A DNA stretch of 64,000 nucleotides from Hyphomicrobiales bacterium (GTDB lineage Bacteria > Pseudomonadota > Alphaproteobacteria > Rhizobiales > Rhizobiaceae), in NCBI GenBank assembly GCA_900471815.1, contig UICE01000003.1, positions 705,558 through 769,557 of the forward strand, given 5' to 3'. The notes beneath the pieces were generated by a model. The model was not told the origin of the DNA, made no database searches, and worked only from the letters and a program-made list of their open reading frames with translations. Of the stretch, positions 1 to 64,000 are shown one piece after another (position 1 is the first letter of the stretch; every line of letters starts with the position of its first letter). Made by a program: the position numbers and the translations under genes.

Positions 1-94
1 AGAAGAGCGGGCGCTCGAAATAACACCGTTTGATCGGGTTCAAAAATAGCATTGGATTTTTGGCCGCACCATCCGCGCGATAGATCGCCGCCAT
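1..94 (-). CDS. possible 5' part of a divergent gene, cut by window edge
   Basis: An ATG at 94 on the minus strand opens a frame that stays free of stops for 31 codons to the window edge, starting MAAIYRADGAAKNPML. A weak GGAA lies about 11 bases before it. It would be divergent from the TetR-type gene at 189. I do not recognise the sequence and 31 codons is too short to be sure it is coding. Confidence 0.3.
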   Translation of the reverse strand, partial: MAAIYRADGAAKNPMLFLNPIKRCYFERPLF

Positions 95-159
95 CGTAAA
101 AGTTCCGGCTTAACCTAGTCAGTTATCGCAACTGTAATGCACCATAAAAATTCATTCGT

Positions 160-188
160 TTGACTTATTATTTCCTGCGATGTAGATT
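160..188 (+). promoter_or_regulatory. candidate sigma70-type promoter of the efflux operon
   Basis: TTGACT (160-165) and TAGATT (183-188) are 17 bases apart directly before the regulator gene. If real, transcription would begin about 195, so the ATG at 189 could not be used and the in-frame ATG at 195 would be nearly leaderless. Prediction from sequence only. Confidence 0.35.
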
Positions 189-893
189 ATGGATATGGAA
201 AATATAACCAAGCAGAGGAAACGTCAGTCCGCTCGCGGAGAAATTGCCCGCGAAAAGCTCATCGTCGTCGCGCTCGACCTGTTCGGCCGATATGGCTTCG
301 AGGGCACGAGTACGCGGATGTTGCGTGATGCAGCAGGTGTGAACCTACAGGCCATCCTTTATTATTTCGGGAGCAAAGAAGGGCTCTATATAGCCACGGC
401 GGAATATCTTGGCGGAGAGATCAATTCCCACGTTTCAGGCTTGCGAACCAAGGTGAAAGGACGACTGCAAGAATTGGCGGCAGCCGGGCAAAGTCTGTCA
501 CGCGAAGAAGCAAAAGCTTTCCTGACAGAGATACTCCAAAAGATGGCAACTGTGTTTGTAAGCAAGGAATCCGAGCCGTGGGCACGGTTTTTGATACGAG
601 AACAGATGGAGCCGACAGTGGCATTCAACAGAGTATATACCGCAGTCATGAAGCCTATGCTTGAGGCAGGCATCCAACTCATTAGCGTCTTGCTTGACGA
701 AGATCCTTTATCCGAACATGTGCGCTTACGAATGATTTCTCTTTTCGGCAGTGTTCTTGTGTACCGCACAGCCCACGCCTCTGCGATGCTGCAGCTCGAG
801 TGGAGCAGTATTGGTGCAAGCGAAGTTAAAACTATACAGAATTTAGCGGAGGAACTTGTTGCTGCCATACAGCCCGTCAAGGTGCGATCATGA
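189..893 (+). CDS. TetR/AcrR-family regulator, CecR (YbiH)-like
   Basis: A 234-residue TetR-type repressor. The N-terminal helix-turn-helix is visible at about residues 22-68 ([20 protein letters not shown], then the [11 protein letters not shown] recognition end typical of TetR proteins); the C-terminal part fits the ligand-binding half of the CecR/DUF1956 group. It overlaps the following membrane fusion gene by ATGA at 890-893, so it heads the operon and probably represses it, as CecR does for ybhGFSR in E. coli (known there, inferred here). The start at 189 or the in-frame ATG at 195 are both possible. Confidence 0.88.
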
Positions 894-1903
894 AGCGGCT
901 GATCATTATATTGATCTTTGTTGTTGTGGTTGCCGCAGGCTTGGCGTGGTGGTTTGAGCTTCCACGCAAAATGGGCTGGGTTGAATCGGAAGCGACGCAA
1001 CTCACGCTTTACGGCAATGTAGATATCCGTCAGGTGCCACTTGGTTTCAGGGTCAATGGCCGCATGGAAAGACTGATGTTTGACGAGGGTGATACCGTTG
1101 CAGCTGGCGCAGTTATCGCGAGCCTGGATACAGCGCCCTATCAACAGTCTGTTGATGCCGCAAAGGCTGAAGTGTCTGCGCTGCGTGCGACACTTGAAAA
1201 GGCAATAGCAGGGCCACGCCAGACTGAGATAGTGCAAGCAGAAGCCGCGCTGAATGAGCGGCTTGCCGATCTTGAAAATGTAACTCTCTCCTATGAGCGT
1301 GCCCTCCGCCTCCGCCCGAATGGAACCATTTCCCAGTCCGGTTTGGATGAGGCAATTGCAGCAAAATCGATAGCGAATGCACGGACTGCTTCGGCGCGGG
1401 CAGCTTTGGCGCTTCTTAAAGAAGGAACACGTAAAGAGGACATTGAAGCAGCGAAAGCCAACCTTGCAGCTGCAGAAGCGAAACTTTCCAGCGCCGTGAC
1501 TTCGCTGGATGATGCTCAAATGCATGCGCCTAATGATGGGGTAATTCTTTCCCGCGTTCGTGAGGCAGGTTCCATCGTCGCGCCAGGTGATCCTGTGGTT
1601 GTATTGTCGCTGCTGAAACCCGTCTGGGTTCGCAGTTATATTTCTGAGGTTGATCTAGGCCGCATACATCCTGGCATGGTGGTCGATGTGTACTCGGATA
1701 CGAAACCCGGTAAACCCGCTAAAGGGAAGATCGGCTTTATATCGCCTGTGGCTGAATTCACGCCCAAATCAGTGGAGACGCCGGACCTACGCACAGATCT
1801 CGTTTATCGGTTACGCATCATTGTTGATGAGGCAACCCAAGATTTGCGACAGGGAATGCCTGTCACCCTTCGAGTGCCGATGGAACCAGGCCGTGAGCTA
1901 TGA
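890..1903 (+). CDS. ybhG: HlyD-type membrane fusion protein, YbhG-like
   Basis: A 337-residue periplasmic adaptor. Residues 1-20 form a single N-terminal membrane anchor or uncleaved signal (hydrophobic run [17 protein letters not shown]). A biotinyl-lipoyl-like half ([18 protein letters not shown], then [16 protein letters not shown]) is followed by a long alanine/glutamate-rich hairpin coiled coil at about 85-205, the second lipoyl half ([18 protein letters not shown]), and a beta-barrel domain. It would link the inner-membrane ABC exporter to an outer-membrane channel. Translationally coupled on both sides by 4-base overlaps. Confidence 0.9.
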
Positions 1904-3660
1904 CCGACCGGATTCCATCCACCGATGATGATGCCCGATCCGAATTTGTTCGTCTCGCAGATGTCAGCAAGAGCTTTGGTCAAGCTGCGCAAGCATTGAA
2001 AGATGTGTCCGGCATCATAAGCGGAGGCAGGATTACAGGACTGGTTGGTCCAGACGGTGCTGGTAAAACTACGCTGATACGTCTGATTACCGGACTTATG
2101 CAGCCGGACGGAGGCTCGATCAATGTTCTGGGATTCGACACCAAACTGCATGCACCAAGCATTCAGGCTCTAATCGGTTATATGCCTCAACGTTTCGGAC
2201 TTTATGAAGACCTCACGGTTCAGGAAAATCTCAATCTCTATGCTGATTTGCGTAGTCTCCCGCTGGGCGAGCGTCCGGCAGCATTTGATGAGCTTTTGAC
2301 GTTCACTGATCTAAAGCGATTTACCGGGCGGCTCGCTGGTCAGCTTTCGGGCGGAATGAAACAGAAGCTTGGGCTTGCCTGCGCTCTCTTGAAAAAACCC
2401 AGACTCTTGCTCTTGGATGAACCAGGTGTTGGCGTCGATCCGATTTCCCGCCGCGACCTGTGGAAGATGGTAAAGGACCTGACCAAGGACGGCATAGGGG
2501 TCCTCTGGTCAACTGCTTATCTTGATGAGGCTGAAGCCTGCGATAAGGTGTTGCTTCTCAATAAGGGCGAACTGCTATTTTCCGGACCGCCCGCGGATTT
2601 GACAAATCGGGTTAAAGATCGGGTTTTCAAGTTCACTGGCATATCCGGCAGTCGCCGTCAGGCACTCTCGAAAATCCTGGAACAGCAAGGCGTGGTTGAT
2701 GGTGTCATTCAAGGCGACGCAGTGCGCATTGTTACCAGCGCGGAAGCGAAACGAAGTGAGTTGACGAAAATCGCGGGAAACACAGCCAAGATACGTGCCA
2801 CAGAGCCGCGTTTCGAAGACGCTTTTGTTGATATGCTTGGAGGTGGCCCCGGGGGGCGTTCCAAGCTTGCTGAAGCGGCCACACGGCTCGATGATCAGAA
2901 TGGAAAGCCCGTCATAGAGGCCCATGGATTGACGAAGAATTTTGGTGATTTCACCGCAGCGAAGGACATTACATTTGACATTCCACGAGGTCAGATTTTC
3001 GGGCTTCTTGGGCCAAATGGTGCGGGAAAATCCACCACGTTCAAGATGCTGTGCGGGCTTCTAAAACCTACGCAGGGTGAGGGCAGGGTAGCCGGGTTTG
3101 ATTTGCGGCGGGATGGTGCCGAGGCGCGCAATCGTCTAGGGTATATGGCGCAGAAATTTTCGCTTTATGGTGACTTGAGCGTCGGACAGAATCTGGATTT
3201 CTTCGCCGGCGTCTATGGTTTGAGCGGGTCACGTAAACGCGAGCGCATAAGCTTGATGAATGAGATATTTTCATTTGCCGCTCGCGATAACCTGCCGGCA
3301 AAGGATTTGCCTCTTGGCCTAAAACAACGCCTTGCACTCGCCTGTGCCGTTATGCACGAACCAGAAGCGCTTTTTCTAGATGAGCCGACATCCGGCGTAG
3401 ACCCCATAACACGACGTGAGTTTTGGACACACATTAACGGCCTTGTCGAGAAAGGCGTGACGGTGCTTGTCACCACACATTTCATGGATGAAGCCGAGTA
3501 TTGTGATCGTATTTCTCTTATCTATCGTGGTCGTTCGATTGCTCTGGGTTCGCCCGATGAACTCAAGGCGGGGGTCGCGACTAAGACGCAGCCGGATCCC
3601 ACCATGGAGGATGCGTTTATCGCCTTGGTGGAGGCCTCCGAGCGGGAGGCAGCGGCATGA
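1900..3660 (+). CDS. ybhF: tandem ABC ATPase of multidrug exporter, YbhF-like
   Basis: A 586-residue protein with two fused nucleotide-binding domains. The first has Walker [10 protein letters not shown] (residues 50-58), signature LSGGMKQKL and Walker [14 protein letters not shown]. The second has Walker [10 protein letters not shown], an altered signature LPLGLKQRL in place of LSGGQ, and Walker [14 protein letters not shown]. The two-domain form and the altered second signature are features of the YbhF group. It would power the two permeases that follow. ATGA overlaps with both neighbours indicate one transcript. Confidence 0.92.
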
Positions 3661-4817
3661 CCTCCGTATCGCTAAGTAAAACGACGGAACCAGCACGCGT
3701 CCGGCGATTCTTTGCGCTTGTCCGCAAAGAGACCTTCCAGCTTTTGAGGGATCCAAGTAGTATTCTCATCGCCTTTGTTTTACCCGTCGTTCTATTATTT
3801 CTGTTTGGATATGGCGTTTCGCTCGACACGGGCCAAACCCGCATTGGCCTTGTTATTGAAGAGCAGACACCACTGGCAGGCGATCTTGCTGCTAGCTTCC
3901 GGGGATCGCGCTATTTCGATGTTGAAACAGGTCGGGATCGAAGGGAGTTTGATGCAAAACTGGTAAGCGGCGAAATTCGAGGAATCGTCATTATTCCTGC
4001 CGGCTTTACCTCCGACTTCGCGGCAGGAATGAACCCGCAGATTCAAGTGATTGTTGATGGATCTGATACCAATACCGCCGGTTTCGTTCAGAATTATGCG
4101 CAAGGCGTCATTGCAGGGTGGGTGGCTATCCGGTTGGCAGATATGGGAGTTCAAAAAGATGGCAGCGCCTCAGCGATCAGCGTAGAGCAGCGCTTCTGGT
4201 TTAATCCGGAACTGACGAGCCGCTTTTTCCTTGTTCCAGGATCAATCGCCATCGTCATGACGCTCGTCGGAACCCTGCTGACGTCATTGGTCATCGCCCG
4301 GGAATGGGAACGCGGAACCATGGAAGCAATTATGGCAACGCCGGTGACATCTGCGGAACTGCTGATGGGAAAAATCCTGCCCTATTTCGTGCTTGGAATA
4401 TTGTCGATGACCCTTTGCGTTATAATCGCGGTATTCCTGTTCGGCGTGCCCTTCCGAGGATCAATCTTTGCATTGTATCTGCTCTCAGCGGCATTTCTTG
4501 TGCCAGCTCTTGGTCAGGGATTGCTTATATCAGCTGCAACAAAGAACCAATTCCTGGCATCGCAGCTTGCTTTGATCTCGGCCTTTCTTCCGGCATTTCT
4601 CCTTTCGGGTTTCCTGTTTGAAATTAATTCTATGCCGGTGGTCATACAATGGATCACTTTCGTCGTACCCGCCCGTTACCTGATACCAAGCTTGCAGACA
4701 CTTTTTCTGGCCGGGGACATATGGCCGATGTTTTTGAAGGCAATGGCTGTCATGCTGTTTATCGGCAGCGTCTTCTTTGTTCTGGCCGCCCGTAGTACAC
4801 GAAAACGGATCGATTAA
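3657..4817 (+). CDS. ybhS: ABC-2 type permease, YbhS-like
   Basis: A 386-residue ABC-2 membrane protein. One transmembrane helix near residues 36-56 (PSSILIAFVLPVVLLFLFGYG) is followed by a large extracytoplasmic domain to about residue 180 and a block of five or so helices, with the family motif REWERGTMEAIMATPV between them. It pairs with the next gene to make the membrane channel of the exporter. Start overlaps the ATPase stop by ATGA. E. coli YbhFSR exports cations and some drugs; the substrate here cannot be read from sequence. Confidence 0.9.
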   Translation: MTSVSLSKTTEPARVRRFFALVRKETFQLLRDPSSILIAFVLPVVLLFLFGYGVSLDTGQTRIGLVIEEQTPLAGDLAASFRGSRYFDVETGRDRREFDAKLVSGEIRGIVIIPAGFTSDFAAGMNPQIQVIVDGSDTNTAGFVQNYAQGVIAGWVAIRLADMGVQKDGSASAISVEQRFWFNPELTSRFFLVPGSIAIVMTLVGTLLTSLVIAREWERGTMEAIMATPVTSAELLMGKILPYFVLGILSMTLCVIIAVFLFGVPFRGSIFALYLLSAAFLVPALGQGLLISAATKNQFLASQLALISAFLPAFLLSGFLFEINSMPVVIQWITFVVPARYLIPSLQTLFLAGDIWPMFLKAMAVMLFIGSVFFVLAARSTRKRID

Positions 4818-4818
4818 T

Positions 4819-5931
4819 ATGTGGTGGACGCGGCTGAAAGCATTGATCATCAAGGAACTTCTCGCGGTGCTCCGCGATCCAAAGAGTCGGATGATCTTGA
4901 TTGTGCCGCCTATCGTCCAGCTCTTGGTGTTCTCCTATGCGGCTACCCTTGAAGTCCGGAATGTAGACGTCATGATTCTAAACCGCGACAGTGGTCATTG
5001 GAGCGAAGAGTTGATAACGCGGATTGAAGGCTCGCCAACCTTCCGCACTGTATCGCATACGCAGGATCAATCGCGTATTCACGATGCAATCAGCAATCAG
5101 ACAGTTATAGCCGCATTGGAGATCGGTCCAAGCTTCTCCCGCGACATTGAAGCGGGTTTGCCGGCAACAATTCAGATCATTTTAGACGGGCGTAAATCCA
5201 ACGCTTCACAGATAGTAGCGGGCTATCTAAGCCAGATTGCCGGAAGACTTTCCCTTGAAACCCCATCGGGGATGAAAACGCAGAGCGCGATGATAAACGT
5301 AATGCCGCGCAATTGGTTTAATCCCAATTTGGATTTCCAATGGTTCATGGTGCCAAACTTGATTGCAAGTATTGCAATGCTGATTGGTCTAATTGTTACT
5401 GCCCTATCAATAGCCAGAGAACGGGAGCTCGGCACATTCGATCAACTGATTGTTTCCCCATTGCGGACGCATGAGATTGTCATCGGCAAGTTGATACCTC
5501 CAATGTTAATCGGCGTTTTTCACATGACAGTCTATTTGCTGGCCGCGATATTTTTGTTCCAGATTCCGTTTCGGGGATCGCTGATTTATCTCTACGGCAG
5601 TGGCATTATTTATCTTGCAGCGATCGTCGGGATCGGATTGTTCATCTCAGCTTTGTCGAAAACACAGCAACAAGCTATTCTCGGAGCATTCCTTTTTATC
5701 GTCCCGGCTATTCTTCTTTCAGGCTTTGCAACGCCGATCGAAAATATGCCCCAGTGGCTGCAGCCGATTACCATCATAAATCCACTTCGATATTTTCTGG
5801 TGATAATCAAAGGGCTTTTTCTGAAGGATATCGGGTCTCTGGAAGTACTGCACCAGACAATCCCACTCGCATTGATAGCTGGCGTGACTTTGTCAGCGGC
5901 GGCGTGGCTATTCAGGCGCCGCCTGGAGTAG
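4819..5931 (+). CDS. ybhR: ABC-2 type permease, YbhR-like
   Basis: A 370-residue ABC-2 permease with the same architecture as its upstream partner: N-terminal helix (MILIVPPIVQLLVFSYA), extracytoplasmic domain, then five or so helices and the motif RERELGTFDQLIVSPL. The frame is open from 4777, but I choose the ATG at 4819, one base after the previous stop, because MWWTRLKALIIKELLAVLRDP is the normal family N-terminus. Last gene of the operon. Confidence 0.9.
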   Translation: MWWTRLKALIIKELLAVLRDPKSRMILIVPPIVQLLVFSYAATLEVRNVDVMILNRDSGHWSEELITRIEGSPTFRTVSHTQDQSRIHDAISNQTVIAALEIGPSFSRDIEAGLPATIQIILDGRKSNASQIVAGYLSQIAGRLSLETPSGMKTQSAMINVMPRNWFNPNLDFQWFMVPNLIASIAMLIGLIVTALSIARERELGTFDQLIVSPLRTHEIVIGKLIPPMLIGVFHMTVYLLAAIFLFQIPFRGSLIYLYGSGIIYLAAIVGIGLFISALSKTQQQAILGAFLFIVPAILLSGFATPIENMPQWLQPITIINPLRYFLVIIKGLFLKDIGSLEVLHQTIPLALIAGVTLSAAAWLFRRRLE

Positions 5932-5940
5932 TTAAGAGGA

Positions 5941-5977
5941 TGATGTGCTGAACTCTTTGAAGACTTTTAGCACATCA
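5941..5977 (+). terminator. stem-loop after the efflux operon
   Basis: TGATGTGCT (5941-5949) pairs perfectly with AGCACATCA (5969-5977) over a 19-base loop, ten bases after the ybhR stop. There is no T-run after it, so it is a weak or factor-dependent terminator at best. Confidence 0.4.
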
Positions 5978-6127
5978 CAGCCTCACAATAGCAGACGATC
6001 AGCTTGTTTTCCGTTTCGTTGAGAATTCCAAGGGGAAAAGAAGTTCTGACGAAGCGTCTCGAGGTAGATATCCCAAACATAATTATCAATCATTGGAACG
6101 CTAATCCTTGCGCTTGATTATTATTGT

Positions 6128-7180
6128 ATGAGATTAAATAATCGTTATCCAGTTAAGTTCATGGGGGAGAGTTTTGAGCGATTGGACTCTGTAATTAATC
6201 CACAAATCGATGCTGTGATAGCTTGGGTCGATGGATCTGACCCAAAGCATTTCGCCAAGATGCAAGAACATCTGGACGGCCGTATGCTCGGAAAGGCGAC
6301 GCGATATGCCAACAATGGCGAAATCTATTATTGCATCGCGTCAATTCTCAAATTTGCCCCCTTTATCCGGCGGATTTGGATAGTCTCGGATAATCAGAAA
6401 CCACAATTTATCGATGAATTTGCGAAGGCTGGCCTGTGCGAACAGGACTTTATCCAGATTATTGATCACACGGTACTGTTTGCAGGCTTTGAAGAAGTGT
6501 TGCCAACGTTCAACGCCAGAACGATAGAAGCAATGTTTTGGCGCATCCCCGAACTCAGTGAGCACTACATCTATCTGAATGACGATTTCTTCATGAACAG
6601 AAGTCTGACGCCGGATTTTTTCTTTCGGAATGGGATGCCTGTGATTTTTGGAAAGTGGGCTCCACCACAGCGCTGGCGTCTCAAAACCTTTTTCCGCAAT
6701 GCTTTGAGAGTTCAGAAGGCTGTTCAACCGAATAAGCGGCCAACATACAGGCTCGCTCATGAACTCGGCGCTCGCATTGCCGGTTTCACGAAAAAGTTTT
6801 TGCTGGTCGATCACCTTCCGCATCCCATGCGTAAATCAACCCAGCAAGCGTATTATCAAAGCCAACCAGAGATACTTTACAAACAAATCAAGTTTCGTAC
6901 GCGGAATATAGAGCAATATTCTCCGGTCGCGCTCATCAACCATTTGGAAATCGCCGCTCGCAACGCCTATATTCACAAGCCCGTTGATATCGCCTACGTG
7001 ACACCACACGCTCTTCTTTTTATTTACCGCTTTGCCCAGCAAGTCCGCAGTCATCACAGAGTATTTGGCTGTATTCAAAGTCTTGATGGTTTTTCCGGGC
7101 CTGCAGTACGTCTCATTCGAAAAGTAATGAGACAAAAACTCGGTCAATTCCTGCCCGAAACAATTACATTTAACGATTGA
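6128..7180 (+). CDS. Stealth-family sugar-phosphate transferase
   Basis: A 350-residue protein with the conserved regions of the Stealth family: DAVIAWVDGSDP (CR1, about residues 29-40), YIYLNDDFFMNRSLTPDFFF (CR2, about 150-169) and HLPHPMRK (CR3, about 230). Members are related to GlcNAc-1-phosphotransferase and to hexose-1-phosphate transferases that make capsular polysaccharide. It would act in the cytoplasm on a cell-surface glycan. There is no neighbouring polysaccharide gene and no clear ribosome site at 6128; the ATG at 6161 is an alternative. Acceptor and sugar are unknown. Confidence 0.82.
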   Translation: MRLNNRYPVKFMGESFERLDSVINPQIDAVIAWVDGSDPKHFAKMQEHLDGRMLGKATRYANNGEIYYCIASILKFAPFIRRIWIVSDNQKPQFIDEFAKAGLCEQDFIQIIDHTVLFAGFEEVLPTFNARTIEAMFWRIPELSEHYIYLNDDFFMNRSLTPDFFFRNGMPVIFGKWAPPQRWRLKTFFRNALRVQKAVQPNKRPTYRLAHELGARIAGFTKKFLLVDHLPHPMRKSTQQAYYQSQPEILYKQIKFRTRNIEQYSPVALINHLEIAARNAYIHKPVDIAYVTPHALLFIYRFAQQVRSHHRVFGCIQSLDGFSGPAVRLIRKVMRQKLGQFLPETITFND

Positions 7181-7299
7181 GAACGCGTCACTTATAGCCC
7201 TCATATTCCAGATGGAGACGGCCCAATCTTGCGTTTAGCCTACACCGGCAGCGGAATCTTTCACCGTCGCAGTTGTCTCGATCGCCCACGACATAGCGA

Positions 7300-7604
7300 T
7301 CATCGAAGTTGGGCTGGATTTCCCGCTCTCATCGAAGGCGGGCCCTTGCAATTCCCTGTGACTACCAGACGGTTCGGCGCACTGCATTCTTCGACAATCA
7401 TGTTGGCCCATGGTTGACCTTTCTCGTGGGCCATTCGCACGCGAATGATCTTCCCTGGCGTCGCATTGTCTTCCCAGCGACCGAACCAGAGAGCAGTTTG
7501 TTCGGGCTTGGTTAAGCTCGACCAAACGTCAGTTTCATCTGCGAGAAACCTGCGCAGGAGGTCAAATTATTGCCACTGACGTGGCCGGTTGGTATAGGGC
7601 TCAT
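7300..7604 (-). pseudogene. frameshifted, truncated SRPBCC (AHSA1-like) gene
   Basis: A good ribosome site AGGAGGT (7611-7617 on the minus strand) precedes ATG at 7604, which reads MSPIPTGHVSGNN and then runs into a stop at TAA. From about 7560 a one-base shift gives DLLRRFLADETDVWS, KPEQTALWFGRW, and GQPWANMIVEECSAPNRLVV, clear AHSA1/activator-of-Hsp90-like SRPBCC sequence. This second frame stops at 7300, and the C-terminal half of the domain is missing. The gene is broken by a frameshift and a truncation. A sequencing error could explain the shift but not the missing half. Confidence 0.65.
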
Positions 7605-7745
7605 GAGATCACCTCCTAAAACAAGCCGGTTCTTTCTCGGTCGCCCTCGGCTGTTCAAGCGCGAAAGCGCGCCGTCTGGTAAAGTCTCTGTCTATCGTGA
7701 CCAAAACCGATGCTCAGGAGCAAGAGTTTAATGCCGGTGAAAACT

Positions 7746-8078
7746 TCAATAGCAATCAGGCTGACCTATTTGAACGACGGTCCACGGGATATTTGGAGGT
7801 AAATTTACTGTTTGCACAAACGAAACCCCACTGAATTTCGGCGAAACAAAAAAACTCGTTGTATGGGTATTTTCCTGGCCACTGTATGAAAGTTTATATG
7901 TCGTGGAACAGTTGTATGATCGGTTTTCTGGATTGGTTGCGACAATCCAAAAACCCTTATCATTTGAATCCCACCTGAATATTGGCAATGACCAAGCAAT
8001 CGATGGTGTAGAGATAAACAGCAATGCGCTGACCGCAAGCCACGTTCTTATGGGGAAACCTTGAGAGTGATGGGACAT
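7746..8078 (-). CDS. small secreted protein of unknown function
   Basis: Starting at the ATG at 8078 this is 110 residues with a signal peptide (basic start, hydrophobic run WLAVSALLFISTPSIAW, likely cut near residue 28). The mature part has two cysteines, about 40 residues into the chain and near the C-terminus, which could form a disulfide, and a beta-rich composition. I do not recognise a family. A TTG one codon earlier is an alternative start. An upstream open frame ends three bases before the ATG (8082), hinting at a two-gene unit. Confidence 0.5.
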   Translation of the reverse strand: MSHHSQGFPIRTWLAVSALLFISTPSIAWSLPIFRWDSNDKGFWIVATNPENRSYNCSTTYKLSYSGQENTHTTSFFVSPKFSGVSFVQTVNLPPNIPWTVVQIGQPDCY

Positions 8079-8081
8079 CAA

Positions 8082-8249
8082 TTAAAGCTCCGCGTACATC
8101 GACGTTAACATCGAATGCCGCCCAATAGCGGTCACAGATTCTTTCAGTTTGTCGGAGTGAGCAACGCCAGAGCGGCCCAGCGTTGCCATTCCAACAAGGA
8201 GTTGCGGGTCGAACCCAGCCCGGAGCAGTAGCTTGAGGCAGATGAAGGT
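8082..8249 (-). other. open frame upstream of the secreted protein, possible gene remnant
   Basis: On the minus strand a stop-free frame reads LLLRAGFDPQLLVGMATLGR then SGVAHSDKLKESVTAIGRH, and ends at TAA (8084-8082) just before the start of the next gene. It has protein-like composition but no ATG until the middle (MATLGRSG) and an upstream stop at 8252. It is either a remnant of a longer gene or a 35-residue peptide. No family recognised. Confidence 0.25.
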
Positions 8250-8267
8250 TTATGGCACAGAAGTGCA

Positions 8268-8534
8268 ATGGGTGAACTGTTTCATGTTGGGCAATGTCCG
8301 GGTTGCCGCCAAGGCTGGCTGATATTACAGCGTAATCTCAGTAGCGGTGACATTTACGCGCACTGCGAAGAGTGCGAAACTGGCTTCATCACTCCAGACG
8401 ATCTCTTGTCGCCCGTAAATGGCTTTCTCACTGTTCTCGAAGAATATGACTACGAAACTGAGAACCCCGATAAAGAAGAAATATCGAGAACGGTCTGGGC
8501 AAACTTCATTGTAAAGAAAGTTCCCGTTGAGTAA
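8268..8534 (+). CDS. small zinc-ribbon-like protein
   Basis: An 88-residue protein with two cysteine pairs, CPGC at residues 9-12 and CEEC at 33-36, in the order of a rubredoxin-like zinc ribbon, followed by an acidic C-terminal half. It would bind one zinc ion. The pair spacing and the HCEECETGF segment look genuine, so I take it as coding although no partner gene or family name can be given. It is convergent with nrdJ. Confidence 0.65.
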   Translation: MGELFHVGQCPGCRQGWLILQRNLSSGDIYAHCEECETGFITPDDLLSPVNGFLTVLEEYDYETENPDKEEISRTVWANFIVKKVPVE

Positions 8535-8618
8535 CGACGCCGAAACTTCCCGCTATAGAACGCTATTTTTGGGTTCCCCAGGTTGGGAACCCAATTTTCT
8601 TCGGAAATATTTCGACAG

Positions 8619-11600
8619 TTAGCTGCAGCCGCTTGTGCTTCCGCACGTGTCACACTTGAGGCATGTTCCGTTGCGCACCATCGTGAAATTGGAGCATTCG
8701 GAGCAGCTATCACCGGTATAACCTTGCATCATCGATTTGATGCGGCGATCGGAAATAACTTTCTTCGCTGCCGCCTTAGCTTCTTCGGCCGCTGCTTCCG
8801 CATCGGTGTCCTCAAACAATGCAGTTGACGGGCTTTGCTCCGGTTTAGACTGCTCTTCGTAATCCCGTTTGAAGCCAGTGGATTCCTGCGTTGTGGCAGC
8901 AATGACAGGTTTTGTTGCAAGCGCCGTTGCGGAGCGGCTGGCAAGGGTCATGACATTTGATGACGCAGCTGCCTTTGGCGCGCTAACCACGCCTGTCCCT
9001 CCTGCGTTGCTAAAACCCTTTGGATCAGCCTTGCCGGGCGAAACAACTGTAAGGGACGCGCCGCGTGTCAAGCCTTTGGAGACTGGTTCGGCTTTACCTT
9101 CTGAAATGCCGCGCCCAAGTGACGTGTTCGAAAAGTCGGACTGATCGACGTGCGCAAGGTCATGGCGATCAAGATAGGAGACAGCCAATTCACGGAAGAG
9201 ATAATCAAGGATCGATGTTGCATTCTTGATCGCATCATTGCCCTGAACCATGCCAGCCGGTTCAAACTTCGTGAAGGTAAATGCCTCAACATATTCTTCA
9301 AGCGGCACGCCATACTGCAGGCCAAGCGAGATCGCGATGGCAAAGTTGTTCATCATTGCCCGGAAGGCAGCGCCTTCCTTGTGCATGTCGATGAAGATTT
9401 CGCCCAAACGCCCATCATCGAATTCGCCGGTGCGCAGATAGACCTTATGGCCACCAACAACTGCCTTTTGAGTATATCCCTTGCGGCGGTTCGGCAATTT
9501 CTCACGATCATGAACATATTTCTCGACAATACGCTCTACGATCTTTTCAGTGATCTGTACTGCGCGAGCGGCAGCCGGGGCTTCAACATAGGCTTCGATC
9601 GCATCATCCGCATCTTCGTCCTCATCGGCGAGAAGGGAGGCGTTGAGTGGCTGAGAAAGCTTGGAACCATCGCGGTAAAGCGCGTTTGCCTTGAGAGCCA
9701 GTTTCCACGAAAGCATGTAAGCGGATTTGCAATCCTCGACAGTGGCTTCATTGGCCATGTTGATGGTCTTGGAGATCGCACCGGAAATAAAAGGCTGCGC
9801 AGCGGCCATCATGCGAATGTGGCTATCTACTGAGAGATAGCGTTTGCCGATCTTGCCGCATGGGTTGGCGCAATCAAACACCGGATAATGCTCTTCCTTG
9901 AGGAATGGAGCGCCTTCCAAGGTCATGGCACCGCAAATGTGCACATTGGCGGCTTCAATTTCTTTCTTCGAGAAGCCAAGAGCTGGCAAAATCTCGAAGG
10001 ACATGTCGTTGAGCTGCTCATCGGTAAAGCCGAGAACATTCTTGGCAAAATCTTCACCAATGGTCCATTTGTTCACTGCGAATTTGATATCAAAGGCAGA
10101 TTTCAATGCGGTATTGAGCGTTGCGATGATCTCGTCCGTGAAGCCTTTGGCCTTCAGCGAGCCGGGATTGATCGCCGGAGCTTGATTGAGATTGCCGTGC
10201 CCGACAGCATATGCTTCGATCTCAGCAATCTGACTCTCCGAATAACCGAGAGTGCGCAATGCTTCCGGAACGGCGCGATTGATGATCTTGAAATAACCGC
10301 CGCCAGCAAGTTTCTTGAACTTCACGAGTGCAAAATCTGGCTCAATACCAGTTGTATCGCAATCCATGACCAAGCCGATTGTGCCAGTTGGGGCGATGAC
10401 CGTGGCTTGCGCATTACGGAAACCGTGCTTCTCACCGAGCTCGAGTGCTTTATCCCAAGCTGACTTTGCATGCGTAATGAGGTCTTGATCCGGGCAGTCG
10501 CCTGCAATCAATGCGACAGGGTTTACAGCAAGACCTTCATAACCTTGCTTTTCGCCATGGGCTGCACGGCGATGGTTGCGGATGACACGCAACATGTTCG
10601 CTGCATTCGGCGCATAACCGGCAAAAGCGCCGAGTTCTTTCGCCATTTCGGCGGAGGTAGCATAAGAGACACCCGTCATGATGGCGGTGAGGGCGCCGCC
10701 AATGGCGCGGCCTTCATCACTGTCATAAGGTATGCCGGAGGTCATCAGCAAGCCGCCAATATTGGCATAGCCGAGACCGAGCGTGCGATATTCATAAGAT
10801 AGTTTAGCAATTTCCTTTGAAGGGAACTGCGCCATCATGACGGATATTTCTAGTACGATTGTCCAGAGGCGCGCGGTGTGCTCGTAGCCAGTAATATCGA
10901 ACTTTCCATCTTTTCCGCGATATGTCAGCAGGTTGATCGAAGCGAGATTACACGCTGTATCATCAAGGAACATATATTCCGAGCATGGATTGGATGCACG
11001 GATCGGACCGGCGGCGGGGCAGGTGTGCCAGTCGTTCATTGTTGTGTTGAAATGCAGACCAGGATCAGCCGAGGCCCAAGCCGCGTAGCCAATCTTTTCC
11101 CATAGGTCACGCGCCTTCAAGGTCTTCATGACCTTGCCATCCTTGCGGGCCGTCAAATTCCAATCGCCATCATTTTCTACGGCGCGCAGGAATTCGTCCT
11201 TCAGAGAAACGGAGTTGTTTGAGTTCTGGCCAGCCACAGTCAGATAGGCTTCAGAATCCCAATCTGTATCATAGGTTTTGAAGTCGATATCCGTGTAACC
11301 CTGCTTGGCAAACTGGATAACGCGCTGAATGTAATTTTCTGGAACCTGGTTCTTCTTCGCGGCCTTGATTTCACGCTTTAAAGCGGGGTTTTTCAAGGGC
11401 TCATAGCAATCCCCATTGTCAGCTTCGCAGTTGACGCAAGCTTTCATGATTGCAGTGAGATGCTGCTTGACGATTTTGGACCCTGTGACGAGAGCAGCAA
11501 CTTTTTGCTCTTCCTTCACTTTCCAATCAATATAATCCTCAATATCGGGATGATCGACGTCTACGACGACCATTTTGGCAGCGCGACGCGTTGTGCCGCC

Positions 11601-12410
11601 TGATTTAATCGCACCAGCAGCACGGTCGCCAATTTTCAGAAACGACATAAGGCCGGAGGAGCGACCGCCACCGGAAAGCTTCTCGCCTTCGCCGCGAAGG
11701 TAAGAGAAGTTTGAGCCTGTGCCTGAACCATATTTAAAGAGACGGGCTTCACGAACCCAAAGATCCATGATGCCGCCTTCGTTGACAAGGTCATCAGCAA
11801 CAGACTGAATGAAGCATGCATGAGGCTGCGGATGTTCATAGGATGATTTTGATTTCGTCAGTTTGCCGGTCTCGGGATCAACGTAATAATGTCCCTGACC
11901 CGGGCCATCAATACCGTAAGCCCAGTGCAGGCCGGTATTGAACCATTGCGGCGAATTCGGCGCAACGCGTTGTGTTGCCAGCATATAGGCAAGTTCATCG
12001 CGGAAGGCGAGGGCGTCCGCTTCGCTATCGAAATACTTACCCTTCCAGCCCCAATAGGTCCAAGTACCCGCCAGGCGATCGAAAACCTGGCGCGCATCCA
12101 TCTCAGAACCATAACGCTCATCGGCTGGCAGAGCGGCCAATGCCTCTTCATCAGCCACAGAACGCCACAACCAGGATGGCACGGAGTTCTCTTCAACTTT
12201 CTTGAGCTTGGCAGGCACCCCGGCTTTGCGGAAATATTTTTGAGCCAGAATATCGGCTGCCACTTGACTGAACTGGGCCGGAACATCGATGTTCTCGAGG
12301 CGGAACACAACCGATCCGTTCGGGTTCTTGATTTCGCTTGTCGCCACGCGAAACTCTAGATCCGCGTAAGCAGACTGGTTCTCTTTTGTAAAACGCCGTT
12401 CGATCCGCAT
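8619..12410 (-). CDS. nrdJ: vitamin B12-dependent (class II) ribonucleotide reductase
   Basis: Reduces ribonucleotides to deoxyribonucleotides with adenosylcobalamin as radical source, in the cytoplasm and without oxygen dependence. From ATG at 12410 it is 1263 residues ([13 protein letters not shown]), normal for the long alphaproteobacterial form; the frame extends 27 codons further up without support. Visible are the NPCSE active-site loop, the C-terminal cysteine-rich tail with CSEC and CLKC-x2-C (zinc-ribbon end), and an inserted region with [11 protein letters not shown]. Stands alone; the upstream gap carries a promoter and NrdR-like boxes. Confidence 0.97.
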
Positions 12411-12426
12411 CTGTTTGGTCCTTGTC

Positions 12427-12442
12427 TCTCTATATATAGTGT
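12427..12442 (-). promoter_or_regulatory. NrdR-box-like sequence next to the nrdJ start
   Basis: On the minus strand ACACTATATATAGAGA matches the NrdR consensus acaCwAtATaTwGtgt at 14 of 16 positions. It lies 17 bases before the nrdJ ATG, inside the predicted leader, so it may be an auxiliary site. NrdR is the known repressor of ribonucleotide reductase genes. Confidence 0.45.
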
Positions 12443-12649
12443 TCAACCGGCGCCATGTGAAGCGTTGAGCCTGCCCTGAGCGCAATCCCATTGTCCCTGG
12501 TCAAATGCTTGAAACCAGTTCTGCATCCCGATCCGTCTTCAATGTGCGCTACCGCTACATTTTCGAACCGGATGGTTCTCTTGAACGTCTGTCGTTCGAT
12601 TCTTACCTTATTTCCGCATCACACTATCTGGTAGAAATTCTGCCTGCAA

Positions 12650-12684
12650 ACGCTAAATATAGTATTAACAAGAGAATAATTCAA
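12650..12684 (-). promoter_or_regulatory. nrdJ promoter with overlapping NrdR-like box
   Basis: On the minus strand TTGAAT (12684-12679), a 17-base spacer and TATATT (12661-12656) form a good sigma70-type promoter; transcription would start near 12648, giving a leader of about 240 bases. The -10 lies inside ATACTATATTTAGCGT (12665-12650), 13 of 16 matches to the NrdR consensus. A poorer second copy, TTCTACCAGATAGTGT (12636-12621), is 29 bases downstream, close to the three-turn spacing of paired NrdR boxes. Confidence 0.5.
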
Positions 12685-12905
12685 ATTTTGAATGCTCTCT
12701 CATTTGCCTGCAGTGCACAAATTCACCGAACGTGTTTTCGTAAGAAAACAGCGTCTAAGACTTTGCTCAAACTGGAAAAAAACCGGTTACCGACACTCCG
12801 GTCACGCTACTAACGCAACGGTCTCCTATAAAAAGTGACTCGATGGTTTGCGTCAAGAAATAGTTTCTGACAAATTTATGACCGCAACATCTTGTGTGTC
12901 ACATA

Positions 12906-12914
12906 TGTGGATAA
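12906..12914 (-). promoter_or_regulatory. perfect DnaA box in the nrdJ upstream region
   Basis: The minus strand reads TTATCCACA, the exact high-affinity DnaA box, about 220 bases upstream of the -35 of nrdJ. DnaA controls nrdAB in E. coli; a role here is inference, and a single 9-mer can occur by chance. Confidence 0.35.
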
Positions 12915-12999
12915 CGGGGAGAACTGATTAGCCGCATTGATAAAACGGTACAACTCCACGTCGACAAAAACTGTGGAGTTTAGAGTGGGCGGTCTGTCG

Positions 13000-13491
13000 T
13001 CAGCGAGGAATCCGGTAGGGATCAAAGCTCATCAGAAGAGCTTTAAGTTCGGGCTCTTCAACGCGTGACGCAGATTCTTCAAGGCTGACCCATTCGAGCC
13101 GTCGTTCACCACGTTCAGGCCATTTCTTTTCCTGGCGGATAAATTCCAGCGGAAAAACATCTACAATGAAATCACCAATCTCACCATCACACATATCGTC
13201 CTTTTCGTAACGATATGTGCCCACTGAGAATGGGCTGATGTCGCCCCTGACTCCTGCTTCTTCATATGCTTCCGCTTCCGCAGAGCATGCAAAAGTTTTA
13301 CCGACCTGTGGCCAGCCTTTCGGCAAGACCCACCGGCCAGTGCCACGGCTGGTGATCAGAAGAACTTCGGGAACGTCTTTCTTTAATCTATAAACAAGCG
13401 CAGCAACCTGCCGAACCCGGCCATCAGGCATCTCGGTCCGTTTCGCAGTCACCAATTCGTCTTTGTAGACTATATTCAAGGTTCCACTCAT
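13000..13491 (-). CDS. Nudix hydrolase
   Basis: A 163-residue Nudix protein. The Nudix box is at about residues 56-80: PKGWPQVGKTF, then EAEAYEEAGV, with the EEAG core present. The first box glutamate is replaced by lysine (WPQVGK), and REU is EAY, a form common in rhizobial relatives of the diphosphoinositol polyphosphate/ApnA-type group. It probably hydrolyses a nucleoside-diphosphate-linked compound; the substrate is not readable. Stands alone, oriented like nrdJ. Confidence 0.85.
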   Translation of the reverse strand: MSGTLNIVYKDELVTAKRTEMPDGRVRQVAALVYRLKKDVPEVLLITSRGTGRWVLPKGWPQVGKTFACSAEAEAYEEAGVRGDISPFSVGTYRYEKDDMCDGEIGDFIVDVFPLEFIRQEKKWPERGERRLEWVSLEESASRVEEPELKALLMSFDPYRIPR

Positions 13492-13686
13492 TCTTTCTTG
13501 TTATCAGCAAGATTGAACCGATTCGTGCAAATCGCAACTGATCATCGGCTACACTTCTTTGCTTAAACGCGACTTGTGACATTTTTTTGAACAGCAGTGC
13601 AAAAAGATCACAACTATGAGCGGAGCCTCTTGTTCCTTCGTTTTGCTTATTTTTATCGGTAGGATGATCGGTGATCTACCGATCCA

Positions 13687-14184
13687 TCACCCCTTATGGC
13701 CTTTGGTTATAGGTTCCTGATATGTCAGGCCCATGTCCCAAGGAAAATAAATCCATGTATCCTGAGAGACTTCGGTCACAAAGGTATCAATGAGTGGTCG
13801 ACCTTTGGGTTTTGCATAAACAGTAGCAAAATGTGCCTTTGGCATCATGGCGCGAACAATAGCGGCCGTTTTCCCAGTGTCGGTCAGGTCGTCGATCACA
13901 AGGATTCCCTCACCGCCATTTTCCAGAAGTCGAGCATCCACATCTTTGAGAACTTTGAGTTCTCCTTGCTCATCGTAATCATGATAGGAGGCAATGCAGA
14001 CAGTCTCGATCATGCGTATGCCGAGTTCGCGGCAAATAATTGCAGCTGGAACGAGGCCGCCTCTGGTGATTGCGACCATAGCTCGCCATTCACGCTGCAT
14101 ACCAGCAACACGCCATGCCAATGCACGGGCATCGCGATGGAATTGATCCCAGGATACCGGAAAGGCTTTGTCGGGCAGGGACAT
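13687..14184 (-). CDS. gpt: xanthine-guanine phosphoribosyltransferase
   Basis: Salvages guanine and xanthine with PRPP to GMP and XMP. From ATG at 14184 it is 165 residues, close to the E. coli enzyme. The PRPP loop is [13 protein letters not shown] (about residues 88-100), and the ends [18 protein letters not shown] and [12 protein letters not shown] match the Gpt family closely. The frame is open to 14280 but the extra 32 residues do not look like the family. Single gene between the Nudix and stress protein genes. Confidence 0.93.
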
Positions 14185-14323
14185 TGGATGCACTCCATAG
14201 ATCAAGCGAGGAAGCGGGAAACCGCAAGGAATGCAACTCGCAATAGCGGGAAATGCTGGCTCATGGCAAGCAGCTTGCATTGGTTACCCACGTTTAGTGC
14301 AATTAACCTGGCACTTATGACAG

Positions 14324-15166
14324 TTAGCGCGACATCAGCGTCAAGCACGGCATATCATTCATCATCGACGTGGTTACCCCACCAAACACCCATTCCTTCA
14401 GGCGCGACTGGCTGTAAGCGCCCATAACAAATAGATTTGCCCCATTATCTGCAATTCTGCGCCTAAGGATCTTGTCGGTCGGTTCGCCATTGGAATCAAT
14501 GGTTGACGGATTTACATTCACACCATGACGACGAAGCGCATCAGAAAGTGGCGTGCCGGGTATATCTACATTCGGGTCGGTAGACTTTCTTGGATCAACC
14601 CAAAGAATGTCAACGCTTTCCGCTTTGATCAGCAATGGCAGGGAATCAAATGCGGCGCGAGAAGCTTCGCGCTTGCCGTTGAATGCAACGACCACACGGT
14701 CAATCTTTTCGGGCAGTTGTGTCTTGTACGGCACGAAAAGCACAGGACGCCCGCTTTCCATGACTAAGGGGTCAGTGACGTCATTGACGCTATCAGGGTC
14801 ACTAGGGTCAGGCTGACCCGCAATTATTATATCTGCGCGCAGGGCGCTTTGAGTAACGCCCGCTGATGGACTGCTGCTCTCCGAGCGCACGATACGAAAT
14901 TCATGCGAAATCGTTGTTTTCGCCATTTCTGCGTTGAACGCTGCGGTTATTGCCGCTGCATTTTCTTTATGCCGCTGCTCATGTGCCTCAAACAATGTCG
15001 TGTCAGCAAAGCCTGTGGGATCAGCATAAACGATGGGTGAGGGGATTGTATAAAGGCCAATAATATGGGTCCGCTCGCTCGACGAGGCGATCAATCTGGC
15101 AGCGCCGATAACCCGTTTTGCTTCCCGTTCACTGCGAATAAAAGCGATGATGGTGCGAAATGCCAT
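14324..15166 (-). CDS. universal stress protein with two UspA domains
   Basis: A 280-residue cytoplasmic protein with two Usp folds in tandem (about 1-145 and 155-280). The second carries GAYSQSRLKEWVFGGVT, where the usual second glycine of the ATP-binding G-x2-G motif is serine, so ATP binding may be altered. GGAGG lies six bases before the ATG at 15166; the ATG at 15178 overlaps this ribosome site and is less likely. Function of such proteins is stress survival; no specific role is visible. Confidence 0.88.
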   Translation of the reverse strand: MAFRTIIAFIRSEREAKRVIGAARLIASSSERTHIIGLYTIPSPIVYADPTGFADTTLFEAHEQRHKENAAAITAAFNAEMAKTTISHEFRIVRSESSSPSAGVTQSALRADIIIAGQPDPSDPDSVNDVTDPLVMESGRPVLFVPYKTQLPEKIDRVVVAFNGKREASRAAFDSLPLLIKAESVDILWVDPRKSTDPNVDIPGTPLSDALRRHGVNVNPSTIDSNGEPTDKILRRRIADNGANLFVMGAYSQSRLKEWVFGGVTTSMMNDMPCLTLMSR

Positions 15167-15236
15167 TTTGGCCTCCATTGTCTTTGTGCCATCGAAACAT
15201 GGCTGACTACAGTATACAGCCAGAACGAGCCGTGCG

Positions 15237-15995
15237 TTAGCGTGGAAGTTGCGTTGCTTCCAGATTTGCGATCATGGCTTTAACGGCAGATACAGCAGAG
15301 GCCAGCTTCGCCGCGTCCCGGGCACGGACAACAAGCTCCGTGGAAAAACGACCATTCTCATATTTAGGGTATGACCCTATGATTGTGTCTGGGTTTTCAG
15401 CTTGTATGTTGCCCAATGCAACCGCGATGGAGCCCTCACCAAATGGACAATTCACTGATTGCGAAAGTAGCTGCGTGCCTACTTTCAATGTTGGAATAAC
15501 GTTGTCCAGCATAGCTTGAAATATGGAAGGTACGCCGGCCATAACGTACACATTTTCCAGGTTGAACCCGGGAGCGGTTGAAACCGGATTGTCTATATGG
15601 ATTGCACCTCTTGGCATCCTCGCCATGCGCTGACGACTTTCTGTAAACTCGATACCCCTTGAAGCGTAATTGTCCCCCATGATTTTCATCGCCTTGGCGT
15701 CATGTTCGCATGGCACACCAAATGCTACGGAGACAGCATCAGCGGTGATGTCGTCATGCGTCGGGCCGATACCACCAGAGGTAAAAACATAATCATAACG
15801 CTGGCGCAGGCTGTTCAATGCCTCAACAATTCGGCCTTGTTCGTCCGGAACTATGCGAACTTCCTCGAGATCAATCCCAATGGCGGTCAGAATATCGGCA
15901 AGATGGCCGATGTTTTTGTCCTTGGTGCGCCCGGAGAGCAATTCATCACCAATCGCGAGCATGGCGGCTGTCACGATTTTATTGTCATTAGTCAT
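15237..15995 (-). CDS. CinA N-terminal-like molybdopterin-binding-fold protein
   Basis: A 252-residue protein with the MoaB/Mog fold of the CinA N-terminal domain: AMLAIGDELLSGRTKDKN (about residues 11-28) and FTSGGIGPTHDDITADAV (about 71-88). The C-terminal NMN amidohydrolase (PncC) domain of full CinA is absent. Such proteins are annotated as competence/damage-inducible or ADP-ribose pyrophosphatase (COM) type; activity here is inferred. Separated from the tRNA-Leu terminator by about 115 bases. Confidence 0.88.
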   Translation of the reverse strand: MTNDNKIVTAAMLAIGDELLSGRTKDKNIGHLADILTAIGIDLEEVRIVPDEQGRIVEALNSLRQRYDYVFTSGGIGPTHDDITADAVSVAFGVPCEHDAKAMKIMGDNYASRGIEFTESRQRMARMPRGAIHIDNPVSTAPGFNLENVYVMAGVPSIFQAMLDNVIPTLKVGTQLLSQSVNCPFGEGSIAVALGNIQAENPDTIIGSYPKYENGRFSTELVVRARDAAKLASAVSAVKAMIANLEATQLPR

Positions 15996-16111
15996 TGAAA
16001 CACTCCTGATGGGAACAGGAACGTAGTTCCCGAAACGTACCGCTGCAAGCCCCGCCAGACAAACTGTTCATTGTGTTGGCCTGGTCGTAAATACATTGCA
16101 AAACAACAAAA

Positions 16112-16132
16112 AACCCGGCGGAAAGCCGGGTT
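16112..16132 (-). terminator. rho-independent terminator of tRNA-Leu
   Basis: AACCCGGC (16112-16119) pairs with GCCGGGTT (16125-16132) over a five-base loop. On the minus strand it is followed by TTTTTT-rich sequence and lies six bases after the encoded CCA of the tRNA. Confidence 0.85.
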
Positions 16133-16137
16133 CATGT

Positions 16138-16223
16138 TGGTGCGGACGGCGGGACTTGAACCCGCATGACCAATGGCCGACAGATTTTAAGTCTGTTGTG
16201 TATACCAATTCCACCACGTCCGC
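16138..16223 (-). tRNA. tRNA-Leu (anticodon UAA)
   Basis: On the minus strand the acceptor 5' strand GCGGACG (16223-16217) pairs with CGTCCGC (16148-16142), followed by discriminator A and an encoded CCA (16140-16138). The anticodon loop CTTAAAA gives UAA. The T arm is CGGGTTCAAGTCCCG. A long variable arm makes 86 bases with CCA, as expected for a class II tRNA. Confidence 0.96.
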
Positions 16224-16334
16224 GTGACTATGCTTTTCAACGGTTCAATCGATTCCGTCAACGGTGTTTTAGCAAGTTATCGCATTGATACCGGTCCGAA
16301 ATGAATTTCGGACCGGTTACCATAACTGCCTTGA

Positions 16335-17837
16335 TCAATCCTCGACAAACACCTCATCGCGTTTTTTGCGGATGCTGGGCAGGAGCACTACCACAAGTAC
16401 AGCTGCCGCAAGCAGCAATAGCGTCAAACTGATTGGCCGCGTGACAAATGTCGTGGCATCGCCGCGTGACATGATCATGGCGCGCCGCAGATGTTCTTCC
16501 AGAAGCGGACCCAATACAAAGCCGAGCAGCAAGGGGGCAGGTTCACAGCGGAGCTTGGCCAGAACATACCCAATCAGCCCGAAGAATGCGACCGCGAAGA
16601 GATCAAAGACGTTGGAATTAACGCTGTAAACACCGATGGAGCAGAACGCGATGATCGCCGGGAAGAGCATATAATAGGGAATAGTCAGAAGCTTAACCCA
16701 AAGCCCGATCAGCGGCAGGTTTAGTAGGATCAGCATAAGATTACCGATCCACATTGATGCGATGATGCCCCAAAAAAGAGCTGGCTGTTCAGTCGCCACA
16801 TTTGGTCCGGGGACAATGCCCTGAATGATCATAGCGCCGATCATCAGCGCCATGACCGGGTTGGCCGGGATGCCAAGTGTCAGCATTGGTATGAATGATG
16901 TTTGAGCGCCGGCATTATTTGCAGATTCTGGACCCGCAACGCCAGCCACAGCGCCTTTGCCGAACTCTTGAGGCGTTTTCGACATGCGCTTTTCGACAGT
17001 ATAAGAGGCAAAAGATGCGAGAATTGCGCCGCCCCCAGGCAATATGCCGAGTGCAGAGCCGATAGCAGTGCCACGCAAAATCGGCGCAGTCATCTCCTTC
17101 CAATCCTGTTTGGTTGGCCAAAGATTGGTGACCTTTTTAATCATGACATCCCGGTCATGTTCATTTTCGAGATTGCGGAGAATTTCTGCAATACCAAAGA
17201 CGCCAACCGCAACGGCCACAAAGTTCAACCCGTCTGAAAGCTCCAAGATCCCAAGATTGAACCGAGGCGTTCCCGTATAAATATCGGTGCCGACAAGCCC
17301 CAATAGTAGTCCTAGAACGACCATTCCCAGTGCCTTGACCACTGAACCATGGGCGAGGGCAATGGATGAAACAAGACCGACGATCATAAGGGAGAAATAT
17401 TCGGCAGAACCGAACTTCAACGCAACTGCGGTCAGCGGGGGGGCGAAGACTGCAACCAATATGGTGGAAACTGTTCCAGCAAAGAAAGAGCCAATAGCGG
17501 CAATAGCCAATGCGGCACCTGCTCGACCTTTCCTGGCCATTTGATAGCCATCAATTGCTGTGACGGCGGAAGACGATTCACCCGGCATGTTAATCAAAAT
17601 AGCCGTTGTCGAACCACCATATTGGGCGCCGTAATAGATGCCCGCCAACATGATCAGCGAAGATACCGGCTCCAGCTGAAAAGTAATTGGCAAGAGCATC
17701 GCAATCGTTGCTGTTGCGCCGATGCCGGGCAATACACCGATAAGTGTGCCGAGGATAACGCCGATGAAACAAAAGAAGAGGTTCCATGGGGCGCCCGCGG
17801 TGGTGAACCCGAGTACAAGATTGTTAAAGAGTTCCAC
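16335..17837 (-). CDS. tctA: tripartite tricarboxylate transporter large permease TctA
   Basis: A 500-residue inner-membrane protein with about 12 hydrophobic segments. TctA features seen are the N-terminal GVILGTLIGVLPGIGATATI, the GGSTTAILINMPGESSSAVTA stretch (about residues 74-94), and a repeat of the first motif, GTAIGSALGILPGGGAILAS, at about 254. It is the ion-coupled large subunit that receives substrate from the binding protein. Last gene of a tctC-tctB-tctA unit, nine bases after tctB. Confidence 0.95.
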   Translation of the reverse strand: MELFNNLVLGFTTAGAPWNLFFCFIGVILGTLIGVLPGIGATATIAMLLPITFQLEPVSSLIMLAGIYYGAQYGGSTTAILINMPGESSSAVTAIDGYQMARKGRAGAALAIAAIGSFFAGTVSTILVAVFAPPLTAVALKFGSAEYFSLMIVGLVSSIALAHGSVVKALGMVVLGLLLGLVGTDIYTGTPRFNLGILELSDGLNFVAVAVGVFGIAEILRNLENEHDRDVMIKKVTNLWPTKQDWKEMTAPILRGTAIGSALGILPGGGAILASFASYTVEKRMSKTPQEFGKGAVAGVAGPESANNAGAQTSFIPMLTLGIPANPVMALMIGAMIIQGIVPGPNVATEQPALFWGIIASMWIGNLMLILLNLPLIGLWVKLLTIPYYMLFPAIIAFCSIGVYSVNSNVFDLFAVAFFGLIGYVLAKLRCEPAPLLLGFVLGPLLEEHLRRAMIMSRGDATTFVTRPISLTLLLLAAAVLVVVLLPSIRKKRDEVFVED

Positions 17838-17846
17838 GATGTGTCC

Positions 17847-18308
17847 TCACTGTCCGAGCCAAGGGCCAAAGCGGCGAAATGGCAGTCCCAATGCGTAACT
17901 GAAGACGACGACGGAGAAGATCGTCAGACCGCAGACAAGAAGCAGCGCCATCCCAGGGCGCATTTTGTTGCTTGCAAATGCTGCAATCAAAGCAGTTAAA
18001 AACAGCGACGGAACAAATCCCAGGCCGCGAATAGTAAGGCCGAAAAAAATAGGAGCTGGCAGGATGAGCAGCATCCCGCGCCATGCGATTGGGCCCATCG
18101 GCTCATGTTCGATCTGCGTTCCCTGAATGATAACGATTACGCCCAGGACGATTAGGATTCCAGCCAGCACGAAAGGGAAATAGCCAGGGCCCATTCGAAA
18201 TGCTGTTCCGAGATCAAGTCCATAAGCCTGTATCGCAAAGAACAAACCCGCAAGAATGAAAAATAGACCGCATACAATGTCGCGAGTACTGAAACTCAAG
18301 GATTTCAT
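17847..18308 (-). CDS. tctB: tripartite tricarboxylate transporter small permease TctB
   Basis: A 153-residue membrane protein with four hydrophobic helices, starting DIVCGLFFILAGLFFAIQAY and ending in the LGLPFRRFG segment typical of TctB. It is the small permease partner of the TctA encoded directly downstream. It is separated from tctC by 78 bases that hold a strong stem-loop. Confidence 0.92.
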   Translation of the reverse strand: MKSLSFSTRDIVCGLFFILAGLFFAIQAYGLDLGTAFRMGPGYFPFVLAGILIVLGVIVIIQGTQIEHEPMGPIAWRGMLLILPAPIFFGLTIRGLGFVPSLFLTALIAAFASNKMRPGMALLLVCGLTIFSVVVFSYALGLPFRRFGPWLGQ

Positions 18309-18353
18309 TTATCCCCCCAGTCGCCGTTTTCCGGCTTTGCTTAAACAAAAGGA

Positions 18354-18375
18354 CCGGGGCATCGTAATGCCCCGG
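18354..18375 (-). terminator. strong stem-loop between tctC and tctB
   Basis: CCGGGGCAT (18354-18362) and ATGCCCCGG (18367-18375) form a perfect 9-bp stem with a CGTA tetraloop, followed on the minus strand by TCCTTTTGTTT. It probably acts as a partial terminator or 3' stabiliser, letting the binding protein be made in excess over the permeases. Known in principle for binding-protein operons; inferred here. Confidence 0.6.
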
Positions 18376-18386
18376 TAAATGCTGAA

Positions 18387-19364
18387 TTAATCTGCGTATT
18401 GACCGGCAGCTTCAATGATGGGCTTCCAGCGTGTCACTTCGCTTTCGAGCTTTGACTTCAAGCCTGCCGGGGTAGCTTCCGCATCTGTCACGGGCACTGT
18501 GCCAAGTTCGGCAAATCGGGCAACAATGTTCGGATCCTTCAGGGCCTTTTGCAGCGACGCTGATAGTTTCTCAGTCACTTCGCTCGGCGTGCCTTTGGGA
18601 GCGTAGATACCGTGCCAAATGCCTACTTGCATGCCTGGAAGGCCAGCTTCCTCAACAGTTGGGACATCTGGAAGGGCATCGAGACGCTTCGCTGACGTCA
18701 CTGCATAGGCCTTGATGGTGCCGCCTTTGATCTGCTTGGTCGTATTGGTTGTCTGATCACACATCAAATCAACCTGACCGCCGAGCAAATCGGTCATCGC
18801 AGGTCCTGTACCCTTGTACGGAACAGTCACAAGCGGAACTTTGATTTCATTCATGAACAACATGCCACAAAGATGCGAGGCAGCGCCGATACCGGCATTG
18901 GCAAGACTGATCTTGTCCGCATTGGCCTTCACATATTCTACGAGACCTTTCAGATCGGTTGCTTCGAAATCTTTCTTCGCAACGATGGTCATTGGCACGT
19001 CGGTCACAAGGCCAACATATTCAAACGCATTCAACGTATCATAAGGAAGCTTACGATACAGCGTTGCGCTGGTTGCCATGCCAATGTGATGCAAAAGCAA
19101 TGTGTAACCATCGGGGTCGGCCTTGGCTACCTGAGAAGCACCCAAAGTGCCGCCGGCGCCACCGACATTCTCCACCAAAATTTGTTGCCCGAGATCTTTT
19201 GACATTGTTTCTGCTACCAACCGGGTAACAGTGTCAGTTGGGCCGCCCGCAGCAAATGGCACAACCATTGTAATGTTGCGCTCGGGGTAACCTTGAGAAA
19301 AAGCAGTGCTGGATGCCAAGGCAAATGTTGCGGTGGCTGCCAGAGAAATTAGTATCTTGCGCAT
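18387..19364 (-). CDS. tctC: tripartite tricarboxylate transporter binding protein (Bug family) TctC
   Basis: A 325-residue periplasmic solute-binding protein. It has a signal peptide (ILISLAATATFALASSTAFSQ, cut near residue 23) and the Bug family N-terminus ITMVVPFAAGGPTDTVTRLV, then VENVGGAGGTLGASQVAKADPDGYTLL. Such proteins capture di- or tricarboxylates or related acids; the ligand is not readable. First gene of its transport operon, divergent from ade. Confidence 0.94.
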   Translation of the reverse strand: MRKILISLAATATFALASSTAFSQGYPERNITMVVPFAAGGPTDTVTRLVAETMSKDLGQQILVENVGGAGGTLGASQVAKADPDGYTLLLHHIGMATSATLYRKLPYDTLNAFEYVGLVTDVPMTIVAKKDFEATDLKGLVEYVKANADKISLANAGIGAASHLCGMLFMNEIKVPLVTVPYKGTGPAMTDLLGGQVDLMCDQTTNTTKQIKGGTIKAYAVTSAKRLDALPDVPTVEEAGLPGMQVGIWHGIYAPKGTPSEVTEKLSASLQKALKDPNIVARFAELGTVPVTDAEATPAGLKSKLESEVTRWKPIIEAAGQYAD

Positions 19365-19400
19365 TAAACACTCCTCCCAGAATACGGCTTGTAAATAGAG

Positions 19401-19618
19401 CTAGCCTTTTTTACGAAACAGATATTGCCGGGCTCCTCCGAGGTCTGGCAGAATCTGTATGATTTCCATTAGCGCTCTATCGGAGGCAAGCGCGGCCAGT
19501 ATGTCAAGCATTTCATGGGCTTCGCATAATTTTTTGAGAAAATCTCTTGAGGTAGAGTGCTCAAAGCCGTTTTCGTATATGCATGAGTGAGATGTAAAAG
19601 ACGATACGAGGTAATTGG
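19401..19618 (-). other. open frame in the tctC-ade gap, possible small gene or remnant
   Basis: The minus strand carries a frame that ends at 19401 with SRDFLKKLCEAHEMLDILAA and then SDRALMEIIQILPDLGGARQ, helix-like and protein-like in composition. The upstream end runs into the ade coding region and there is no good start or ribosome site; the ATG within EMLDI would give only 36 residues. It may be the 3' remnant of a lost gene. The divergent promoters of tctC and ade must also lie here. Confidence 0.2.
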
Positions 19619-21430
19619 ATGTCAAAGCAGGGTAGGGCCAACAAGCCAGAGAGCTGGACGCAATCAGCCCCATTGCTGGTGGATGTAGCCATGGGACGCC
19701 ACGCTGCGGACCTCGTCGTGCGAAATGGCCGTCTGGTAAGCGTATATTCCGGTGAAATAATAGCGGGTATTGATATTGCCATTATTGCCGGGCGTTTTGC
19801 ATTTGTCGGTCATGGCGCGGAACACTGCATCGGGCCAAAAACCAAAGTCGTTGACGCAGCCGGGCGTTATTTGGTGCCGGGTCTTTGTGATGCCCATATG
19901 CACGTTGAAAGCGGCATGGTCACCGTTACTGAATTCACCCGTGCCGTTATTCCGCATGGCACGACATCAATGTTTATAGACCCGCATGAAATCGCCAATG
20001 TTTTGGGATTGGAAGGCGTACGCCTGATGCATGATGAAGCACTTGGCATGCCGATTAACGTGCATGTGCAAATGCCTAGTTGTGTGCCGTCGGCTCCGGG
20101 TTTGGAGAATGCAGGCGCAGCCATAAGTCCATCGGATGTGGCCGAGGCGATGACTTGGCCCAATATTGTTGGGCTGGGCGAGGTTATGAACTTTCCAGGT
20201 GTTGCCAATAATGATGCCACGATGCGCGGCGGCATTGATGCCACAGTCAAAGCTGGCAAAACTGTTGGCGGTCATTTTGCTTCACCGGAGTTGGGGCGCG
20301 CTTTCCATGGTTATGTGGCTGGTGGTCCCGAAGACGATCATGAAGGCACGCGAATGGAAGATGCGATGGCACGCGTGCGCCAGGGTATGCGCGCGATGCT
20401 GCGCCTCGGCTCTGCCTGGTACGATGTTGCAAGCCAGATCAAGGCGGTAACCGAGCAGGGGCTCGACTCCCGCAATTTCATCCTTTGTACCGATGACAGT
20501 CATTCCGGAACGTTGGTCAATGACGGGCATATGGATCGCGTTGTAAGACATGCGATCGCACAGGGACTTAAGCCAGTTACCGCAATTCAGATGGCGACGC
20601 TTAATACTGCACAGCATTTCCGGCTTGAGCGCGAGATCGGATCAATCACACCGGGGCGGCTGGCGGATTTTCTTATCGTATCAGATCTTCCGAACCTCGT
20701 TATTGATCGCGTTTATGCGCGCGGGATGCTTCTGGCGGAAAAAGGCAAGTTGATTGCTGACATTCCAGCCTATGACTATCCCTCATTCGCCAAAAATACG
20801 ATTAAGCTGGGTAAAAAGCTGAAAGCCAAAGATTTTGATATTGCCGCACCCAAGCCCGGAAAACATGTGACGGCGCGGGTGATCGGTGTGATCGAAAATC
20901 AGGCTCCGACAAAAGCGCTTGAAGCGGATTTGCCCGTTTCTGACGGCATCGTGCAAATGGATCGCCGCAATGATGTTTGCCAGATAGCTCTCGTGGAACG
21001 TCATCGCGGAACCGGCGCAGTCGTAAACGGATTTGTGTCAGGCTTCGGTTATACGCTCGATTGCGCCATGGCTTCGACAGTCGCCCATGACAGTCATCAC
21101 ATGATCGTCGTTGGTACGAATAAGGAAGACATGGCAAAAGCCGCCAATCGTCTCGGTGAGGTGGGCGGTGGCGTGGTCCTGTTTTCAAAGGGACGTGAGT
21201 TGGCATTGGTCGAAATGCCCATCGCGGGTTTGATGTCTGATCAGCGCGCTGAAGTGGTTGCGGCCAAAGCTGACAAGCTGGTGAATGCCATGCGGGCAAT
21301 GGGATGCAGCCTCAACAACGCCTATATGCAGCACTCCTTGCTAGCACTCGTCGTCATTCCGGAATTGCGCATCTCCGATGTCGGGATTATCGATGTCCGA
21401 ACATTTGAAAAGGTTGATTTGTTTCTATGA
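19619..21430 (+). CDS. ade: adenine deaminase
   Basis: Deaminates adenine to hypoxanthine in purine salvage. It is 603 residues, in the normal range for the amidohydrolase-type enzyme. Metal-site motifs are GLCDAHMHVESGM (about residues 90-102), IDPHEIANVLG, VGLGEVMNFPGV, and CTDDSHSGTLV (about 287). The C-terminal half carries the GVVLFSKGRELALVEMPIAG region of Ade. Its last four bases (ATGA, 21427-21430) overlap the next gene, so the two are coupled. Confidence 0.95.
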   Translation: MSKQGRANKPESWTQSAPLLVDVAMGRHAADLVVRNGRLVSVYSGEIIAGIDIAIIAGRFAFVGHGAEHCIGPKTKVVDAAGRYLVPGLCDAHMHVESGMVTVTEFTRAVIPHGTTSMFIDPHEIANVLGLEGVRLMHDEALGMPINVHVQMPSCVPSAPGLENAGAAISPSDVAEAMTWPNIVGLGEVMNFPGVANNDATMRGGIDATVKAGKTVGGHFASPELGRAFHGYVAGGPEDDHEGTRMEDAMARVRQGMRAMLRLGSAWYDVASQIKAVTEQGLDSRNFILCTDDSHSGTLVNDGHMDRVVRHAIAQGLKPVTAIQMATLNTAQHFRLEREIGSITPGRLADFLIVSDLPNLVIDRVYARGMLLAEKGKLIADIPAYDYPSFAKNTIKLGKKLKAKDFDIAAPKPGKHVTARVIGVIENQAPTKALEADLPVSDGIVQMDRRNDVCQIALVERHRGTGAVVNGFVSGFGYTLDCAMASTVAHDSHHMIVVGTNKEDMAKAANRLGEVGGGVVLFSKGRELALVEMPIAGLMSDQRAEVVAAKADKLVNAMRAMGCSLNNAYMQHSLLALVVIPELRISDVGIIDVRTFEKVDLFL

Positions 21431-22686
21431 CTGCTTTTGCCAAGGCTGTCGCTTTAGCGACCACCAAGATGCGTGTGCTTTTTCCGGAAACGCCGCTTCA
21501 ACTCAATCACTACCTTTCGCAGAAATATGGCGCGCAGATTTGGTTGAAACGCGAGGATTTATCGCCAGTCCGTTCCTATAAGATCAGAGGCGCGTTCAAT
21601 TTCATCTCGCACTATCTGAACACAAACAAATCCGCAGATGCGGTGTTCGTTTGCGCCTCTGCGGGTAACCATGCTCAAGGGTTTGCTTTTATTTGCCGGC
21701 ATTTTGGCAAAAAGGGCGTTGTCTTCATGCCCGTCACGACACCGCAGCAGAAAATTGACAAGACGCGCAGTTTCGGCGGCGAATTCATCGAAATCCGGCT
21801 TGTCGGCGATATTTTCGATCAATGCTATGCAGCAGCGCGGACATTCGAATCGGAAATGGGTGCCGTTATGGTGCCCCCATTCGATCATATGGATATTATA
21901 ACGGGACAGGCGACTGTTGCGTATGAAATTGCAGCCCAACTGCCCGATGAGCGCAAGCCCGACTTGATGATTCTTCCCGTCGGCGGCGGAGGTCTTTCCG
22001 GGGGCGTGACGCGTTATCTTTCTGATCTTGGCTGGGAAACACAATTTTGTTTTGTGGAACCGGCAGGTGCTCCGAGCCTAAAGCGTAGTTTGGAAGCCGG
22101 GAAGCGGGTGAAACTTGAAGCCGTGGATAATTTTGTTGATGGCGCTGCTGTTGGCGAGATCGGGCGTGAAAATTTCAAACTTCTCAAAGGCTTCAGTCCA
22201 AACTCTGTCACTTTGATTCCGGAAAACAGGCTCAGCTCAACCATATTGGAGATGCTGAACGTCGAGGGCATCGTAGTTGAGCCAGCTGGTGCCTTGGCCA
22301 TTGACGCACTTAAGGATTTCAAAAAAGCCGATCTGAAAGGTAAGCGGGTCGTGCTTGTCATATCTGGCAGCAATTTCGATTTTGAAAGACTGCCAGAGCT
22401 TAAAGAACGATCACAGCGCTATGAAGGCTTGAAAAAATACTTCATTTTCCGGTTCCCGCAAAGACCGGGAGCTTTGCGCTCATTTCTGGATTTGCTCGGT
22501 CCTGAAGACGATGTTGCTCGCTTTGAGTATTTGAAGAAGTCAGCGCGCAACTTTGGTTCTGTGCTTATCGGCATCGAAACCAAAAACAGGAAGAATTTTG
22601 ACATATTGTTCAAACGGTTCGACGAGGCAGGCTGGGCCTATCAAGACATCACAGATAATGAAACGATTGCCGGGATGATCATCTAG
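21427..22686 (+). CDS. ilvA: threonine ammonia-lyase (threonine dehydratase) with ACT-like domain
   Basis: A PLP enzyme that converts threonine to 2-oxobutanoate for isoleucine synthesis. It is 419 residues. The Schiff-base lysine is K52 in SYKIRGAFN, the substrate loop is SAGNHAQGFAF, and the PLP phosphate loop is PVGGGGLSGG (about 182). The C-terminal 90 residues (YFIFRFPQRPGALRSFLDLL) form one ACT-like regulatory domain, the short IlvA type, so feedback by isoleucine is plausible. Coupled to ade by ATGA. Confidence 0.93.
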   Translation: MTAFAKAVALATTKMRVLFPETPLQLNHYLSQKYGAQIWLKREDLSPVRSYKIRGAFNFISHYLNTNKSADAVFVCASAGNHAQGFAFICRHFGKKGVVFMPVTTPQQKIDKTRSFGGEFIEIRLVGDIFDQCYAAARTFESEMGAVMVPPFDHMDIITGQATVAYEIAAQLPDERKPDLMILPVGGGGLSGGVTRYLSDLGWETQFCFVEPAGAPSLKRSLEAGKRVKLEAVDNFVDGAAVGEIGRENFKLLKGFSPNSVTLIPENRLSSTILEMLNVEGIVVEPAGALAIDALKDFKKADLKGKRVVLVISGSNFDFERLPELKERSQRYEGLKKYFIFRFPQRPGALRSFLDLLGPEDDVARFEYLKKSARNFGSVLIGIETKNRKNFDILFKRFDEAGWAYQDITDNETIAGMII

Positions 22687-22694
22687 GAGGGCGT

Positions 22695-23225
22695 ATGACG
22701 ACGTGGATCATTCTCTTTCGTGGCGTGGGTGGCGCGACATTGTTGCCGGTGAAACCACTCGCGATAGCCTTGACTGAGGAAGGGTTTGAAGGTGTCAGGA
22801 CATACATTAATACTGGAAATGTGGTCCTGAAATCGTCTGATACATCGGAAAGAGTCCTAAAGCGCATCACTCCAATTGTCTTGAAGGAATTTGATTTTTC
22901 AAAAGCCATTTTGATAGCCAGCACAGCTGAATGGGCGAAACTCATTGCTGACAATCCGTTTCCCAACGCAGTCTGTGAGCCAACCAAGCTTCACGCATAT
23001 CTTATGGAGCGCGAACCGGATGAGGTCGCAATAAAAGCATTGCAATCAAAGGCGGAGGGTCCTGACGAATTTCAGATACGAGGCCGGGTGCTTTACTACT
23101 ACACGCCGCAGGGAATATCGAATGCTCGTCTGTTTCCCAAGATTGAAAGAACTTTGGGCGTGGTCGCCACAGCCCGTAATTGGAACACAGTGTTGAAGCT
23201 TCAAGCGTTAGCTGAAGTTGCCTGA
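22695..23225 (+). CDS. DUF1697 protein
   Basis: A 176-residue protein of the DUF1697 family, recognised by the N-terminal pattern ILFRGVGGATLLPVKPLA, then YINTGNVVLKSS and ATARNWNTVLKL near the end. No biochemical function is established for the family. It begins eight bases after ilvA (AGGAGG within the gap serves as ribosome site), so it is the third gene of that unit. Its 3' end overlaps the convergent regulator gene by 25 bases. Confidence 0.85.
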   Translation: MTTWIILFRGVGGATLLPVKPLAIALTEEGFEGVRTYINTGNVVLKSSDTSERVLKRITPIVLKEFDFSKAILIASTAEWAKLIADNPFPNAVCEPTKLHAYLMEREPDEVAIKALQSKAEGPDEFQIRGRVLYYYTPQGISNARLFPKIERTLGVVATARNWNTVLKLQALAEVA

Positions 23226-24628
23226 ACGGCTATCGCCTCGGAAAGAACATCGAATATTCTGGAATTCCCGCATTGGGCGACGTTGAAGCGCATGTAGGAA
23301 TTGGCTGTCTGCGACTGGCTAAATACATTGCCCGGGGCAAATACCACGCCTTTTTCAAGGCCATATTTTGCAATTTCGGCTGCGTCGATACCGTCCGGCA
23401 ATCTGCACCATAGCAACATGCCGCCGCGCGGCTCATTCCAGGGCACTATATCAAGCGCTTTCAACCGGGTGATCGTGTCTCCCATGCTACGGGCGAGTTG
23501 GGTACGCAAACCATCCATATGCTTGCGATATCCGCCTTCCTTCAGCATAAAAAGCACGAGCTCTGCTCCCATGCGGTTGCCACCGAATGATGTGGCGATC
23601 CGCAAATCTATCAATCCGTTGATCCAGTCTTGTCTGGCGGCGATAAAGCCGCAACGGAGCGATGCTGAGATTGATTTGGAGAAGCTGCCGATGTGCACAA
23701 CCTGATTCAGTCCATCAAATGCGGCGAGTCGCGGAGCAGGCTCATGCTCGAAATCGGCAAAAATATCGTCTTCGACAATTGTAAGATTATGCAATTCCGC
23801 AAGCTTTAGTATCCGGTGGGCCGTTAGCGGAGATAACGCTGCTCCTGTTGGATTTTGAAGCGCGGAATTAGTGATGTAAAGCCTGGGGCAATGGCTTTTC
23901 AATGCCTGTGCAAACAATTCGATGTCAGGCCCATTTGGCGTATATGGCACGCTCACGACATTGGCTCGATGTGCTTTGAGCAGGGCGTGAAAGTTAAAAT
24001 AGCATGGATCGTCGACGATCACTGTATCTCCAGGCTCAATCAGAAATCGGCATAGCAGATCAATTGCTTGGGTTCCCGAATCCGTCAGCATGATCTGATT
24101 GGTCGAAACTTCGATACCGTGCTCGCCCAGCCGTCTCGACAGGAGTTGCCGAAGCGGTTGCAGACCAAGAGGAGATGCGTAATCGGTCAGCGTCGAGCTA
24201 TTCGATCTGGCTAGCGCCCGCAATGCACGCCGAATGCCATCTTCGGGCATCCACGAAGCGGGCAACCAACCGCAGCCTGGTTTTAGCATGCCATCATTGG
24301 CATCCAATGAGGTTCTTGAGACCCAAAGCGGATCGATTGCATGGTCGAGTTTTGGGCCGATTTCGGCAAGAGTTAAAGGAGCAAGATGACCTGCAACGAA
24401 GAACCCGGATCCACGCCGTGATTGAATGAGCCCCTCGGCTGCCAGCCTGTCATATGCATCAACGACAGTCGATTTTGACGTCGCCATGATTTCCGCGAAA
24501 CTGCGAATCGATGGAAGTTTGGCGCCGGAAGGCAGCAATCGCGCTGCGATACGTTGCCGGATTGCCTGCATAACTTGCTCAACCCGCGTCACGCCACATA
24601 TCCTTGTTTGACCATCTGTACTGCTCAC
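23201..24628 (-). CDS. MocR/PdxR-type GntR regulator with aminotransferase domain
   Basis: A 475-residue fusion: a GntR winged helix at about residues 15-80 (KLPSIRSFAEIMATSKSTVV, GLIQSRRGSGFFV) and a fold type I aminotransferase domain from about 110, with the PLP lysine in SFSKS. These proteins use PLP or an aldimine as effector. The start is GTG at 24628 (no ATG is available nearby). It is divergent from the EamA exporter gene, which it very probably controls; the short gap contains matching repeats. Confidence 0.9.
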   Translation of the reverse strand: MSSTDGQTRICGVTRVEQVMQAIRQRIAARLLPSGAKLPSIRSFAEIMATSKSTVVDAYDRLAAEGLIQSRRGSGFFVAGHLAPLTLAEIGPKLDHAIDPLWVSRTSLDANDGMLKPGCGWLPASWMPEDGIRRALRALARSNSSTLTDYASPLGLQPLRQLLSRRLGEHGIEVSTNQIMLTDSGTQAIDLLCRFLIEPGDTVIVDDPCYFNFHALLKAHRANVVSVPYTPNGPDIELFAQALKSHCPRLYITNSALQNPTGAALSPLTAHRILKLAELHNLTIVEDDIFADFEHEPAPRLAAFDGLNQVVHIGSFSKSISASLRCGFIAARQDWINGLIDLRIATSFGGNRMGAELVLFMLKEGGYRKHMDGLRTQLARSMGDTITRLKALDIVPWNEPRGGMLLWCRLPDGIDAAEIAKYGLEKGVVFAPGNVFSQSQTANSYMRFNVAQCGNSRIFDVLSEAIAVQATSANA

Positions 24629-24662
24629 TTATCCATTACAGTTTGCATAAATTGTACTGTAC
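24617..24662. promoter_or_regulatory. candidate MocR operator between mocR and eamA
   Basis: TGTACTG occurs at 24617-24623 and 24653-24659 (36 bases apart), and TACAGT at 24637-24642 is inverted to ACTGTA at 24656-24661. Three half-sites in 46 bases, one overlapping the regulator start, fit the multi-site operators known for MocR proteins. Inference from repeats and position. Confidence 0.45.
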
Positions 24663-24721
24663 CGTATCTGGAAAATCCATCCTTAAGCGCGCTAGAGCAA
24701 GGCACGGATGAGGTGAATTGA

Positions 24722-25585
24722 ATGGATAAGACAACGAGCGGTTGGATCAATGGTTTTGTAGGCGTTCTCATTTTTAGCGCGTCACTGCCCGCCACACGTG
24801 TTGCAGTGGCAGATTTTGATCCAATTTTTTTGACGGTAGCGCGGGCAACCATTGCTGCCTTGCTTGGTCTGGTGCTTTTGCTCGCGTTTAAAGAAAAATG
24901 GCCTTCAAGGTCCGATCTTGGGCATTTATTCGTCACTGCCATGGGTGTCGTGGTCGGCTTTCCGCTATTGACCGCACTGGCGCTTCAGCATGTTACGTCG
25001 GCACACTCGATTGTTTTTATTGGCCTTCTGCCTCTATCGACCGCTATTTTCGGTGTTCTGCGGGGCGGGGAATCCATGCGTCCAATGTTTTGGATATTCT
25101 CGTGCTTGGGTAGTGCATTGGTTGCAGGTTTTGCTCTCACACAAAATCTGGATGCCTCATTGACCGGCGACCTTTTGATGTTTGCCGCTATCGTGGCTTG
25201 CGGCTTGGGCTACGCCGAAGGAGCGCACCTGTCGCGCAAACTGGGTGGGTGGCAGGTGATTTGTTGGGCACTGGTCTTATCTTTGCCTGTGATGCTGCCT
25301 CTTACCTTGTTGCAATTACCCCAAGATTGGATGGCGATCGGTCAACCGGCTTGGTTCGGATTGATCTATGTCTCGCTGTTCTCAATGCTTATCGGTTTCG
25401 TTTTCTGGTATCGTGGTTTGGCGCAAGGGGGCATAGCGGCAGTCGGACAGCTTCAGCTATTACAGCCATTCTTCGGTTTGATGATCGCGGCCACATTACT
25501 GCATGAGACAGTTGGCTGGCAGATGATTGTCGTTACAATTGCCGTTATTGCATGCGTTTTCGGGGCAAAACGCTTCGCCAAGTAA
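24722..25585 (+). CDS. EamA/DMT-family exporter
   Basis: A 287-residue inner-membrane protein with about ten hydrophobic helices in two EamA halves (about 10-140 and 150-285). Members export amino acids or other metabolites. The pairing with a divergent MocR regulator is a recurrent arrangement and suggests a substrate linked to PLP or amino-acid metabolism (inference). Start ATG at 24722, one base after a GAATTG stretch with GAGGTG as ribosome site. Confidence 0.88.
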   Translation: MDKTTSGWINGFVGVLIFSASLPATRVAVADFDPIFLTVARATIAALLGLVLLLAFKEKWPSRSDLGHLFVTAMGVVVGFPLLTALALQHVTSAHSIVFIGLLPLSTAIFGVLRGGESMRPMFWIFSCLGSALVAGFALTQNLDASLTGDLLMFAAIVACGLGYAEGAHLSRKLGGWQVICWALVLSLPVMLPLTLLQLPQDWMAIGQPAWFGLIYVSLFSMLIGFVFWYRGLAQGGIAAVGQLQLLQPFFGLMIAATLLHETVGWQMIVVTIAVIACVFGAKRFAK

Positions 25586-25600
25586 GGCGGTGTTTTGCGT

Positions 25601-25630
25601 CGCACAATAAAATCATTTGCTTTTTGTGCG
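25601..25630. terminator. stem-loop in the eamA-helicase gap
   Basis: CGCACAA (25601-25607) pairs perfectly with TTGTGCG (25624-25630) over a 16-base loop, 15 bases after eamA. No T-run follows. The remaining 230 bases to the helicase gene hold no recognised gene and would be its leader. Confidence 0.35.
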
Positions 25631-25866
25631 GGAAGAGCCCATATGCCGGTCAGACGCTTGGGCCGGGCAATCCGGTCTTCCGAAACAGGACTTGTGGCGT
25701 CTGAGCCCCATCCGCATGATGCGGTGGGCACGGCTGCGCAAGTCGCTTGATCCCTTTGGGGCTTTCGCGTCTCGTCGTTTATCCGAAAATGTTGCATGCA
25801 GGTTGCGCCCTGCGATGCGTTATATGGCCCGCGATGTATCGCGCTTGGCCAAGATGAGAGTTTAAA

Positions 25867-27243
25867 TTGGAAACTACTGAAACAAACGGCTTTGCCACCA
25901 TGGGCCTCAATGCGATTCTGCTTAAGGCAGTGGACGCAGCTGGAATGATTGCTCCCAAGCCAATCCAGCAACAGGCTATTCCGGCACAGCTTGCAGGTCA
26001 GGATATTCTTGGTATTGCCCAGACCGGTTCGGGCAAGACGGCAGCTTTTGCTTTGCCTATCCTGCAAAAAATCATAACTATCGGTGATAAGCGCAAGGGC
26101 AAGACCGCCCGCGCTTTGGTGCTTGCTCCTACTCGTGAGCTTGCCGTGCAGATCGAAGAAACCTTCCGTACATTGGCGAAGGGCGCTCATATTTCAACGG
26201 CTCTTGTCCTTGGCGGCGTTTCCCGCATTGCCCAGATCAATAAGATGCAGGCCGGTGTCGATGTTCTGATCGCCACACCAGGTCGCTTAACAGACCTCGT
26301 GCGCGACAATCGCATTGATTTGTCCGAAACCCGCTGGCTTGTTCTCGATGAAGCTGACCGCATGCTTGACATGGGCTTCATCAATGATGTCAAGAAAATC
26401 GCCAAAGGTACTCACCGCGATCGCCAGACAGCTCTGTTTTCTGCGACCATGCCTCAGGAAGTTGCTACCTTGGCAGCCAGCCTTTTGCGCAATCCTGTGC
26501 GTGTTGAAGTGGCGCCTCAAGGCACCACGGCAGCAGAGATCAAGCAGGTTGTTCATATGATCCCGACCCGCCAGAAGAAGCAGGTTTTGTCGGCCATGCT
26601 GAAAGACGAAACCCTGTCTTCCGTTATCGTATTTACACGTACGAAACACGGTGCTGACGCGGTTACCCGTATTCTGGAAAAAGACGGCTACAACGTTGCA
26701 GCTATCCACGGTAACAAGTCTCAGAATGCCCGTCAGCGCGCTTTGAATGGCTTTAAGGATGGGTCCGTCCGCATCCTCGTTGCAACTGACATTGCAGCAC
26801 GCGGTATCGATGTTGTCGGTATCAGCCACGTGATCAATTTCGACCTGCCAGATGAGCCGGAGAGCTATGTTCACCGCATTGGGCGCACTGGTCGTAATGG
26901 CGCATCCGGCAATGCCATCACGCTTTACGATCCGGCTGAAGAAGGTTCAAAGTTCAAAGCTGTGGAGCGTGTAACCCGCATGCGTTTGCCAATGGCAGAT
27001 TCGCCGGTTGATCTTTCCAGCTTGCCGGCCCGGGCGGCAAACAGCGATCAACGCCCGCCACGCCGCGAAGGTGGCAATAGTGGTGCGCCTGCAAAGAGCA
27101 AGAAGCCGCATCGTGGTCAACCAGCTGGCGGCAAGCCTCGGGAACCACGCGGCGAGAAGATTTGGAGCAATGATGGCGGTGCGCCCGCGCAGAAGCGTCC
27201 TTTCCGCCGGAATAAAAAAGGCTTTGGTTCCAAAGCTGCATAA
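25867..27243 (+). CDS. DEAD-box ATP-dependent RNA helicase, RhlE type
   Basis: A 458-residue RNA helicase. Motifs in order: Q-motif phenylalanine in GFATMGL, AQTGSGKT, PTRELAVQ, DEAD with LDEADRMLDMGF, SAT, ARGIDV, HRIGRTGR. The C-terminal 80 residues are basic and rich in P, R, K and G, a usual RNA-binding tail. TTG at 25867 is taken as start because the ATG at residue 12 would remove the Q-motif phenylalanine. Likely role is RNA remodelling, often at low temperature. Confidence 0.93.
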   Translation: METTETNGFATMGLNAILLKAVDAAGMIAPKPIQQQAIPAQLAGQDILGIAQTGSGKTAAFALPILQKIITIGDKRKGKTARALVLAPTRELAVQIEETFRTLAKGAHISTALVLGGVSRIAQINKMQAGVDVLIATPGRLTDLVRDNRIDLSETRWLVLDEADRMLDMGFINDVKKIAKGTHRDRQTALFSATMPQEVATLAASLLRNPVRVEVAPQGTTAAEIKQVVHMIPTRQKKQVLSAMLKDETLSSVIVFTRTKHGADAVTRILEKDGYNVAAIHGNKSQNARQRALNGFKDGSVRILVATDIAARGIDVVGISHVINFDLPDEPESYVHRIGRTGRNGASGNAITLYDPAEEGSKFKAVERVTRMRLPMADSPVDLSSLPARAANSDQRPPRREGGNSGAPAKSKKPHRGQPAGGKPREPRGEKIWSNDGGAPAQKRPFRRNKKGFGSKAA

Positions 27244-27279
27244 TTTGAGCTTACATTGAGCAACCTCAATTTTTTGAGA

Positions 27280-27311
27280 GGCCCTCGGCGTTAAATGCCG
27301 GGGGCCTTTTT
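27280..27311 (+). terminator. rho-independent terminator of the helicase gene
   Basis: GGCCCTCGGC (27280-27289) and GCCGGGGGCC (27297-27306) form a 10-bp stem with one mismatch, then TTTTT. It lies 37 bases after the helicase stop. Confidence 0.9.
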
Positions 27312-27418
27312 GTTTATGCCCAAAGATTTATCCCCGTGGCAACAGATTGTGAGATTATGCGCTTGAACGGTGTGATCCGGACAAATAGGTTTAGGGCAGT
27401 ATATTGAAGGGCTAGGCA

Positions 27419-28450
27419 ATGTATAAATCCGTGATCGAAGCAATTGGAAATACACCGTTAATCCGCCTCAAAAAGGCGTCAGATCTCACCGGTTGCGAGA
27501 TCTACGGAAAAGCCGAATTTCTAAATCCCGGTCAATCGGTCAAGGATCGCGCTGCACTCTACATCATTCGTGATGCGGAAAAACATGGCCAGTTGCGTCC
27601 GGGCGGCGTGATTGTCGAGGGCACCGCGGGCAATACCGGGATCGGCTTGACCATGGTTGCCAAGGCACTCGGTTACCGCACCGTTATTGTCATCCCAGAG
27701 ACGCAGAGCCAGGAAAAGAAGGATGCGCTGCGGCTCCTCGGGGCAGAACTGGTGGAAGTGCCCGCGGTCCCGTACAAGAATCCCAACAATTACGTGAAGG
27801 TTTCTGGCCGTCTTGCGGAACAACTCGCAAAAACCGAACCAAATGGTGCAATATGGGCCAACCAGTTCGATAATGTTGCAAATCGTCAGGCACATGTGGA
27901 AACCACCGCACAGGAAATATGGCGTGATACGGACGGGAAAGTAGATGGTTTTGTTTCCGCTGTTGGGTCGGGGGGCACCTTGGTCGGCGTCGCCATGGGG
28001 CTGAAAGCCAAGAACGAAGCGGTGAAAGTCGCTATTGCCGACCCCCTCGGAGCAGCCCTGTTTTCTTATTATACGACCGGAGAATTTAAATCGGAAGGAA
28101 GCTCGATTACTGAAGGCATCGGGCAAGGCCGTGTAACCGCCAATCTTGAAGGCTTTACTCCAGACTTTTCATATCAAATTCCGGATGCTGAAGCGTTGGA
28201 AATTGTGTTTGATCTGGTGACGGAAGAGGGGCTTTGCCTCGGCGGATCATCCGGCATCAATATCGCCGGTGCTATTCATTTGGCACGTGATCTCGGTCCC
28301 GGACATACAATCGTGACTATCTTGTGCGACTACGGCAATCGTTATCAATCAAAACTTTTCAACCCTGAGTTTCTGCGCTCGAAAGACCTGCCGGTACCGC
28401 TGTGGATGGAGAGAAACATCGATATTTCTGTACCCTTTGCGAGTGAATAA
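27419..28450 (+). CDS. cysK: cysteine synthase family protein (O-acetylserine sulfhydrylase)
   Basis: A 343-residue fold type II PLP enzyme that makes cysteine from O-acetylserine and sulfide. The PLP lysine is K42 in PGQSVKDR. The substrate loop reads EGTAGNTGIGL rather than the TSGNTGIAL of classical CysK, and the chain is about 20 residues longer, so it belongs to a divergent alphaproteobacterial subgroup. PLP phosphate loop AVGSGGTLVG near residue 180. Its stop shares a base with the start of the alaX gene. Confidence 0.88.
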   Translation: MYKSVIEAIGNTPLIRLKKASDLTGCEIYGKAEFLNPGQSVKDRAALYIIRDAEKHGQLRPGGVIVEGTAGNTGIGLTMVAKALGYRTVIVIPETQSQEKKDALRLLGAELVEVPAVPYKNPNNYVKVSGRLAEQLAKTEPNGAIWANQFDNVANRQAHVETTAQEIWRDTDGKVDGFVSAVGSGGTLVGVAMGLKAKNEAVKVAIADPLGAALFSYYTTGEFKSEGSSITEGIGQGRVTANLEGFTPDFSYQIPDAEALEIVFDLVTEEGLCLGGSSGINIAGAIHLARDLGPGHTIVTILCDYGNRYQSKLFNPEFLRSKDLPVPLWMERNIDISVPFASE

Positions 28451-29196
28451 TGGCTTATGACACGACGATCCTTTTTCGCGATGATTCCTATCTGAAAGAG
28501 GCCAATGCCACGGTAATAGCGGTTAACGACCGGGGTGGCATCCTCACAGATCAAACCAATTTTTATGCCACATCCGGTGGGCAACCTGGCGATACAGGTG
28601 TTTTCGTTCGGTCGGATGGTTCTACAATTGTTATCGCCGCAACTGTGACAGGTGAGACAAAAGAAGAAGTCATCCATGTTCCTGCCTCTGATCAGCCTGT
28701 GCCGGATATTGGCGAAAAACTGTTGCTTCGCATTGATTGGGAGCGACGTTACAAATTGATGCGCATGCATGCAGCATGTCATCTGCTGAGCGTTGTTTGC
28801 CCGTATCCGATCACCGGCGCGGCCGTCAGCGAAGAAGACAGCCGGGTTGATTTTGACCTGCCTGACGCAGGTGTTACCAAGGAAAGTGCGACTGCAAAAT
28901 TGATGGAATTGGTCAATGCCAATCATCCCATTTTTACTCGCTGGATCACCGACGAGGAACTCGCTGGAAATCCCGGGCTGATCAAGTCGAAAAATGTCCG
29001 TCCACCCACGGGAACGGGGCGTATCAGGCTCGTTTGTATCGGTGAAAATGCTGCCATAGATTCCCAACCTTGTGGTGGAACTCACGTCGCAACGACCGGC
29101 GAAATCGGGCAAATCCACATTGGAAAAATAGAAAAGAAGGGTAAGGAAAACCGGCGGTTTCGTATCCGTTTTGGCGCTTTGCCCGAAGGAGAATGA
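28450..29196 (+). CDS. AlaX-type alanyl-tRNA editing protein
   Basis: A 248-residue free-standing editing domain that hydrolyses mischarged Ser- or Gly-tRNA(Ala). Zinc ligands are visible as H-x3-H in MHAACH (about residue 105) and C-x3-H in CGGTH (about residue 204). The TNFYATSGGQPGDTG stretch is the AlaRS/AlaX glycine-rich region. Its length fits the AlaX-M type. The ATG overlaps the cysK stop by one base, so the two are co-translated. Confidence 0.92.
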   Translation: MAYDTTILFRDDSYLKEANATVIAVNDRGGILTDQTNFYATSGGQPGDTGVFVRSDGSTIVIAATVTGETKEEVIHVPASDQPVPDIGEKLLLRIDWERRYKLMRMHAACHLLSVVCPYPITGAAVSEEDSRVDFDLPDAGVTKESATAKLMELVNANHPIFTRWITDEELAGNPGLIKSKNVRPPTGTGRIRLVCIGENAAIDSQPCGGTHVATTGEIGQIHIGKIEKKGKENRRFRIRFGALPEGE

Positions 29197-29197
29197 G

Positions 29198-30049
29198 ATG
29201 AGCGACAAAAGCGCTTTTGTAGTGTCACCGGATTGGCTTCAGGAAAGGTTGGGACAACCTGGCCTGAGTATCATCGACGGTTCTTGGTATCTTCCGTTCC
29301 AGAATCGTGATCCCAAGGCAGAGTATGATGCGGGACATATTCCGGGCGCTGTCTTTTTCGATCATGATAAAATGGCTGATCCTGACTCCAACTTGCCGCA
29401 CACATTTCCAAAGCCTGAAACCTTCGCTGCTGCTATTGGCAGCATGGGCATTACCAATAATGACACCATCGTGGTCTATGATGGGCCTGGAGTGTTTACG
29501 TCACCCAGGGTCTGGTGGATGTTGCGCATCATGGGCGCAAAAAAAGTATTCGTTCTTGATGGTGGTTTTGACAATTGGAAAAAGGCGGGCAGGCCAGTTA
29601 CCGATGAGGTGACAAAGATAGCGCCGTCGGCATTTGTGGCAGATTTCGATGCCGCGAAGATCGCAAGTTTCGACGATATGCACGAGATCGTCCAGGAGGG
29701 CACGAGGCAGATAGCCGATGCCCGGGCCGCTGCGCGCTTTACCGGAGTTCAGGCGGAGCCACGGGCGGGATTGCGATCCGGCCATATGCCAAATGCACGC
29801 AATGTTCCCTCGTCAGTTCTGGTCGATAATGGATACTTAAAAGATATCAATGGGTTAAAGCAAGTGCTCGATGATGCGGGTGTTGATCTGTCGCGCCCCA
29901 TCGTGACCACCTGCGGCTCAGGTATTACCGCTGCTGTCATTACGCTTGCGCTCGAATCTTTAGGGCACGAGAATAACGTGCTTTATGACGGGTCATGGAC
30001 GGAATGGGGCGGTGCCAAGGATACTCCCGTAGCCACCGGCGAAGCTTAA
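29198..30049 (+). CDS. sseA: 3-mercaptopyruvate sulfurtransferase (two rhodanese domains)
   Basis: A 283-residue protein with two rhodanese domains (about 8-125 and 155-275). The catalytic cysteine is C239 in TTCGSGITA, the CGSG(V/I)TA form of mercaptopyruvate sulfurtransferases. GAAGGAG precedes the ATG at 29198; an ATG at 29171 inside alaX is not preferred. It moves sulfur from 3-mercaptopyruvate, so its place after cysteine synthase makes metabolic sense. Confidence 0.93.
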   Translation: MSDKSAFVVSPDWLQERLGQPGLSIIDGSWYLPFQNRDPKAEYDAGHIPGAVFFDHDKMADPDSNLPHTFPKPETFAAAIGSMGITNNDTIVVYDGPGVFTSPRVWWMLRIMGAKKVFVLDGGFDNWKKAGRPVTDEVTKIAPSAFVADFDAAKIASFDDMHEIVQEGTRQIADARAAARFTGVQAEPRAGLRSGHMPNARNVPSSVLVDNGYLKDINGLKQVLDDAGVDLSRPIVTTCGSGITAAVITLALESLGHENNVLYDGSWTEWGGAKDTPVATGEA

Positions 30050-30051
30050 CA

Positions 30052-30570
30052 ATGCCTACGCTCAAGACACGCGTTACCCATCTCGAAATGACGGATCGCC
30101 CAACCGCTGCGATCCCGACGCCAGCCAGCTACAAGCTGGCAATTATGCGGGCAACGAAGATCTCGCTGCCCTTCTATCGATTTTTGTATGAACAAGTGGG
30201 CAAGCCACACCATTGGTCAGTCCACCGCAAGCTTGATGACGAAGCGCTTTCTGCAATCATCCATCGAGACAATGTCGAGATCCATGTTCTGTATGTTGAA
30301 GGTTCCCCTGCGGGGTTTTTCGAGCTGGTACTAGATCAGGAGCGGGGTGTCGCTGAAATTCTCTATTTTGGCCTCGTAGCAGAGTTTCAAGGGCTTGGAC
30401 TTGCGAAGTTCTTCCTGAATGAAGCCATCTCCACAGCTTGGATGAGCAGCCCGCAGAAGGTGATTATCGAAACAAATACGCTTGATAGTCCACGAGCGTT
30501 GCAAATGTATCAAAAAATGGGGTTCAGGCCAGTGAGCTTTGCTGAGGCTGAAATCGAAACCTGGGATTGA
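30052..30570 (+). CDS. GNAT-family N-acetyltransferase
   Basis: A 172-residue acetyltransferase. The acetyl-CoA site is LVAEFQGLGLAKFFLNEA (about 110-127, Q-x-x-G-L-G form), followed by ETNTLDSPRALQMYQKMGF, the normal GNAT end. ATG at 30052 is two bases after the sseA stop, so it is the last gene of the cysK unit. The acceptor substrate is not readable. Confidence 0.88.
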   Translation: MPTLKTRVTHLEMTDRPTAAIPTPASYKLAIMRATKISLPFYRFLYEQVGKPHHWSVHRKLDDEALSAIIHRDNVEIHVLYVEGSPAGFFELVLDQERGVAEILYFGLVAEFQGLGLAKFFLNEAISTAWMSSPQKVIIETNTLDSPRALQMYQKMGFRPVSFAEAEIETWD

Positions 30571-30650
30571 TTGCATATTCTGCCGCGAGCATGAATCGGG
30601 TGGTTTGACGCTAATCTAATGTGTTTTCTTTGGCATCAAAGGAGACAGTT

Positions 30651-31124
30651 ATGATCACAATTCGATTTATTGCAATGACGACAACAATGGCGCGGCACTA
30701 TCAAGCCGGTGGTGCCGACGCCAATGGCCAAAAGCCTGAAACCCACCTATCGGATGGGGACGGAGTGCCTTGCAGGCATTGTTTGCATAATGTGAGGGCC
30801 GGCGACAAATATCTCATCCTTTCGCATCGGCCGTTTCCTTCGCCGCAACCCTATGCGGAAACTGGGCCGATATTTCTGCATGCGGATGAATGCGAGCGAT
30901 ATGCGCAGACAGATCAGCTGCCTGAAATGTTCAATAGAAGCAGTGACTTCATCCTTCGCGGCTATTCTTGTCAGGACCGGATTGTTTACGGCACCGGCGG
31001 AGTAGTCAAAACTGGCGGGATCGCTGATCGGGCTGCGGAATTATTGAAACGGGACGATGTCGCCTATGTTCATATGCGCTCGGCGAGAAATAACTGCTTC
31101 CAGTGCCGGATAGAAATGGCATGA
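30651..31124 (+). CDS. DUF1203 protein
   Basis: A 157-residue protein of the DUF1203 family, recognised by CRHCLHNVRAGDKYLILSHR, then FPSPQPYAETGPIFLHADEC and the C-terminal HMRSARNNCFQCRI. It has several cysteines (CRHC, CFQC) that could bind metal. AAAGGAG lies eight bases before the ATG at 30651; the frame's earlier ATG at 30621 lacks a ribosome site. Function unknown. Confidence 0.88.
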   Translation: MITIRFIAMTTTMARHYQAGGADANGQKPETHLSDGDGVPCRHCLHNVRAGDKYLILSHRPFPSPQPYAETGPIFLHADECERYAQTDQLPEMFNRSSDFILRGYSCQDRIVYGTGGVVKTGGIADRAAELLKRDDVAYVHMRSARNNCFQCRIEMA

Positions 31125-31153
31125 AAAATCCCGGGTCACTGACCCGGGATTTT
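31125..31153. terminator. bidirectional terminator between DUF1203 gene and ald
   Basis: AAAATCCCGGGTCA (31125-31138) and TGACCCGGGATTTT (31140-31153) form a perfect inverted repeat, with a GC core, A-run on one side and T-run on the other. It can end both converging transcripts. Confidence 0.9.
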
Positions 31154-31170
31154 CATTATAATCAATAAAA

Positions 31171-32286
31171 TCAAGCTGCTAGAACGGCTTTTGCTTCGAA
31201 CATTTCAAGACCGAGTGCCTCGGCAACAGCACTGTTTGTAATGCGGCCCTTATGCACGTTCAAACCATTGCGCAGGTGCGGGTTGTCGATCAAAGCCTTG
31301 ACGCCACGATCAGCCAATTGCAGTCCATATTGCAGGGTCGCATTGTTGAGCGCGTGGGCAGAAGTCACGGGAACTGCACCCGGCATGTTGGCGACGCAAT
31401 AATGGATGACGCCATCCACTTCGTAAGTTGGCTCGGAATGTGTAGTGGCATGGGAGGTTTCAAAGCAGCCGCCCTGATCAATGGCAACGTCAACGATAAC
31501 AGCACCTTTTTTCATGCCGGAAAGCATTTCGCGGGTTACCAGTTTGGGCGCAGCAGCGCCCGGAATGAGAACGGCGCCAACGACGATATCGGCAGAAAAC
31601 ACTTCTTCATCAAGGGCTTCGATGGTGGAGTAGCGTGTATGGATACGCCCGCGGAACAGATCGTCGAGCTGACGCAGGCGGGGAATCGAGCGATCCAGAA
31701 TTGTAACGTCTGCACCAAGTCCAGCAGCCATTTGCGCTGCATTGATACCGACAACACCTCCGCCAATGATGGTAACTTTGCCGGGCAGAACGCCGGGAAC
31801 ACCGCCGAGAAGTATACCGCGACCGCCATTTGCTTTCTGCAAAGCAGTAGCGCCAGCCTGAATGGCAAGGCGGCCAGCAACTTCTGACATAGGTGCAAGC
31901 AGCGGCAAACCACCACGCTCGTCTGTCACAGTTTCATAAGCAATAGCCGTCACACCGGAACTAAGAAGACCTTTGGTTTGCTCGGGGTCGGGAGCAAGGT
32001 GAAGATAAGTATAAAGAAGCTGACCTTCACGAAGCTGACTCCATTCGGATGGCTGTGGCTCTTTAACCTTTACGATCATGTCAGACTGCTGAAATACTTC
32101 TTCTGCAGTCTTTACTACTTTGGCACCGGCGGCCTGATAGGCTCCATCATCTGCGCCAATTCCTGTACCAGCTCCGGACTGGATTATGACCTGATGGCCA
32201 TGGGCAACATATTCGCGTACGGCACCCGGAGTCAGGCCGACGCGATATTCATGGTTTTTAATTTCCTTAGGGCAACCAACGCGCAT
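31171..32286 (-). CDS. ald: alanine dehydrogenase
   Basis: Converts L-alanine and NAD to pyruvate, ammonium and NADH. It is 371 residues, the family length. Seen are [14 protein letters not shown] (about residues 6-19), the substrate lysine in MIVKVKEPQ (about 75), YLHLA (about 95), and the NAD loop [13 protein letters not shown] (about 175). The divergent Lrp-type gene across 149 bases is the usual regulator arrangement. Confidence 0.96.
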
Positions 32287-32435
32287 AATGCCTCCTCATT
32301 GTTCTGCTTTGCTTATTGGGGAGCAATATAACACCACATCTCCCATCGCATGTCCTTGCCAAATGGCCTCGACGGTTGGTGGTTATTCGCGTATTCTTGC
32401 GTAGTAATTGCTATAAGTAATGGATTATTCGAACA

Positions 32436-32927
32436 ATGTCGCTGGACAGGATTGATATCGCTATACTTGATAATTTGCAGAAAGACGGACGCATGTCGAA
32501 TGCGACGTTGGCGGAAAAAATTGGCCTGTCGCAATCTGCCTGTTCGCGGCGCTTGGACATACTGGAAAAGTCCGGCGTTATTCGTGGATATCATGCACGT
32601 TTATCCAACAAATTGCTCGGTCATCCCGTCACGGTAATCGTCAATATTTCGCTTTCTGGACAGGCGGATAATCAACTTCGCGAATTCGAGACTGCAGTGC
32701 GGCGATGTCCGAATGTCCTGGTTTGCTATCTCATGTCAGGTGAATACGATTATCTGCTTCGTATTGCTGCGAAAGACCTTGAAGATTATGAGCGTATTCA
32801 TAAATTTTGGCTCTCGGCCATGCCGCATGTCACCAAAATCAACTCATCTTTTGCTCTTCGTGAAGTCGCGGACCGAACCGGATTGGGAGTGGAGACGGGC
32901 TTGATAGAAATCTCATCGAACCCGTAA
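32436..32927 (+). CDS. Lrp/AsnC-family regulator, probably of ald
   Basis: A 163-residue regulator with an AsnC-type helix-turn-helix (about residues 4-50: ILDNLQKDGRMSNATLAEKI, SQSACSRRLDILEKSGVI) and a C-terminal RAM ligand domain (about 65-150). Proteins like this (AldR, PutR type) sense alanine or other amino acids and activate the divergent ald gene; this is inferred from position. The 149-base gap holds both promoters. Confidence 0.9.
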   Translation: MSLDRIDIAILDNLQKDGRMSNATLAEKIGLSQSACSRRLDILEKSGVIRGYHARLSNKLLGHPVTVIVNISLSGQADNQLREFETAVRRCPNVLVCYLMSGEYDYLLRIAAKDLEDYERIHKFWLSAMPHVTKINSSFALREVADRTGLGVETGLIEISSNP

Positions 32928-33087
32928 CTCGCGTCATCACAACCATTTTTCTCTCCATGGTTGAAAATCTTCGGCAAAAATCGGAGGTTTTTCGGCAAAA
33001 GTTGCGGAAATTTCTGTGTTGGAGATGATTATTCGTCAAAACTCCCTCAAGATTCCATTGTTCCTGACCGTGGTGGTCCAAGAGGGC

Positions 33088-33447
33088 TTAAATTGACGTA
33101 ATCGACTTTTTGAGTTTGGCAGGAGCCTTTGTGTGCCAAGCCAGTTTTATCCGATGGCTGAGCTCTTCGTCGGAAATGGCATCAAGGTGAATTAGTATAT
33201 ATGGCCATCCCTTATAATGGTCGGTCTCGAAATAGATGCTGGGTGCACTTTCCATAAGGAGAGGCTTTTCCTCCAGCGGACAATAAATTGCAAAGCTCGA
33301 TTCATCCTTCAAGCGCCCCATGAATGAGGTTTTGACCTTCAACGAGGGCGTGCCGTGAGTTGTGCTTTTTATGAGCTCTGGTAAATGCAGGGCATCAGCC
33401 AGTTTCCAGATACGCTCAAACGCACGCTCGAGATTTTCGTCGGTCAC
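33088..33447 (-). CDS. MmcQ/YjbR family protein
   Basis: A 119-residue protein with the YjbR fold pattern: ERIWKLADALHLPELIKSTT, GTPSLKVKTSFMGRL, and the C-terminal SDEELSHRIKLAWHTKAPAK. Function of the family is not settled (DNA binding has been suggested). The start is GTG at 33447 and overlaps the cfa stop as GTGA, so it is coupled to cfa. Confidence 0.88.
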   Translation of the reverse strand: MTDENLERAFERIWKLADALHLPELIKSTTHGTPSLKVKTSFMGRLKDESSFAIYCPLEEKPLLMESAPSIYFETDHYKGWPYILIHLDAISDEELSHRIKLAWHTKAPAKLKKSITSI

Positions 33448-34706
33448 GATTTATAGAAGACCTGGCGTACATCGATATATTCGGAGCGGAAGCCTGCCTC
33501 GCAATAGAACAGGTAAAATTCCCAAAGCTTTTTGAAACGACCGTCAAAGCCGAGATGGCGCAGCCGATCCCATGATCCCCAGAAACGCTCCCGCCACTCA
33601 GCTAAAGTTCGGGCGTAATCCTGCGGGAAGATATTTTCGCGGTACATGTCGAGGCCAAAGTCCTTGCCGAGACTTTTCAGCTTTGTGGGCGTTGGCAGCA
33701 TACCGCCCGGAAAAACATAACGCTGGATGAAATCCGGACGCTTACGGTAGCGCTCAAAGGATTTGTCATTGATGGTAATGATCTGAAGTCCAGCGCTGCC
33801 ACCGGGATTCAAGCAATCCTTGACCTTTGAAAAGAATACGGGCCAGTATTTTTCGCCGACCGCCTCAAACATTTCTATAGAAGCAATGTGATCATACTTG
33901 CCGGTCTCATCGCGATAGTCCTGAAATCGGATATCAACCTTTTCGGAAAGACCGGCTCGTTGAATGCGTTGGCTTGCATAATCGAATTGCTCGCGGCTGA
34001 TTGTTAGACCGGTGATCTTGGCTCCAATTTCGCGGGCGGCAAATTCGGCAAAACCACCCCAGCCGCAACCGATCTCCAAAACGCGCGAATCAGCAGTGAT
34101 TCCAATATTGCGGGCGAGGGCGCTGTACTTTGCCGTTTGGGCGCTCTCCAGATCGTTTGCGCCTTCAGCAAACAAGGCGGATGAATAGGTCATGGTGGGA
34201 TCCAGCCACTCACGGTAGAAGGCGTTGCCGAGATCGTAATGGGCAGAGATATTCTTGCGCGAACGGCTTCGGGTATTTTCGTTTAGCCAGTGACGTAAGC
34301 GCTGCACCGTATTGACGAACCAGCTTGAACCGCCGGCAATGTCTTCGCCAACCTGTTCATTGACAACAAAAAGTTCAAGAAAAGTGGTGACATCAGGACT
34401 GTCCCAATCGCCGTCCATATAGGATTCGGCAACCCCAATTGTTCCGCTGGATAGAGCGCGGCGGGGCAGGTTCCAATTGTGCAGAACCAACGAAGCATCA
34501 GGACCTGTCTGTTTGCCGCCTACCTTGAATATCTGCTTGTCGGGCGTTGTTATGGTCAATGTACCACGGGGCAGATGGACCGCAGCCCGCAGTGCAGCCT
34601 GTACTTTTAACGGGAATCCCTTCAAAGCCGCGCCGACATTTTCCGGTGTCAGCAACTTCAATTGGGCTAGACTATCGGTGGAAAGGGTCTTTTTAATATT
34701 GGTCAT
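33444..34706 (-). CDS. cfa: cyclopropane-fatty-acyl-phospholipid synthase family protein
   Basis: A SAM-dependent enzyme that adds a methylene bridge to unsaturated acyl chains in membrane lipids. It is 420 residues from ATG at 34706; a TTG at 34754 would add 16. The N-terminal lipid-binding domain (SYMDGDWDSPDVTTFLELF) is followed by the SAM site VLEIGCGWGGFAEFAA (about 197-212) and the CFA core IFPGG-like VFPGGMLPT and SIEMFEAVGEKY. Such lipids protect stationary-phase and acid-stressed cells. Confidence 0.93.
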   Translation of the reverse strand: MTNIKKTLSTDSLAQLKLLTPENVGAALKGFPLKVQAALRAAVHLPRGTLTITTPDKQIFKVGGKQTGPDASLVLHNWNLPRRALSSGTIGVAESYMDGDWDSPDVTTFLELFVVNEQVGEDIAGGSSWFVNTVQRLRHWLNENTRSRSRKNISAHYDLGNAFYREWLDPTMTYSSALFAEGANDLESAQTAKYSALARNIGITADSRVLEIGCGWGGFAEFAAREIGAKITGLTISREQFDYASQRIQRAGLSEKVDIRFQDYRDETGKYDHIASIEMFEAVGEKYWPVFFSKVKDCLNPGGSAGLQIITINDKSFERYRKRPDFIQRYVFPGGMLPTPTKLKSLGKDFGLDMYRENIFPQDYARTLAEWRERFWGSWDRLRHLGFDGRFKKLWEFYLFYCEAGFRSEYIDVRQVFYKS

Positions 34707-35269
34707 CGGTCCAGACTTTCCGTTCGCTGACTTAATATTTCCCCCAAAGGACAATAGTTCAAGAGATTTTTCTCATCGTAGCTTGCGCACGATGATTGCA
34801 TTTCTCTGATCGGCAACTCTCAGCCTAGGACAAGGACTATGGGTGTCGGGCAAGCTGCACCAGGCAAAAGGGTTGGCTTCCAGCGTAGACCATTTGGCCT
34901 TCGAAAATAGACAAAAAACGACAAAAATACATGAAGTTTAGACAGGAAGCGTCAATTGTATACATATGCGTGTGATAAGTAACATCTGTACATGCCATGA
35001 TTCTGTTAAGCATTTACGGCAATTTGGTTTTTATATGTGCAGTAAGTATTTAAAAATTTACGGAAGTTTTTTGCTCCAGTCTGTAAATTATGAAACTATC
35101 ATTTGCAAATAAATGTCTGATAAACAACATCAATAACCAATATTATCAATTCTGGCTTTCCGCTAAGTAAAATTAAAGGTATAAGAATTATCGTAATGGA
35201 ATGTGGTCCGGGGGATCAGTTCGTGAAAACTGCAGGTTGTATTTTTTAATACGATCATGAGGAGGATGA
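34707..35269. other. 563-base AT-rich gap before the fimbrial operon
   Basis: No gene is visible. From about 34900 to 35200 the sequence is markedly richer in A and T than both flanks, with many short A/T runs. A short hairpin GTATTTTTTAATAC lies near 35236-35250, and AGGAGG at 35259-35264 serves the first fimbrial gene. The operon promoter and possible regulator sites must lie here. Confidence 0.6.
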
Positions 35270-35776
35270 ATGAGTTCTGGGAATCGAGTAAACCAAGTCG
35301 TTGCGGCATCGATTTTTGCTGCGCTTGGGTTCAGCGCTCCAGCGGTTGCCGCTGTGGCGAACGGCAATCTTGGAGTGCAGATTCAGATAACGGCGGAATG
35401 CCGTGTCGTCTCAGCCAGTACGCTGGACTTCGGCTCTCACGGTCTTCTCGTAGCAAATGTTGATTCGAGCAGCGTCCTCACGGTTCAATGCACCAATGGC
35501 ACACCTTATACAGTCGGGCTCGGCCTTGGCGCGGGTTCAGGTGCTACATTGGCATCACGCAAAATGACGGGTCCAGCCGGAGCAACCGTTAATTACTCGC
35601 TTTATAAGGATGCGGCCTATACCACGCTCTGGGGCAATGCGGTGCCGGCAGATCTGGTTTCAGGTACGGGGAATGGTGCGAGCCAAGCCATAACGGTCTA
35701 TGGCCGTGTGACGGCTCAAACGACACCGGCCATCGGAACATACACCGATACAGTCGCGATCGAAGTTACCTACTGA
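35270..35776 (+). CDS. spore coat U domain fimbrial subunit, CsuA/B-like
   Basis: A 168-residue exported subunit of an archaic chaperone-usher pilus. It has a signal peptide (VAASIFAALGFSAPAVAA, cut near residue 28), then one SCPU domain with CRVVSASTLDFGSHGLL and the C-terminal GTYTDTVAIEVTY strand, typical of Csu pilins. Two cysteines (about residues 44 and 75) probably form the domain disulfide. AGGAGG is five bases before the ATG. Probably the main shaft subunit. Confidence 0.9.
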   Translation: MSSGNRVNQVVAASIFAALGFSAPAVAAVANGNLGVQIQITAECRVVSASTLDFGSHGLLVANVDSSSVLTVQCTNGTPYTVGLGLGAGSGATLASRKMTGPAGATVNYSLYKDAAYTTLWGNAVPADLVSGTGNGASQAITVYGRVTAQTTPAIGTYTDTVAIEVTY

Positions 35777-35798
35777 CCTTTTCACAAAGGAGAACAAA

Positions 35799-36518
35799 GT
35801 GCGATCCATGCTTTACAGCATTGGCGTCATGAGCCTCTGTGTGCTTTTTTCTGGCCCACTCCATGCCGCTTCACTGCGTGTTTCCCCGACAAACATTGAT
35901 TTGGTTGCGCCGGGCAGCGCGGGTGTATTGACGCTCACCAATGAGGCCAAACGGCCTATCAATGTGCAGATACGTATTTTCCGCTGGACACAGGCCAATG
36001 GCGTGGAGCGGCTTGAGCCGACGAATGATGTTGTGGTCAGTCCGCCTTCAACAAAACTCACCGGCGGCAAGGACTATGCTGTTCGTGTTGTCCGTGTTTC
36101 GAAACAGCCTGTTGCCGCAGAGGAAAGCTACAGGGTTGTTGTTGATGAACTGCCCGACCCATCGCGCAAGCAAGGGGGCACGGTGACTTTGGTGGTGCGA
36201 TATTCGATCCCGGTATTCTTCAGAGGCCAGGATGCGTCTCCGCCAAAGGTCGCATGGGGTGTTGCAAAAACAAAAGGATCGCTGATGCTGACCGCCCGAA
36301 ATACGGGTGATACGCGACTTCGATTGGCCGAAGTGCAATTGTCACAAGGCGGACGTGTCCTTGGCACGCGCGGGGGGCTCGTTGGATATGTCCTTGGCGG
36401 CGCCAGCATGCAATGGCCCATTGGCGCAAGCAAATCAATCTCATCCGGTCGGGTAGCGCTTAAGGCTCTCAGCGACGCCGGACCTGTCAATGCAGATGTT
36501 GCGATCAGCGGCCGCTAA
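35799..36518 (+). CDS. periplasmic pilus chaperone, CsuC-like
   Basis: A 239-residue chaperone with a signal peptide (about 1-24) and two Ig-like domains. SLRVSPTNIDLVAPGSAGVL opens the PapD-type N-domain; FRWTQANGVERLEPTNDVVVSPP is the archaic-type G1/F1 region. It caps subunits by donor-strand complementation before they reach the usher. The start is GTG at 35799, with AAAGGAG eight bases before it. Confidence 0.9.
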   Translation: MRSMLYSIGVMSLCVLFSGPLHAASLRVSPTNIDLVAPGSAGVLTLTNEAKRPINVQIRIFRWTQANGVERLEPTNDVVVSPPSTKLTGGKDYAVRVVRVSKQPVAAEESYRVVVDELPDPSRKQGGTVTLVVRYSIPVFFRGQDASPPKVAWGVAKTKGSLMLTARNTGDTRLRLAEVQLSQGGRVLGTRGGLVGYVLGGASMQWPIGASKSISSGRVALKALSDAGPVNADVAISGR

Positions 36519-38919
36519 ACTCGGCGGCATCCTTTGCATAAGTCTGTGCATGGTATCAATTGGACAGTCTCAACAACCAGAAGTTGATCCTGTTGACTTG
36601 TCTGTGTCCCCGAGCGGGGAAGCGCAGGATCTACATCTTGAAGTCTACATCAATGATGAACCGACGGGGTTGATCGGTAGCTTCAGACAATTGCCCGATG
36701 GTGATTTGTCAGCACAACCCGAGGAATTACGGGAGGTTGGTCTGAAGCCGATGGACAATGCGCGGGATCAGGATGGATCAATTCGAATCAATCGTCTCGC
36801 CAATGTCGAATTTCGTGTCGAGGTCGAAACACAGCGCCTCTATATCTACACTGACAATGGAGCGCGATCCGCCAAAATTATCGATGCCAATCCACGGCCT
36901 GAAAGGGACACCCCCAAACCTCAATCGGGCTATGGCGCTGTTCTGAATTATTCTCTGTTTGCCAGCACAGATGATTTGATGTCGAGTAATGTAAAACCGT
37001 TTCAAGGCGTGTCAGGCGGGTTTGATGCTCGGTTCTTCAGTCCCTATGGGACGCTCAGCCAGTCATTCACCGCAAACTTATCGCAAGGAGAACTGGAAGG
37101 AGTTCGGCGGTTAAACACCACGTGGAGCTTTTCTGATCCTGAACGGCTCATTACTTACCGTGCGGGTGACTTTATTTCCGGCGGATTGCCATGGACACGC
37201 CCCGTTTTCCTTGGCGGCATGCAGATTCAGCGTAATTTTACCCTGCGCTCAGATTTGGTAACGCTGCCGGTGCCGGTACTTTCAGGAACCGCCGCGGTGC
37301 CTTCCACATTGGAAGTCTATACGCAGAACGTTCGAACCTATAGTGGCGACGTGGCTTCCGGTCCTTTTGAGGTCACCAATTTCCCGGTCTTTTCCGGACA
37401 AGGCGAGGCGCAGATTGTGTTGCGGGACACCTTGGGGCGAGAGACACGTACAACCGTACCATTCTATTCGTCGAGCTCGCTGCTCCGCAAAGGATTATGG
37501 GATTTTTCAGCCGATGTGGGCGTGGCACGGCGTAACTTTGGCACAGAATCGAACGATTACGATGATGATGTCATGGGCGCTCTTACCACGCGTTACGGCT
37601 TGACCAACTGGCTGACGTTGGAAGGCCATCTTGAAGGGGGGGCCGATCTGGTGAATGGCGGACTAGGCGTTGCGTTTCCGCTGGGTGCATATGGTGTCAC
37701 CTCATTGGCAGCTGCCGGCAGCCACCATGACGGCGATACGGGATTGTTGCTCAACGGCTCAATCGAAATGACCTACAAGAACAGATACACGATTTATGGC
37801 CGCGTCCAGCACACATTCGGAAACTACGACGACATTGCTTCGGTTACGGCGAGCGACCAGCTCAATTATATTTACGGCGTTTCCGGACTGCCTGCTATCA
37901 GCACACGGGTGCCGAAATCACTGGTGCAAGCCACGCTTTCAATGCCTGGACCGTTTGAAGGCAGCAGCATGAACTTTTCCTATACACAGCAAACGCTGGA
38001 ATCCCGAGATAAGAGTACTATTGTCAGTGCCTCCTACTACCAGCAGCTCTTCAAGAGCAGCTCGTTTTTTGCCACTGCTTTCACTGATCTGGAGGATAGC
38101 GGCAGTTTCGGTATTTTCGCCGGGCTGACCATTCCGTTTGACAATAATATCTCCGTTTCGACCGGCTACGAACAAACAAATGATGGCCCATCAGGATTTG
38201 CCGAGATTGCCAAGTCGGAGCAGCGCGTGGAAGGCGGTTATGGCTGGCGTTTGCGCACGAGAGAGGGCGAAACACCAGATCGCTATGCCTCTGCCAGCTA
38301 TCGTGGCAGGCATGCTCGCGTTGAAGGCAGCGTACAGCAATATGATGACAATGTGCGCGCCACGGCTCAGATCGAAGGCGCGATTGCAGTTGCCGGTGGC
38401 GGCGTATTTGCCACTAACCGCATTGATGATGCTTTTGCGGTGGTCGATGCGGGCGCGCCCGGCGTCGATGTCAGCTATGAGAATCGCCCGGTCGGCCGTA
38501 CCAATGGACGGGGCAGAATATTGGTGCCTGACCTTCGGGCTTATGAGCCCAACACGCTTGCTATTGATCCTGCGAATTTGCCCGTCGATGCCAGTATAGG
38601 CTCAACGCGCGATATTGTGGTTCCCGCCGATCGCAGCGGCGTTGTGGTGAACTTCAATGTGGCGCAGACCACGGCCTCAGCGCTTGTCAGCCTGATGGAC
38701 GCAGCTGGCAAGCCGCTGGATGCCGGATTGAGCGGGCGGGTCGGCGATGCGGGAGAGGAATTCGTCGTCGGCTATGATGGCGAGGCCTATATTTCAGGTC
38801 TGGAAGCGAAAAACAGCGTTTCCGTCGAACTCGCCGACGGCAGCACCTGCACTGCCAGATTTGCCTATCAAGCTGCGCGCGGGACACAGGTCAAAATAAA
38901 GAATGTGGTGTGCCAATGA
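36490..38919 (+). CDS. outer-membrane usher, CsuD-like (FimD/PapC family)
   Basis: An 809-residue pore that assembles the pilus in the outer membrane. A signal peptide (about 1-28, LGGILCISLCMVSIGQSQ) is followed by the N-terminal domain (LHLEVYINDEPTGLIGSF), the beta-barrel with plug (IQRNFTLRSDLVTLPVPVLS) and C-terminal domains. The overlap of 29 bases with the chaperone gene and ATGA with the next gene shows an operon. Length is in the archaic usher range. Confidence 0.92.
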   Translation: MQMLRSAAAKLGGILCISLCMVSIGQSQQPEVDPVDLSVSPSGEAQDLHLEVYINDEPTGLIGSFRQLPDGDLSAQPEELREVGLKPMDNARDQDGSIRINRLANVEFRVEVETQRLYIYTDNGARSAKIIDANPRPERDTPKPQSGYGAVLNYSLFASTDDLMSSNVKPFQGVSGGFDARFFSPYGTLSQSFTANLSQGELEGVRRLNTTWSFSDPERLITYRAGDFISGGLPWTRPVFLGGMQIQRNFTLRSDLVTLPVPVLSGTAAVPSTLEVYTQNVRTYSGDVASGPFEVTNFPVFSGQGEAQIVLRDTLGRETRTTVPFYSSSSLLRKGLWDFSADVGVARRNFGTESNDYDDDVMGALTTRYGLTNWLTLEGHLEGGADLVNGGLGVAFPLGAYGVTSLAAAGSHHDGDTGLLLNGSIEMTYKNRYTIYGRVQHTFGNYDDIASVTASDQLNYIYGVSGLPAISTRVPKSLVQATLSMPGPFEGSSMNFSYTQQTLESRDKSTIVSASYYQQLFKSSSFFATAFTDLEDSGSFGIFAGLTIPFDNNISVSTGYEQTNDGPSGFAEIAKSEQRVEGGYGWRLRTREGETPDRYASASYRGRHARVEGSVQQYDDNVRATAQIEGAIAVAGGGVFATNRIDDAFAVVDAGAPGVDVSYENRPVGRTNGRGRILVPDLRAYEPNTLAIDPANLPVDASIGSTRDIVVPADRSGVVVNFNVAQTTASALVSLMDAAGKPLDAGLSGRVGDAGEEFVVGYDGEAYISGLEAKNSVSVELADGSTCTARFAYQAARGTQVKIKNVVCQ

Positions 38920-39875
38920 AGATTTTCGTTTTGAGAATGCTATTTGTCTTCGGCTTGGGACTGGCTCCGGCTTCCGCACTGGCGCAGTCCTGTACATTCA
39001 CCACCACGGCCATGACATTTTCCGGATCGCCTTTGCAAGGCGGTGCGATCGATGCCACTGCAACCCTCACATCAACCTGTACGGCCGTGCTGGGTTTGTT
39101 TCGGGAAGTTTTGGTCTGCCCAAATATTAATGCCGGAACGGGTGGCACGGTTGCTTCCGGTGCCCGCACAATGACAGGGCCAACTGCATTGCAGTTCCAG
39201 CTCTATCAGGACTCAGCGCGACAAGTTGTTTGGGGTTCGTATAATTGGGCATTCGCCACCAGACCGCCTGCCATCCTGGTCGGTATTTTTCCGATCTTGG
39301 GCACTGGCACCACTACGACGACGATCTATGGACGAATATTGCCCAACCAGACGACAACACCACCCGGCGCTTACAGTTCTGTGTTTTCCGGGGCGCAAAC
39401 GCCATTCCGATATCGGTTTGATGATGGCAACGGATGCGGAAGTGGTGCAGGAACAACTGCAGCGACAAGCTTTACCGCCAGCCTGAATGTTGCCAAGGAT
39501 TGCCTGGTCTCTGCCACTAATGTCAATTTTGGCTCACGGGGTATTTTGAGCTCGAACGTTGATGCAACCGGCGCAGTGAACGTAACCTGTTCAGCAACAA
39601 CGCCTTACTCCGTCTCTCTAGGAAATGGTTTGAATGGCACTGCTCCGACCGCGCGGCGCATGAGGAAGGGCGTGGGGACAGAATATGTAACTTACGGGCT
39701 TTATCGCGATGTAAACCGACTTTTGCCGTGGGGTGAGACTATTCCTACCAATACGGTCGCCGGTACCGGAAATGGCTTGGCACAAAACATCCCCGTTTAT
39801 GCAACAGTGCCACCCCAGAACACGCCATCACCGGGGACTTATACAGATACGGTGGTTATTACTGTAACCTATTGA
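38916..39875 (+). CDS. two-domain spore coat U protein, CsuE-like tip subunit
   Basis: A 319-residue exported protein with a signal peptide (about 1-24, LFVFGLGLAPASALAQ) and two SCPU domains (about 25-165 and 175-319). The second ends in GTYTDTVVITVTY and has the CLVSATNVNFGSRGIL opening. Two-domain proteins at this place act as the tip adhesin in Csu pili. The ATG at 38916 overlaps the usher stop as ATGA and is preferred over 38910. Confidence 0.9.
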   Translation: MKIFVLRMLFVFGLGLAPASALAQSCTFTTTAMTFSGSPLQGGAIDATATLTSTCTAVLGLFREVLVCPNINAGTGGTVASGARTMTGPTALQFQLYQDSARQVVWGSYNWAFATRPPAILVGIFPILGTGTTTTTIYGRILPNQTTTPPGAYSSVFSGAQTPFRYRFDDGNGCGSGAGTTAATSFTASLNVAKDCLVSATNVNFGSRGILSSNVDATGAVNVTCSATTPYSVSLGNGLNGTAPTARRMRKGVGTEYVTYGLYRDVNRLLPWGETIPTNTVAGTGNGLAQNIPVYATVPPQNTPSPGTYTDTVVITVTY

Positions 39876-39899
39876 GCAGTGGGAGCCTTGAAAAAGCAA

Positions 39900-39922
39900 A
39901 AGGCCGGGAGCTACCCGACCTT
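39900..39922 (+). terminator. stem-loop after the fimbrial operon
   Basis: AAGGCCGGG (39900-39908) pairs with CCCGACCTT (39914-39922) with one mismatch over a five-base loop, 25 bases after the tip gene. The T-run is weak. Confidence 0.6.
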
Positions 39923-40115
39923 CCTAAACTTATCTCAACATCAGTGCCAGTACATCCGTGGTCAAAAATGGAAATAAGCTATTCGCTATACATAACCATT
40001 ACCCTCTCATTGCGACAGAATAATGACATTCTCCAAGAAACTTGAGCGCGTACGCAGTACAAATCGCGCTTGAGACCAAGGTGGACGATCAAGGTAAAGA
40101 CAGGGTTAATGGAAA

Positions 40116-41648
40116 TCAGAAAGTGGTCGGGTTTGCGAGCAACTTGCCGATAATTTTCCCCGCGGCAGCCGGGAGATCCTCGGCGATAAGGCCAAAGCCG
40201 AGATGATGGGCGGCCGCACCATGAATGAAGACTGCGGCACAGGCTGCCTCAAAGGCTGGCATGCCTTGCGCCATCAAGCCCGCAGTCAGGCCAGCAAGCA
40301 CATCGCCTGAGCCTGCCGTCGCCAAAAGCGGCGTGCCATTTGTGTTGATTGCAGCACGACCGTCAGGCGATGCAATAATTGTGTCGGCTCCCTTATAGAT
40401 GACGATTGCACAAGCGAGCTTTGCCGCAGCACGGGCACGCTCGACCTTGGACGGCATGCTGGTTTCCGTTAGCTCTGGAAAGATGCGCTTGAACTCGCCT
40501 TCGTGCGGTGTCAGCACCAGTCTGATGGCACCGGGTCCAGCTGCAGCATTAAACAGTGTTTCGCGCTCATCCTTGAACGATGTGATCACGTCTGCATCGA
40601 AGACGACACCGGCCTTGGTTTCGCTGAGAAGAGCCAGTGCAAATTCCCGGGCTTTCCGCCCTACACCGAAAGCTGGCCCGAGTACAAACGCCGCAACTTC
40701 GCGGGTTTCCGTGAAAGTCGCGAGATCGCGCCGGTTCTCGCATTTATGCAGCATAATCGATGTGAGGTGCGCGGCATTGGCCGCAAGCGCTTCTTCTGAT
40801 GCGAGCAATGTGACGGCACCAGTTCCACTGCGTGCCGCTGCCAAGGCCGACAACCGCCCGGCGCCTGTCGACGTGGCACCGCCGGAAAACACGGCGACAT
40901 GACCACGGGCATATTTATGGGTGTTTTCTTCCAGAACCGGCAGCCGCGCTTTCCATAAGGCGGGCGTGTTTTCAAAACACTGAGGCCTGATGGCGGTCAA
41001 AACATTATCGGCGATACCGATATCAGCGACAATAACTTCTCCACACAGAGTGCGTCCGGGATAAAGCAGATGGGCGGGTTTCTTGCGGAAGAACGTGATT
41101 GTCGTGTCTGCCTGAAAAGCCGTACCAAGAACCCGACCGGTCAGCCCGTCCAACCCTGAGGGTATGTCGATGGCAACGCGATGGCAGGTGGAGCCGTTTG
41201 CAGTGCTGATGGCAGTGGCGGCCGGGCCGCTCACCGCGCGATTGAGGCCCGCGCCGAAGAGGGCATCGACAATCACGCCAGAAGGTGCGGATTTGAAATC
41301 GGCAATGTCCTGCACTTTGATCGGACAATGCTTCGCAGCTTGCGCGGCATCGGTTCCGCTCTTTGGCTCGCCATGCGTCCAAAGGTTTACCGAGGCACCG
41401 CTCGCGCCGAGAATGCTGGCCACGACATAGCCGTCACCGCCATTGTTGCCCGGCCCGCAAAGAATATGAAACGTGCTGGCATCGCCATGATGGCGCAGGA
41501 GATGGCGTGCAACAGCGTTGCCGGCATTGAGCATCAGGTGATAGCCGTCATGAATACCGGCCTTGATCGTCGATTGATCGGCGTGGGCCATTTCGGCGGG
41601 AGTTAAAATCTCATTTGCCATGTCGCGCGCGTTTCCTGCCGTTGTCAT
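40116..41648 (-). CDS. nnr: bifunctional NAD(P)HX epimerase/dehydratase
   Basis: A 510-residue repair enzyme for hydrated NADH and NADPH. The N-terminal YjeF epimerase domain (about 1-215) has the CGPGNNGGDGYVVA loop; the C-terminal ribokinase-like ADP/ATP-dependent dehydratase domain (about 240-505) has LTPHEGEFKRIFP and GSGDVLAGLTAGLMAQG. This fusion is the common bacterial form. Single gene, preceded by its own gap. Confidence 0.95.
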   Translation of the reverse strand: MTTAGNARDMANEILTPAEMAHADQSTIKAGIHDGYHLMLNAGNAVARHLLRHHGDASTFHILCGPGNNGGDGYVVASILGASGASVNLWTHGEPKSGTDAAQAAKHCPIKVQDIADFKSAPSGVIVDALFGAGLNRAVSGPAATAISTANGSTCHRVAIDIPSGLDGLTGRVLGTAFQADTTITFFRKKPAHLLYPGRTLCGEVIVADIGIADNVLTAIRPQCFENTPALWKARLPVLEENTHKYARGHVAVFSGGATSTGAGRLSALAAARSGTGAVTLLASEEALAANAAHLTSIMLHKCENRRDLATFTETREVAAFVLGPAFGVGRKAREFALALLSETKAGVVFDADVITSFKDERETLFNAAAGPGAIRLVLTPHEGEFKRIFPELTETSMPSKVERARAAAKLACAIVIYKGADTIIASPDGRAAINTNGTPLLATAGSGDVLAGLTAGLMAQGMPAFEAACAAVFIHGAAAHHLGFGLIAEDLPAAAGKIIGKLLANPTTF

Positions 41649-41749
41649 TCGAGCTTAATCGCTAAATTTTTATGGTGAAAGACTTTGCCGTGACAATGCA
41701 TCCAAACTGCGCGTCGCGCGTTAGTAATCTATCACGCCAGGAGTAAATC

Positions 41750-41998
41750 ATGACAACAAGTATCAAAGAACACATGGAAGTCATCGGTGCCGATGGGATT
41801 CACGTTGGAACGGTGGACCGCGTAGAGGGTGGCCGCATTAAACTGACCAAGAAAGACAGCGGTGAGGGGTCCCATAAAGGCCATCATCACTATATTTCAA
41901 CCGCACTCGTAGCGGAGGTCGAAGGCGACAAGGTACGTCTTTCCGCAAATTCCGATGTTGCGGTCATGTTCGAAGAAGAGGCTTCGGACGACAGGTAA
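41750..41998 (+). CDS. DUF2171 protein
   Basis: An 82-residue protein of the DUF2171 family: HMEVIGADGIHVGTVDRVEG at residues 8-27 and HHHYISTALVAEVEGDKVRLS in the middle, a small beta-barrel of PRC type. Several histidines sit together (HKGHHHY). Function unknown; relatives are common near stress genes in rhizobia. Confidence 0.85.
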   Translation: MTTSIKEHMEVIGADGIHVGTVDRVEGGRIKLTKKDSGEGSHKGHHHYISTALVAEVEGDKVRLSANSDVAVMFEEEASDDR

Positions 41999-42036
41999 AC
42001 CAGAAACCGACTGTATTTTTCGCAAGGAGAATCGCT

Positions 42037-42249
42037 TTGGGTGATCCACCGCAAATTCCCGATCCGGGTCCGGATACGAACCGGCCCGTTGATCCGGTGC
42101 CTGGTCCGCGTCCGGACGAAACACCGCCGCTACCGAATCCGCTGCCCGGCGAAATTCCGATAGAAGAACCGCCACCGCCGGAGCAATTGCCGGATGAGTT
42201 GCCTTTGCCCAATCCGGACGAAGTACGCGAGCCGCCTCAGCACGTATGA
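42037..42249 (+). CDS. small proline-rich protein
   Basis: A 70-residue protein of which over a third is proline, with acidic spacing (PDPGPDTNRPVDPVPGP, then PLPGEIPIEEPPPPEQLP). No signal peptide or domain. The start is TTG at 42037 with AAGGAG eight bases before it. It reads as an unstructured extended chain; function unknown. Confidence 0.6.
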   Translation: MGDPPQIPDPGPDTNRPVDPVPGPRPDETPPLPNPLPGEIPIEEPPPPEQLPDELPLPNPDEVREPPQHV

Positions 42250-42261
42250 AAAAAAAGCAAA

Positions 42262-42284
42262 ACGGTCGCTCAATGAGCGACCGT
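42262..42284. terminator. bidirectional terminator
   Basis: ACGGTCGCTCA (42262-42272) and TGAGCGACCGT (42274-42284) form a perfect 11-bp inverted repeat, with an A-run before it that gives a T-run on the minus strand. It lies between the converging proline-rich and EF-hand genes. Confidence 0.85.
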
Positions 42285-42303
42285 TGCGTTTGTGCTGAGC
42301 TTA

Positions 42304-42801
42304 TCAACCTTTCGAAGGCATGTTCTTGTCATGATGTCTTTGGCCATGGTGCTTCTTGTGGCCATGGCGCATTTCGCTTTTGTCAATTTTCCCATCTTCA
42401 TTGCGATCCATGAGGGCGAAGCGTTTGGCCTTCTGCTTTTCGACTTCGGCAATCGTAACCACACCGTCGCCATTTACATCAAGGCGCTTGGTCATGCGCT
42501 GAGCTTGCCGCTCAACCAGACGTTTCATCGCCATGGCTTCAATTTCCTGTTTGGAAAGGGTGCCGTCCTTATCGGTGTCTGCTTCCTTCAGGCGATCAAT
42601 ATTGGTAAATTCTGCCTGATCCAAGGCGCCGTCGTCGTTCGCATCGAGCCGGGCATTTCTCTTATGTTCATGGCCCGGAGTTTTAGTCGCTTCTTTGGCC
42701 ACGGGAGGCTGTTCGGGTGTTTGCGTCTGGGCAAACGCGCCGCCGAGAGCAAAGACCGTCAAAAAGGTTCCGGACAAAGCGAGAGCGATAATTCGTTTCA
42801 T
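42304..42801 (-). CDS. secreted EF-hand calcium-binding protein
   Basis: A 165-residue exported protein with a signal peptide (about 1-25, IIALALSGTFLTVFALGGAFA). Four EF-hand loops follow: DANDDGALDQAE, DTDKDGTLSKQE, DVNGDGVVTIAE and DRNEDGKIDKSE, each with the calcium ligands at 1, 3, 5 and 12 (D/E). The C-terminus is histidine-rich (HGHKKHHGQRHH) and may bind metal. Likely a periplasmic calcium-binding protein; role unknown. Confidence 0.9.
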   Translation of the reverse strand: MKRIIALALSGTFLTVFALGGAFAQTQTPEQPPVAKEATKTPGHEHKRNARLDANDDGALDQAEFTNIDRLKEADTDKDGTLSKQEIEAMAMKRLVERQAQRMTKRLDVNGDGVVTIAEVEKQKAKRFALMDRNEDGKIDKSEMRHGHKKHHGQRHHDKNMPSKG

Positions 42802-43076
42802 TTTTTCTCTCCTGTAGCGCGAGCGGATTGTCCGCTCCGTGTACAGACCGTAGCGTTGCCAAAATGAACGGGAGATGATCGGCGAATTAATATTTTGTAA
42901 TGCAAAGGCTGTGGCACAGCGGAAATAATAAAGACGGCCACGTTACTTCGCGGCGGCAGGAGAGACGTCAATCAGCCCGCCCGACCCTATCCTCAATTTG
43001 ATAGCAGTCGCGCCTTGCCCTTGCGGGCAGATGGCTTGTGACAGATTTCAAAGGGAATTGATATCGTAATCTCAGG

Positions 43077-44849
43077 CTATTTAAGCGGCCAAAACAGCAT
43101 CAGAGCAGGAACGGCGGTCAGCACGATGATCAGCGACAGGGGCAAGCCAAGCTTGGGGTAATCGTTGAACTTATAACCGCCTGGGCCCATGACCAGCGTA
43201 TTGCACTGATGCCCGATAGGGGTGAGAAAATCGCACCCGGCGCCAATTGCCACCGCCATTAAAAAAGCCTCTGGCCGGAAGCCAAGGCCGGTTGCAAAGC
43301 TTGTCGCAATGGGAGCCATGACCAGCACTGTCGCCGCATTATTGAGAAATGGCGTCACGGCCATTGCGGCAATAAGGATCAGCGCCAATGCCGCGAAGGG
43401 CGGTAATTGATGAGCGATCTGCGTGAGGAAATGTCCGATCAAATCTGTTCCGCCGGTGGTTCTCAAAGCGTCGCTGACGGGAATAAGCGCTGCGAGCATA
43501 ACGAGGATCGGACCGTCAATTGCCGTATATAAATCGCGCAGCGGTATGGCCTTGAACAAGACCATGGCAACCGCAGCCGCAAAGAAGGCTATAGATACGG
43601 GCAGGAGGCTAAAAGCCGTAACGCCAATAGCTGCCAGCAGAATGAGCAGCGGCACTAGCCCGCGGCGGACGCTTCCCAGCAATATGGTTCGCTTTGCCAA
43701 GGGAAGGCAGCCGAATTCACGCAGCAGATTGGGAAGCACGCTATCGCGGCCTTGAAGCACAATGACATCGCCCAGTTGAAATCTGACTTCGCCCAAGCGA
43801 TCCTTGATCCTTTCACCCTGCCTGCTGATGGCAAGAAGATTGACATCATAGCGATCAAACAAGGCCAGTTCCCGCGCCGAAACACCAATCAATGGCGACG
43901 TGTCTCCCACGACGGCTTCGATGGAATCGATTTCGGCCAAACCGCCCGACTCCGAATGGGATCGGTCGCGCGATAGCTGGAGCTTTCCGCTCGTGACGAT
44001 AGCGTGGAGGGCTTTCGGATCTCCCTGCAAGATGAGTACGTCTTCCTGGGCAAGCTTTGTATCGGGCAGGGGGGTAACGCGCCGCTCGCCGCGAATAATG
44101 GAGGTGACGATCGCCCCACCTTCGGCTGGCTTTACAACATCCGTCATGCTCTTGCCTATGACGGTCGATTCCTTGGAAACGGTTGCTTCCGACACATAAT
44201 TCAATATTTCAATTGCCTCTTCGGCTGAAACATCTTCGCGGGTTCGCGTTGGTACTAACCAATAAAACAAAACCAGATAGACTATACCGACCGCAGCAAG
44301 CGTTGCTCCGACGGGCGTAAAATCAAACATGGTAAAGCTTTCGCCAACCATTTCGGCGCGGATGCGCGAGACTACAATGTTTGGCGATGTGCCGATCTGG
44401 GTCATCAAGCCGCCAAGCAGTGCACCAAATGACATAGGCATCAGAAATACCGAAGGCGATACGTTGGAGCGGCGGGCAAACTGGAAGGCGATAGGAATCA
44501 TGATTGCCAGAGCGCCGATATTTTTAACAAAAGCCGCTAGAATAGTGACGACAATCACGAGAATGGCAAGCTGCGCCCGGACCGATGACAGGCTTGGCAC
44601 AAAGCGCTGAACCGCTGCTTCCATGAGTCCGGACCGTGCTACCCCCGCGCTGACCACCAATGCGCTGCCAACAATAATCACAATCTCGTCGCTGAAGCCG
44701 CGAAACGCATCTTTATAAGGCACGACACCGACAAGCACAGCCACAAGCAGCGAACACATTGCCACGACGTCATAGCGGAAGCGTCCCGATATGAAGGCAG
44801 CCATCATGAGAGCGATGACCGTAAAGGACAGGATTTGTTGAGTGGTCAT
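43077..44849 (-). CDS. SLC13/DASS-type permease with TrkA-C domains
   Basis: A 590-residue inner-membrane protein. Two blocks of hydrophobic helices (about 1-200 and 400-590) flank a cytoplasmic part with two TrkA-C (RCK_C) domains (about 210-380). MTQIGTSPNIVVSRIR and GGTDLIGHFLTQIAH, then FLNNAATVLVMAPIA are the SLC13-type re-entrant motifs. Members carry sulfate, dicarboxylates or similar anions; substrate not readable. Single gene. Confidence 0.9.
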   Translation of the reverse strand: MTTQQILSFTVIALMMAAFISGRFRYDVVAMCSLLVAVLVGVVPYKDAFRGFSDEIVIIVGSALVVSAGVARSGLMEAAVQRFVPSLSSVRAQLAILVIVVTILAAFVKNIGALAIMIPIAFQFARRSNVSPSVFLMPMSFGALLGGLMTQIGTSPNIVVSRIRAEMVGESFTMFDFTPVGATLAAVGIVYLVLFYWLVPTRTREDVSAEEAIEILNYVSEATVSKESTVIGKSMTDVVKPAEGGAIVTSIIRGERRVTPLPDTKLAQEDVLILQGDPKALHAIVTSGKLQLSRDRSHSESGGLAEIDSIEAVVGDTSPLIGVSARELALFDRYDVNLLAISRQGERIKDRLGEVRFQLGDVIVLQGRDSVLPNLLREFGCLPLAKRTILLGSVRRGLVPLLILLAAIGVTAFSLLPVSIAFFAAAVAMVLFKAIPLRDLYTAIDGPILVMLAALIPVSDALRTTGGTDLIGHFLTQIAHQLPPFAALALILIAAMAVTPFLNNAATVLVMAPIATSFATGLGFRPEAFLMAVAIGAGCDFLTPIGHQCNTLVMGPGGYKFNDYPKLGLPLSLIIVLTAVPALMLFWPLK

Positions 44850-45080
44850 AAGAGTCTCGTTTTGTACCGAATTCGCGATAAGGCAAATTTGTTCCGCCCC
44901 AGCTCGGAAAACAGGAAAAATCGTTCTGCATTCGTAGGAGATCTAAGAGCGTGATTCCCTGGCGGAGTAAAACAGTGTCTGACAAGTTTGAACAATGCGC
45001 CGTGTATCGCACCCATGCAGAACCACAAACTGCATCTGAGCGACAGCCACGCAAAGTTGGGCACGCGCACCAGCTAAGCG
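44850..45080. other. gap without recognised gene
   Basis: Between the SLC13 permease start and the small membrane protein I see no coding frame with protein character. It must hold the permease promoter on the minus strand. Confidence 0.5.
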
Positions 45081-45224
45081 TTATTTCGACGGAGGTATCG
45101 GGGCAGAAAGACTGTCGGTTTGAGATTGAACCGGGGAAACATCGTCTTTGGAAAGGAGGGCCACAGCGCCTAAAAGGCAAAATAAACCGATAAGAACGGC
45201 AGTTACAATACACTGATGTCTCAT
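45081..45224 (-). CDS. small single-pass membrane protein
   Basis: From ATG at 45224, 47 residues: a short basic start (MRHQ), one hydrophobic helix CIVTAVLIGLFCLLGAVALL (residues 5-24), then a polar tail rich in S, P and D. The frame is open to 45263. It could be a membrane-anchored peptide or an exported one. No family recognised. Confidence 0.45.
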   Translation of the reverse strand: MRHQCIVTAVLIGLFCLLGAVALLSKDDVSPVQSQTDSLSAPIPPSK

Positions 45225-45430
45225 TAAACAGTCCCGTATGCGAAGGAAATATAAGCTAACCAATTTTTTTGACCATAATCGGGCCGTTTAAAAAAAGCGA
45301 CATTCGAATGTCTTATTAAACAGATTTGATCGCTATACATATAGTTTAAAAGTAATTCTAAAATATTCCATGCGATGAACGATTCTAATCTTGCGAAACC
45401 TTGCTGATGCGTTCTTGACTATAGCGGTGA

Positions 45431-45462
45431 GGGGATAACAGGCGCTTGCGCCTGTTATCCCC
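45431..45462. terminator. long perfect stem-loop after the orphan tctC
   Basis: GGGGATAACAGGCGC (45431-45445) pairs with GCGCCTGTTATCCCC (45448-45462), a 15-bp stem with a two-base centre (in practice a four-base loop), six bases after the tctC-like gene stop. The T-run is on the plus strand only. Confidence 0.65.
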
Positions 45463-45468
45463 TTTTCA

Positions 45469-46458
45469 TTAATCCATCTGGACGTTGGCGTCTTTAACGA
45501 CCGGCGTCCATTTGGTGATCTCAGCCTTGACGTGGGCGGCCAGTTCTTCTGGAGTGGAGCCAACGATATCGGCGCTGAATTCCTTCATTTTACCGACCAC
45601 GACAGGGTCCTTCATGGCCTCTACAGCTGCCTTGTTTAAGGTTGCGACCACTTCCGGTGGTGTTCCGGCCGGAGCAAACAGAGCATTCCAGCTATAGGTT
45701 TCATAGCCGGGGATTGTCTCGGCAATGGTTGGTACATCGGGGAAGGAAGCTGCTCGCTTAGTCGTTGTCACGCCGAGCGCCCGTAATGTGCCGCCCTTCA
45801 TATGGGAAGAAGAAGAAGGAAGATTGTCAAACATGATCGGCACCTGATTGCCAACCACGTCGTTCAGAGCGGGGCCAGCACCTTTATACGGAATGTGCTG
45901 CAGGGAGACACCGGCCATTTTCTTGAACAACTCTCCGGAAAGGTGCAGCGGCGTTCCGTTGCCCGAAGAGGCATAGCTGTACTTATCCGGATTGGCCTTC
46001 AAGAGGTCGACCAGTTCTTTGACATTCTTTACAGGCAGCTCCGGATTGACGACCAGGACATTCGGCACGATGACCAGCAGCGAAATCGGCGTGAAGTCCT
46101 TTTCAGCATCATATGGCTTGGTTTTCAGGATGAGCGGATTGAGCGCGTGCGTTGCAACCGTTCCCATAAGGATCGTATAGCCATCCGGATCAGCGCGAAC
46201 CACATTGCCTGTACCGAGGCTGCCGCCAGCGCCGCCGACATTCTGAACCACGATCTGCTGCCCAAGTATGTCGGACATTTTATTGGCGATCACGCGTCCG
46301 ACCACGTCGGTCGACCCGCCGGCTGCGAAAGGAATCACCAATGTTACGGGGCGATCGGGGAAGGCCTGTGCCTGGGCGGAGCCTCCAAGAGCTGTTGCTG
46401 CCAGCAGTGAAAGGCCGAGGGCGAGACTAGCACGCCGGGTGATCGCAGATAGTGACAT
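45469..46458 (-). CDS. orphan Bug-family tripartite transporter binding protein
   Basis: A 329-residue periplasmic binding protein with a signal peptide (about 1-30, LALGLSLLAATALGGSAQAQ). The Bug motifs are VTLVIPFAAGGSTDVVGRVI, VQNVGGAGGSLGTGNVVRA and DPDGYTILMGT. It is a clear relative of the tctC at 18.4 kb but has no TctA or TctB genes beside it. It may feed permeases encoded elsewhere or serve as a sensor component. Confidence 0.92.
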   Translation of the reverse strand: MSLSAITRRASLALGLSLLAATALGGSAQAQAFPDRPVTLVIPFAAGGSTDVVGRVIANKMSDILGQQIVVQNVGGAGGSLGTGNVVRADPDGYTILMGTVATHALNPLILKTKPYDAEKDFTPISLLVIVPNVLVVNPELPVKNVKELVDLLKANPDKYSYASSGNGTPLHLSGELFKKMAGVSLQHIPYKGAGPALNDVVGNQVPIMFDNLPSSSSHMKGGTLRALGVTTTKRAASFPDVPTIAETIPGYETYSWNALFAPAGTPPEVVATLNKAAVEAMKDPVVVGKMKEFSADIVGSTPEELAAHVKAEITKWTPVVKDANVQMD

Positions 46459-46647
46459 TCATTTTCCTCCCTGATGTCGCTTAGGTGATGAGGTTAGTAA
46501 AGCACGCGAAGCTGCCTGACGGAAGCACGTTAGGTCGAATGTTCGATTGGAGGCGCAGCATTGTTGAATCAAGTAAACGCAGTCAGCATTTTTTTGGCGT
46601 CGTCATTTGCCGTACGGGCCGCTGACGCCACGACACAATCAGGTGTC

Positions 46648-46929
46648 TTACTCAAAATCCGAATCGTCGATAGGAGCCTTGCGTCCCGGGACCATAGCCC
46701 CGGTCGTCAACTCATTGCCATGTTCACGATCAGCGGCTAGGGAAGCAATTTCCTCCGGATCGCGTAATCCTTGCGCAAAAAGCGTCATGACGATTCTGGC
46801 GAGCCTGCTTGCATCGGGATGAAGCCGGCGATCCCGGCCAAGAATAGTAGAGGCTGTTTCATGAGCGCGGTCCATAATGTCCCACTCATGCGGCGTGAAT
46901 TGCGTTTCTTTGCGTGATCTGAATGGCAT
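46648..46929 (-). CDS. conserved-looking small protein of unknown function
   Basis: A 93-residue hydrophilic protein: basic N-terminus (MPFRSRKETQFTPHEWDIMD), a helical middle (ASRLARIVMTLFAQGLRDPE) and an acidic end. It looks like a cytoplasmic soluble protein with normal codon use. It is the last host gene before the prophage attachment site. No family name can be given. Confidence 0.65.
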   Translation of the reverse strand: MPFRSRKETQFTPHEWDIMDRAHETASTILGRDRRLHPDASRLARIVMTLFAQGLRDPEEIASLAADREHGNELTTGAMVPGRKAPIDDSDFE

Positions 46930-47036
46930 CAGCCTCTCTCAGAGCGGAGCTTAAGATGACACAAGCTTATATTGGTTTTTCTCTATGTCCACGTGATTAT
47001 GAGGTGGTTTTCCCGCGGCAGAACGCCAGAAAAGCA

Positions 47037-47066
47037 AAAGGCTTAGCGATTTCTCGCTAAGCCTTT
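47037..47066 (-). terminator. terminator of the interrupted host tRNA
   Basis: AAAGGCTTAGCGA (47037-47049) and TCGCTAAGCCTTT (47054-47066) form a perfect 13-bp stem with a TTTC loop, followed on the minus strand by TTGCTTTTC. It sits nine bases beyond the tRNA 3' fragment, where a tRNA terminator belongs. Confidence 0.85.
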
Positions 47067-47074
47067 GAAGTGAC

Positions 47075-47092
47075 TGGCTCCCCGGGCCGGAT
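47075..47092 (-). repeat. attL core: 3' end of a tRNA, probably tRNA-Asn
   Basis: On the minus strand the sequence ATCCGGCCCGGGGAGCCA is the end of a tRNA: part of the T loop, T-stem, acceptor strand CCGGGGA, discriminator G and CCA. Homology to a tRNA stops at 47093, next to the integrase. Discriminator G with a TCCCCGG-type acceptor fits tRNA-Asn. The complete tRNA should be at the right end of the prophage. Confidence 0.75.
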
Positions 47093-47136
47093 ACAAGTAC
47101 CTGATATTATTGATTTTATTGCTTCGACTGGATTGC

Positions 47137-47227
47137 TTTTCCTAATGGCTGCTGCATATTTACAGACATTGCTGCTAATATCGCTATTGATAGCAAGCGA
47201 TGAGAATTAGGAAAACGATTAGGAAAA
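47137..47227. promoter_or_regulatory. integrase arm-type repeats
   Basis: ATTAGGAAAA occurs twice in direct repeat at 47206-47215 and 47218-47227 (12-base period) and once inverted, TTTTCCTAAT, at 47137-47146. Their place between the attachment core and the integrase start is that of arm-type integrase or excisionase sites. Confidence 0.55.
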
Positions 47228-47228
47228 G

Positions 47229-48407
47229 ATGGCACGCAACCTGCTCACCGCCTTAGCAATTAAAAACAGCACCGCAGACAAATTGCGGGATGGCGATGGC
47301 CTGTGGCTGCACCGCAGCAAGGCGGGTGGGCAATACTGGGTATTCATTTATATCCGTCAAGGGAAACGCAGAGAGATGGGGTTGGGGCCATTTGGTTCCG
47401 GTACGGGCAATGTAACACTCACCGCAGCAAGAGCTAAAGCTGAAGAGATACGGGCTATCCTCGGTAGGGGAGGCGATCCGTTCGTTGATATGGAAGAGCG
47501 CAAAGCCAGGATCAAGGTCGAAACCTTTGGAGAGCTTGCCGACGCGTATATCGAGACTATGAAATCGAAATGGAAAGGTGCGAAGACAGAAGCCGGTTGG
47601 AAATTGTCGCTGGGCACTTATGCCAAGCCCATACGGAAGCTTGCAGTCGACAAGATCACAACTGCGGATGTTGTGAAGTGCATTGAACCCATTTGGCATG
47701 CTAAAGCCGAAACTGCAGGCAAGGTTCGTGAGCGAATAAAGATGGTTCTCGATCACGCAAAGGCCAAGGGGCTGCGTACGGGCGATAACCCTGCTGAATG
47801 GAAGGGCCACCTTGACCAGATACTGCCTGCTGCCGAGAAGCTACAGCGCGGGCATCACGCTGCCATGCCTTATCCAGATGTACCAGACTTTATAAAAAAG
47901 GTGCAGACTATAAAAGGCAATGGTGCCCGCGCTCTGGAATTCACCATCTTGACAGCCGTCCGATCAGGCGAGGCGAGGGGCGCTGTCTGGTCCGAATTCG
48001 ATTTAAAAAAGAAGGTTTGGACAATTCCTGCGAAAAGAATGAAAGCAGCAAAGGAACACCGCGTTCCGTTATCCCCTCGCGCGGTTGAGATCGTCGAGGG
48101 AATGCGCGAGGTTTCTGTGGACGATTACGTTTTTCCTGGTGCGAAGCATAGGACACAACTTTCTGATATGTCGCTGGCCAAAGTGCTGAAGACATTAAAA
48201 GCCAAAGCGACTGTGCATGGCTTCAGATCATCGTTTCGAGATTGGGTATCTGAAGCTACTGATTTTCAAACCGAAGTCGCGGAAGCTGCGCTCGCGCATC
48301 AAACAGGGGATGCAGTAGAACGTGCTTACCGGCGAGGGGATGTTTTAGCTAAACGACGTGAAATGATGGATGCATGGGCAAGATTTTGCGATGGGGTTGC
48401 CCGCTAA
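47229..48407 (+). CDS. int: prophage tyrosine integrase, DUF4102/P4 type
   Basis: A 392-residue site-specific recombinase. The N-terminal DUF4102 domain (about 5-85) is followed by a core-binding domain and the catalytic domain with the first arginine in TAVRSGEARG (about 245), the H-x-x-R pair in VHGFRSSFRDW, then LAHQTGD and the nucleophile tyrosine in VERAYRRGD. It integrates the phage at the tRNA 3' end. The second repeat before the ATG runs to one base before the start. Confidence 0.95.
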   Translation: MARNLLTALAIKNSTADKLRDGDGLWLHRSKAGGQYWVFIYIRQGKRREMGLGPFGSGTGNVTLTAARAKAEEIRAILGRGGDPFVDMEERKARIKVETFGELADAYIETMKSKWKGAKTEAGWKLSLGTYAKPIRKLAVDKITTADVVKCIEPIWHAKAETAGKVRERIKMVLDHAKAKGLRTGDNPAEWKGHLDQILPAAEKLQRGHHAAMPYPDVPDFIKKVQTIKGNGARALEFTILTAVRSGEARGAVWSEFDLKKKVWTIPAKRMKAAKEHRVPLSPRAVEIVEGMREVSVDDYVFPGAKHRTQLSDMSLAKVLKTLKAKATVHGFRSSFRDWVSEATDFQTEVAEAALAHQTGDAVERAYRRGDVLAKRREMMDAWARFCDGVAR

Positions 48408-48422
48408 CACCCATGCAATCGG

Positions 48423-48471
48423 CTTATAATTATAAGTCGACCTTTACAATTGCTATAACTTTGGTTATACC
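48423..48471 (+). promoter_or_regulatory. repressor gene promoter with operator
   Basis: TTTACA (48443-48448), 17 bases, TATACC (48466-48471) form a promoter. The operator TATAACTTTGGTTATA (48454-48469), a perfect inverted repeat with a four-base centre, covers the spacer and -10. CTTATAATTATAAG (48423-48436) is an extra palindrome made of the same half-sites in everted order. This implies autoregulation of the repressor. Confidence 0.6.
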
Positions 48472-48494
48472 GACTCCAGTGAATGGAGAGATCA

Positions 48495-49016
48495 ATGAAA
48501 TATACATCGCTAGTGTACGCCCTCCACGACAAAGTTGGCTCGCAGAGCGCCGTAGCTAAACTAGTTGGAGTTAGTCAACCCACGGTCAGTAACTGGCTGG
48601 CCGGAAGCGACATTTTCGGAGAGAACATTAATAAGCTGTTGGCTGCGGCAAAGACTGCAGGTCTTGAGGCGGGGGTTGATCGACCAGACAGTATGGACGT
48701 TACGCAGGTGAAAGGCGTAGACCGACGGACCGGAGAGATTACTGATGCTTCTACTGCATTCTGGGCTATCCCAACTGCTTTTTTACGTTGGCAGATGCGG
48801 TCCAATCCTGACAGCGTAGTAGTTGCCGATGTCGATACAGATGCTGTCGGATTCAATCGGGGCGATGTTTTGATTATTGATACCTCGGATAAAGAGCCTG
48901 ATGAGAACGGCGGTATGTATGCCGTGTTTAAGGATGGCAATGTGACCCCAATGGGTCTTTCAGCCTCGCGATCCGGGATCATTGGGCGGATAAAAGGTAG
49001 GGTGACGGCTGTTTAG
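48495..49016 (+). CDS. prophage repressor with S24-like C-terminal domain
   Basis: A 173-residue regulator. A Cro/CI-type helix-turn-helix is at about residues 14-36 (QSAVAKLVGVSQPTVSNWLA), and a LexA/CI peptidase-like C-terminal fold is visible as VVVADVDTDAVGFNRGDVLI and GGMYAVFKDGNVTPMGL. The GGAGAG at 48486-48491 serves ATG at 48495; the ATG at 48483 overlaps it. It most likely binds the TATAAS-N4-STTATA sites. Whether it self-cleaves is not clear, as no Ala-Gly site and Ser/Lys pair stand out. Confidence 0.85.
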   Translation: MKYTSLVYALHDKVGSQSAVAKLVGVSQPTVSNWLAGSDIFGENINKLLAAAKTAGLEAGVDRPDSMDVTQVKGVDRRTGEITDASTAFWAIPTAFLRWQMRSNPDSVVVADVDTDAVGFNRGDVLIIDTSDKEPDENGGMYAVFKDGNVTPMGLSASRSGIIGRIKGRVTAV

Positions 49017-49027
49017 TCTTTATTAGG

Positions 49028-49058
49028 AACGCTCCATCGGAAGATGGGGCGTTAATTT
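49028..49058 (+). terminator. terminator of the repressor gene
   Basis: AACGCTCCATC (49028-49038) and GATGGGGCGTT (49043-49053) form an 11-bp stem with one G-T pair and a GGAA loop, then AATTTT. It separates the repressor from the early promoter just downstream. Confidence 0.75.
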
Positions 49059-49116
49059 TGACGTCAATTATAACTTCTCTTATAATATAGCTTGACAAAT
49101 TATAAGTCTTCTTATA
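49058..49116 (+). promoter_or_regulatory. prophage early promoter with two operators
   Basis: TTGACG (49058-49063), 17 bases, TATAAT (49081-49086) make a strong promoter. Operator TATAACTTCTCTTATA (49069-49084) covers spacer and -10; a second, TATAAGTCTTCTTATA (49101-49116), lies over the start of transcription and is a perfect inverted repeat. A further TTGACA is at 49092-49097. It should drive the early genes from 49170. Confidence 0.65.
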
Positions 49117-49169
49117 ACGATGTGTTTATCCAGTAAATCTGGTGACAACCACAACTAGAGGAGGCAGTC

Positions 49170-49379
49170 GTGATTCCATCAAACGATAACGAACCCGTTC
49201 TAATCAACATGACAGACACGTGCGCGATGACTTCCATGTCGCGTGCTATGATTGATATCTACCGAAAGCGAGGGGACTTTCCGATCGCTGTTCCTCTTGG
49301 AGAGAAGCGCATTGCCTTTCTAAGGTCGGAAGTATCAGAATTTATTCAATCCCGCATCGATGCCCGCAAGGCAGCATGA
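49170..49379 (+). CDS. AlpA-family DNA-binding protein, excisionase-like
   Basis: A 69-residue helix-turn-helix protein: TSMSRAMIDIYRKRGDFPIA and IAFLRSEVSEFIQSRI are the AlpA pattern (about residues 21-40 and 48-63). Members act as excisionases or activators of integrase in P4-like elements. The start is GTG at 49170 with GAGGAGG upstream. First gene after the early promoter; overlaps the next by ATGA. Confidence 0.85.
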   Translation: MIPSNDNEPVLINMTDTCAMTSMSRAMIDIYRKRGDFPIAVPLGEKRIAFLRSEVSEFIQSRIDARKAA

Positions 49380-49471
49380 ACCGCGCACAACGACGCGCGG
49401 CGAAGGGCGGTTCGCGTAAATCCACGCCATCACAACGCGGTGGCCACAGGGAGCGCTTCACCAACCGATAA
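49376..49471 (+). CDS. very small basic protein
   Basis: A 31-residue frame MNRAQRRAAKGG...RERFTNR that begins in the ATGA overlap of the previous gene. Short proteins starting MNRAQRR recur in rhizobial phages and plasmids (from memory). It is strongly basic and could bind nucleic acid. Length makes the call tentative. Confidence 0.5.
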   Translation: MNRAQRRAAKGGSRKSTPSQRGGHRERFTNR

Positions 49472-49485
49472 AGGGGAACAACCAC

Positions 49486-50016
49486 ATGACAACCACAAGA
49501 ATGACAGCAGAAGAACGAGTCCTGCGGGCCGTGTTTGGCGATGACAATGAAGCACCAGTCTATGGACCCGGCATAGTACTGACGCGCGCGCAACGTGCCG
49601 ACCGCATCGCATGGGAAATCTCCACAACCGTCGATCCCGACTTATCAAACACGCGGCGGCGACTGAAATGCCGCGAGATGGCTAAAACTCACGGCGAGTT
49701 AGTTGCTGACAAGCTTTGGGTATACCTTGGCATGGAGGGGCGCGCCAGTCCTTACAAACAAGAACCAAACATGGAGGAGGATGTCGTGAAGTACGTACAA
49801 CACAAAGAACTGATGTGCCGTGTCCACTCAATTTCATACGACTTTGCGAGCAAGACAGGAGTATTGCGCATGGATGACGGCAATTTCTGCGACATGCAAG
49901 GATGCACAGGACTGTTTGAGCGGATATCGCCAGATGTCGAGCGCATCGAGACTTATTCGGGCAACGAGGCGGACACATTCTATAAAAAGACTAAGGCTGG
50001 ATGGGTGGTCGTATGA
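49486..50016 (+). CDS. prophage early protein of unknown function
   Basis: A 176-residue soluble protein, 14 bases after the small basic gene, with an AAGGGG ribosome site. The N-terminal 60 residues are charged and helical; the C-terminal part (MCRVHSISYDFASKTGVLRM) is beta-rich with three cysteines. Codon use and the ATGA overlap with the next gene support it as real. No family recognised. Confidence 0.75.
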   Translation: MTTTRMTAEERVLRAVFGDDNEAPVYGPGIVLTRAQRADRIAWEISTTVDPDLSNTRRRLKCREMAKTHGELVADKLWVYLGMEGRASPYKQEPNMEEDVVKYVQHKELMCRVHSISYDFASKTGVLRMDDGNFCDMQGCTGLFERISPDVERIETYSGNEADTFYKKTKAGWVVV

Positions 50017-50654
50017 GTTCTGTGTTTGAAGAAACTGAGCGAAAATACCCCGGCTCTGCATCGACGGTTGCTCGGAACTGGGAACGTCTCATCCGAGACC
50101 GCACAGAGGCATCAGTGCCATGTAATGGCTGCAACGCTTGCTGTCGTTCGAAGACTCTGCAGGCTCAAGTCCGTGGCGACGAGTTAGAGCGCTTCCCCGA
50201 CGCGGTTTGGAACGACAACACAAATTCATATGTCTTGAAAAAAAACGACGACGGGTCATGTACCCGGTTAGTCGACGGTAAATGCTCGGTTTATGCCGAT
50301 CGCCCTAAAAGCTGCAGCGGATACGACTGCCGGTTTCATCTACTTGCTGGAGTTATTCCAGACGGCAATGACCCAGTAATGCAGGAAGCCGTTCTGCAAT
50401 GGGACGTTCTGGCCATAAAATCTCGCGGCGACGCAGAAATCCTCGCCGCGTATCGACTTGCGGCTAACGACGGTGGGGCGCCCAGCACGGTAGGCGACGC
50501 AGAGGTCAAGTCTGCGCGATGGCGCGAGTTCCTGTCCCCAGTACGCATGCACATGCAATCCATGTCGCTGAACGAGTGTCGGGAAATGTATCGCGATGCC
50601 GACGAAGAAGCCCGTCGCAGTGTCGCTGATGCCGCCGCCGCCTCGGCACGGTAA
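50013..50654 (+). CDS. YkgJ-type cysteine-cluster protein
   Basis: A 213-residue protein with the YkgJ/CxxCxxCC family signature VPCNGCNACCRSKT (about 35-48) and a second group CTRLVDGKCSVYADRPKSC, then YDC. Family members are thought to bind zinc or an iron-sulfur cluster through these cysteines; their role is unsettled. ATG at 50013 overlaps the preceding stop as ATGA. An unusual gene for a phage early region. Confidence 0.82.
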   Translation: MSSVFEETERKYPGSASTVARNWERLIRDRTEASVPCNGCNACCRSKTLQAQVRGDELERFPDAVWNDNTNSYVLKKNDDGSCTRLVDGKCSVYADRPKSCSGYDCRFHLLAGVIPDGNDPVMQEAVLQWDVLAIKSRGDAEILAAYRLAANDGGAPSTVGDAEVKSARWREFLSPVRMHMQSMSLNECREMYRDADEEARRSVADAAAASAR

Positions 50655-50667
50655 CAAAGGGGGCATC

Positions 50668-50934
50668 ATGAAAATCTTAGAGATACGCCCGGAGCCGAAT
50701 GGCTCCGGGGGCAGCGTAGTCGCGTCATTTGACATTGAACTTAGTGACCACCTTCGCCTTTTCCACATGATACTGCGGAGGACGCCTGACGGAAGGATGC
50801 GGTCTTTTGCTCCAAACGCATTCGGCAAGCATGCCGCAACATTTCATCCGGCACTCGCCGAACAGATAACAGAAGCCGCTGTAGCGGCGCTTATGGGGAG
50901 CTCGAAAGCCAATGCAAACCGCAACGCAGCCTGA
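50668..50934 (+). CDS. small prophage protein of unknown function
   Basis: An 88-residue protein from ATG at 50668 (MKILEIRPEPNGSGGSVVAS), with GGGGG seven bases before it. The beta-rich start, the central RRTPDGRMRSFAPNAFGKH and the alanine-rich helical end resemble small phage proteins made next to replication genes. The last 23 bases overlap the primase gene. No function can be named. Confidence 0.65.
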   Translation: MKILEIRPEPNGSGGSVVASFDIELSDHLRLFHMILRRTPDGRMRSFAPNAFGKHAATFHPALAEQITEAAVAALMGSSKANANRNAA

Positions 50935-53116
50935 TACCTCACTAGCCGATACGCGGAGAGGCCTGATTTATCACGGCTACCTTCCAGTGCCCGTACTTGG
51001 GAAGTTCCCGAGAATCGATGGATGGCAAACTCTTGAACCAGTGATCGGCGATGTCGACAACCTTATAGCTGAGTATCCAGACCATGTCAGTACAGGACTT
51101 AAGACAGGCAACCTTGTCGCGATCGACGTGGATATTACCGACGAGAATGTATCGCGCCTTGTGCAAGAACGTGTATCCAAAATCCCGAATGCGTCGTACG
51201 CCTTGGCCCGCGTAGGCAAATGGCCGAAGATCATGTTCTTTTTCCGATCTGCAGAGTCGGGGAAGAAAAAACTAACACCGTTCTATAAAATCAATGGTGA
51301 AAACCATCGCGTTGAGGTCATGCGTGCCGGCCAACAGGTTGTTGCTTTTGGTACGCATCCTGAAACGCACAAGCCATACGAATGGCTAGGCGACAGCCCG
51401 CTGGATGTGGAATTCGACGATCTTCCCGAGATTGAGGACTCAGACATCGAAAGCTTCTTGGTCGACGCCGAGGAGATCATGGCCGCGCACGGCACCAAGG
51501 TTGAGAAGGAAAAGAAGGCGGCACCAATTGCACCATACGAGCCAACCGCAGCTGCGCCTGCAGGTGATGGGATTTGGGCCAAGCTGAAGGCCAATGCGAT
51601 GGCCAATCTTGACTTATGGGTCCCGCAACTTGGCCTGTCAGGAACCAAGCGGTATCAGCAAGGATATTTGGCTCGAGCAGACTTTCGCGCCAGCACTTCG
51701 TCAACAGGCCTGTCAGGAACCAAGCGCGGTCTGTCTGTTGAGTTTTCCCCCCAAGGCATCTGCGATCATGCGGACGGCAACCAAGGGTACAACCCGATCG
51801 ACATTGTGGCTGTGGCGTTGGGAATTACACCTCCGCACGCGGCAGACTGGTTGCGAGGCTTCATAGGTGACGAGCGACCGCCCGCACTCGACAACACGTC
51901 GGCTCTGGTGGCCAACTCTTTAGCGAAGCGTGCTGCCAACGAGGGTGCGCCCCAAGTAGAGGGCGCGAAGCCGGTTCCGATAGAAGCTGCAAACGACAAT
52001 ACTCCACCTGCGAAAAAGTCCCCACCTCCATCTCCTTACCCTGGCATCACCTCGAGTGGGGATCTGGTCCGAGGCTTTGTCCCACCCGATTATCACATCG
52101 ACGGCGTGGCTCAGTCCGGATTCCTCTACTCCACAACAGCGATGACGGGCACAGGCAAGACAGCTGTTCTTCTTCTCATCACGGCCCTGACCGCGATGGG
52201 GGAACCACTGGGCGACTGCGAGGTAGCGCAAGGTCGCGTGCTGTACTTTGCTGGCGAGAATCCCGATGATGTCACCATGCGCTGGATCGCCATGGCGCAT
52301 CATATGGGTTTTGATCCGGATGATATCGATGCGCATTTCATCAAGGGGACATTTTCCATCCCACAGATGTTCCAGAAAATTAAGCAGGATGTCGAGCGGC
52401 TCGGTGGTGTCAGTATGATCGTCATTGATACCAGTGCGGCCTACTTCCGTGGTGACGATGACAATAGCAATACCCAGCTCGGAAACCATGCCCGGGAGTT
52501 GCGTCAGCTTACCACTCTGAAGGGTAACCCGGTTGTTTACGTTGCTGCTCATCCAGTAAAAAGTGCCGACCTTACAAACCTAGTGCCACGTGGAGGAGGA
52601 GCGTTCTTGAACGAAGTTGATGGAAACCTTGTCCTCATCAAGGGTGATACAGGCGTAAAAATGCATTGGCACGGTAAGCACCGTGGCGTCGACTTCAAAC
52701 CCATAATGTTTGGGCTTGATACCGTCACTGCGCCACCACTGCGGGATAGCAAAGGGCGAGATGTTCCAACCGTGATGGCGAGAATGCTGTCCAAAGGGGA
52801 GACGCGCGACATGGCTGCGGTAGCGCGAAACGACAAGGACGAAGTGCTTATTCAAATAGAGAATGGCGCCAGACACCTAGTCCAGATTGCCGAATCGTTG
52901 GGGTGGAAGGACAAGCATGGAGAACCCGATAAGGGTCGTGCGCGCCGCGCTACCGATAAAATGAAGAAGCTCGTAAAGTTTGATGGCGCAAAGTGGCACC
53001 TTACCCCTGCCGGACAAGAAGCAGCTACCGATGCGCGCGCGAGAATGCATCTGGCTAATACTTCAGCGGAAAATACAGCTGCTTTCGTCGCAAGATACGA
53101 GGCAAAACAGCATTGA
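50912..53116 (+). CDS. phage primase-polymerase/RecA-like ATPase fusion
   Basis: A 734-residue replication protein. The N-terminal part (about 15-190) is a bifunctional primase/polymerase fold with the acidic VAIDVDI motif and the late RVEVMRAGQQVVAFGTHPET. A linker holds a twice-repeated LSGTKR motif. The C-terminal AAA_25/RepA-like ATPase (about 385-620) has Walker A AMTGTGKTAVL, YFAGENPDDVTMRWI and Walker B MIVIDTSAAY. It would prime and unwind phage DNA. The DNA behind it is repeat-rich. Confidence 0.87.
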   Translation: MQTATQPDTSLADTRRGLIYHGYLPVPVLGKFPRIDGWQTLEPVIGDVDNLIAEYPDHVSTGLKTGNLVAIDVDITDENVSRLVQERVSKIPNASYALARVGKWPKIMFFFRSAESGKKKLTPFYKINGENHRVEVMRAGQQVVAFGTHPETHKPYEWLGDSPLDVEFDDLPEIEDSDIESFLVDAEEIMAAHGTKVEKEKKAAPIAPYEPTAAAPAGDGIWAKLKANAMANLDLWVPQLGLSGTKRYQQGYLARADFRASTSSTGLSGTKRGLSVEFSPQGICDHADGNQGYNPIDIVAVALGITPPHAADWLRGFIGDERPPALDNTSALVANSLAKRAANEGAPQVEGAKPVPIEAANDNTPPAKKSPPPSPYPGITSSGDLVRGFVPPDYHIDGVAQSGFLYSTTAMTGTGKTAVLLLITALTAMGEPLGDCEVAQGRVLYFAGENPDDVTMRWIAMAHHMGFDPDDIDAHFIKGTFSIPQMFQKIKQDVERLGGVSMIVIDTSAAYFRGDDDNSNTQLGNHARELRQLTTLKGNPVVYVAAHPVKSADLTNLVPRGGGAFLNEVDGNLVLIKGDTGVKMHWHGKHRGVDFKPIMFGLDTVTAPPLRDSKGRDVPTVMARMLSKGETRDMAAVARNDKDEVLIQIENGARHLVQIAESLGWKDKHGEPDKGRARRATDKMKKLVKFDGAKWHLTPAGQEAATDARARMHLANTSAENTAAFVARYEAKQH

Positions 53117-53393
53117 TTAGGTGTGTCTTTTGGGTGTGTTCAACCATTTGGTTTAATAACGCTAAACAGCACGCCCAAAATGCCTACTGTGTTCCGTGTC
53201 GTGTTCAGGTGTGCTTAGTGTGTCTTTTCGTTAATAACGCAATGAAATCAAAATGATAGCAGAACACAGCAATTTAGTCTGACCAATAGGTTTAGGGGTG
53301 TGGATTTATCCACCCCCCATGGTGTGCGTGTTTTCCCATTCCCTTGGGTAGAGCACAGAACACAGCAACCGCAAATGAGGGGAGAAAAACCAC
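53117..53393. repeat. repeat-rich gap, possible prophage replication origin
   Basis: Three exact direct repeats are nested here: GTGTGTCTTTT at 53121-53131 and 53218-53228, TTAATAACGC at 53153-53162 and 53231-53240, and CAGAACACAGCAA at 53260-53272 and 53356-53368. A DnaA-box-like TTATCCACC lies at 53306-53314, inside a hairpin of GGTGTGGA with TCCACCCC. No gene. The place behind the primase-ATPase suggests an origin, but a promoter region is an alternative. Confidence 0.45.
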
Positions 53394-53849
53394 ATGCACT
53401 TTTCTGAAAAGAATCCACGCCTCGAAAATGAGACGCCTATGGATCACGCAGCCAGATTGCTTTGCGGCGACCTAGCTAAAGGAAAGCTGACGGCCAAGAC
53501 CGTCCGCAACGTGCTAGTGTACACCGACAAGAAAATTGAACGGGAGATGAAAGAAGTTTCACGTTTTGTCGTACATAAGCACATAAAGGAGATACAAGCA
53601 CCACTCTTGGCAAGGATTGCCGAACTTGATCTGCTGCTAACGGCAAGCGTTCCCCGCACTGTCGCCGAAGAAGAGCGCCAGAAGGCTGCCGAGGCCATGC
53701 GCAATCGAATTGCAGTAAAAGAGATGGAATTCGGAGCTATCCCTAACGATTGGTCGGAAGAGATATTCTCGGTACCATTGCCGGCACCCAAATTCACGCG
53801 AACAAAACCCGCAGATTGGGATAAGAAGGCGTTGGCGAAGTTTAACTGA
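53394..53849 (+). CDS. prophage protein of unknown function
   Basis: A 151-residue protein, mostly helical, with a charged middle (KIEREMKEVSRFVVHKHIKE, then EEERQKAAEAMRNRI) that may form a coiled coil, and a basic proline-containing end. GAGGGGAG precedes the ATG. Convergent with the minus-strand gene that follows. No family recognised. Confidence 0.7.
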   Translation: MHFSEKNPRLENETPMDHAARLLCGDLAKGKLTAKTVRNVLVYTDKKIEREMKEVSRFVVHKHIKEIQAPLLARIAELDLLLTASVPRTVAEEERQKAAEAMRNRIAVKEMEFGAIPNDWSEEIFSVPLPAPKFTRTKPADWDKKALAKFN

Positions 53850-53858
53850 ACAGACCTG

Positions 53859-54188
53859 CTAGGACCCTATGGATTTTACAAGCCGCACTACTTGCTCGTC
53901 GGTTAGTTCTAAAACTTTTCTCTCTAAGCTCGTAACAAGTATTTCGATCATCAGTTGGTGATCGATCATGACTGTAACATCCCGAGTAGTCGTCTTGAAG
54001 GTAGTTGTTGCTGTTTCTGTCGAGTCTCTTAATGTAACCCCGTATTTATCGATCTGACACTTTGGTCTGCCCCCGACAGTGTCGGACATGCTCCGCAATA
54101 ATCCTCTAGACTGCTGTGTTTTGCCAGAGTGCTTTTCATCGGAGTAAGACAATACGCTTGCTTCAAATCGCCCAATCATTTGACCCAT
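53859..54188 (-). CDS. oppositely transcribed prophage protein
   Basis: A 109-residue protein on the minus strand, against the direction of its neighbours. The C-terminal half (MIEILVTSLERKVLELTDEQ) is helical and well formed; the N-terminus is polar. GAAGG lies before ATG at 54179, nine bases into the frame, which is an alternative start. It diverges from the 54360 gene across a gap that holds two operators, so it may belong to the genetic switch. Confidence 0.5.
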   Translation of the reverse strand: MGQMIGRFEASVLSYSDEKHSGKTQQSRGLLRSMSDTVGGRPKCQIDKYGVTLRDSTETATTTFKTTTRDVTVMIDHQLMIEILVTSLERKVLELTDEQVVRLVKSIGS

Positions 54189-54267
54189 CCTTCTACCGAA
54201 GTTTAATCGTATGATTTCTCATCAAAGTTCTCCACTCATTCGGTGATTTCTCCAAAATTGGCCCAAA

Positions 54268-54302
54268 TATAACTTGACTTATATAATAAGAAAAGTTATA
54301 AG
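54268..54302 (+). promoter_or_regulatory. operator-covered promoter in the divergent region
   Basis: TTGACT (54274-54279), 17 bases, TATAAG (54297-54302) form a plus-strand promoter. Operator TATAACTTGACTTATA (54268-54283) covers the -35, and AATAAGAAAAGTTATA (54285-54300) covers the -10. Both match the sites at the repressor and early promoters, so the 54360 gene should be silent in the lysogen. The minus-strand gene may share control. Confidence 0.6.
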
Positions 54303-54359
54303 ACTTAATCTACCCCGTTCAGCCACCAGTCCGACTTTAACTCCAACTCAGGAGTAATT

Positions 54360-55496
54360 ATGACAATTGCCGATAAAGATAATCAAGTAATAAGCCACGA
54401 CAACAAATATCAAGCATTCCTAAAAGACCTCGCCCACCGCCATCCACCTCAAGCAAAGAACTTTCGCACACCTTTACCAACAGGCCCATGTGGGTTTGCA
54501 TGGGGAGGAACAGACGCGCCAACTATGCGCCAGAAGCTCCCGCCATACAAAAACGCTGACGGCATTTACGACCAGGGACCTCGCGTTCTCATCAAGGACG
54601 AGACAATCAGTATCTCTAAGCCTTGGTTTATGAACCGGAAGCCCCGACTGGCATCACACGAACCATCCAAATCAACACCAGAAGAGCGCGCAGCAGGCAG
54701 GGCAAGATATACTGCTGTACACGGTGAGAACGGATCTGAAACAAAAGCCATTGCAAAGCTAGTTCGTGCAATTGCCAAGAGACAGTCGATCGGTGATCCG
54801 AACTGTGAACCTCACCGCGGAAATGATGTTCCGCTACTCAGCAACTTGAAGCGCGAAGGCCATGAGGAATTCGCCACCCTTGTGTTGGCCTATCGCAAAC
54901 TGGCAGCCACGGCAGCAATGCAGCCTGTGCAGAGTATGACGCATGGATTTGACAGTAGCATCAACGTCCAGATGCGCAGCGATAAACTAACTCCAGAGCA
55001 AGACATCGAAGATGCAGCTGCAATAGCTGCGGAGAATAACGGGGTTTGGCCGGCGCTACCTAATGGAGAAATCCGCTACAAGAACGAGGTTGTGCGGGTG
55101 AAGGGCAACCAGAAGGACATCGTAGCTCGCAGGAAGAAGCCTGTCGATGCAAGTGGCGAATCCGATAGTGGTCACTATCAGGGGTACGATAAGCTGCACG
55201 AGAACTTTAGCGCGTCATCTATTGATGCGCTTATCGATGCCAAGAAGACATTGGGTATCTTGCGCGCCACGCTGGGTCCATTGCTAACGCCGTTCGAGGA
55301 TGCAGCACTTGCTGGCATGACCATGACGCAGATTGGCAAAAAGGAAGGCTTCTCCATCAAGCCCGACCTCGTTGGCAAGGCCCTATGCCACCGAGCGTTA
55401 GTCAGCCTCAGATGGGTTTGGTATGACCTTGGGACGTTAGAGAAGTTAAGGGCTGACAACGACAATGATATGCAGGAAATTGCCAGCGTAGCCTGA
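54360..55496 (+). CDS. prophage protein with C-terminal HTH, possible late regulator
   Basis: A 378-residue protein with no domain I can name in the first 300 residues, which are hydrophilic and have a QSIGDPN stretch after a basic helix. Residues about 308-357 (LLTPFEDAALAGMTMTQIGK onward) resemble a sigma-like helix-turn-helix of region 4 type. It has its own operator-covered promoter and precedes the packaging genes, so a regulator of late genes is plausible but not shown. Confidence 0.7.
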   Translation: MTIADKDNQVISHDNKYQAFLKDLAHRHPPQAKNFRTPLPTGPCGFAWGGTDAPTMRQKLPPYKNADGIYDQGPRVLIKDETISISKPWFMNRKPRLASHEPSKSTPEERAAGRARYTAVHGENGSETKAIAKLVRAIAKRQSIGDPNCEPHRGNDVPLLSNLKREGHEEFATLVLAYRKLAATAAMQPVQSMTHGFDSSINVQMRSDKLTPEQDIEDAAAIAAENNGVWPALPNGEIRYKNEVVRVKGNQKDIVARRKKPVDASGESDSGHYQGYDKLHENFSASSIDALIDAKKTLGILRATLGPLLTPFEDAALAGMTMTQIGKKEGFSIKPDLVGKALCHRALVSLRWVWYDLGTLEKLRADNDNDMQEIASVA

Positions 55497-55549
55497 CAGT
55501 ACCAAATACTCCGCCGCCAACGGCTACAAATGAGGAAGCAGTAAAAACA

Positions 55550-55573
55550 GGGTCGCCTTCGGGTGGCCCTTTT
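55550..55573 (+). terminator. rho-independent terminator after the 54360 gene
   Basis: GGGTCGCC (55550-55557) and GGTGGCCC (55562-55569) pair over eight positions, two of them G-T, with a TTCG tetraloop, then TTTTG. It lies 54 bases after the stop. Confidence 0.8.
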
Positions 55574-55655
55574 GTTTCCGCCCATTCTCACGCGCTTTAG
55601 TCGCGGAGACCCTGGCTTACGGCTGGGGTAACAAATAGCCCGTGCGCGCCTCACG

Positions 55656-55733
55656 GTGCCGGGTTATAGCAGGCCGCTCCTCCAGTGGTTGTGAGTTGAG
55701 CGGCCTGCATCTAGTCAAGACGGGTACCGGCAC
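55656..55733. other. nested inverted repeats, possible structured RNA
   Basis: An outer stem GTGCCGG (55656-55662) with CCGGCAC (55727-55733) encloses a perfect 11-bp inner stem GCAGGCCGCTC (55669-55679) with GAGCGGCCTGC (55698-55708). Both strands can fold. It lies after a terminator and before the end of the minus-strand secreted protein gene. It may be a terminator for the latter or a small RNA; there is no T-run. Confidence 0.45.
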
Positions 55734-55734
55734 T

Positions 55735-56112
55735 TTATTTCAATGGTAGGTTACTGATATCCAAAGGTTGGCAACTGCTAGTCGAGTTCTGCGGGCCAAT
55801 CACTACTGGCATTTCGAGTTTTAGGGTCTCTTTGTTGAATATCATGGAGCGATCTTCGAAAAATGGGCATATCAGGTAAGAACCGTTTACAGTGCAGGGA
55901 TATTCGTGGCTTCCGCCACGTGGATATATCATGCTTATGGCAACGGTTCCCTCGTACCGGTACGCAATAATGAATTTATCGCCAGCTTCGAATTGATACA
56001 TTCGTTGCGGAACATCTGTGGCGACACATAACAATGTATCGCTATTCGGCGCAGCCACGGCATTTGATGCCCACATTACTACGGCCATAATTCCAATTGT
56101 CTTGCGCAGCAT
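55735..56112 (-). CDS. secreted protein of unknown function, moron candidate
   Basis: A 125-residue protein with a signal peptide (about 1-21, IGIMAVVMWASNAVAA). The mature part has four cysteines (LLCVATD, YPCTVNGSYLICPFF, SSCQPL), enough for two disulfides, and is beta-rich. It is transcribed against the surrounding phage genes, between a terminator and the HNH gene, the usual place and orientation of a lysogenic conversion gene. No family recognised. Confidence 0.7.
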   Translation of the reverse strand: MLRKTIGIMAVVMWASNAVAAPNSDTLLCVATDVPQRMYQFEAGDKFIIAYRYEGTVAISMIYPRGGSHEYPCTVNGSYLICPFFEDRSMIFNKETLKLEMPVVIGPQNSTSSCQPLDISNLPLK

Positions 56113-56217
56113 TCCGTTGTCCTTCGCTCCCGTCGTTTAACAGGCAAGACTTCTGATCGGTGTTCAAGTCACCGCGGGAGCCCATTTAACCACACCCAAC
56201 ATTCATTAGGAGATCAT

Positions 56218-56352
56218 ATGCTTAAGATCGGCACAAGCGTTAGCTATGGCGACGGCAGAGGCACTATCAGCCGTACATCCACACGGACAGGACGTAAGCT
56301 GTATCGCATCAATGATCGGTGGTTTGAACGTGCTTCTTTAACGTTGGTCTGA
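56218..56352 (+). CDS. 44-residue prophage protein
   Basis: A small basic protein starting MLKIGTSVSYGDGRG and ending WFERASLTLV. TTAGGAG lies six bases before the ATG, and the stop is one base before the HNH gene start. The pattern of a short beta hairpin followed by RTGRKLYRI suggests a small beta-barrel of KOW-like type, but this is a guess. Confidence 0.65.
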   Translation: MLKIGTSVSYGDGRGTISRTSTRTGRKLYRINDRWFERASLTLV

Positions 56353-56353
56353 C

Positions 56354-56662
56354 ATGTATCAGCGCGCCAGGCGCAGTGAGGAAGCTACTGCTTACAGGAA
56401 ATTGTATCAAACAGCCCGCTGGCGTCGCATCCGTGAACACCAACTAACTCAAAGCCCTCTGTGCGAGTGGTGCCTTGAGCGTGAGGACGTAACTGAAGCC
56501 TCTGAAGTCCATCATAGCGATGGCGGACACAAGGGTGACGTAGACAAGTTCTGGTCTGGCCCTTTCATCAGCACATGCAAGGCATGCCATGCGTCTCGCG
56601 GTCAGCTTGAGGACAATGGACGAACCATAGTCTCGTTTCGAGCAGATGGATGGCCAGCATGA
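56354..56662 (+). CDS. phage HNH endonuclease
   Basis: A 102-residue nuclease. The HNH core is CEWCLEREDVTEASEVHHSD (about residues 36-55), with zinc cysteine pairs CEWC and CKAC (about 77-80) and the final HASRG. In HK97-like phages such a gene sits next to the terminase and is needed for cos cleavage and packaging (known for HK97 gp74), which fits its place here. Confidence 0.92.
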   Translation: MYQRARRSEEATAYRKLYQTARWRRIREHQLTQSPLCEWCLEREDVTEASEVHHSDGGHKGDVDKFWSGPFISTCKACHASRGQLEDNGRTIVSFRADGWPA

Positions 56663-56772
56663 CAGGGAGGGGTGCCGAGTATCGCCCAAACGGTTCAAAA
56701 CCGCGAACCCGTGATGCCGCATTCTGCGCGTAGCCACAGTTCAGAATATGACCCCAAATAGGATTTATCATC

Positions 56773-57171
56773 ATGGCTGCCCCTCGTAAGCCGCTTGCTA
56801 AGGCTGCAGTCGAGGCGAGCGCTATTAAGAATCCGAAACGCTTCAAGGACCGTACCGAACCTAAGCCCAATGGCCCCCTTGGCGCACCACCTAAGTGGGT
56901 TGCTGACACAGAGGCGTGCAAAGCCAAGTCGGCATGGCTCCTGTTTCAAAAAGAAATTCCATGGCTCACCGAATCCGACCGCATGTTGGTCGGCATGGCT
57001 GCAACCATACAGGGTCGCATCATGGCGAACCAAGAAGTGGGCGTACAAGCATTGAATCTGCTTCGTCAGATGCTTGGTCAGATGGGTGCAAGCCCTTCAG
57101 ATAAGAGCAAGATTACGGTGCCAGATGGTGATGAAAAAGACCCGGACGAAGAGCTGTTTAATCGCTCTTGA
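56773..57171 (+). CDS. phage terminase small subunit, P27 type
   Basis: A 132-residue protein. The basic N-terminus with PLGAPPKWVADTEACKAKSA (about 35-54) and the WLTESDRMLVGMAATIQGRI helices are the P27 small terminase pattern; the C-terminus is acidic. It recognises phage DNA for packaging. It precedes and overlaps the large subunit gene by about 45 bases. Confidence 0.88.
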   Translation: MAAPRKPLAKAAVEASAIKNPKRFKDRTEPKPNGPLGAPPKWVADTEACKAKSAWLLFQKEIPWLTESDRMLVGMAATIQGRIMANQEVGVQALNLLRQMLGQMGASPSDKSKITVPDGDEKDPDEELFNRS

Positions 57172-59026
57172 ACGAGTTACAGCCTACGCAGACGCGGTCA
57201 TATCAGGCAACATAGTTGCTGGTCCACACGTTCGTAATGCCTGCCAGCGTCACAAAGACGATGTTAAGTGTGGCCACGAGCGTGGTTTGGTATGGGACGA
57301 TGCAGCAGCGCTGCATGTATTTAATTTCTTTGAGAAGGGTCTAAAGCTTAGCGAAGGCCAGTTCGATGGCAAGCCATTCAAGTTGGCGCCGTCACAGGCA
57401 TTCAAGCTTGGTTCTATATTCGGCTGGAAGCGTGAGGACGGCACACGCAGATTTAACACCGCCTACATCGAAGAAGGCAAAGGCAACGGCAAGTCACCAT
57501 TTGCCGGTGGCGTAGGTCTGTATGGATTGACCGCCGACAATGAGGCGGGCGCACAGATTTACGCTGCTGCTGCCAAGAAAGACCAAGCGGCCATTTTGTT
57601 TCAGGATGCCTGCAAGATGGTTCGGCAGTCGCCGGCACTCTTGAAGCGCGTCAAGTTCAGCGGTGGTATGGGCAAAGAATTCAATATTGCCCATCACGCT
57701 TCGCAGTCGTTCTTCCGTCCTATTTCAAAAGAAGCAGGCAAGACTGGCTCCGGACCACGGCCACACATGGCGCTATGCGATGAGGTGCACGAGCATCCAG
57801 ACCGTAGCATCATGGAAATGTTGCAGCGCGGTTTTAAGTTTCGACAAAACCCGCTCCTGCTGATGATTACCAACTCCGGGTCGGATCGTAATTCGGTCTG
57901 CTGGGAAGAGCGCACACGCGCTGTTCAGGTTGTCACTGGCACAATGACGCCAGACGATGACTTTAATTACGTGGGAGACACGTGGGAGGGCAGCGATACT
58001 GTCTTTGCGTACATCTGCGCTCTGGATAAAAACGACGATCCCATGACGGATCCGACATGCTGGATTAAAGCCAACCCAATGTTGGGAGAAATCCTGACAG
58101 AAAAGTATCTGGCTGGCGTTGTAGCAGAGGCGCGCTCTGTACCTGGCAAGCTCAACAACGTCCTTAGATTGCACTTCTGCTGTTGGACTGACGCCGACAA
58201 GGCATGGATGGCGCGAGCCACCGTTGCCGATGTCATGGAACCGTTTGATATCGAAGAACATGAGGGCGGGGACGCCTATCTAGGTATTGATCTTGCGGCC
58301 ACAAAAGATATGGCTGTGGTTGCCGTTGTCGTTCCAACTGGGACTGTTGACGCAACGCGCGAAGACGGGACTACAGTTGCGCTACCTACCTTCGACGCTT
58401 GGATTGAGGCTTGGACTCCGGGTGATACACTTGCCGCACGCGTTGCGGCAGATAAGCAACCTTACGACATTTGGGTACGCGATAACTATCTTAACGCGCC
58501 AGAGGGTCCGCGCATTCGCTTTGACGTTATTGCTTCTCGCGTCGCGGAGCTCAACAGCTTCCTTAATATCAAGGCAATAGCCTACGACAACTACGCATTT
58601 TCGGCCTTCAAAGACGAACTGGATGCCATCGGTGTCGAGGTTGAAACCTTGCCTCATCCGCAGGGCGGCAAGATTCGGGCGAGACCATCTCAGGAGCGTA
58701 TTGAGGCAGCCAAATCCGCGGGAGAAAAACCGCCGCTAGGTCTTTGGATGCCAGGCTCCGTGAATGAGTTGGAAAATGTGATTATCGATAAGCGAATTCG
58801 ACTGCGTAGCAGCCCTGTTCTGATGTCGGCACTTATGGGCGCCACATTCAATCATCCACCCGACCCTCACGGCAACCGCTGGTTCGTAAAGACGCGAGCC
58901 TCAGTTCGTATCGATTCAGCTGTGGCTCTTGCTATGGCGCAAGGCGCAGCGATTGACGGTGGAGCAAATGTTCACGTGCCCGTCTCCCCATGGGAAAATC
59001 CCAACTTCAAAATAGCGATGGCATAA
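57125..59026 (+). CDS. phage terminase large subunit
   Basis: The DNA packaging motor, about 633 residues. The ATPase part has the Walker A-like EGKGNGKSPFA (about residue 125) and the Walker B-like LCDEVHEH (about 217). The nuclease part begins at YLGIDLAATKDMAVVAVV and ends with a second acidic region near RASVRIDSAVALAMA. The frame is open from 57074, but ATG at 57125 or 57131 gives the normal N-terminus ahead of ALERVTAYADAV. Overlaps the portal start as TAATG. Confidence 0.95.
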   Translation: MVMKKTRTKSCLIALERVTAYADAVISGNIVAGPHVRNACQRHKDDVKCGHERGLVWDDAAALHVFNFFEKGLKLSEGQFDGKPFKLAPSQAFKLGSIFGWKREDGTRRFNTAYIEEGKGNGKSPFAGGVGLYGLTADNEAGAQIYAAAAKKDQAAILFQDACKMVRQSPALLKRVKFSGGMGKEFNIAHHASQSFFRPISKEAGKTGSGPRPHMALCDEVHEHPDRSIMEMLQRGFKFRQNPLLLMITNSGSDRNSVCWEERTRAVQVVTGTMTPDDDFNYVGDTWEGSDTVFAYICALDKNDDPMTDPTCWIKANPMLGEILTEKYLAGVVAEARSVPGKLNNVLRLHFCCWTDADKAWMARATVADVMEPFDIEEHEGGDAYLGIDLAATKDMAVVAVVVPTGTVDATREDGTTVALPTFDAWIEAWTPGDTLAARVAADKQPYDIWVRDNYLNAPEGPRIRFDVIASRVAELNSFLNIKAIAYDNYAFSAFKDELDAIGVEVETLPHPQGGKIRARPSQERIEAAKSAGEKPPLGLWMPGSVNELENVIIDKRIRLRSSPVLMSALMGATFNHPPDPHGNRWFVKTRASVRIDSAVALAMAQGAAIDGGANVHVPVSPWENPNFKIAMA

Positions 59027-60306
59027 TGTTTGGACTTACTACGACCCGCACTGCCGAAAGGCAGGTAGCGGAGGCTCGAGCATCGCTGGAGAACCCAACT
59101 GTTTCTCTCTCTGACGTGAAGGCATGGCGAGCCATGTTTGGAGAGTGGAACTCCGTGGCAGGTGTCACCGTCACCTCTGAAACCGCACTTGAGGTTCCTG
59201 CTGTCTGGTGCGCTGTAAACTTTATAGCAGGCACGCTAGCATCGCTACCATTGCAGGTTTTTACCAAGAGCGAAGGTGGACGGGACACTGCTGATAAGGA
59301 CCCGCTGTACGCTATCCTTCACGATGCTCCTAATGCGGAATGGACATCCTTTGCTTGGCGCAAATACTGTATGGTCAATACCCTGATAAAGGGTAGGTCC
59401 TACTCGTTTATTGAACGCAATAAAGCGGGTAGGGTAATGAATCTATGGCCACTTGACCCGTCAAAAACGACTGTTGAACGCCGGGACGGCAAGAAATTCT
59501 ATCTCTATCAGGATGGAGCGCGCACGGTCACTTACCGCGCAGAGGAAATTATCGATATCCCTTTCATGCTCAACTTCGATGGGGTTTCGCACATAGACCC
59601 AATTTCTAAACTTAAAGGTGCTGTTGGGCTTTCTATAGCGCTTGAGCAATACGCGCAGAAGTTCTTTGCCAATGGTGGTGTTCCGCCACTGGCACTTTAT
59701 GGTCCTATGCCGTCGCCTTCAGCTGCATCGAGAGCCGCTTCAGACGTTCAGGATGCGGTTAAAGCTGCCAACGCTGAGCGTCGAAATGTCATGATCATGC
59801 CTACAGGGCATGAATTAAAGGCGGTAGGCGTAGATCCGCAGAAATCCCAGATGGAGGAAGCCCGCCGCTTTCAGATTGAGGAGATTGCGCGGGTTTTTGA
59901 CCTGCCTCCTGTATTTCTGCAGGATTTGACACATGGCACGTTCTCCAACACAGAACAGCAGGATTTGCATTTCGTAAAGCACACGCTTTCTCAGTGGCTT
60001 AAAGCGTGGGAGCAAGAACTCAATTTGAAGTTGTTCAGTGCCCGCAACCGCACCAAGTTCTGCGAGTTTAATCTCGATGCACTCATGAGGGGTGACTTTA
60101 AGACCCGCATGGAAGGTTACGCAAAGGCCGTACAGAACGCCATTAACACGCCGGATGAAATTCGCGGCATGGAGAATTGGCCGGCACATGGAGGTGAGGC
60201 TGATAAGCTTCATATCCAAGGAGCCACAGTACCCCTTGGCATGCAAAGCATGTCTACAGGAAAGCCAGCGAACGACAACACCAACACCGAGGCAAACGCC
60301 GCATGA
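59026..60306 (+). CDS. HK97-family phage portal protein
   Basis: The 12-fold head vertex through which DNA passes, 426 residues from ATG at 59026. Portal features are VPAVWCAVNFIAGTLASLPL (about 54-73), PLYAILHDAPNAEWTSF and ARVFDLPPVFLQDLTHGTFS with NTEQQ (about 300). The first base of the start is the last base of the terminase stop, showing coupling. Confidence 0.95.
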   Translation: MFGLTTTRTAERQVAEARASLENPTVSLSDVKAWRAMFGEWNSVAGVTVTSETALEVPAVWCAVNFIAGTLASLPLQVFTKSEGGRDTADKDPLYAILHDAPNAEWTSFAWRKYCMVNTLIKGRSYSFIERNKAGRVMNLWPLDPSKTTVERRDGKKFYLYQDGARTVTYRAEEIIDIPFMLNFDGVSHIDPISKLKGAVGLSIALEQYAQKFFANGGVPPLALYGPMPSPSAASRAASDVQDAVKAANAERRNVMIMPTGHELKAVGVDPQKSQMEEARRFQIEEIARVFDLPPVFLQDLTHGTFSNTEQQDLHFVKHTLSQWLKAWEQELNLKLFSARNRTKFCEFNLDALMRGDFKTRMEGYAKAVQNAINTPDEIRGMENWPAHGGEADKLHIQGATVPLGMQSMSTGKPANDNTNTEANAA

Positions 60307-60935
60307 CAAAGTTCGAAAAGCGTACGGCAGCTGCTGGCGTTGAGCACCGTGCAGGCGAGGGTGTACGTACCCTCGTCGGATACGCATCTGTTTTTAATTC
60401 CCCTGCTGATATTGGCGGATGGTTTACTGAGGTGATTGCACCAGGTGCGTTTTCATTGCAGCTGGGCGCAGATGTTCGCGCTCTTGTTGACCACGATTCC
60501 GGGCGAGTAATCGGCCGCACAAAGTCTGGCACTCTTCGTCTTTCCGAAGACGCCAAAGGTCTCAAGGTTGAAATTGACGTGCCGAATACAACTGACGGCA
60601 ACGACCTATGGGAATTGGTTGAGCGCGGCGACGTAAATTCGATGTCTTTCGGCTTCCGCGTCCTCAAAGAGACATGGGACGAAACGGTAGATCCGCCATT
60701 GCGCACGGTTCACGAAGTTGAACTGATGGAAGTCAGCGCTGTTGCGTGGCCAGCCTATGAAGATACAGAGCTTGGCAAGCGTTCGCTGCAGCAGTGGCGA
60801 GAAGCAAACAAAGTCGAAGAGCCCATTATTCCAGAGATTACCAATTCGGCGGCAGCGTCGGATAACCAAGCAGCCGCAAATTTGAAGCGTCGGCTGTCGA
60901 TGGACCTTGATCTTAAGGTCCGCGCAAAACGGTAG
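60303..60935 (+). CDS. HK97-family prohead protease
   Basis: A 210-residue serine protease that matures the capsid. Fold motifs are GYASVFNSPADIGGWFTEVI (about 26-45), the catalytic histidine in LVDHDSGRVIG (about 61) and serine in NSMSFGFRV (about 114). The C-terminal tail is charged. ATGA overlap with the portal gene. Confidence 0.94.
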   Translation: MTKFEKRTAAAGVEHRAGEGVRTLVGYASVFNSPADIGGWFTEVIAPGAFSLQLGADVRALVDHDSGRVIGRTKSGTLRLSEDAKGLKVEIDVPNTTDGNDLWELVERGDVNSMSFGFRVLKETWDETVDPPLRTVHEVELMEVSAVAWPAYEDTELGKRSLQQWREANKVEEPIIPEITNSAAASDNQAAANLKRRLSMDLDLKVRAKR

Positions 60936-60977
60936 GCGCTGCCTAACCGCCACCACACACCACAGTAACCATCATTT

Positions 60978-61000
60978 AGGCTGCCATTCGGCGGCCTTTT
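60978..61000 (+). terminator. stem-loop before the capsid gene
   Basis: AGGCTGCC (60978-60985) and GGCGGCCT (60990-60997) form an 8-bp stem with one G-T pair and an ATTC loop, then TTT. It lies between protease and capsid genes and may end some transcripts or protect the capsid message 5' end. Confidence 0.6.
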
Positions 61001-61016
61001 CCATATTGGAGTCTTC

Positions 61017-62246
61017 ATGACTATTTCCGAATTGCGCGCCAAACAGGCACAGCTAGTTGCCGAAGCACGCGCAGAGCTTGAAAAGATTACCCCAGAGACT
61101 GACGAAGCACGTTCCGCCGAAATCAACTCTGCACATGACAAAGCAATGGGCGAATATGATCGCCTTGAAGCCCGCATCGCACGCGAAGAAAAGCTTGCTG
61201 AACGTGAAGCTGAACTGAATGCTGCTGACGAACGCCGTCCAGTTGGTGAAAACCGTTCGGTTAAGCCAGGTGGTGACAAGGATGAGCTGCACCGTCAGGC
61301 GTTCGAGACGTTTCTACGAAGTGGCGCGTCAGCGCTGTCGAGAGAGCAGCGTCAAATCATGCTGGAAGCCCGCGCTCAAGGCGTGAGCCCGGACGCGAAG
61401 GGCGGTTACCTTGCCCCAACAGTATTTGTCGCTCGTGTCATTGAAAGCCTCAAGGCTTACGGCCCCATGCTTGATGATGGGGTATTTGACATAATCAATA
61501 CCGGTAATGGCAACGATCTGGAAATGCCTACCGAAGACGACACCGCCAACGAAGGTGCCCTCCTTGGCGAGAATGTTCAGGATACTGAGCAGGATATGGA
61601 ATGGGGCCAGAAGACCCTTGGCGCTTACAAATACACTACGAAGATTATTCGTGTTTCTGAAGAACTTCTGCAAGATTCTGCGATCGACGTTGAAGGTCGC
61701 ATCGCAGGAGCATTTGCAAAGCGCATCGGACGCATTGTTAATCGCCATCTGACTGTTGGTACCGGATCAGCACAGCCTAATGGTATTGTTACAGCTGCTG
61801 GTTCTACTGCCGCAGCTGCTGCGGCAGCGATCGCCTTTGATGATCTGATTGAGTTGGAACACTCCATCGACCCGGCTTATCGCACTGCACTGTCTATTAG
61901 GTGGATGTTCAACGACAACACTCTCAAGCTGCTGCGCAAAATCAAGGATGCCGAAGGTCGCTATATTTGGCAACCGGCTGATGTTCGCGGTGGCGCGCCC
62001 GCCTCATTGCTGAATTATTCGTACATGATCAATCAGCACGTGGCGAACGTTGGCGCATCTGCCAAGTCTGTGGTCTTCGGTGACTTCAGCAAGTATGCAG
62101 TTCGCCGCGTGAAGGAGCTCACTACGAAACGCTTGGTGGAACGCTACGCTGATTTCCATCAGGTCGGTTTCATTGGCTTTGCCCGATTCGACGGCGAACT
62201 ACTCGATGCTGCAGCCGTAAAGACTCTGACCCACCCTGCCAGCTAA
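61017..62246 (+). CDS. HK97-family major capsid protein
   Basis: A 409-residue capsid subunit. The N-terminal 100 residues are charged and helical (the delta domain that replaces a scaffold, then removed by the protease). The HK97 fold begins at GGYLAPTVFVARVIESLKAY, with the TLGAYKYTTKIIRVSEELLQ E-loop region and the RYADFHQVGFIGFARFDGEL C-terminus. GGAG is eight bases before the ATG. Confidence 0.96.
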   Translation: MTISELRAKQAQLVAEARAELEKITPETDEARSAEINSAHDKAMGEYDRLEARIAREEKLAEREAELNAADERRPVGENRSVKPGGDKDELHRQAFETFLRSGASALSREQRQIMLEARAQGVSPDAKGGYLAPTVFVARVIESLKAYGPMLDDGVFDIINTGNGNDLEMPTEDDTANEGALLGENVQDTEQDMEWGQKTLGAYKYTTKIIRVSEELLQDSAIDVEGRIAGAFAKRIGRIVNRHLTVGTGSAQPNGIVTAAGSTAAAAAAAIAFDDLIELEHSIDPAYRTALSIRWMFNDNTLKLLRKIKDAEGRYIWQPADVRGGAPASLLNYSYMINQHVANVGASAKSVVFGDFSKYAVRRVKELTTKRLVERYADFHQVGFIGFARFDGELLDAAAVKTLTHPAS

Positions 62247-62255
62247 TTGCAAAAT

Positions 62256-62283
62256 GCCGCCTCGGTCATTTGAACGGGGCGGC
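62256..62283 (+). terminator. stem-loop after the capsid gene
   Basis: GCCGCCTC (62256-62263) pairs with GGGGCGGC (62276-62283) with one G-T pair over a 12-base loop, ten bases after the capsid stop. No T-run follows. Together with the stem-loop before the gene it brackets the capsid message. Confidence 0.45.
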
Positions 62284-62301
62284 CTAACATTGAGGGGCTT
62301 C

Positions 62302-62481
62302 ATGAAAGTCAAAGTTACTACAAGCCTTTCCGGCGATGGCTTCGATTATCAATGCGGACAAATCGTTGAGTTAGACGAATTCAAAGCTGCAGTTGGCACT
62401 GGTTATGAGAATCTCAGCATTTCTCACGTGGATACGAAGGTTGAGCGCGCTGTGAAATTGGCCGTTAAGGAAATACGATGA
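62302..62481 (+). CDS. small prophage head-region protein
   Basis: A 59-residue protein from ATG at 62302 (MKVKVTTSLSGDGFDYQCGQ) with GAGGGG seven bases before it; the longer frame from 62254 would read through the stem-loop. Small proteins of this pattern, with a QIVELDE segment, are common between capsid and connector genes. Overlaps the next gene by ATGA. Confidence 0.72.
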   Translation: MKVKVTTSLSGDGFDYQCGQIVELDEFKAAVGTGYENLSISHVDTKVERAVKLAVKEIR

Positions 62482-63053
62482 TGAATCCGTGGTCGCGCCT
62501 AGCACTAGTTACCGCGGCCACAACTCCGGTTGTGACGCTTGAAGAAGCCAAAAAGCAAAGTCGCATCTACCACGATGACGAAGATAGCCAAATTCCTCTA
62601 TACGTCGCTGCGGCGACAGCATTTATAGAGGGCCCACATGGGATTGGCGTTGCGCTGCGACCGCAGACTTGGCGCCTGTCATTAGACGGGTTTCCTTGTC
62701 ACATCACAGTTCCACTCGGTCCAGTTACTGAAATTACGAGTATCTCATACATTGATGATGCGGGTGCCCCCGTAAATTTGGATAGTTGGCGCGCTGATTT
62801 GGATGCGCAGCCTCTTCGTATTTGGCCAGCCAAAGATACTTCATGGCCATCATCGACCTGTGAGCCTGGCTCAGTAAAGGTTGTGTTTAAGTGTGGATAC
62901 GAAACAGTGCCAGCCGATCTTAAGGCCGTAGTACTTTTGCTTTCGGCGCACCTCTACGAGAATAGAGAAGCATCGAGCGACGTGGAATACCACAACTTGC
63001 CGTTCGCCGTTCAAGCAATTCTTGACCGCCACCGAGTAGGAAGATTCGCCTGA
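62478..63053 (+). CDS. phage head-tail connector (gp6/gp8-like adaptor)
   Basis: A 191-residue adaptor. The opening TTPVVTLEEAKKQSRIYHDD and the helix IPLYVAAATAFIEG are the head-tail connector pattern, and the C-terminus PADLKAVVLLLSAHLYENRE is the conserved final helix. It attaches to the portal. Starts ATGATG at 62478; the second ATG at 62481 is equally possible. Confidence 0.88.
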   Translation: MMNPWSRLALVTAATTPVVTLEEAKKQSRIYHDDEDSQIPLYVAAATAFIEGPHGIGVALRPQTWRLSLDGFPCHITVPLGPVTEITSISYIDDAGAPVNLDSWRADLDAQPLRIWPAKDTSWPSSTCEPGSVKVVFKCGYETVPADLKAVVLLLSAHLYENREASSDVEYHNLPFAVQAILDRHRVGRFA

Positions 63054-63250
63054 TGGCTTGGGTAAAATTTAGACAAGATTGGGATTGGCGCTTGCCATCC
63101 AGCACGACAGCTTACAAAGCGGGCTGGTCAGGCAACATCACGCGAGATTGCGAATCCCTAGCAATCGCCGCTGGCGCAGCGGTCAGCATTAAGACGCCTC
63201 GTAAAGGCGAGGAGCCTGAAGATGGCGAGCAAAAAACCAACGGCGGGTGA
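63053..63250 (+). CDS. small prophage protein of head-completion region
   Basis: A 65-residue protein (MAWVKFRQDWDWRLPSSTTA), with W- and R-rich start and KAGWSGNITRDCESLAIAAG, a pattern seen in small phage proteins of unknown role that accompany connectors. The ATG shares one base with the previous stop. The last 29 bases overlap the head closure gene. Confidence 0.72.
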   Translation: MAWVKFRQDWDWRLPSSTTAYKAGWSGNITRDCESLAIAAGAAVSIKTPRKGEEPEDGEQKTNGG

Positions 63251-63596
63251 GTTGCGTGGGCTATTTAGCTTTCAGCAGAGGGGGGCTGGAAATGATGGCT
63301 TCCCTGGATCGCCAGATATCCCCGGAACTGGGCCAATGACCGAAGTGTTCAAGTCTGCTGGAAGACTAACGCCTATGCGCGGCGGCGAGGGGATCACGGC
63401 AGGTAGATTGGAAGGAAGGCAACCTTATTTCCTAACATTCCGCAGCCATACTCTGGCCAGAACCATTGATACAAGTTGGCAAGTTGTTGACGTGCGAAAC
63501 AACAACAAGGTCTATCACGTCAAATCACCAATCTCCGATGCCGATATGCACAACCAGTGGTTGGACATGCTCGTGCAAGAAGGTGGCGTTGAATAA
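63222..63596 (+). CDS. phage head closure protein (gp7/gp16-like)
   Basis: A 124-residue protein. AGELRGLFSFQQR opens the typical beta-barrel, and TEVFKSAGRLTPMRGGEGIT with HTLARTIDTSWQVVDVRNNN fits the head-tail stopper family. It closes the filled head. It overlaps the gene before it and is directly followed by the gp10-like gene. Confidence 0.87.
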   Translation: MASKKPTAGELRGLFSFQQRGAGNDGFPGSPDIPGTGPMTEVFKSAGRLTPMRGGEGITAGRLEGRQPYFLTFRSHTLARTIDTSWQVVDVRNNNKVYHVKSPISDADMHNQWLDMLVQEGGVE

Positions 63597-64000
63597 ATGG
63601 CTATAGGCGCAAAGATAATCGGCCTAGCTAAGTTAAACCGAAAACTAAAGCGTATGCCTATAATAGCAAAAGAGACTATTCGAGCGGCTATGGAGGCTGC
63701 GGCCAACGAAATAGTGCAGTTGATGAAATCTCTTGTCCCTGAAGTGAGCGGAGACCTAAAGGACAGCATAGGCTGGACTTGGGGCAAAAGACCAAAATAC
63801 TCACAGGTTATAGCTGTTGCACAATCTAAGTTGGCCGATGATCTAACGCTGACTATTTTCGTCGGCAATTCCAAAGTTCGATATGCTCACCTTATAGAAT
63901 TCGGTACTGCACCACATATTAACGGTGGACTTTTTGCCGGTACGGAACATCCAGGAACAGCAAAACAACCCTTCTTTTTTGTCTCTTATCGAGCCAAGAA
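63597..64000 (+). CDS. HK97 gp10-like protein, cut by window end
   Basis: ATG at 63597 is the base after the head closure stop. The frame reads MAIGAKIIGLAKLNRKLKRM and continues open to the edge (134 codons). The gp10 family motif YAHLIEFGTAPH (about 99-110) and HPGTAKQPFFF near the end are clear. These proteins join the head connector to the tail. The C-terminus is missing only because of the window. Confidence 0.88.
   Translation, partial: MAIGAKIIGLAKLNRKLKRMPIIAKETIRAAMEAAANEIVQLMKSLVPEVSGDLKDSIGWTWGKRPKYSQVIAVAQSKLADDLTLTIFVGNSKVRYAHLIEFGTAPHINGGLFAGTEHPGTAKQPFFFVSYRAK

What the first reader, a model, noticed from the sequence alone, without database searches (positions are those of the whole stretch)
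48423..54302. A single operator family covers three prophage promoters
TATAAS-N4-STTATA occurs at 48454, 49069, 49101, 54268 and, with one mismatch, 54285. Each lies on a recognisable TTKACN-N17-TATAVN-type promoter (repressor, early genes, and the 54360 gene), mostly over the -10. A perfect palindrome of the same half-sites in everted order is at 48423. This is a complete, readable repressor regulon including a distant site 5 kb away at a divergent gene pair.
Basis: partly seen in the sequence, partly recalled or inferred. Interest (0 to 1): 0.7.

Follow-up and report, generated by a model that had tools for sequence, protein, structure and literature searches.

The report
Prophage repressor's operator set
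A dormant virus in a bacterium carries the same short mirror-image DNA switch at three of its promoters, very probably the landing sites of its own repressor; it is a new example of a known kind of switch, with a distant site and an unusually shortened repressor.

Summary
TATAAS-N4-STTATA occurs exactly at 48454, 49069, 49101 and 54268 and with one mismatch at 54285; the 4.6-Mb genome has no other exact copy. All five lie between genes, centred 16.5-18.5 bp after a -35-like box. They sit in a 42.3-kb prophage, on the repressor promoter, the early promoter(s) and the promoter of a 378-aa gene just before the terminase genes.

The best new evidence is comparative: the closest repressor relative found (30% by BLASTP) is flanked by TATAGS-N4-SCTATW sites, same geometry, one half-site base changed; 3 of 4 exact places in its genome flank that gene. 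So the sites are very probably the repressor's operators; no binding was measured.

Corrections: the everted palindrome is better read as a weak sixth operator beside a stray half-site; the minus-strand 'divergent' gene is doubtful; one early promoter has a 15-bp spacer. The repressor has lost the S24 serine and lysine, so it should not self-cleave. The 54360 protein matches no named family and may be a late-gene regulator. New member of a known kind; moderate interest.

The parts
47072..47092 (.). left attachment repeat (21 bp), second copy at 89376 in continued window numbering
   Evidence: exact repeat; the right copy lies at a tRNA-Asn gene
47229..48407 (+). tyrosine integrase
   Evidence: Pfam Phage_integrase 2.4e-13, PHROG 1 1e-47
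48423..48436 (.). everted palindrome CTTATAATTATAAG
   Evidence: read; 48415-48445 folds as a hairpin of -9.0 kcal/mol
48431..48446 (+). possible weak operator (two mismatches), 23 bp before 48454
   Evidence: relatives carry a pair of sites before the gene; tentative
48443..48471 (+). repressor promoter TTTACA-N17-TATACC
48454..48469 (.). operator TATAACTTTGGTTATA
48495..49016 (+). repressor: HTH plus shortened S24-like C-terminal domain (ORF opens at 48483; GGAGAG precedes 48495)
   Evidence: PHROG_4 transcriptional repressor 2.3e-8; alignments
49028..49053 (+). 11-bp stem-loop between repressor and early genes, probable terminator
   Evidence: -18.7 kcal/mol; the terminator scan did not list it
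49058..49086 (+). early promoter TTGACG-N17-TATAAT
49069..49084 (.). operator TATAACTTCTCTTATA
49092..49118 (+). second early promoter-like sequence TTGACA-N15-TATAAC
49101..49116 (.). operator TATAAGTCTTCTTATA
49170..49379 (+). AlpA/excisionase-type regulator, first early gene
   Evidence: Pfam Phage_AlpA 1.5e-9
50912..53116 (+). primase-polymerase/AAA_25 replication protein
   Evidence: Pfam AAA_25 1.4e-18, Prim-Pol 4.6e-9
53859..54188 (-). doubtful minus-strand ORF
   Evidence: no relatives in 30 loci
54258..54302 (+). two overlapping promoter-like sequences of the 54360 gene
54268..54283 (.). operator TATAACTTGACTTATA
54285..54300 (.). operator AATAAGAAAAGTTATA (one mismatch)
54360..55496 (+). 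378-aa protein of an unnamed family, candidate late-gene regulator
   Evidence: no Pfam, PHROG, NCBIfam or PDB match; relatives in 11 other genomes of 384 searched; upstream of the large terminase (TerL_ATPase 1.4e-28)

Best explanation
The five dyads are operators of the prophage's own repressor (48495-49016). A dimer binds (T)TATAAS-N4-STTATA(A), centred in the spacer of each sigma-70-type promoter, and blocks RNA polymerase. One site, perhaps with a weak one at 48431, limits the repressor's own transcription; the pair 49069/49101 shuts off the early operon; the pair 54268/54285, 5 kb away, shuts off the 54360 gene, which precedes the packaging genes and is probably a late-gene regulator. 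Shown: the sites, their register, their restriction to the prophage, and a matching arrangement around the closest relative's gene. Inferred: binding, direction of effect, cooperativity, and the role of the 54360 product. Because the S24 serine and lysine are missing, RecA-stimulated self-cleavage should not be the release step; something else (an antirepressor, the AlpA-type protein, loss of repressor) is needed.
For: Prophage-only exact sites in 4.6 Mb. The blind palindrome search of 13 kb lists only this dyad and its shifted forms. -35 register 4 of 5 against 3.3% background. Closest repressor relative (G127, 30% by BLASTP, 37% by MAFFT): TATAGS-N4-SCTATW at 213, 243 and 1322 and one mismatch at 1345 around its gene; 3 of 4 exact places in that genome. 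Three genomes with relatives of the C-terminal half: dyads of another sequence before and after the gene, 3 of 3, 2 of 4 and 2 of 2 exact places. Repressor profile match and HTH. Missing Ser and Lys: 8 of 8 relatives keep Lys and a Ser at that position.
Against: No binding data. The G127 sites were seen by eye; the blind tests did not list them, and the pattern used was taken from them. In the three f40 genomes the pattern is not more frequent than its backward control (3, 4, 2 against 2, 2, 4); only the places tell. The repressor's C-terminal domain lacks about 28 residues, which might weaken dimerisation; the model there is poor. At 11 of 13 loci with 54360-type genes no recurring palindrome was found upstream, and one more was borderline. 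The 54360 role has no direct support.
Confidence: 0.8

Rival explanations
1. The dyads are bound by the AlpA/excisionase-type protein (49170) or another prophage regulator, not by the 48495 repressor.
For: AlpA-type proteins bind DNA repeats (recalled; a related rhizobial excision factor appears only in a listing, PMC11963761); one lies directly behind the early pair.
Against: In G127 similar dyads flank the repressor relative, and the gene after the downstream pair reads as a 104-aa ORF that does not look like AlpA (not family-searched). Dyads flank repressor-type genes in three further genomes.
Confidence: 0.08
2. The 54268/54285 pair is real, but 54360 is not a late-gene regulator: it is an ordinary lytic gene (for example replication or lysis-lysogeny accessory) that is simply kept silent in the lysogen.
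For: 54360 has no named family or solved relative; the distant palindrome is absent at most 54360-type genes tested.
Against: Relatives keep the position before the terminase genes in 6 of the 11 loci with a tblastn match; the best conserved part, residues 285-350, is helical with a short-helix pair that could be an HTH (my reading); in phage AP-16-3 the relative's promoter carries a palindrome that recurs at three other promoter-like places.
Confidence: 0.4
3. The motif is only a shared promoter element (TATAA-rich -10) or chance.
For: The half-site looks like a -10 box; the general promoter scan is near its shuffle mean in 48350-49250.
Against: Dyad symmetry with fixed N4, 4 exact against a shuffle mean of 0.01, absence of exact copies in the rest of the genome, the relative's shifted dyad.
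Confidence: 0.04
4. The repressor is a decaying gene and the switch is no longer functional; the operators are relics.
For: The S24 domain has lost about 28 residues and its catalytic residues.
Against: The frame is open over 177 aa, the HTH is well predicted and four sites match the pattern exactly; a decayed switch would be expected to drift.
Confidence: 0.12

Closest known systems
Lambdoid / P22 c2-type immunity repressors and operators
   Same: HTH repressor, dyad operators centred between -35 and -10, autoregulation; P22 c2 and P22 Cro are among the fold-search matches of the HTH (probability 0.97 and 0.94, but no E below 0.001), and P22 c2 is a weak sequence-profile match (E 0.021).
   Different: Repressor and early genes run in tandem on one strand with a stem-loop between them, no divergent cro; the C-terminal domain lacks Ser and Lys; a pair of sites lies 5 kb away.
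Rhizobium/Sinorhizobium phage 16-3 and AP-16-3 immunity systems
   Same: Temperate phage of the same bacterial family carrying a 54360 relative (36.5% over 61%).
   Different: Different repressor C and different palindromes; the protein that binds AP-16-3's ACAAATTTGT is unknown. Seen: passages of PMC10460002; the 16-3 repressor papers were not held.
Dispersed-operator systems (mycobacteriophage stoperators, phage P1 c1)
   Same: One repressor with sites at several separate places of the genome.
   Different: Here five or six dyads, on promoters only; stoperators are many and distributed across the genome (start of the abstract of PMC9283540 in a listing; P1 recalled).
Rhizobium phage RHph_Y3_56_1
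   Same: Order integrase, small regulator, primase/helicase, two hypothetical genes, terminases, portal; terminase-portal DNA 70.8% identical.
   Different: No repressor between integrase and regulator; its gene in the 54360 position is at best a very weak match (hhalign E 0.0054 but probability 6.7%; BLASTP E 0.35).

Membership tests
Temperate-phage immunity repressor with cognate operators | Repressor gene with HTH in a prophage | tested here: met
   PHROG_4 2.3e-8, PHROG_35 1.6e-7; att repeats and tRNA-Asn
Temperate-phage immunity repressor with cognate operators | Repeated dyad at own and early promoters, rare elsewhere in the genome | tested here: met
Temperate-phage immunity repressor with cognate operators | Binding of the repressor to the dyads; superinfection immunity | not testable with these tools
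   needs protein and DNA
LexA/CI-type self-cleaving (S24) repressor | Catalytic Ser and Lys in the C-terminal domain | tested here: not met
   DTDA in place of GDSM, Lys segment missing; 8 of 8 relatives keep both
Lambda-type divergent cI/cro switch | Repressor and early genes divergent around shared operators | tested here: not met
   both on the + strand with operators on both sides of the repressor gene
Stoperator-type dispersed system | Many sites, also within and between genes away from promoters | tested here: not met
   five sites, all on promoter-like sequences; no further exact site up to the right attachment repeat
Phage late-gene regulator (for 54360) | Match to a known late activator or antiterminator family | tested here: inconclusive
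   no match in Pfam, PHROGs, NCBIfam or PDB sequences; position only

The most novel reading that the evidence does not exclude
One repressor that cannot self-cleave directly holds two hubs of the prophage, the early promoters and a distant promoter of an undescribed late-regulator family (54360), so that lysogeny is released by something other than SOS cleavage and early and late programmes are unlocked together. Phage AP-16-3, with the same gene family and an unrelated palindrome at its promoter, would be an independent case of the same two-point wiring.
Probability: 0.25. Interest if true: 0.55.

Novelty: new member of a known kind. Interest (0 to 1): 0.4.

Why it matters
It gives an orphan repressor a predicted operator of genome-wide specificity, and a relative whose operator differs by one half-site base, so the specificity of this HTH subgroup (SQPTVSNW against SQPSVNDW) can be tested directly. 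A paper on S. meliloti prophages reports that lambda or 16-3 operators were not found in them and leaves their operators open (PMC12429752, passages); a search for palindromes in promoter register can find such sites without prior knowledge. It also singles out an unnamed gene family before the terminase genes as the next thing to test.

Tried and rejected
Blind palindrome searches over 30 related loci plus the window region: with a TTGAC- or TTTACA-linked dyad at two or more separate places only the window and L084 remained; L076 and L079 were one site read on both strands. One search also listed palindromes with low p in many loci, mostly GC-rich words such as CGGCGA; I set these aside by eye as coding composition, without a test. 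L048, the closest relative, was not listed and had nothing below p 1e-4; its sites were seen by eye.

Upstream of 54360-type genes in 13 loci: one clear case (AP-16-3, p 4e-8), one borderline (L041, p 1e-4), 11 with nothing below p 0.008.

The G340 prophage (L084, L105, L114) was first taken as a close parallel. It has a dispersed set (10 of 13 distinct places with up to one mismatch lie within 54 kb), and two early sites straddle TTGACA as in the window, but its repressor is divergent and of another type and the gene behind its distant sites is not a 54360 relative (hhalign E 0.67). Kept only as evidence that such sets occur.

Of 29 loci with C-terminal-domain relatives (L135-L163), 11 gave a repeated palindrome with p < 1e-4. 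Eight were read in detail: L149, L151 and L152 are clear flanking sets; L141, L148, L154 and L159 are only suggestive, some sites falling inside the longest frame; L144 is unclear because the frame picked as the gene is probably wrong. L142, L147 and L155 were not read. The other 18 gave nothing at that cut.

Repressor relatives: genome contigs gave one short HTH match (Acinetobacter nectaris, residues 2-83); viral contigs none with the single protein and 28 short HTH matches with the two-row alignment, not followed up; no match in phage or plasmid records. 54360 in viral contigs: none. Structure search with 54360 uninformative (model mean pLDDT 54.5). One search gave no Pfam match for the window's HNH-like and small-terminase-like ORFs, so those two names are my reading (the small terminase also by annotation of similar phages).

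Seven paper searches listed no paper on this repressor, operator or 54360 family; the library holds open-licence papers only. I saw passages of PMC10460002 and PMC12429752 and only listings of the rest.

The confidence of the best explanation is given as 0.8 (0.85 before for the operator claim alone), because the G127 sites were found by eye.

Full report
What is there. TATAAS-N4-STTATA is found exactly at 48454, 49069, 49101 and 54268 and with one mismatch at 54285. Window shuffles give 0.01 exact and 0.20 up-to-one-mismatch matches on average. In the 4,597,887-base genome the four exact places are these; up to one mismatch there are 14 places, five of them here. The backward pattern gives 8 and 93. 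A search of 13 kb for any gapped palindrome with at least three copies, no pattern given, listed only this dyad and its shifted forms.

Where it sits. The region is the left part of a prophage: a 21-bp repeat at 47072 recurs at 89376 (window numbering continued along the contig), at a tRNA-Asn gene, about 42.3 kb. Order: integrase, repressor, AlpA/excisionase-type gene, small genes, primase-polymerase/AAA_25, a small gene, the 378-aa 54360 gene, large terminase and portal. Phage RHph_Y3_56_1 has a similar order without the repressor.

Promoter register. None of the five sites lies in an open frame of 100 aa; of the nine host one-mismatch places three do not either. The site centres are 16.5 to 18.5 bp after the first base of a -35-like box: TTTACA, TTGACG, TTGACA, TTGGCC, TTGACT. 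Four of five match TTGACA at 5 or 6 of 6; random positions do so in 3.3% of cases, the nine host places in two. The -10 side tells less, since TATAA is itself -10-like, and the second early promoter has a 15-bp spacer. A stem-loop (49028-49053, -18.7 kcal/mol) separates the repressor from the early genes; the terminator scan did not list it.

Which protein. Repressor relatives are rare: 5 of 394 genomes of the family matched, own included. The closest of these, in genome G127, is 30% identical over 220 BLASTP columns (37% by MAFFT). Around its gene lie TATAGGCTAACCTATT (213), TATAGCCTCGCCTATT (243), TATAGGTTTGCCTATT (1322) and TATAGGTTGCCCGATA (1345, one mismatch). The exact pattern, taken from these sites, has four distinct places in that 5.2-Mb genome, three of them here; up to one mismatch there are many more, and the backward control gives 120 and 130 against 16 and 20. 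The dyad has the window's length and gap, differs in one half-site base, flanks the gene on both sides, and at 1345 begins three bases after TTGACA, as at 49101. This is the strongest evidence that the dyad belongs to the repressor, though the sites were first seen by eye. A two-row profile matched 48 of 397 genomes of the order, own included; 39 of 53 listed matches cover only the C-terminal part. In three of them (G534, G471, G505, one genus) ATAGG-N6-CCTAT dyads lie before and after the gene: 3 of 3, 2 of 4 and 2 of 2 exact places, with backward controls of 2, 2 and 4. Their HTH and dyad both differ from the window's, as expected if the HTH sets the site.

The everted palindrome. Relatives carry a pair of sites before the repressor gene. 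In the window the two-mismatch match at 48431, 23 bp before 48454, fits as the second of such a pair. The everted palindrome at 48423 is that site's left half next to a stray CTTATA; an everted pair is not what the same dimer would be expected to bind. It may also be a weak hairpin after the integrase (-9.0 kcal/mol). Tentative, because about 2.5 two-mismatch matches are expected in the window, and this site has no -35-like box in register (best 3 of 6).

The C-terminal domain. In two alignments eight of eight relatives keep the S24 lysine and a serine (GDS in six, GHS and GNS in one each); the window protein has DTDA there and lacks the stretch that carries the lysine, about 28 residues. Self-cleavage is therefore unlikely. 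The loss might also weaken dimerisation; the model cannot tell (pLDDT mostly below 60 there; HTH about 80-92).

The distant site. Two overlapping promoter-like sequences before 54360 carry two adjacent dyads. The 54360 family has relatives in 11 other genomes of 384 searched; 12 of the 18 invariant residues after the start fall in 293-340. In 6 of the 11 loci with a tblastn match it is followed by relatives of the window's terminase genes. No library or structure search names it. In phage AP-16-3 the relative's promoter contains ACAAATTTGT within TTGACAAATTTGT; the 10-mer has three more promoter-like places in the 23 kb examined (4 seen, shuffle mean 0.01, maximum 1 of 100). That hints that this gene shares control with other phage promoters; what binds there is unknown. 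Of 13 loci tested, AP-16-3 included, 11 showed nothing comparable. A paper on phiLM21-like prophages puts a 'transcription antiterminator' near the end of the early region (PMC12429752, passages); I did not test whether it is related.

Verdict. New member of a known kind. Confidence 0.8 in the operator reading, about 0.5 that 54360 is a late-gene regulator.

Noticed in passing
L084, L105, L114 (G340:C1:2556000-2610000): A prophage with a dispersed set of ATATGCG-N4-CGCATA dyads: 10 of 13 distinct places in the genome (up to one mismatch) lie in about 53 kb, several directly after TTGACA.
   Followed up: partly
L084:3405-6203: A helicase-like gene that holds a Hint/homing-endonuclease (intein-like) insertion (Hom_end_hint 7.3e-16, Helicase_C 6.6e-14).
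   Followed up: no
L192 (OP484857.1 positions 39738, 50861, 51014, 59170): Phage AP-16-3 carries ACAAATTTGT four times in 23 kb, each within TTGACAAATTTGT; not the gap recalled for the 16-3 C repressor.
   Followed up: partly
window 51632-51651 and 51707-51726: A 20-bp direct repeat (GGCCTGTCAGGAACCAAGCG) 75 bp apart, in frame inside the primase-polymerase gene (read).
   Followed up: no
L009 (G000:C12:582164): A host place with one mismatch that also has TTGACG in the right register: a possible stray host target.
   Followed up: no
window 50001-50654: Early-operon gene with a CxxCxxCC putative metal-chelating domain (PF03692, 2e-7).
   Followed up: no
L194:9798-9840 (MN988502.1): In RHph_Y3_56_1 the integrase-regulator gap reads TTGACAAAAATGTATGTTTACGTCATACATATAAT, another dyad directly after a -35 box.
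   Followed up: no
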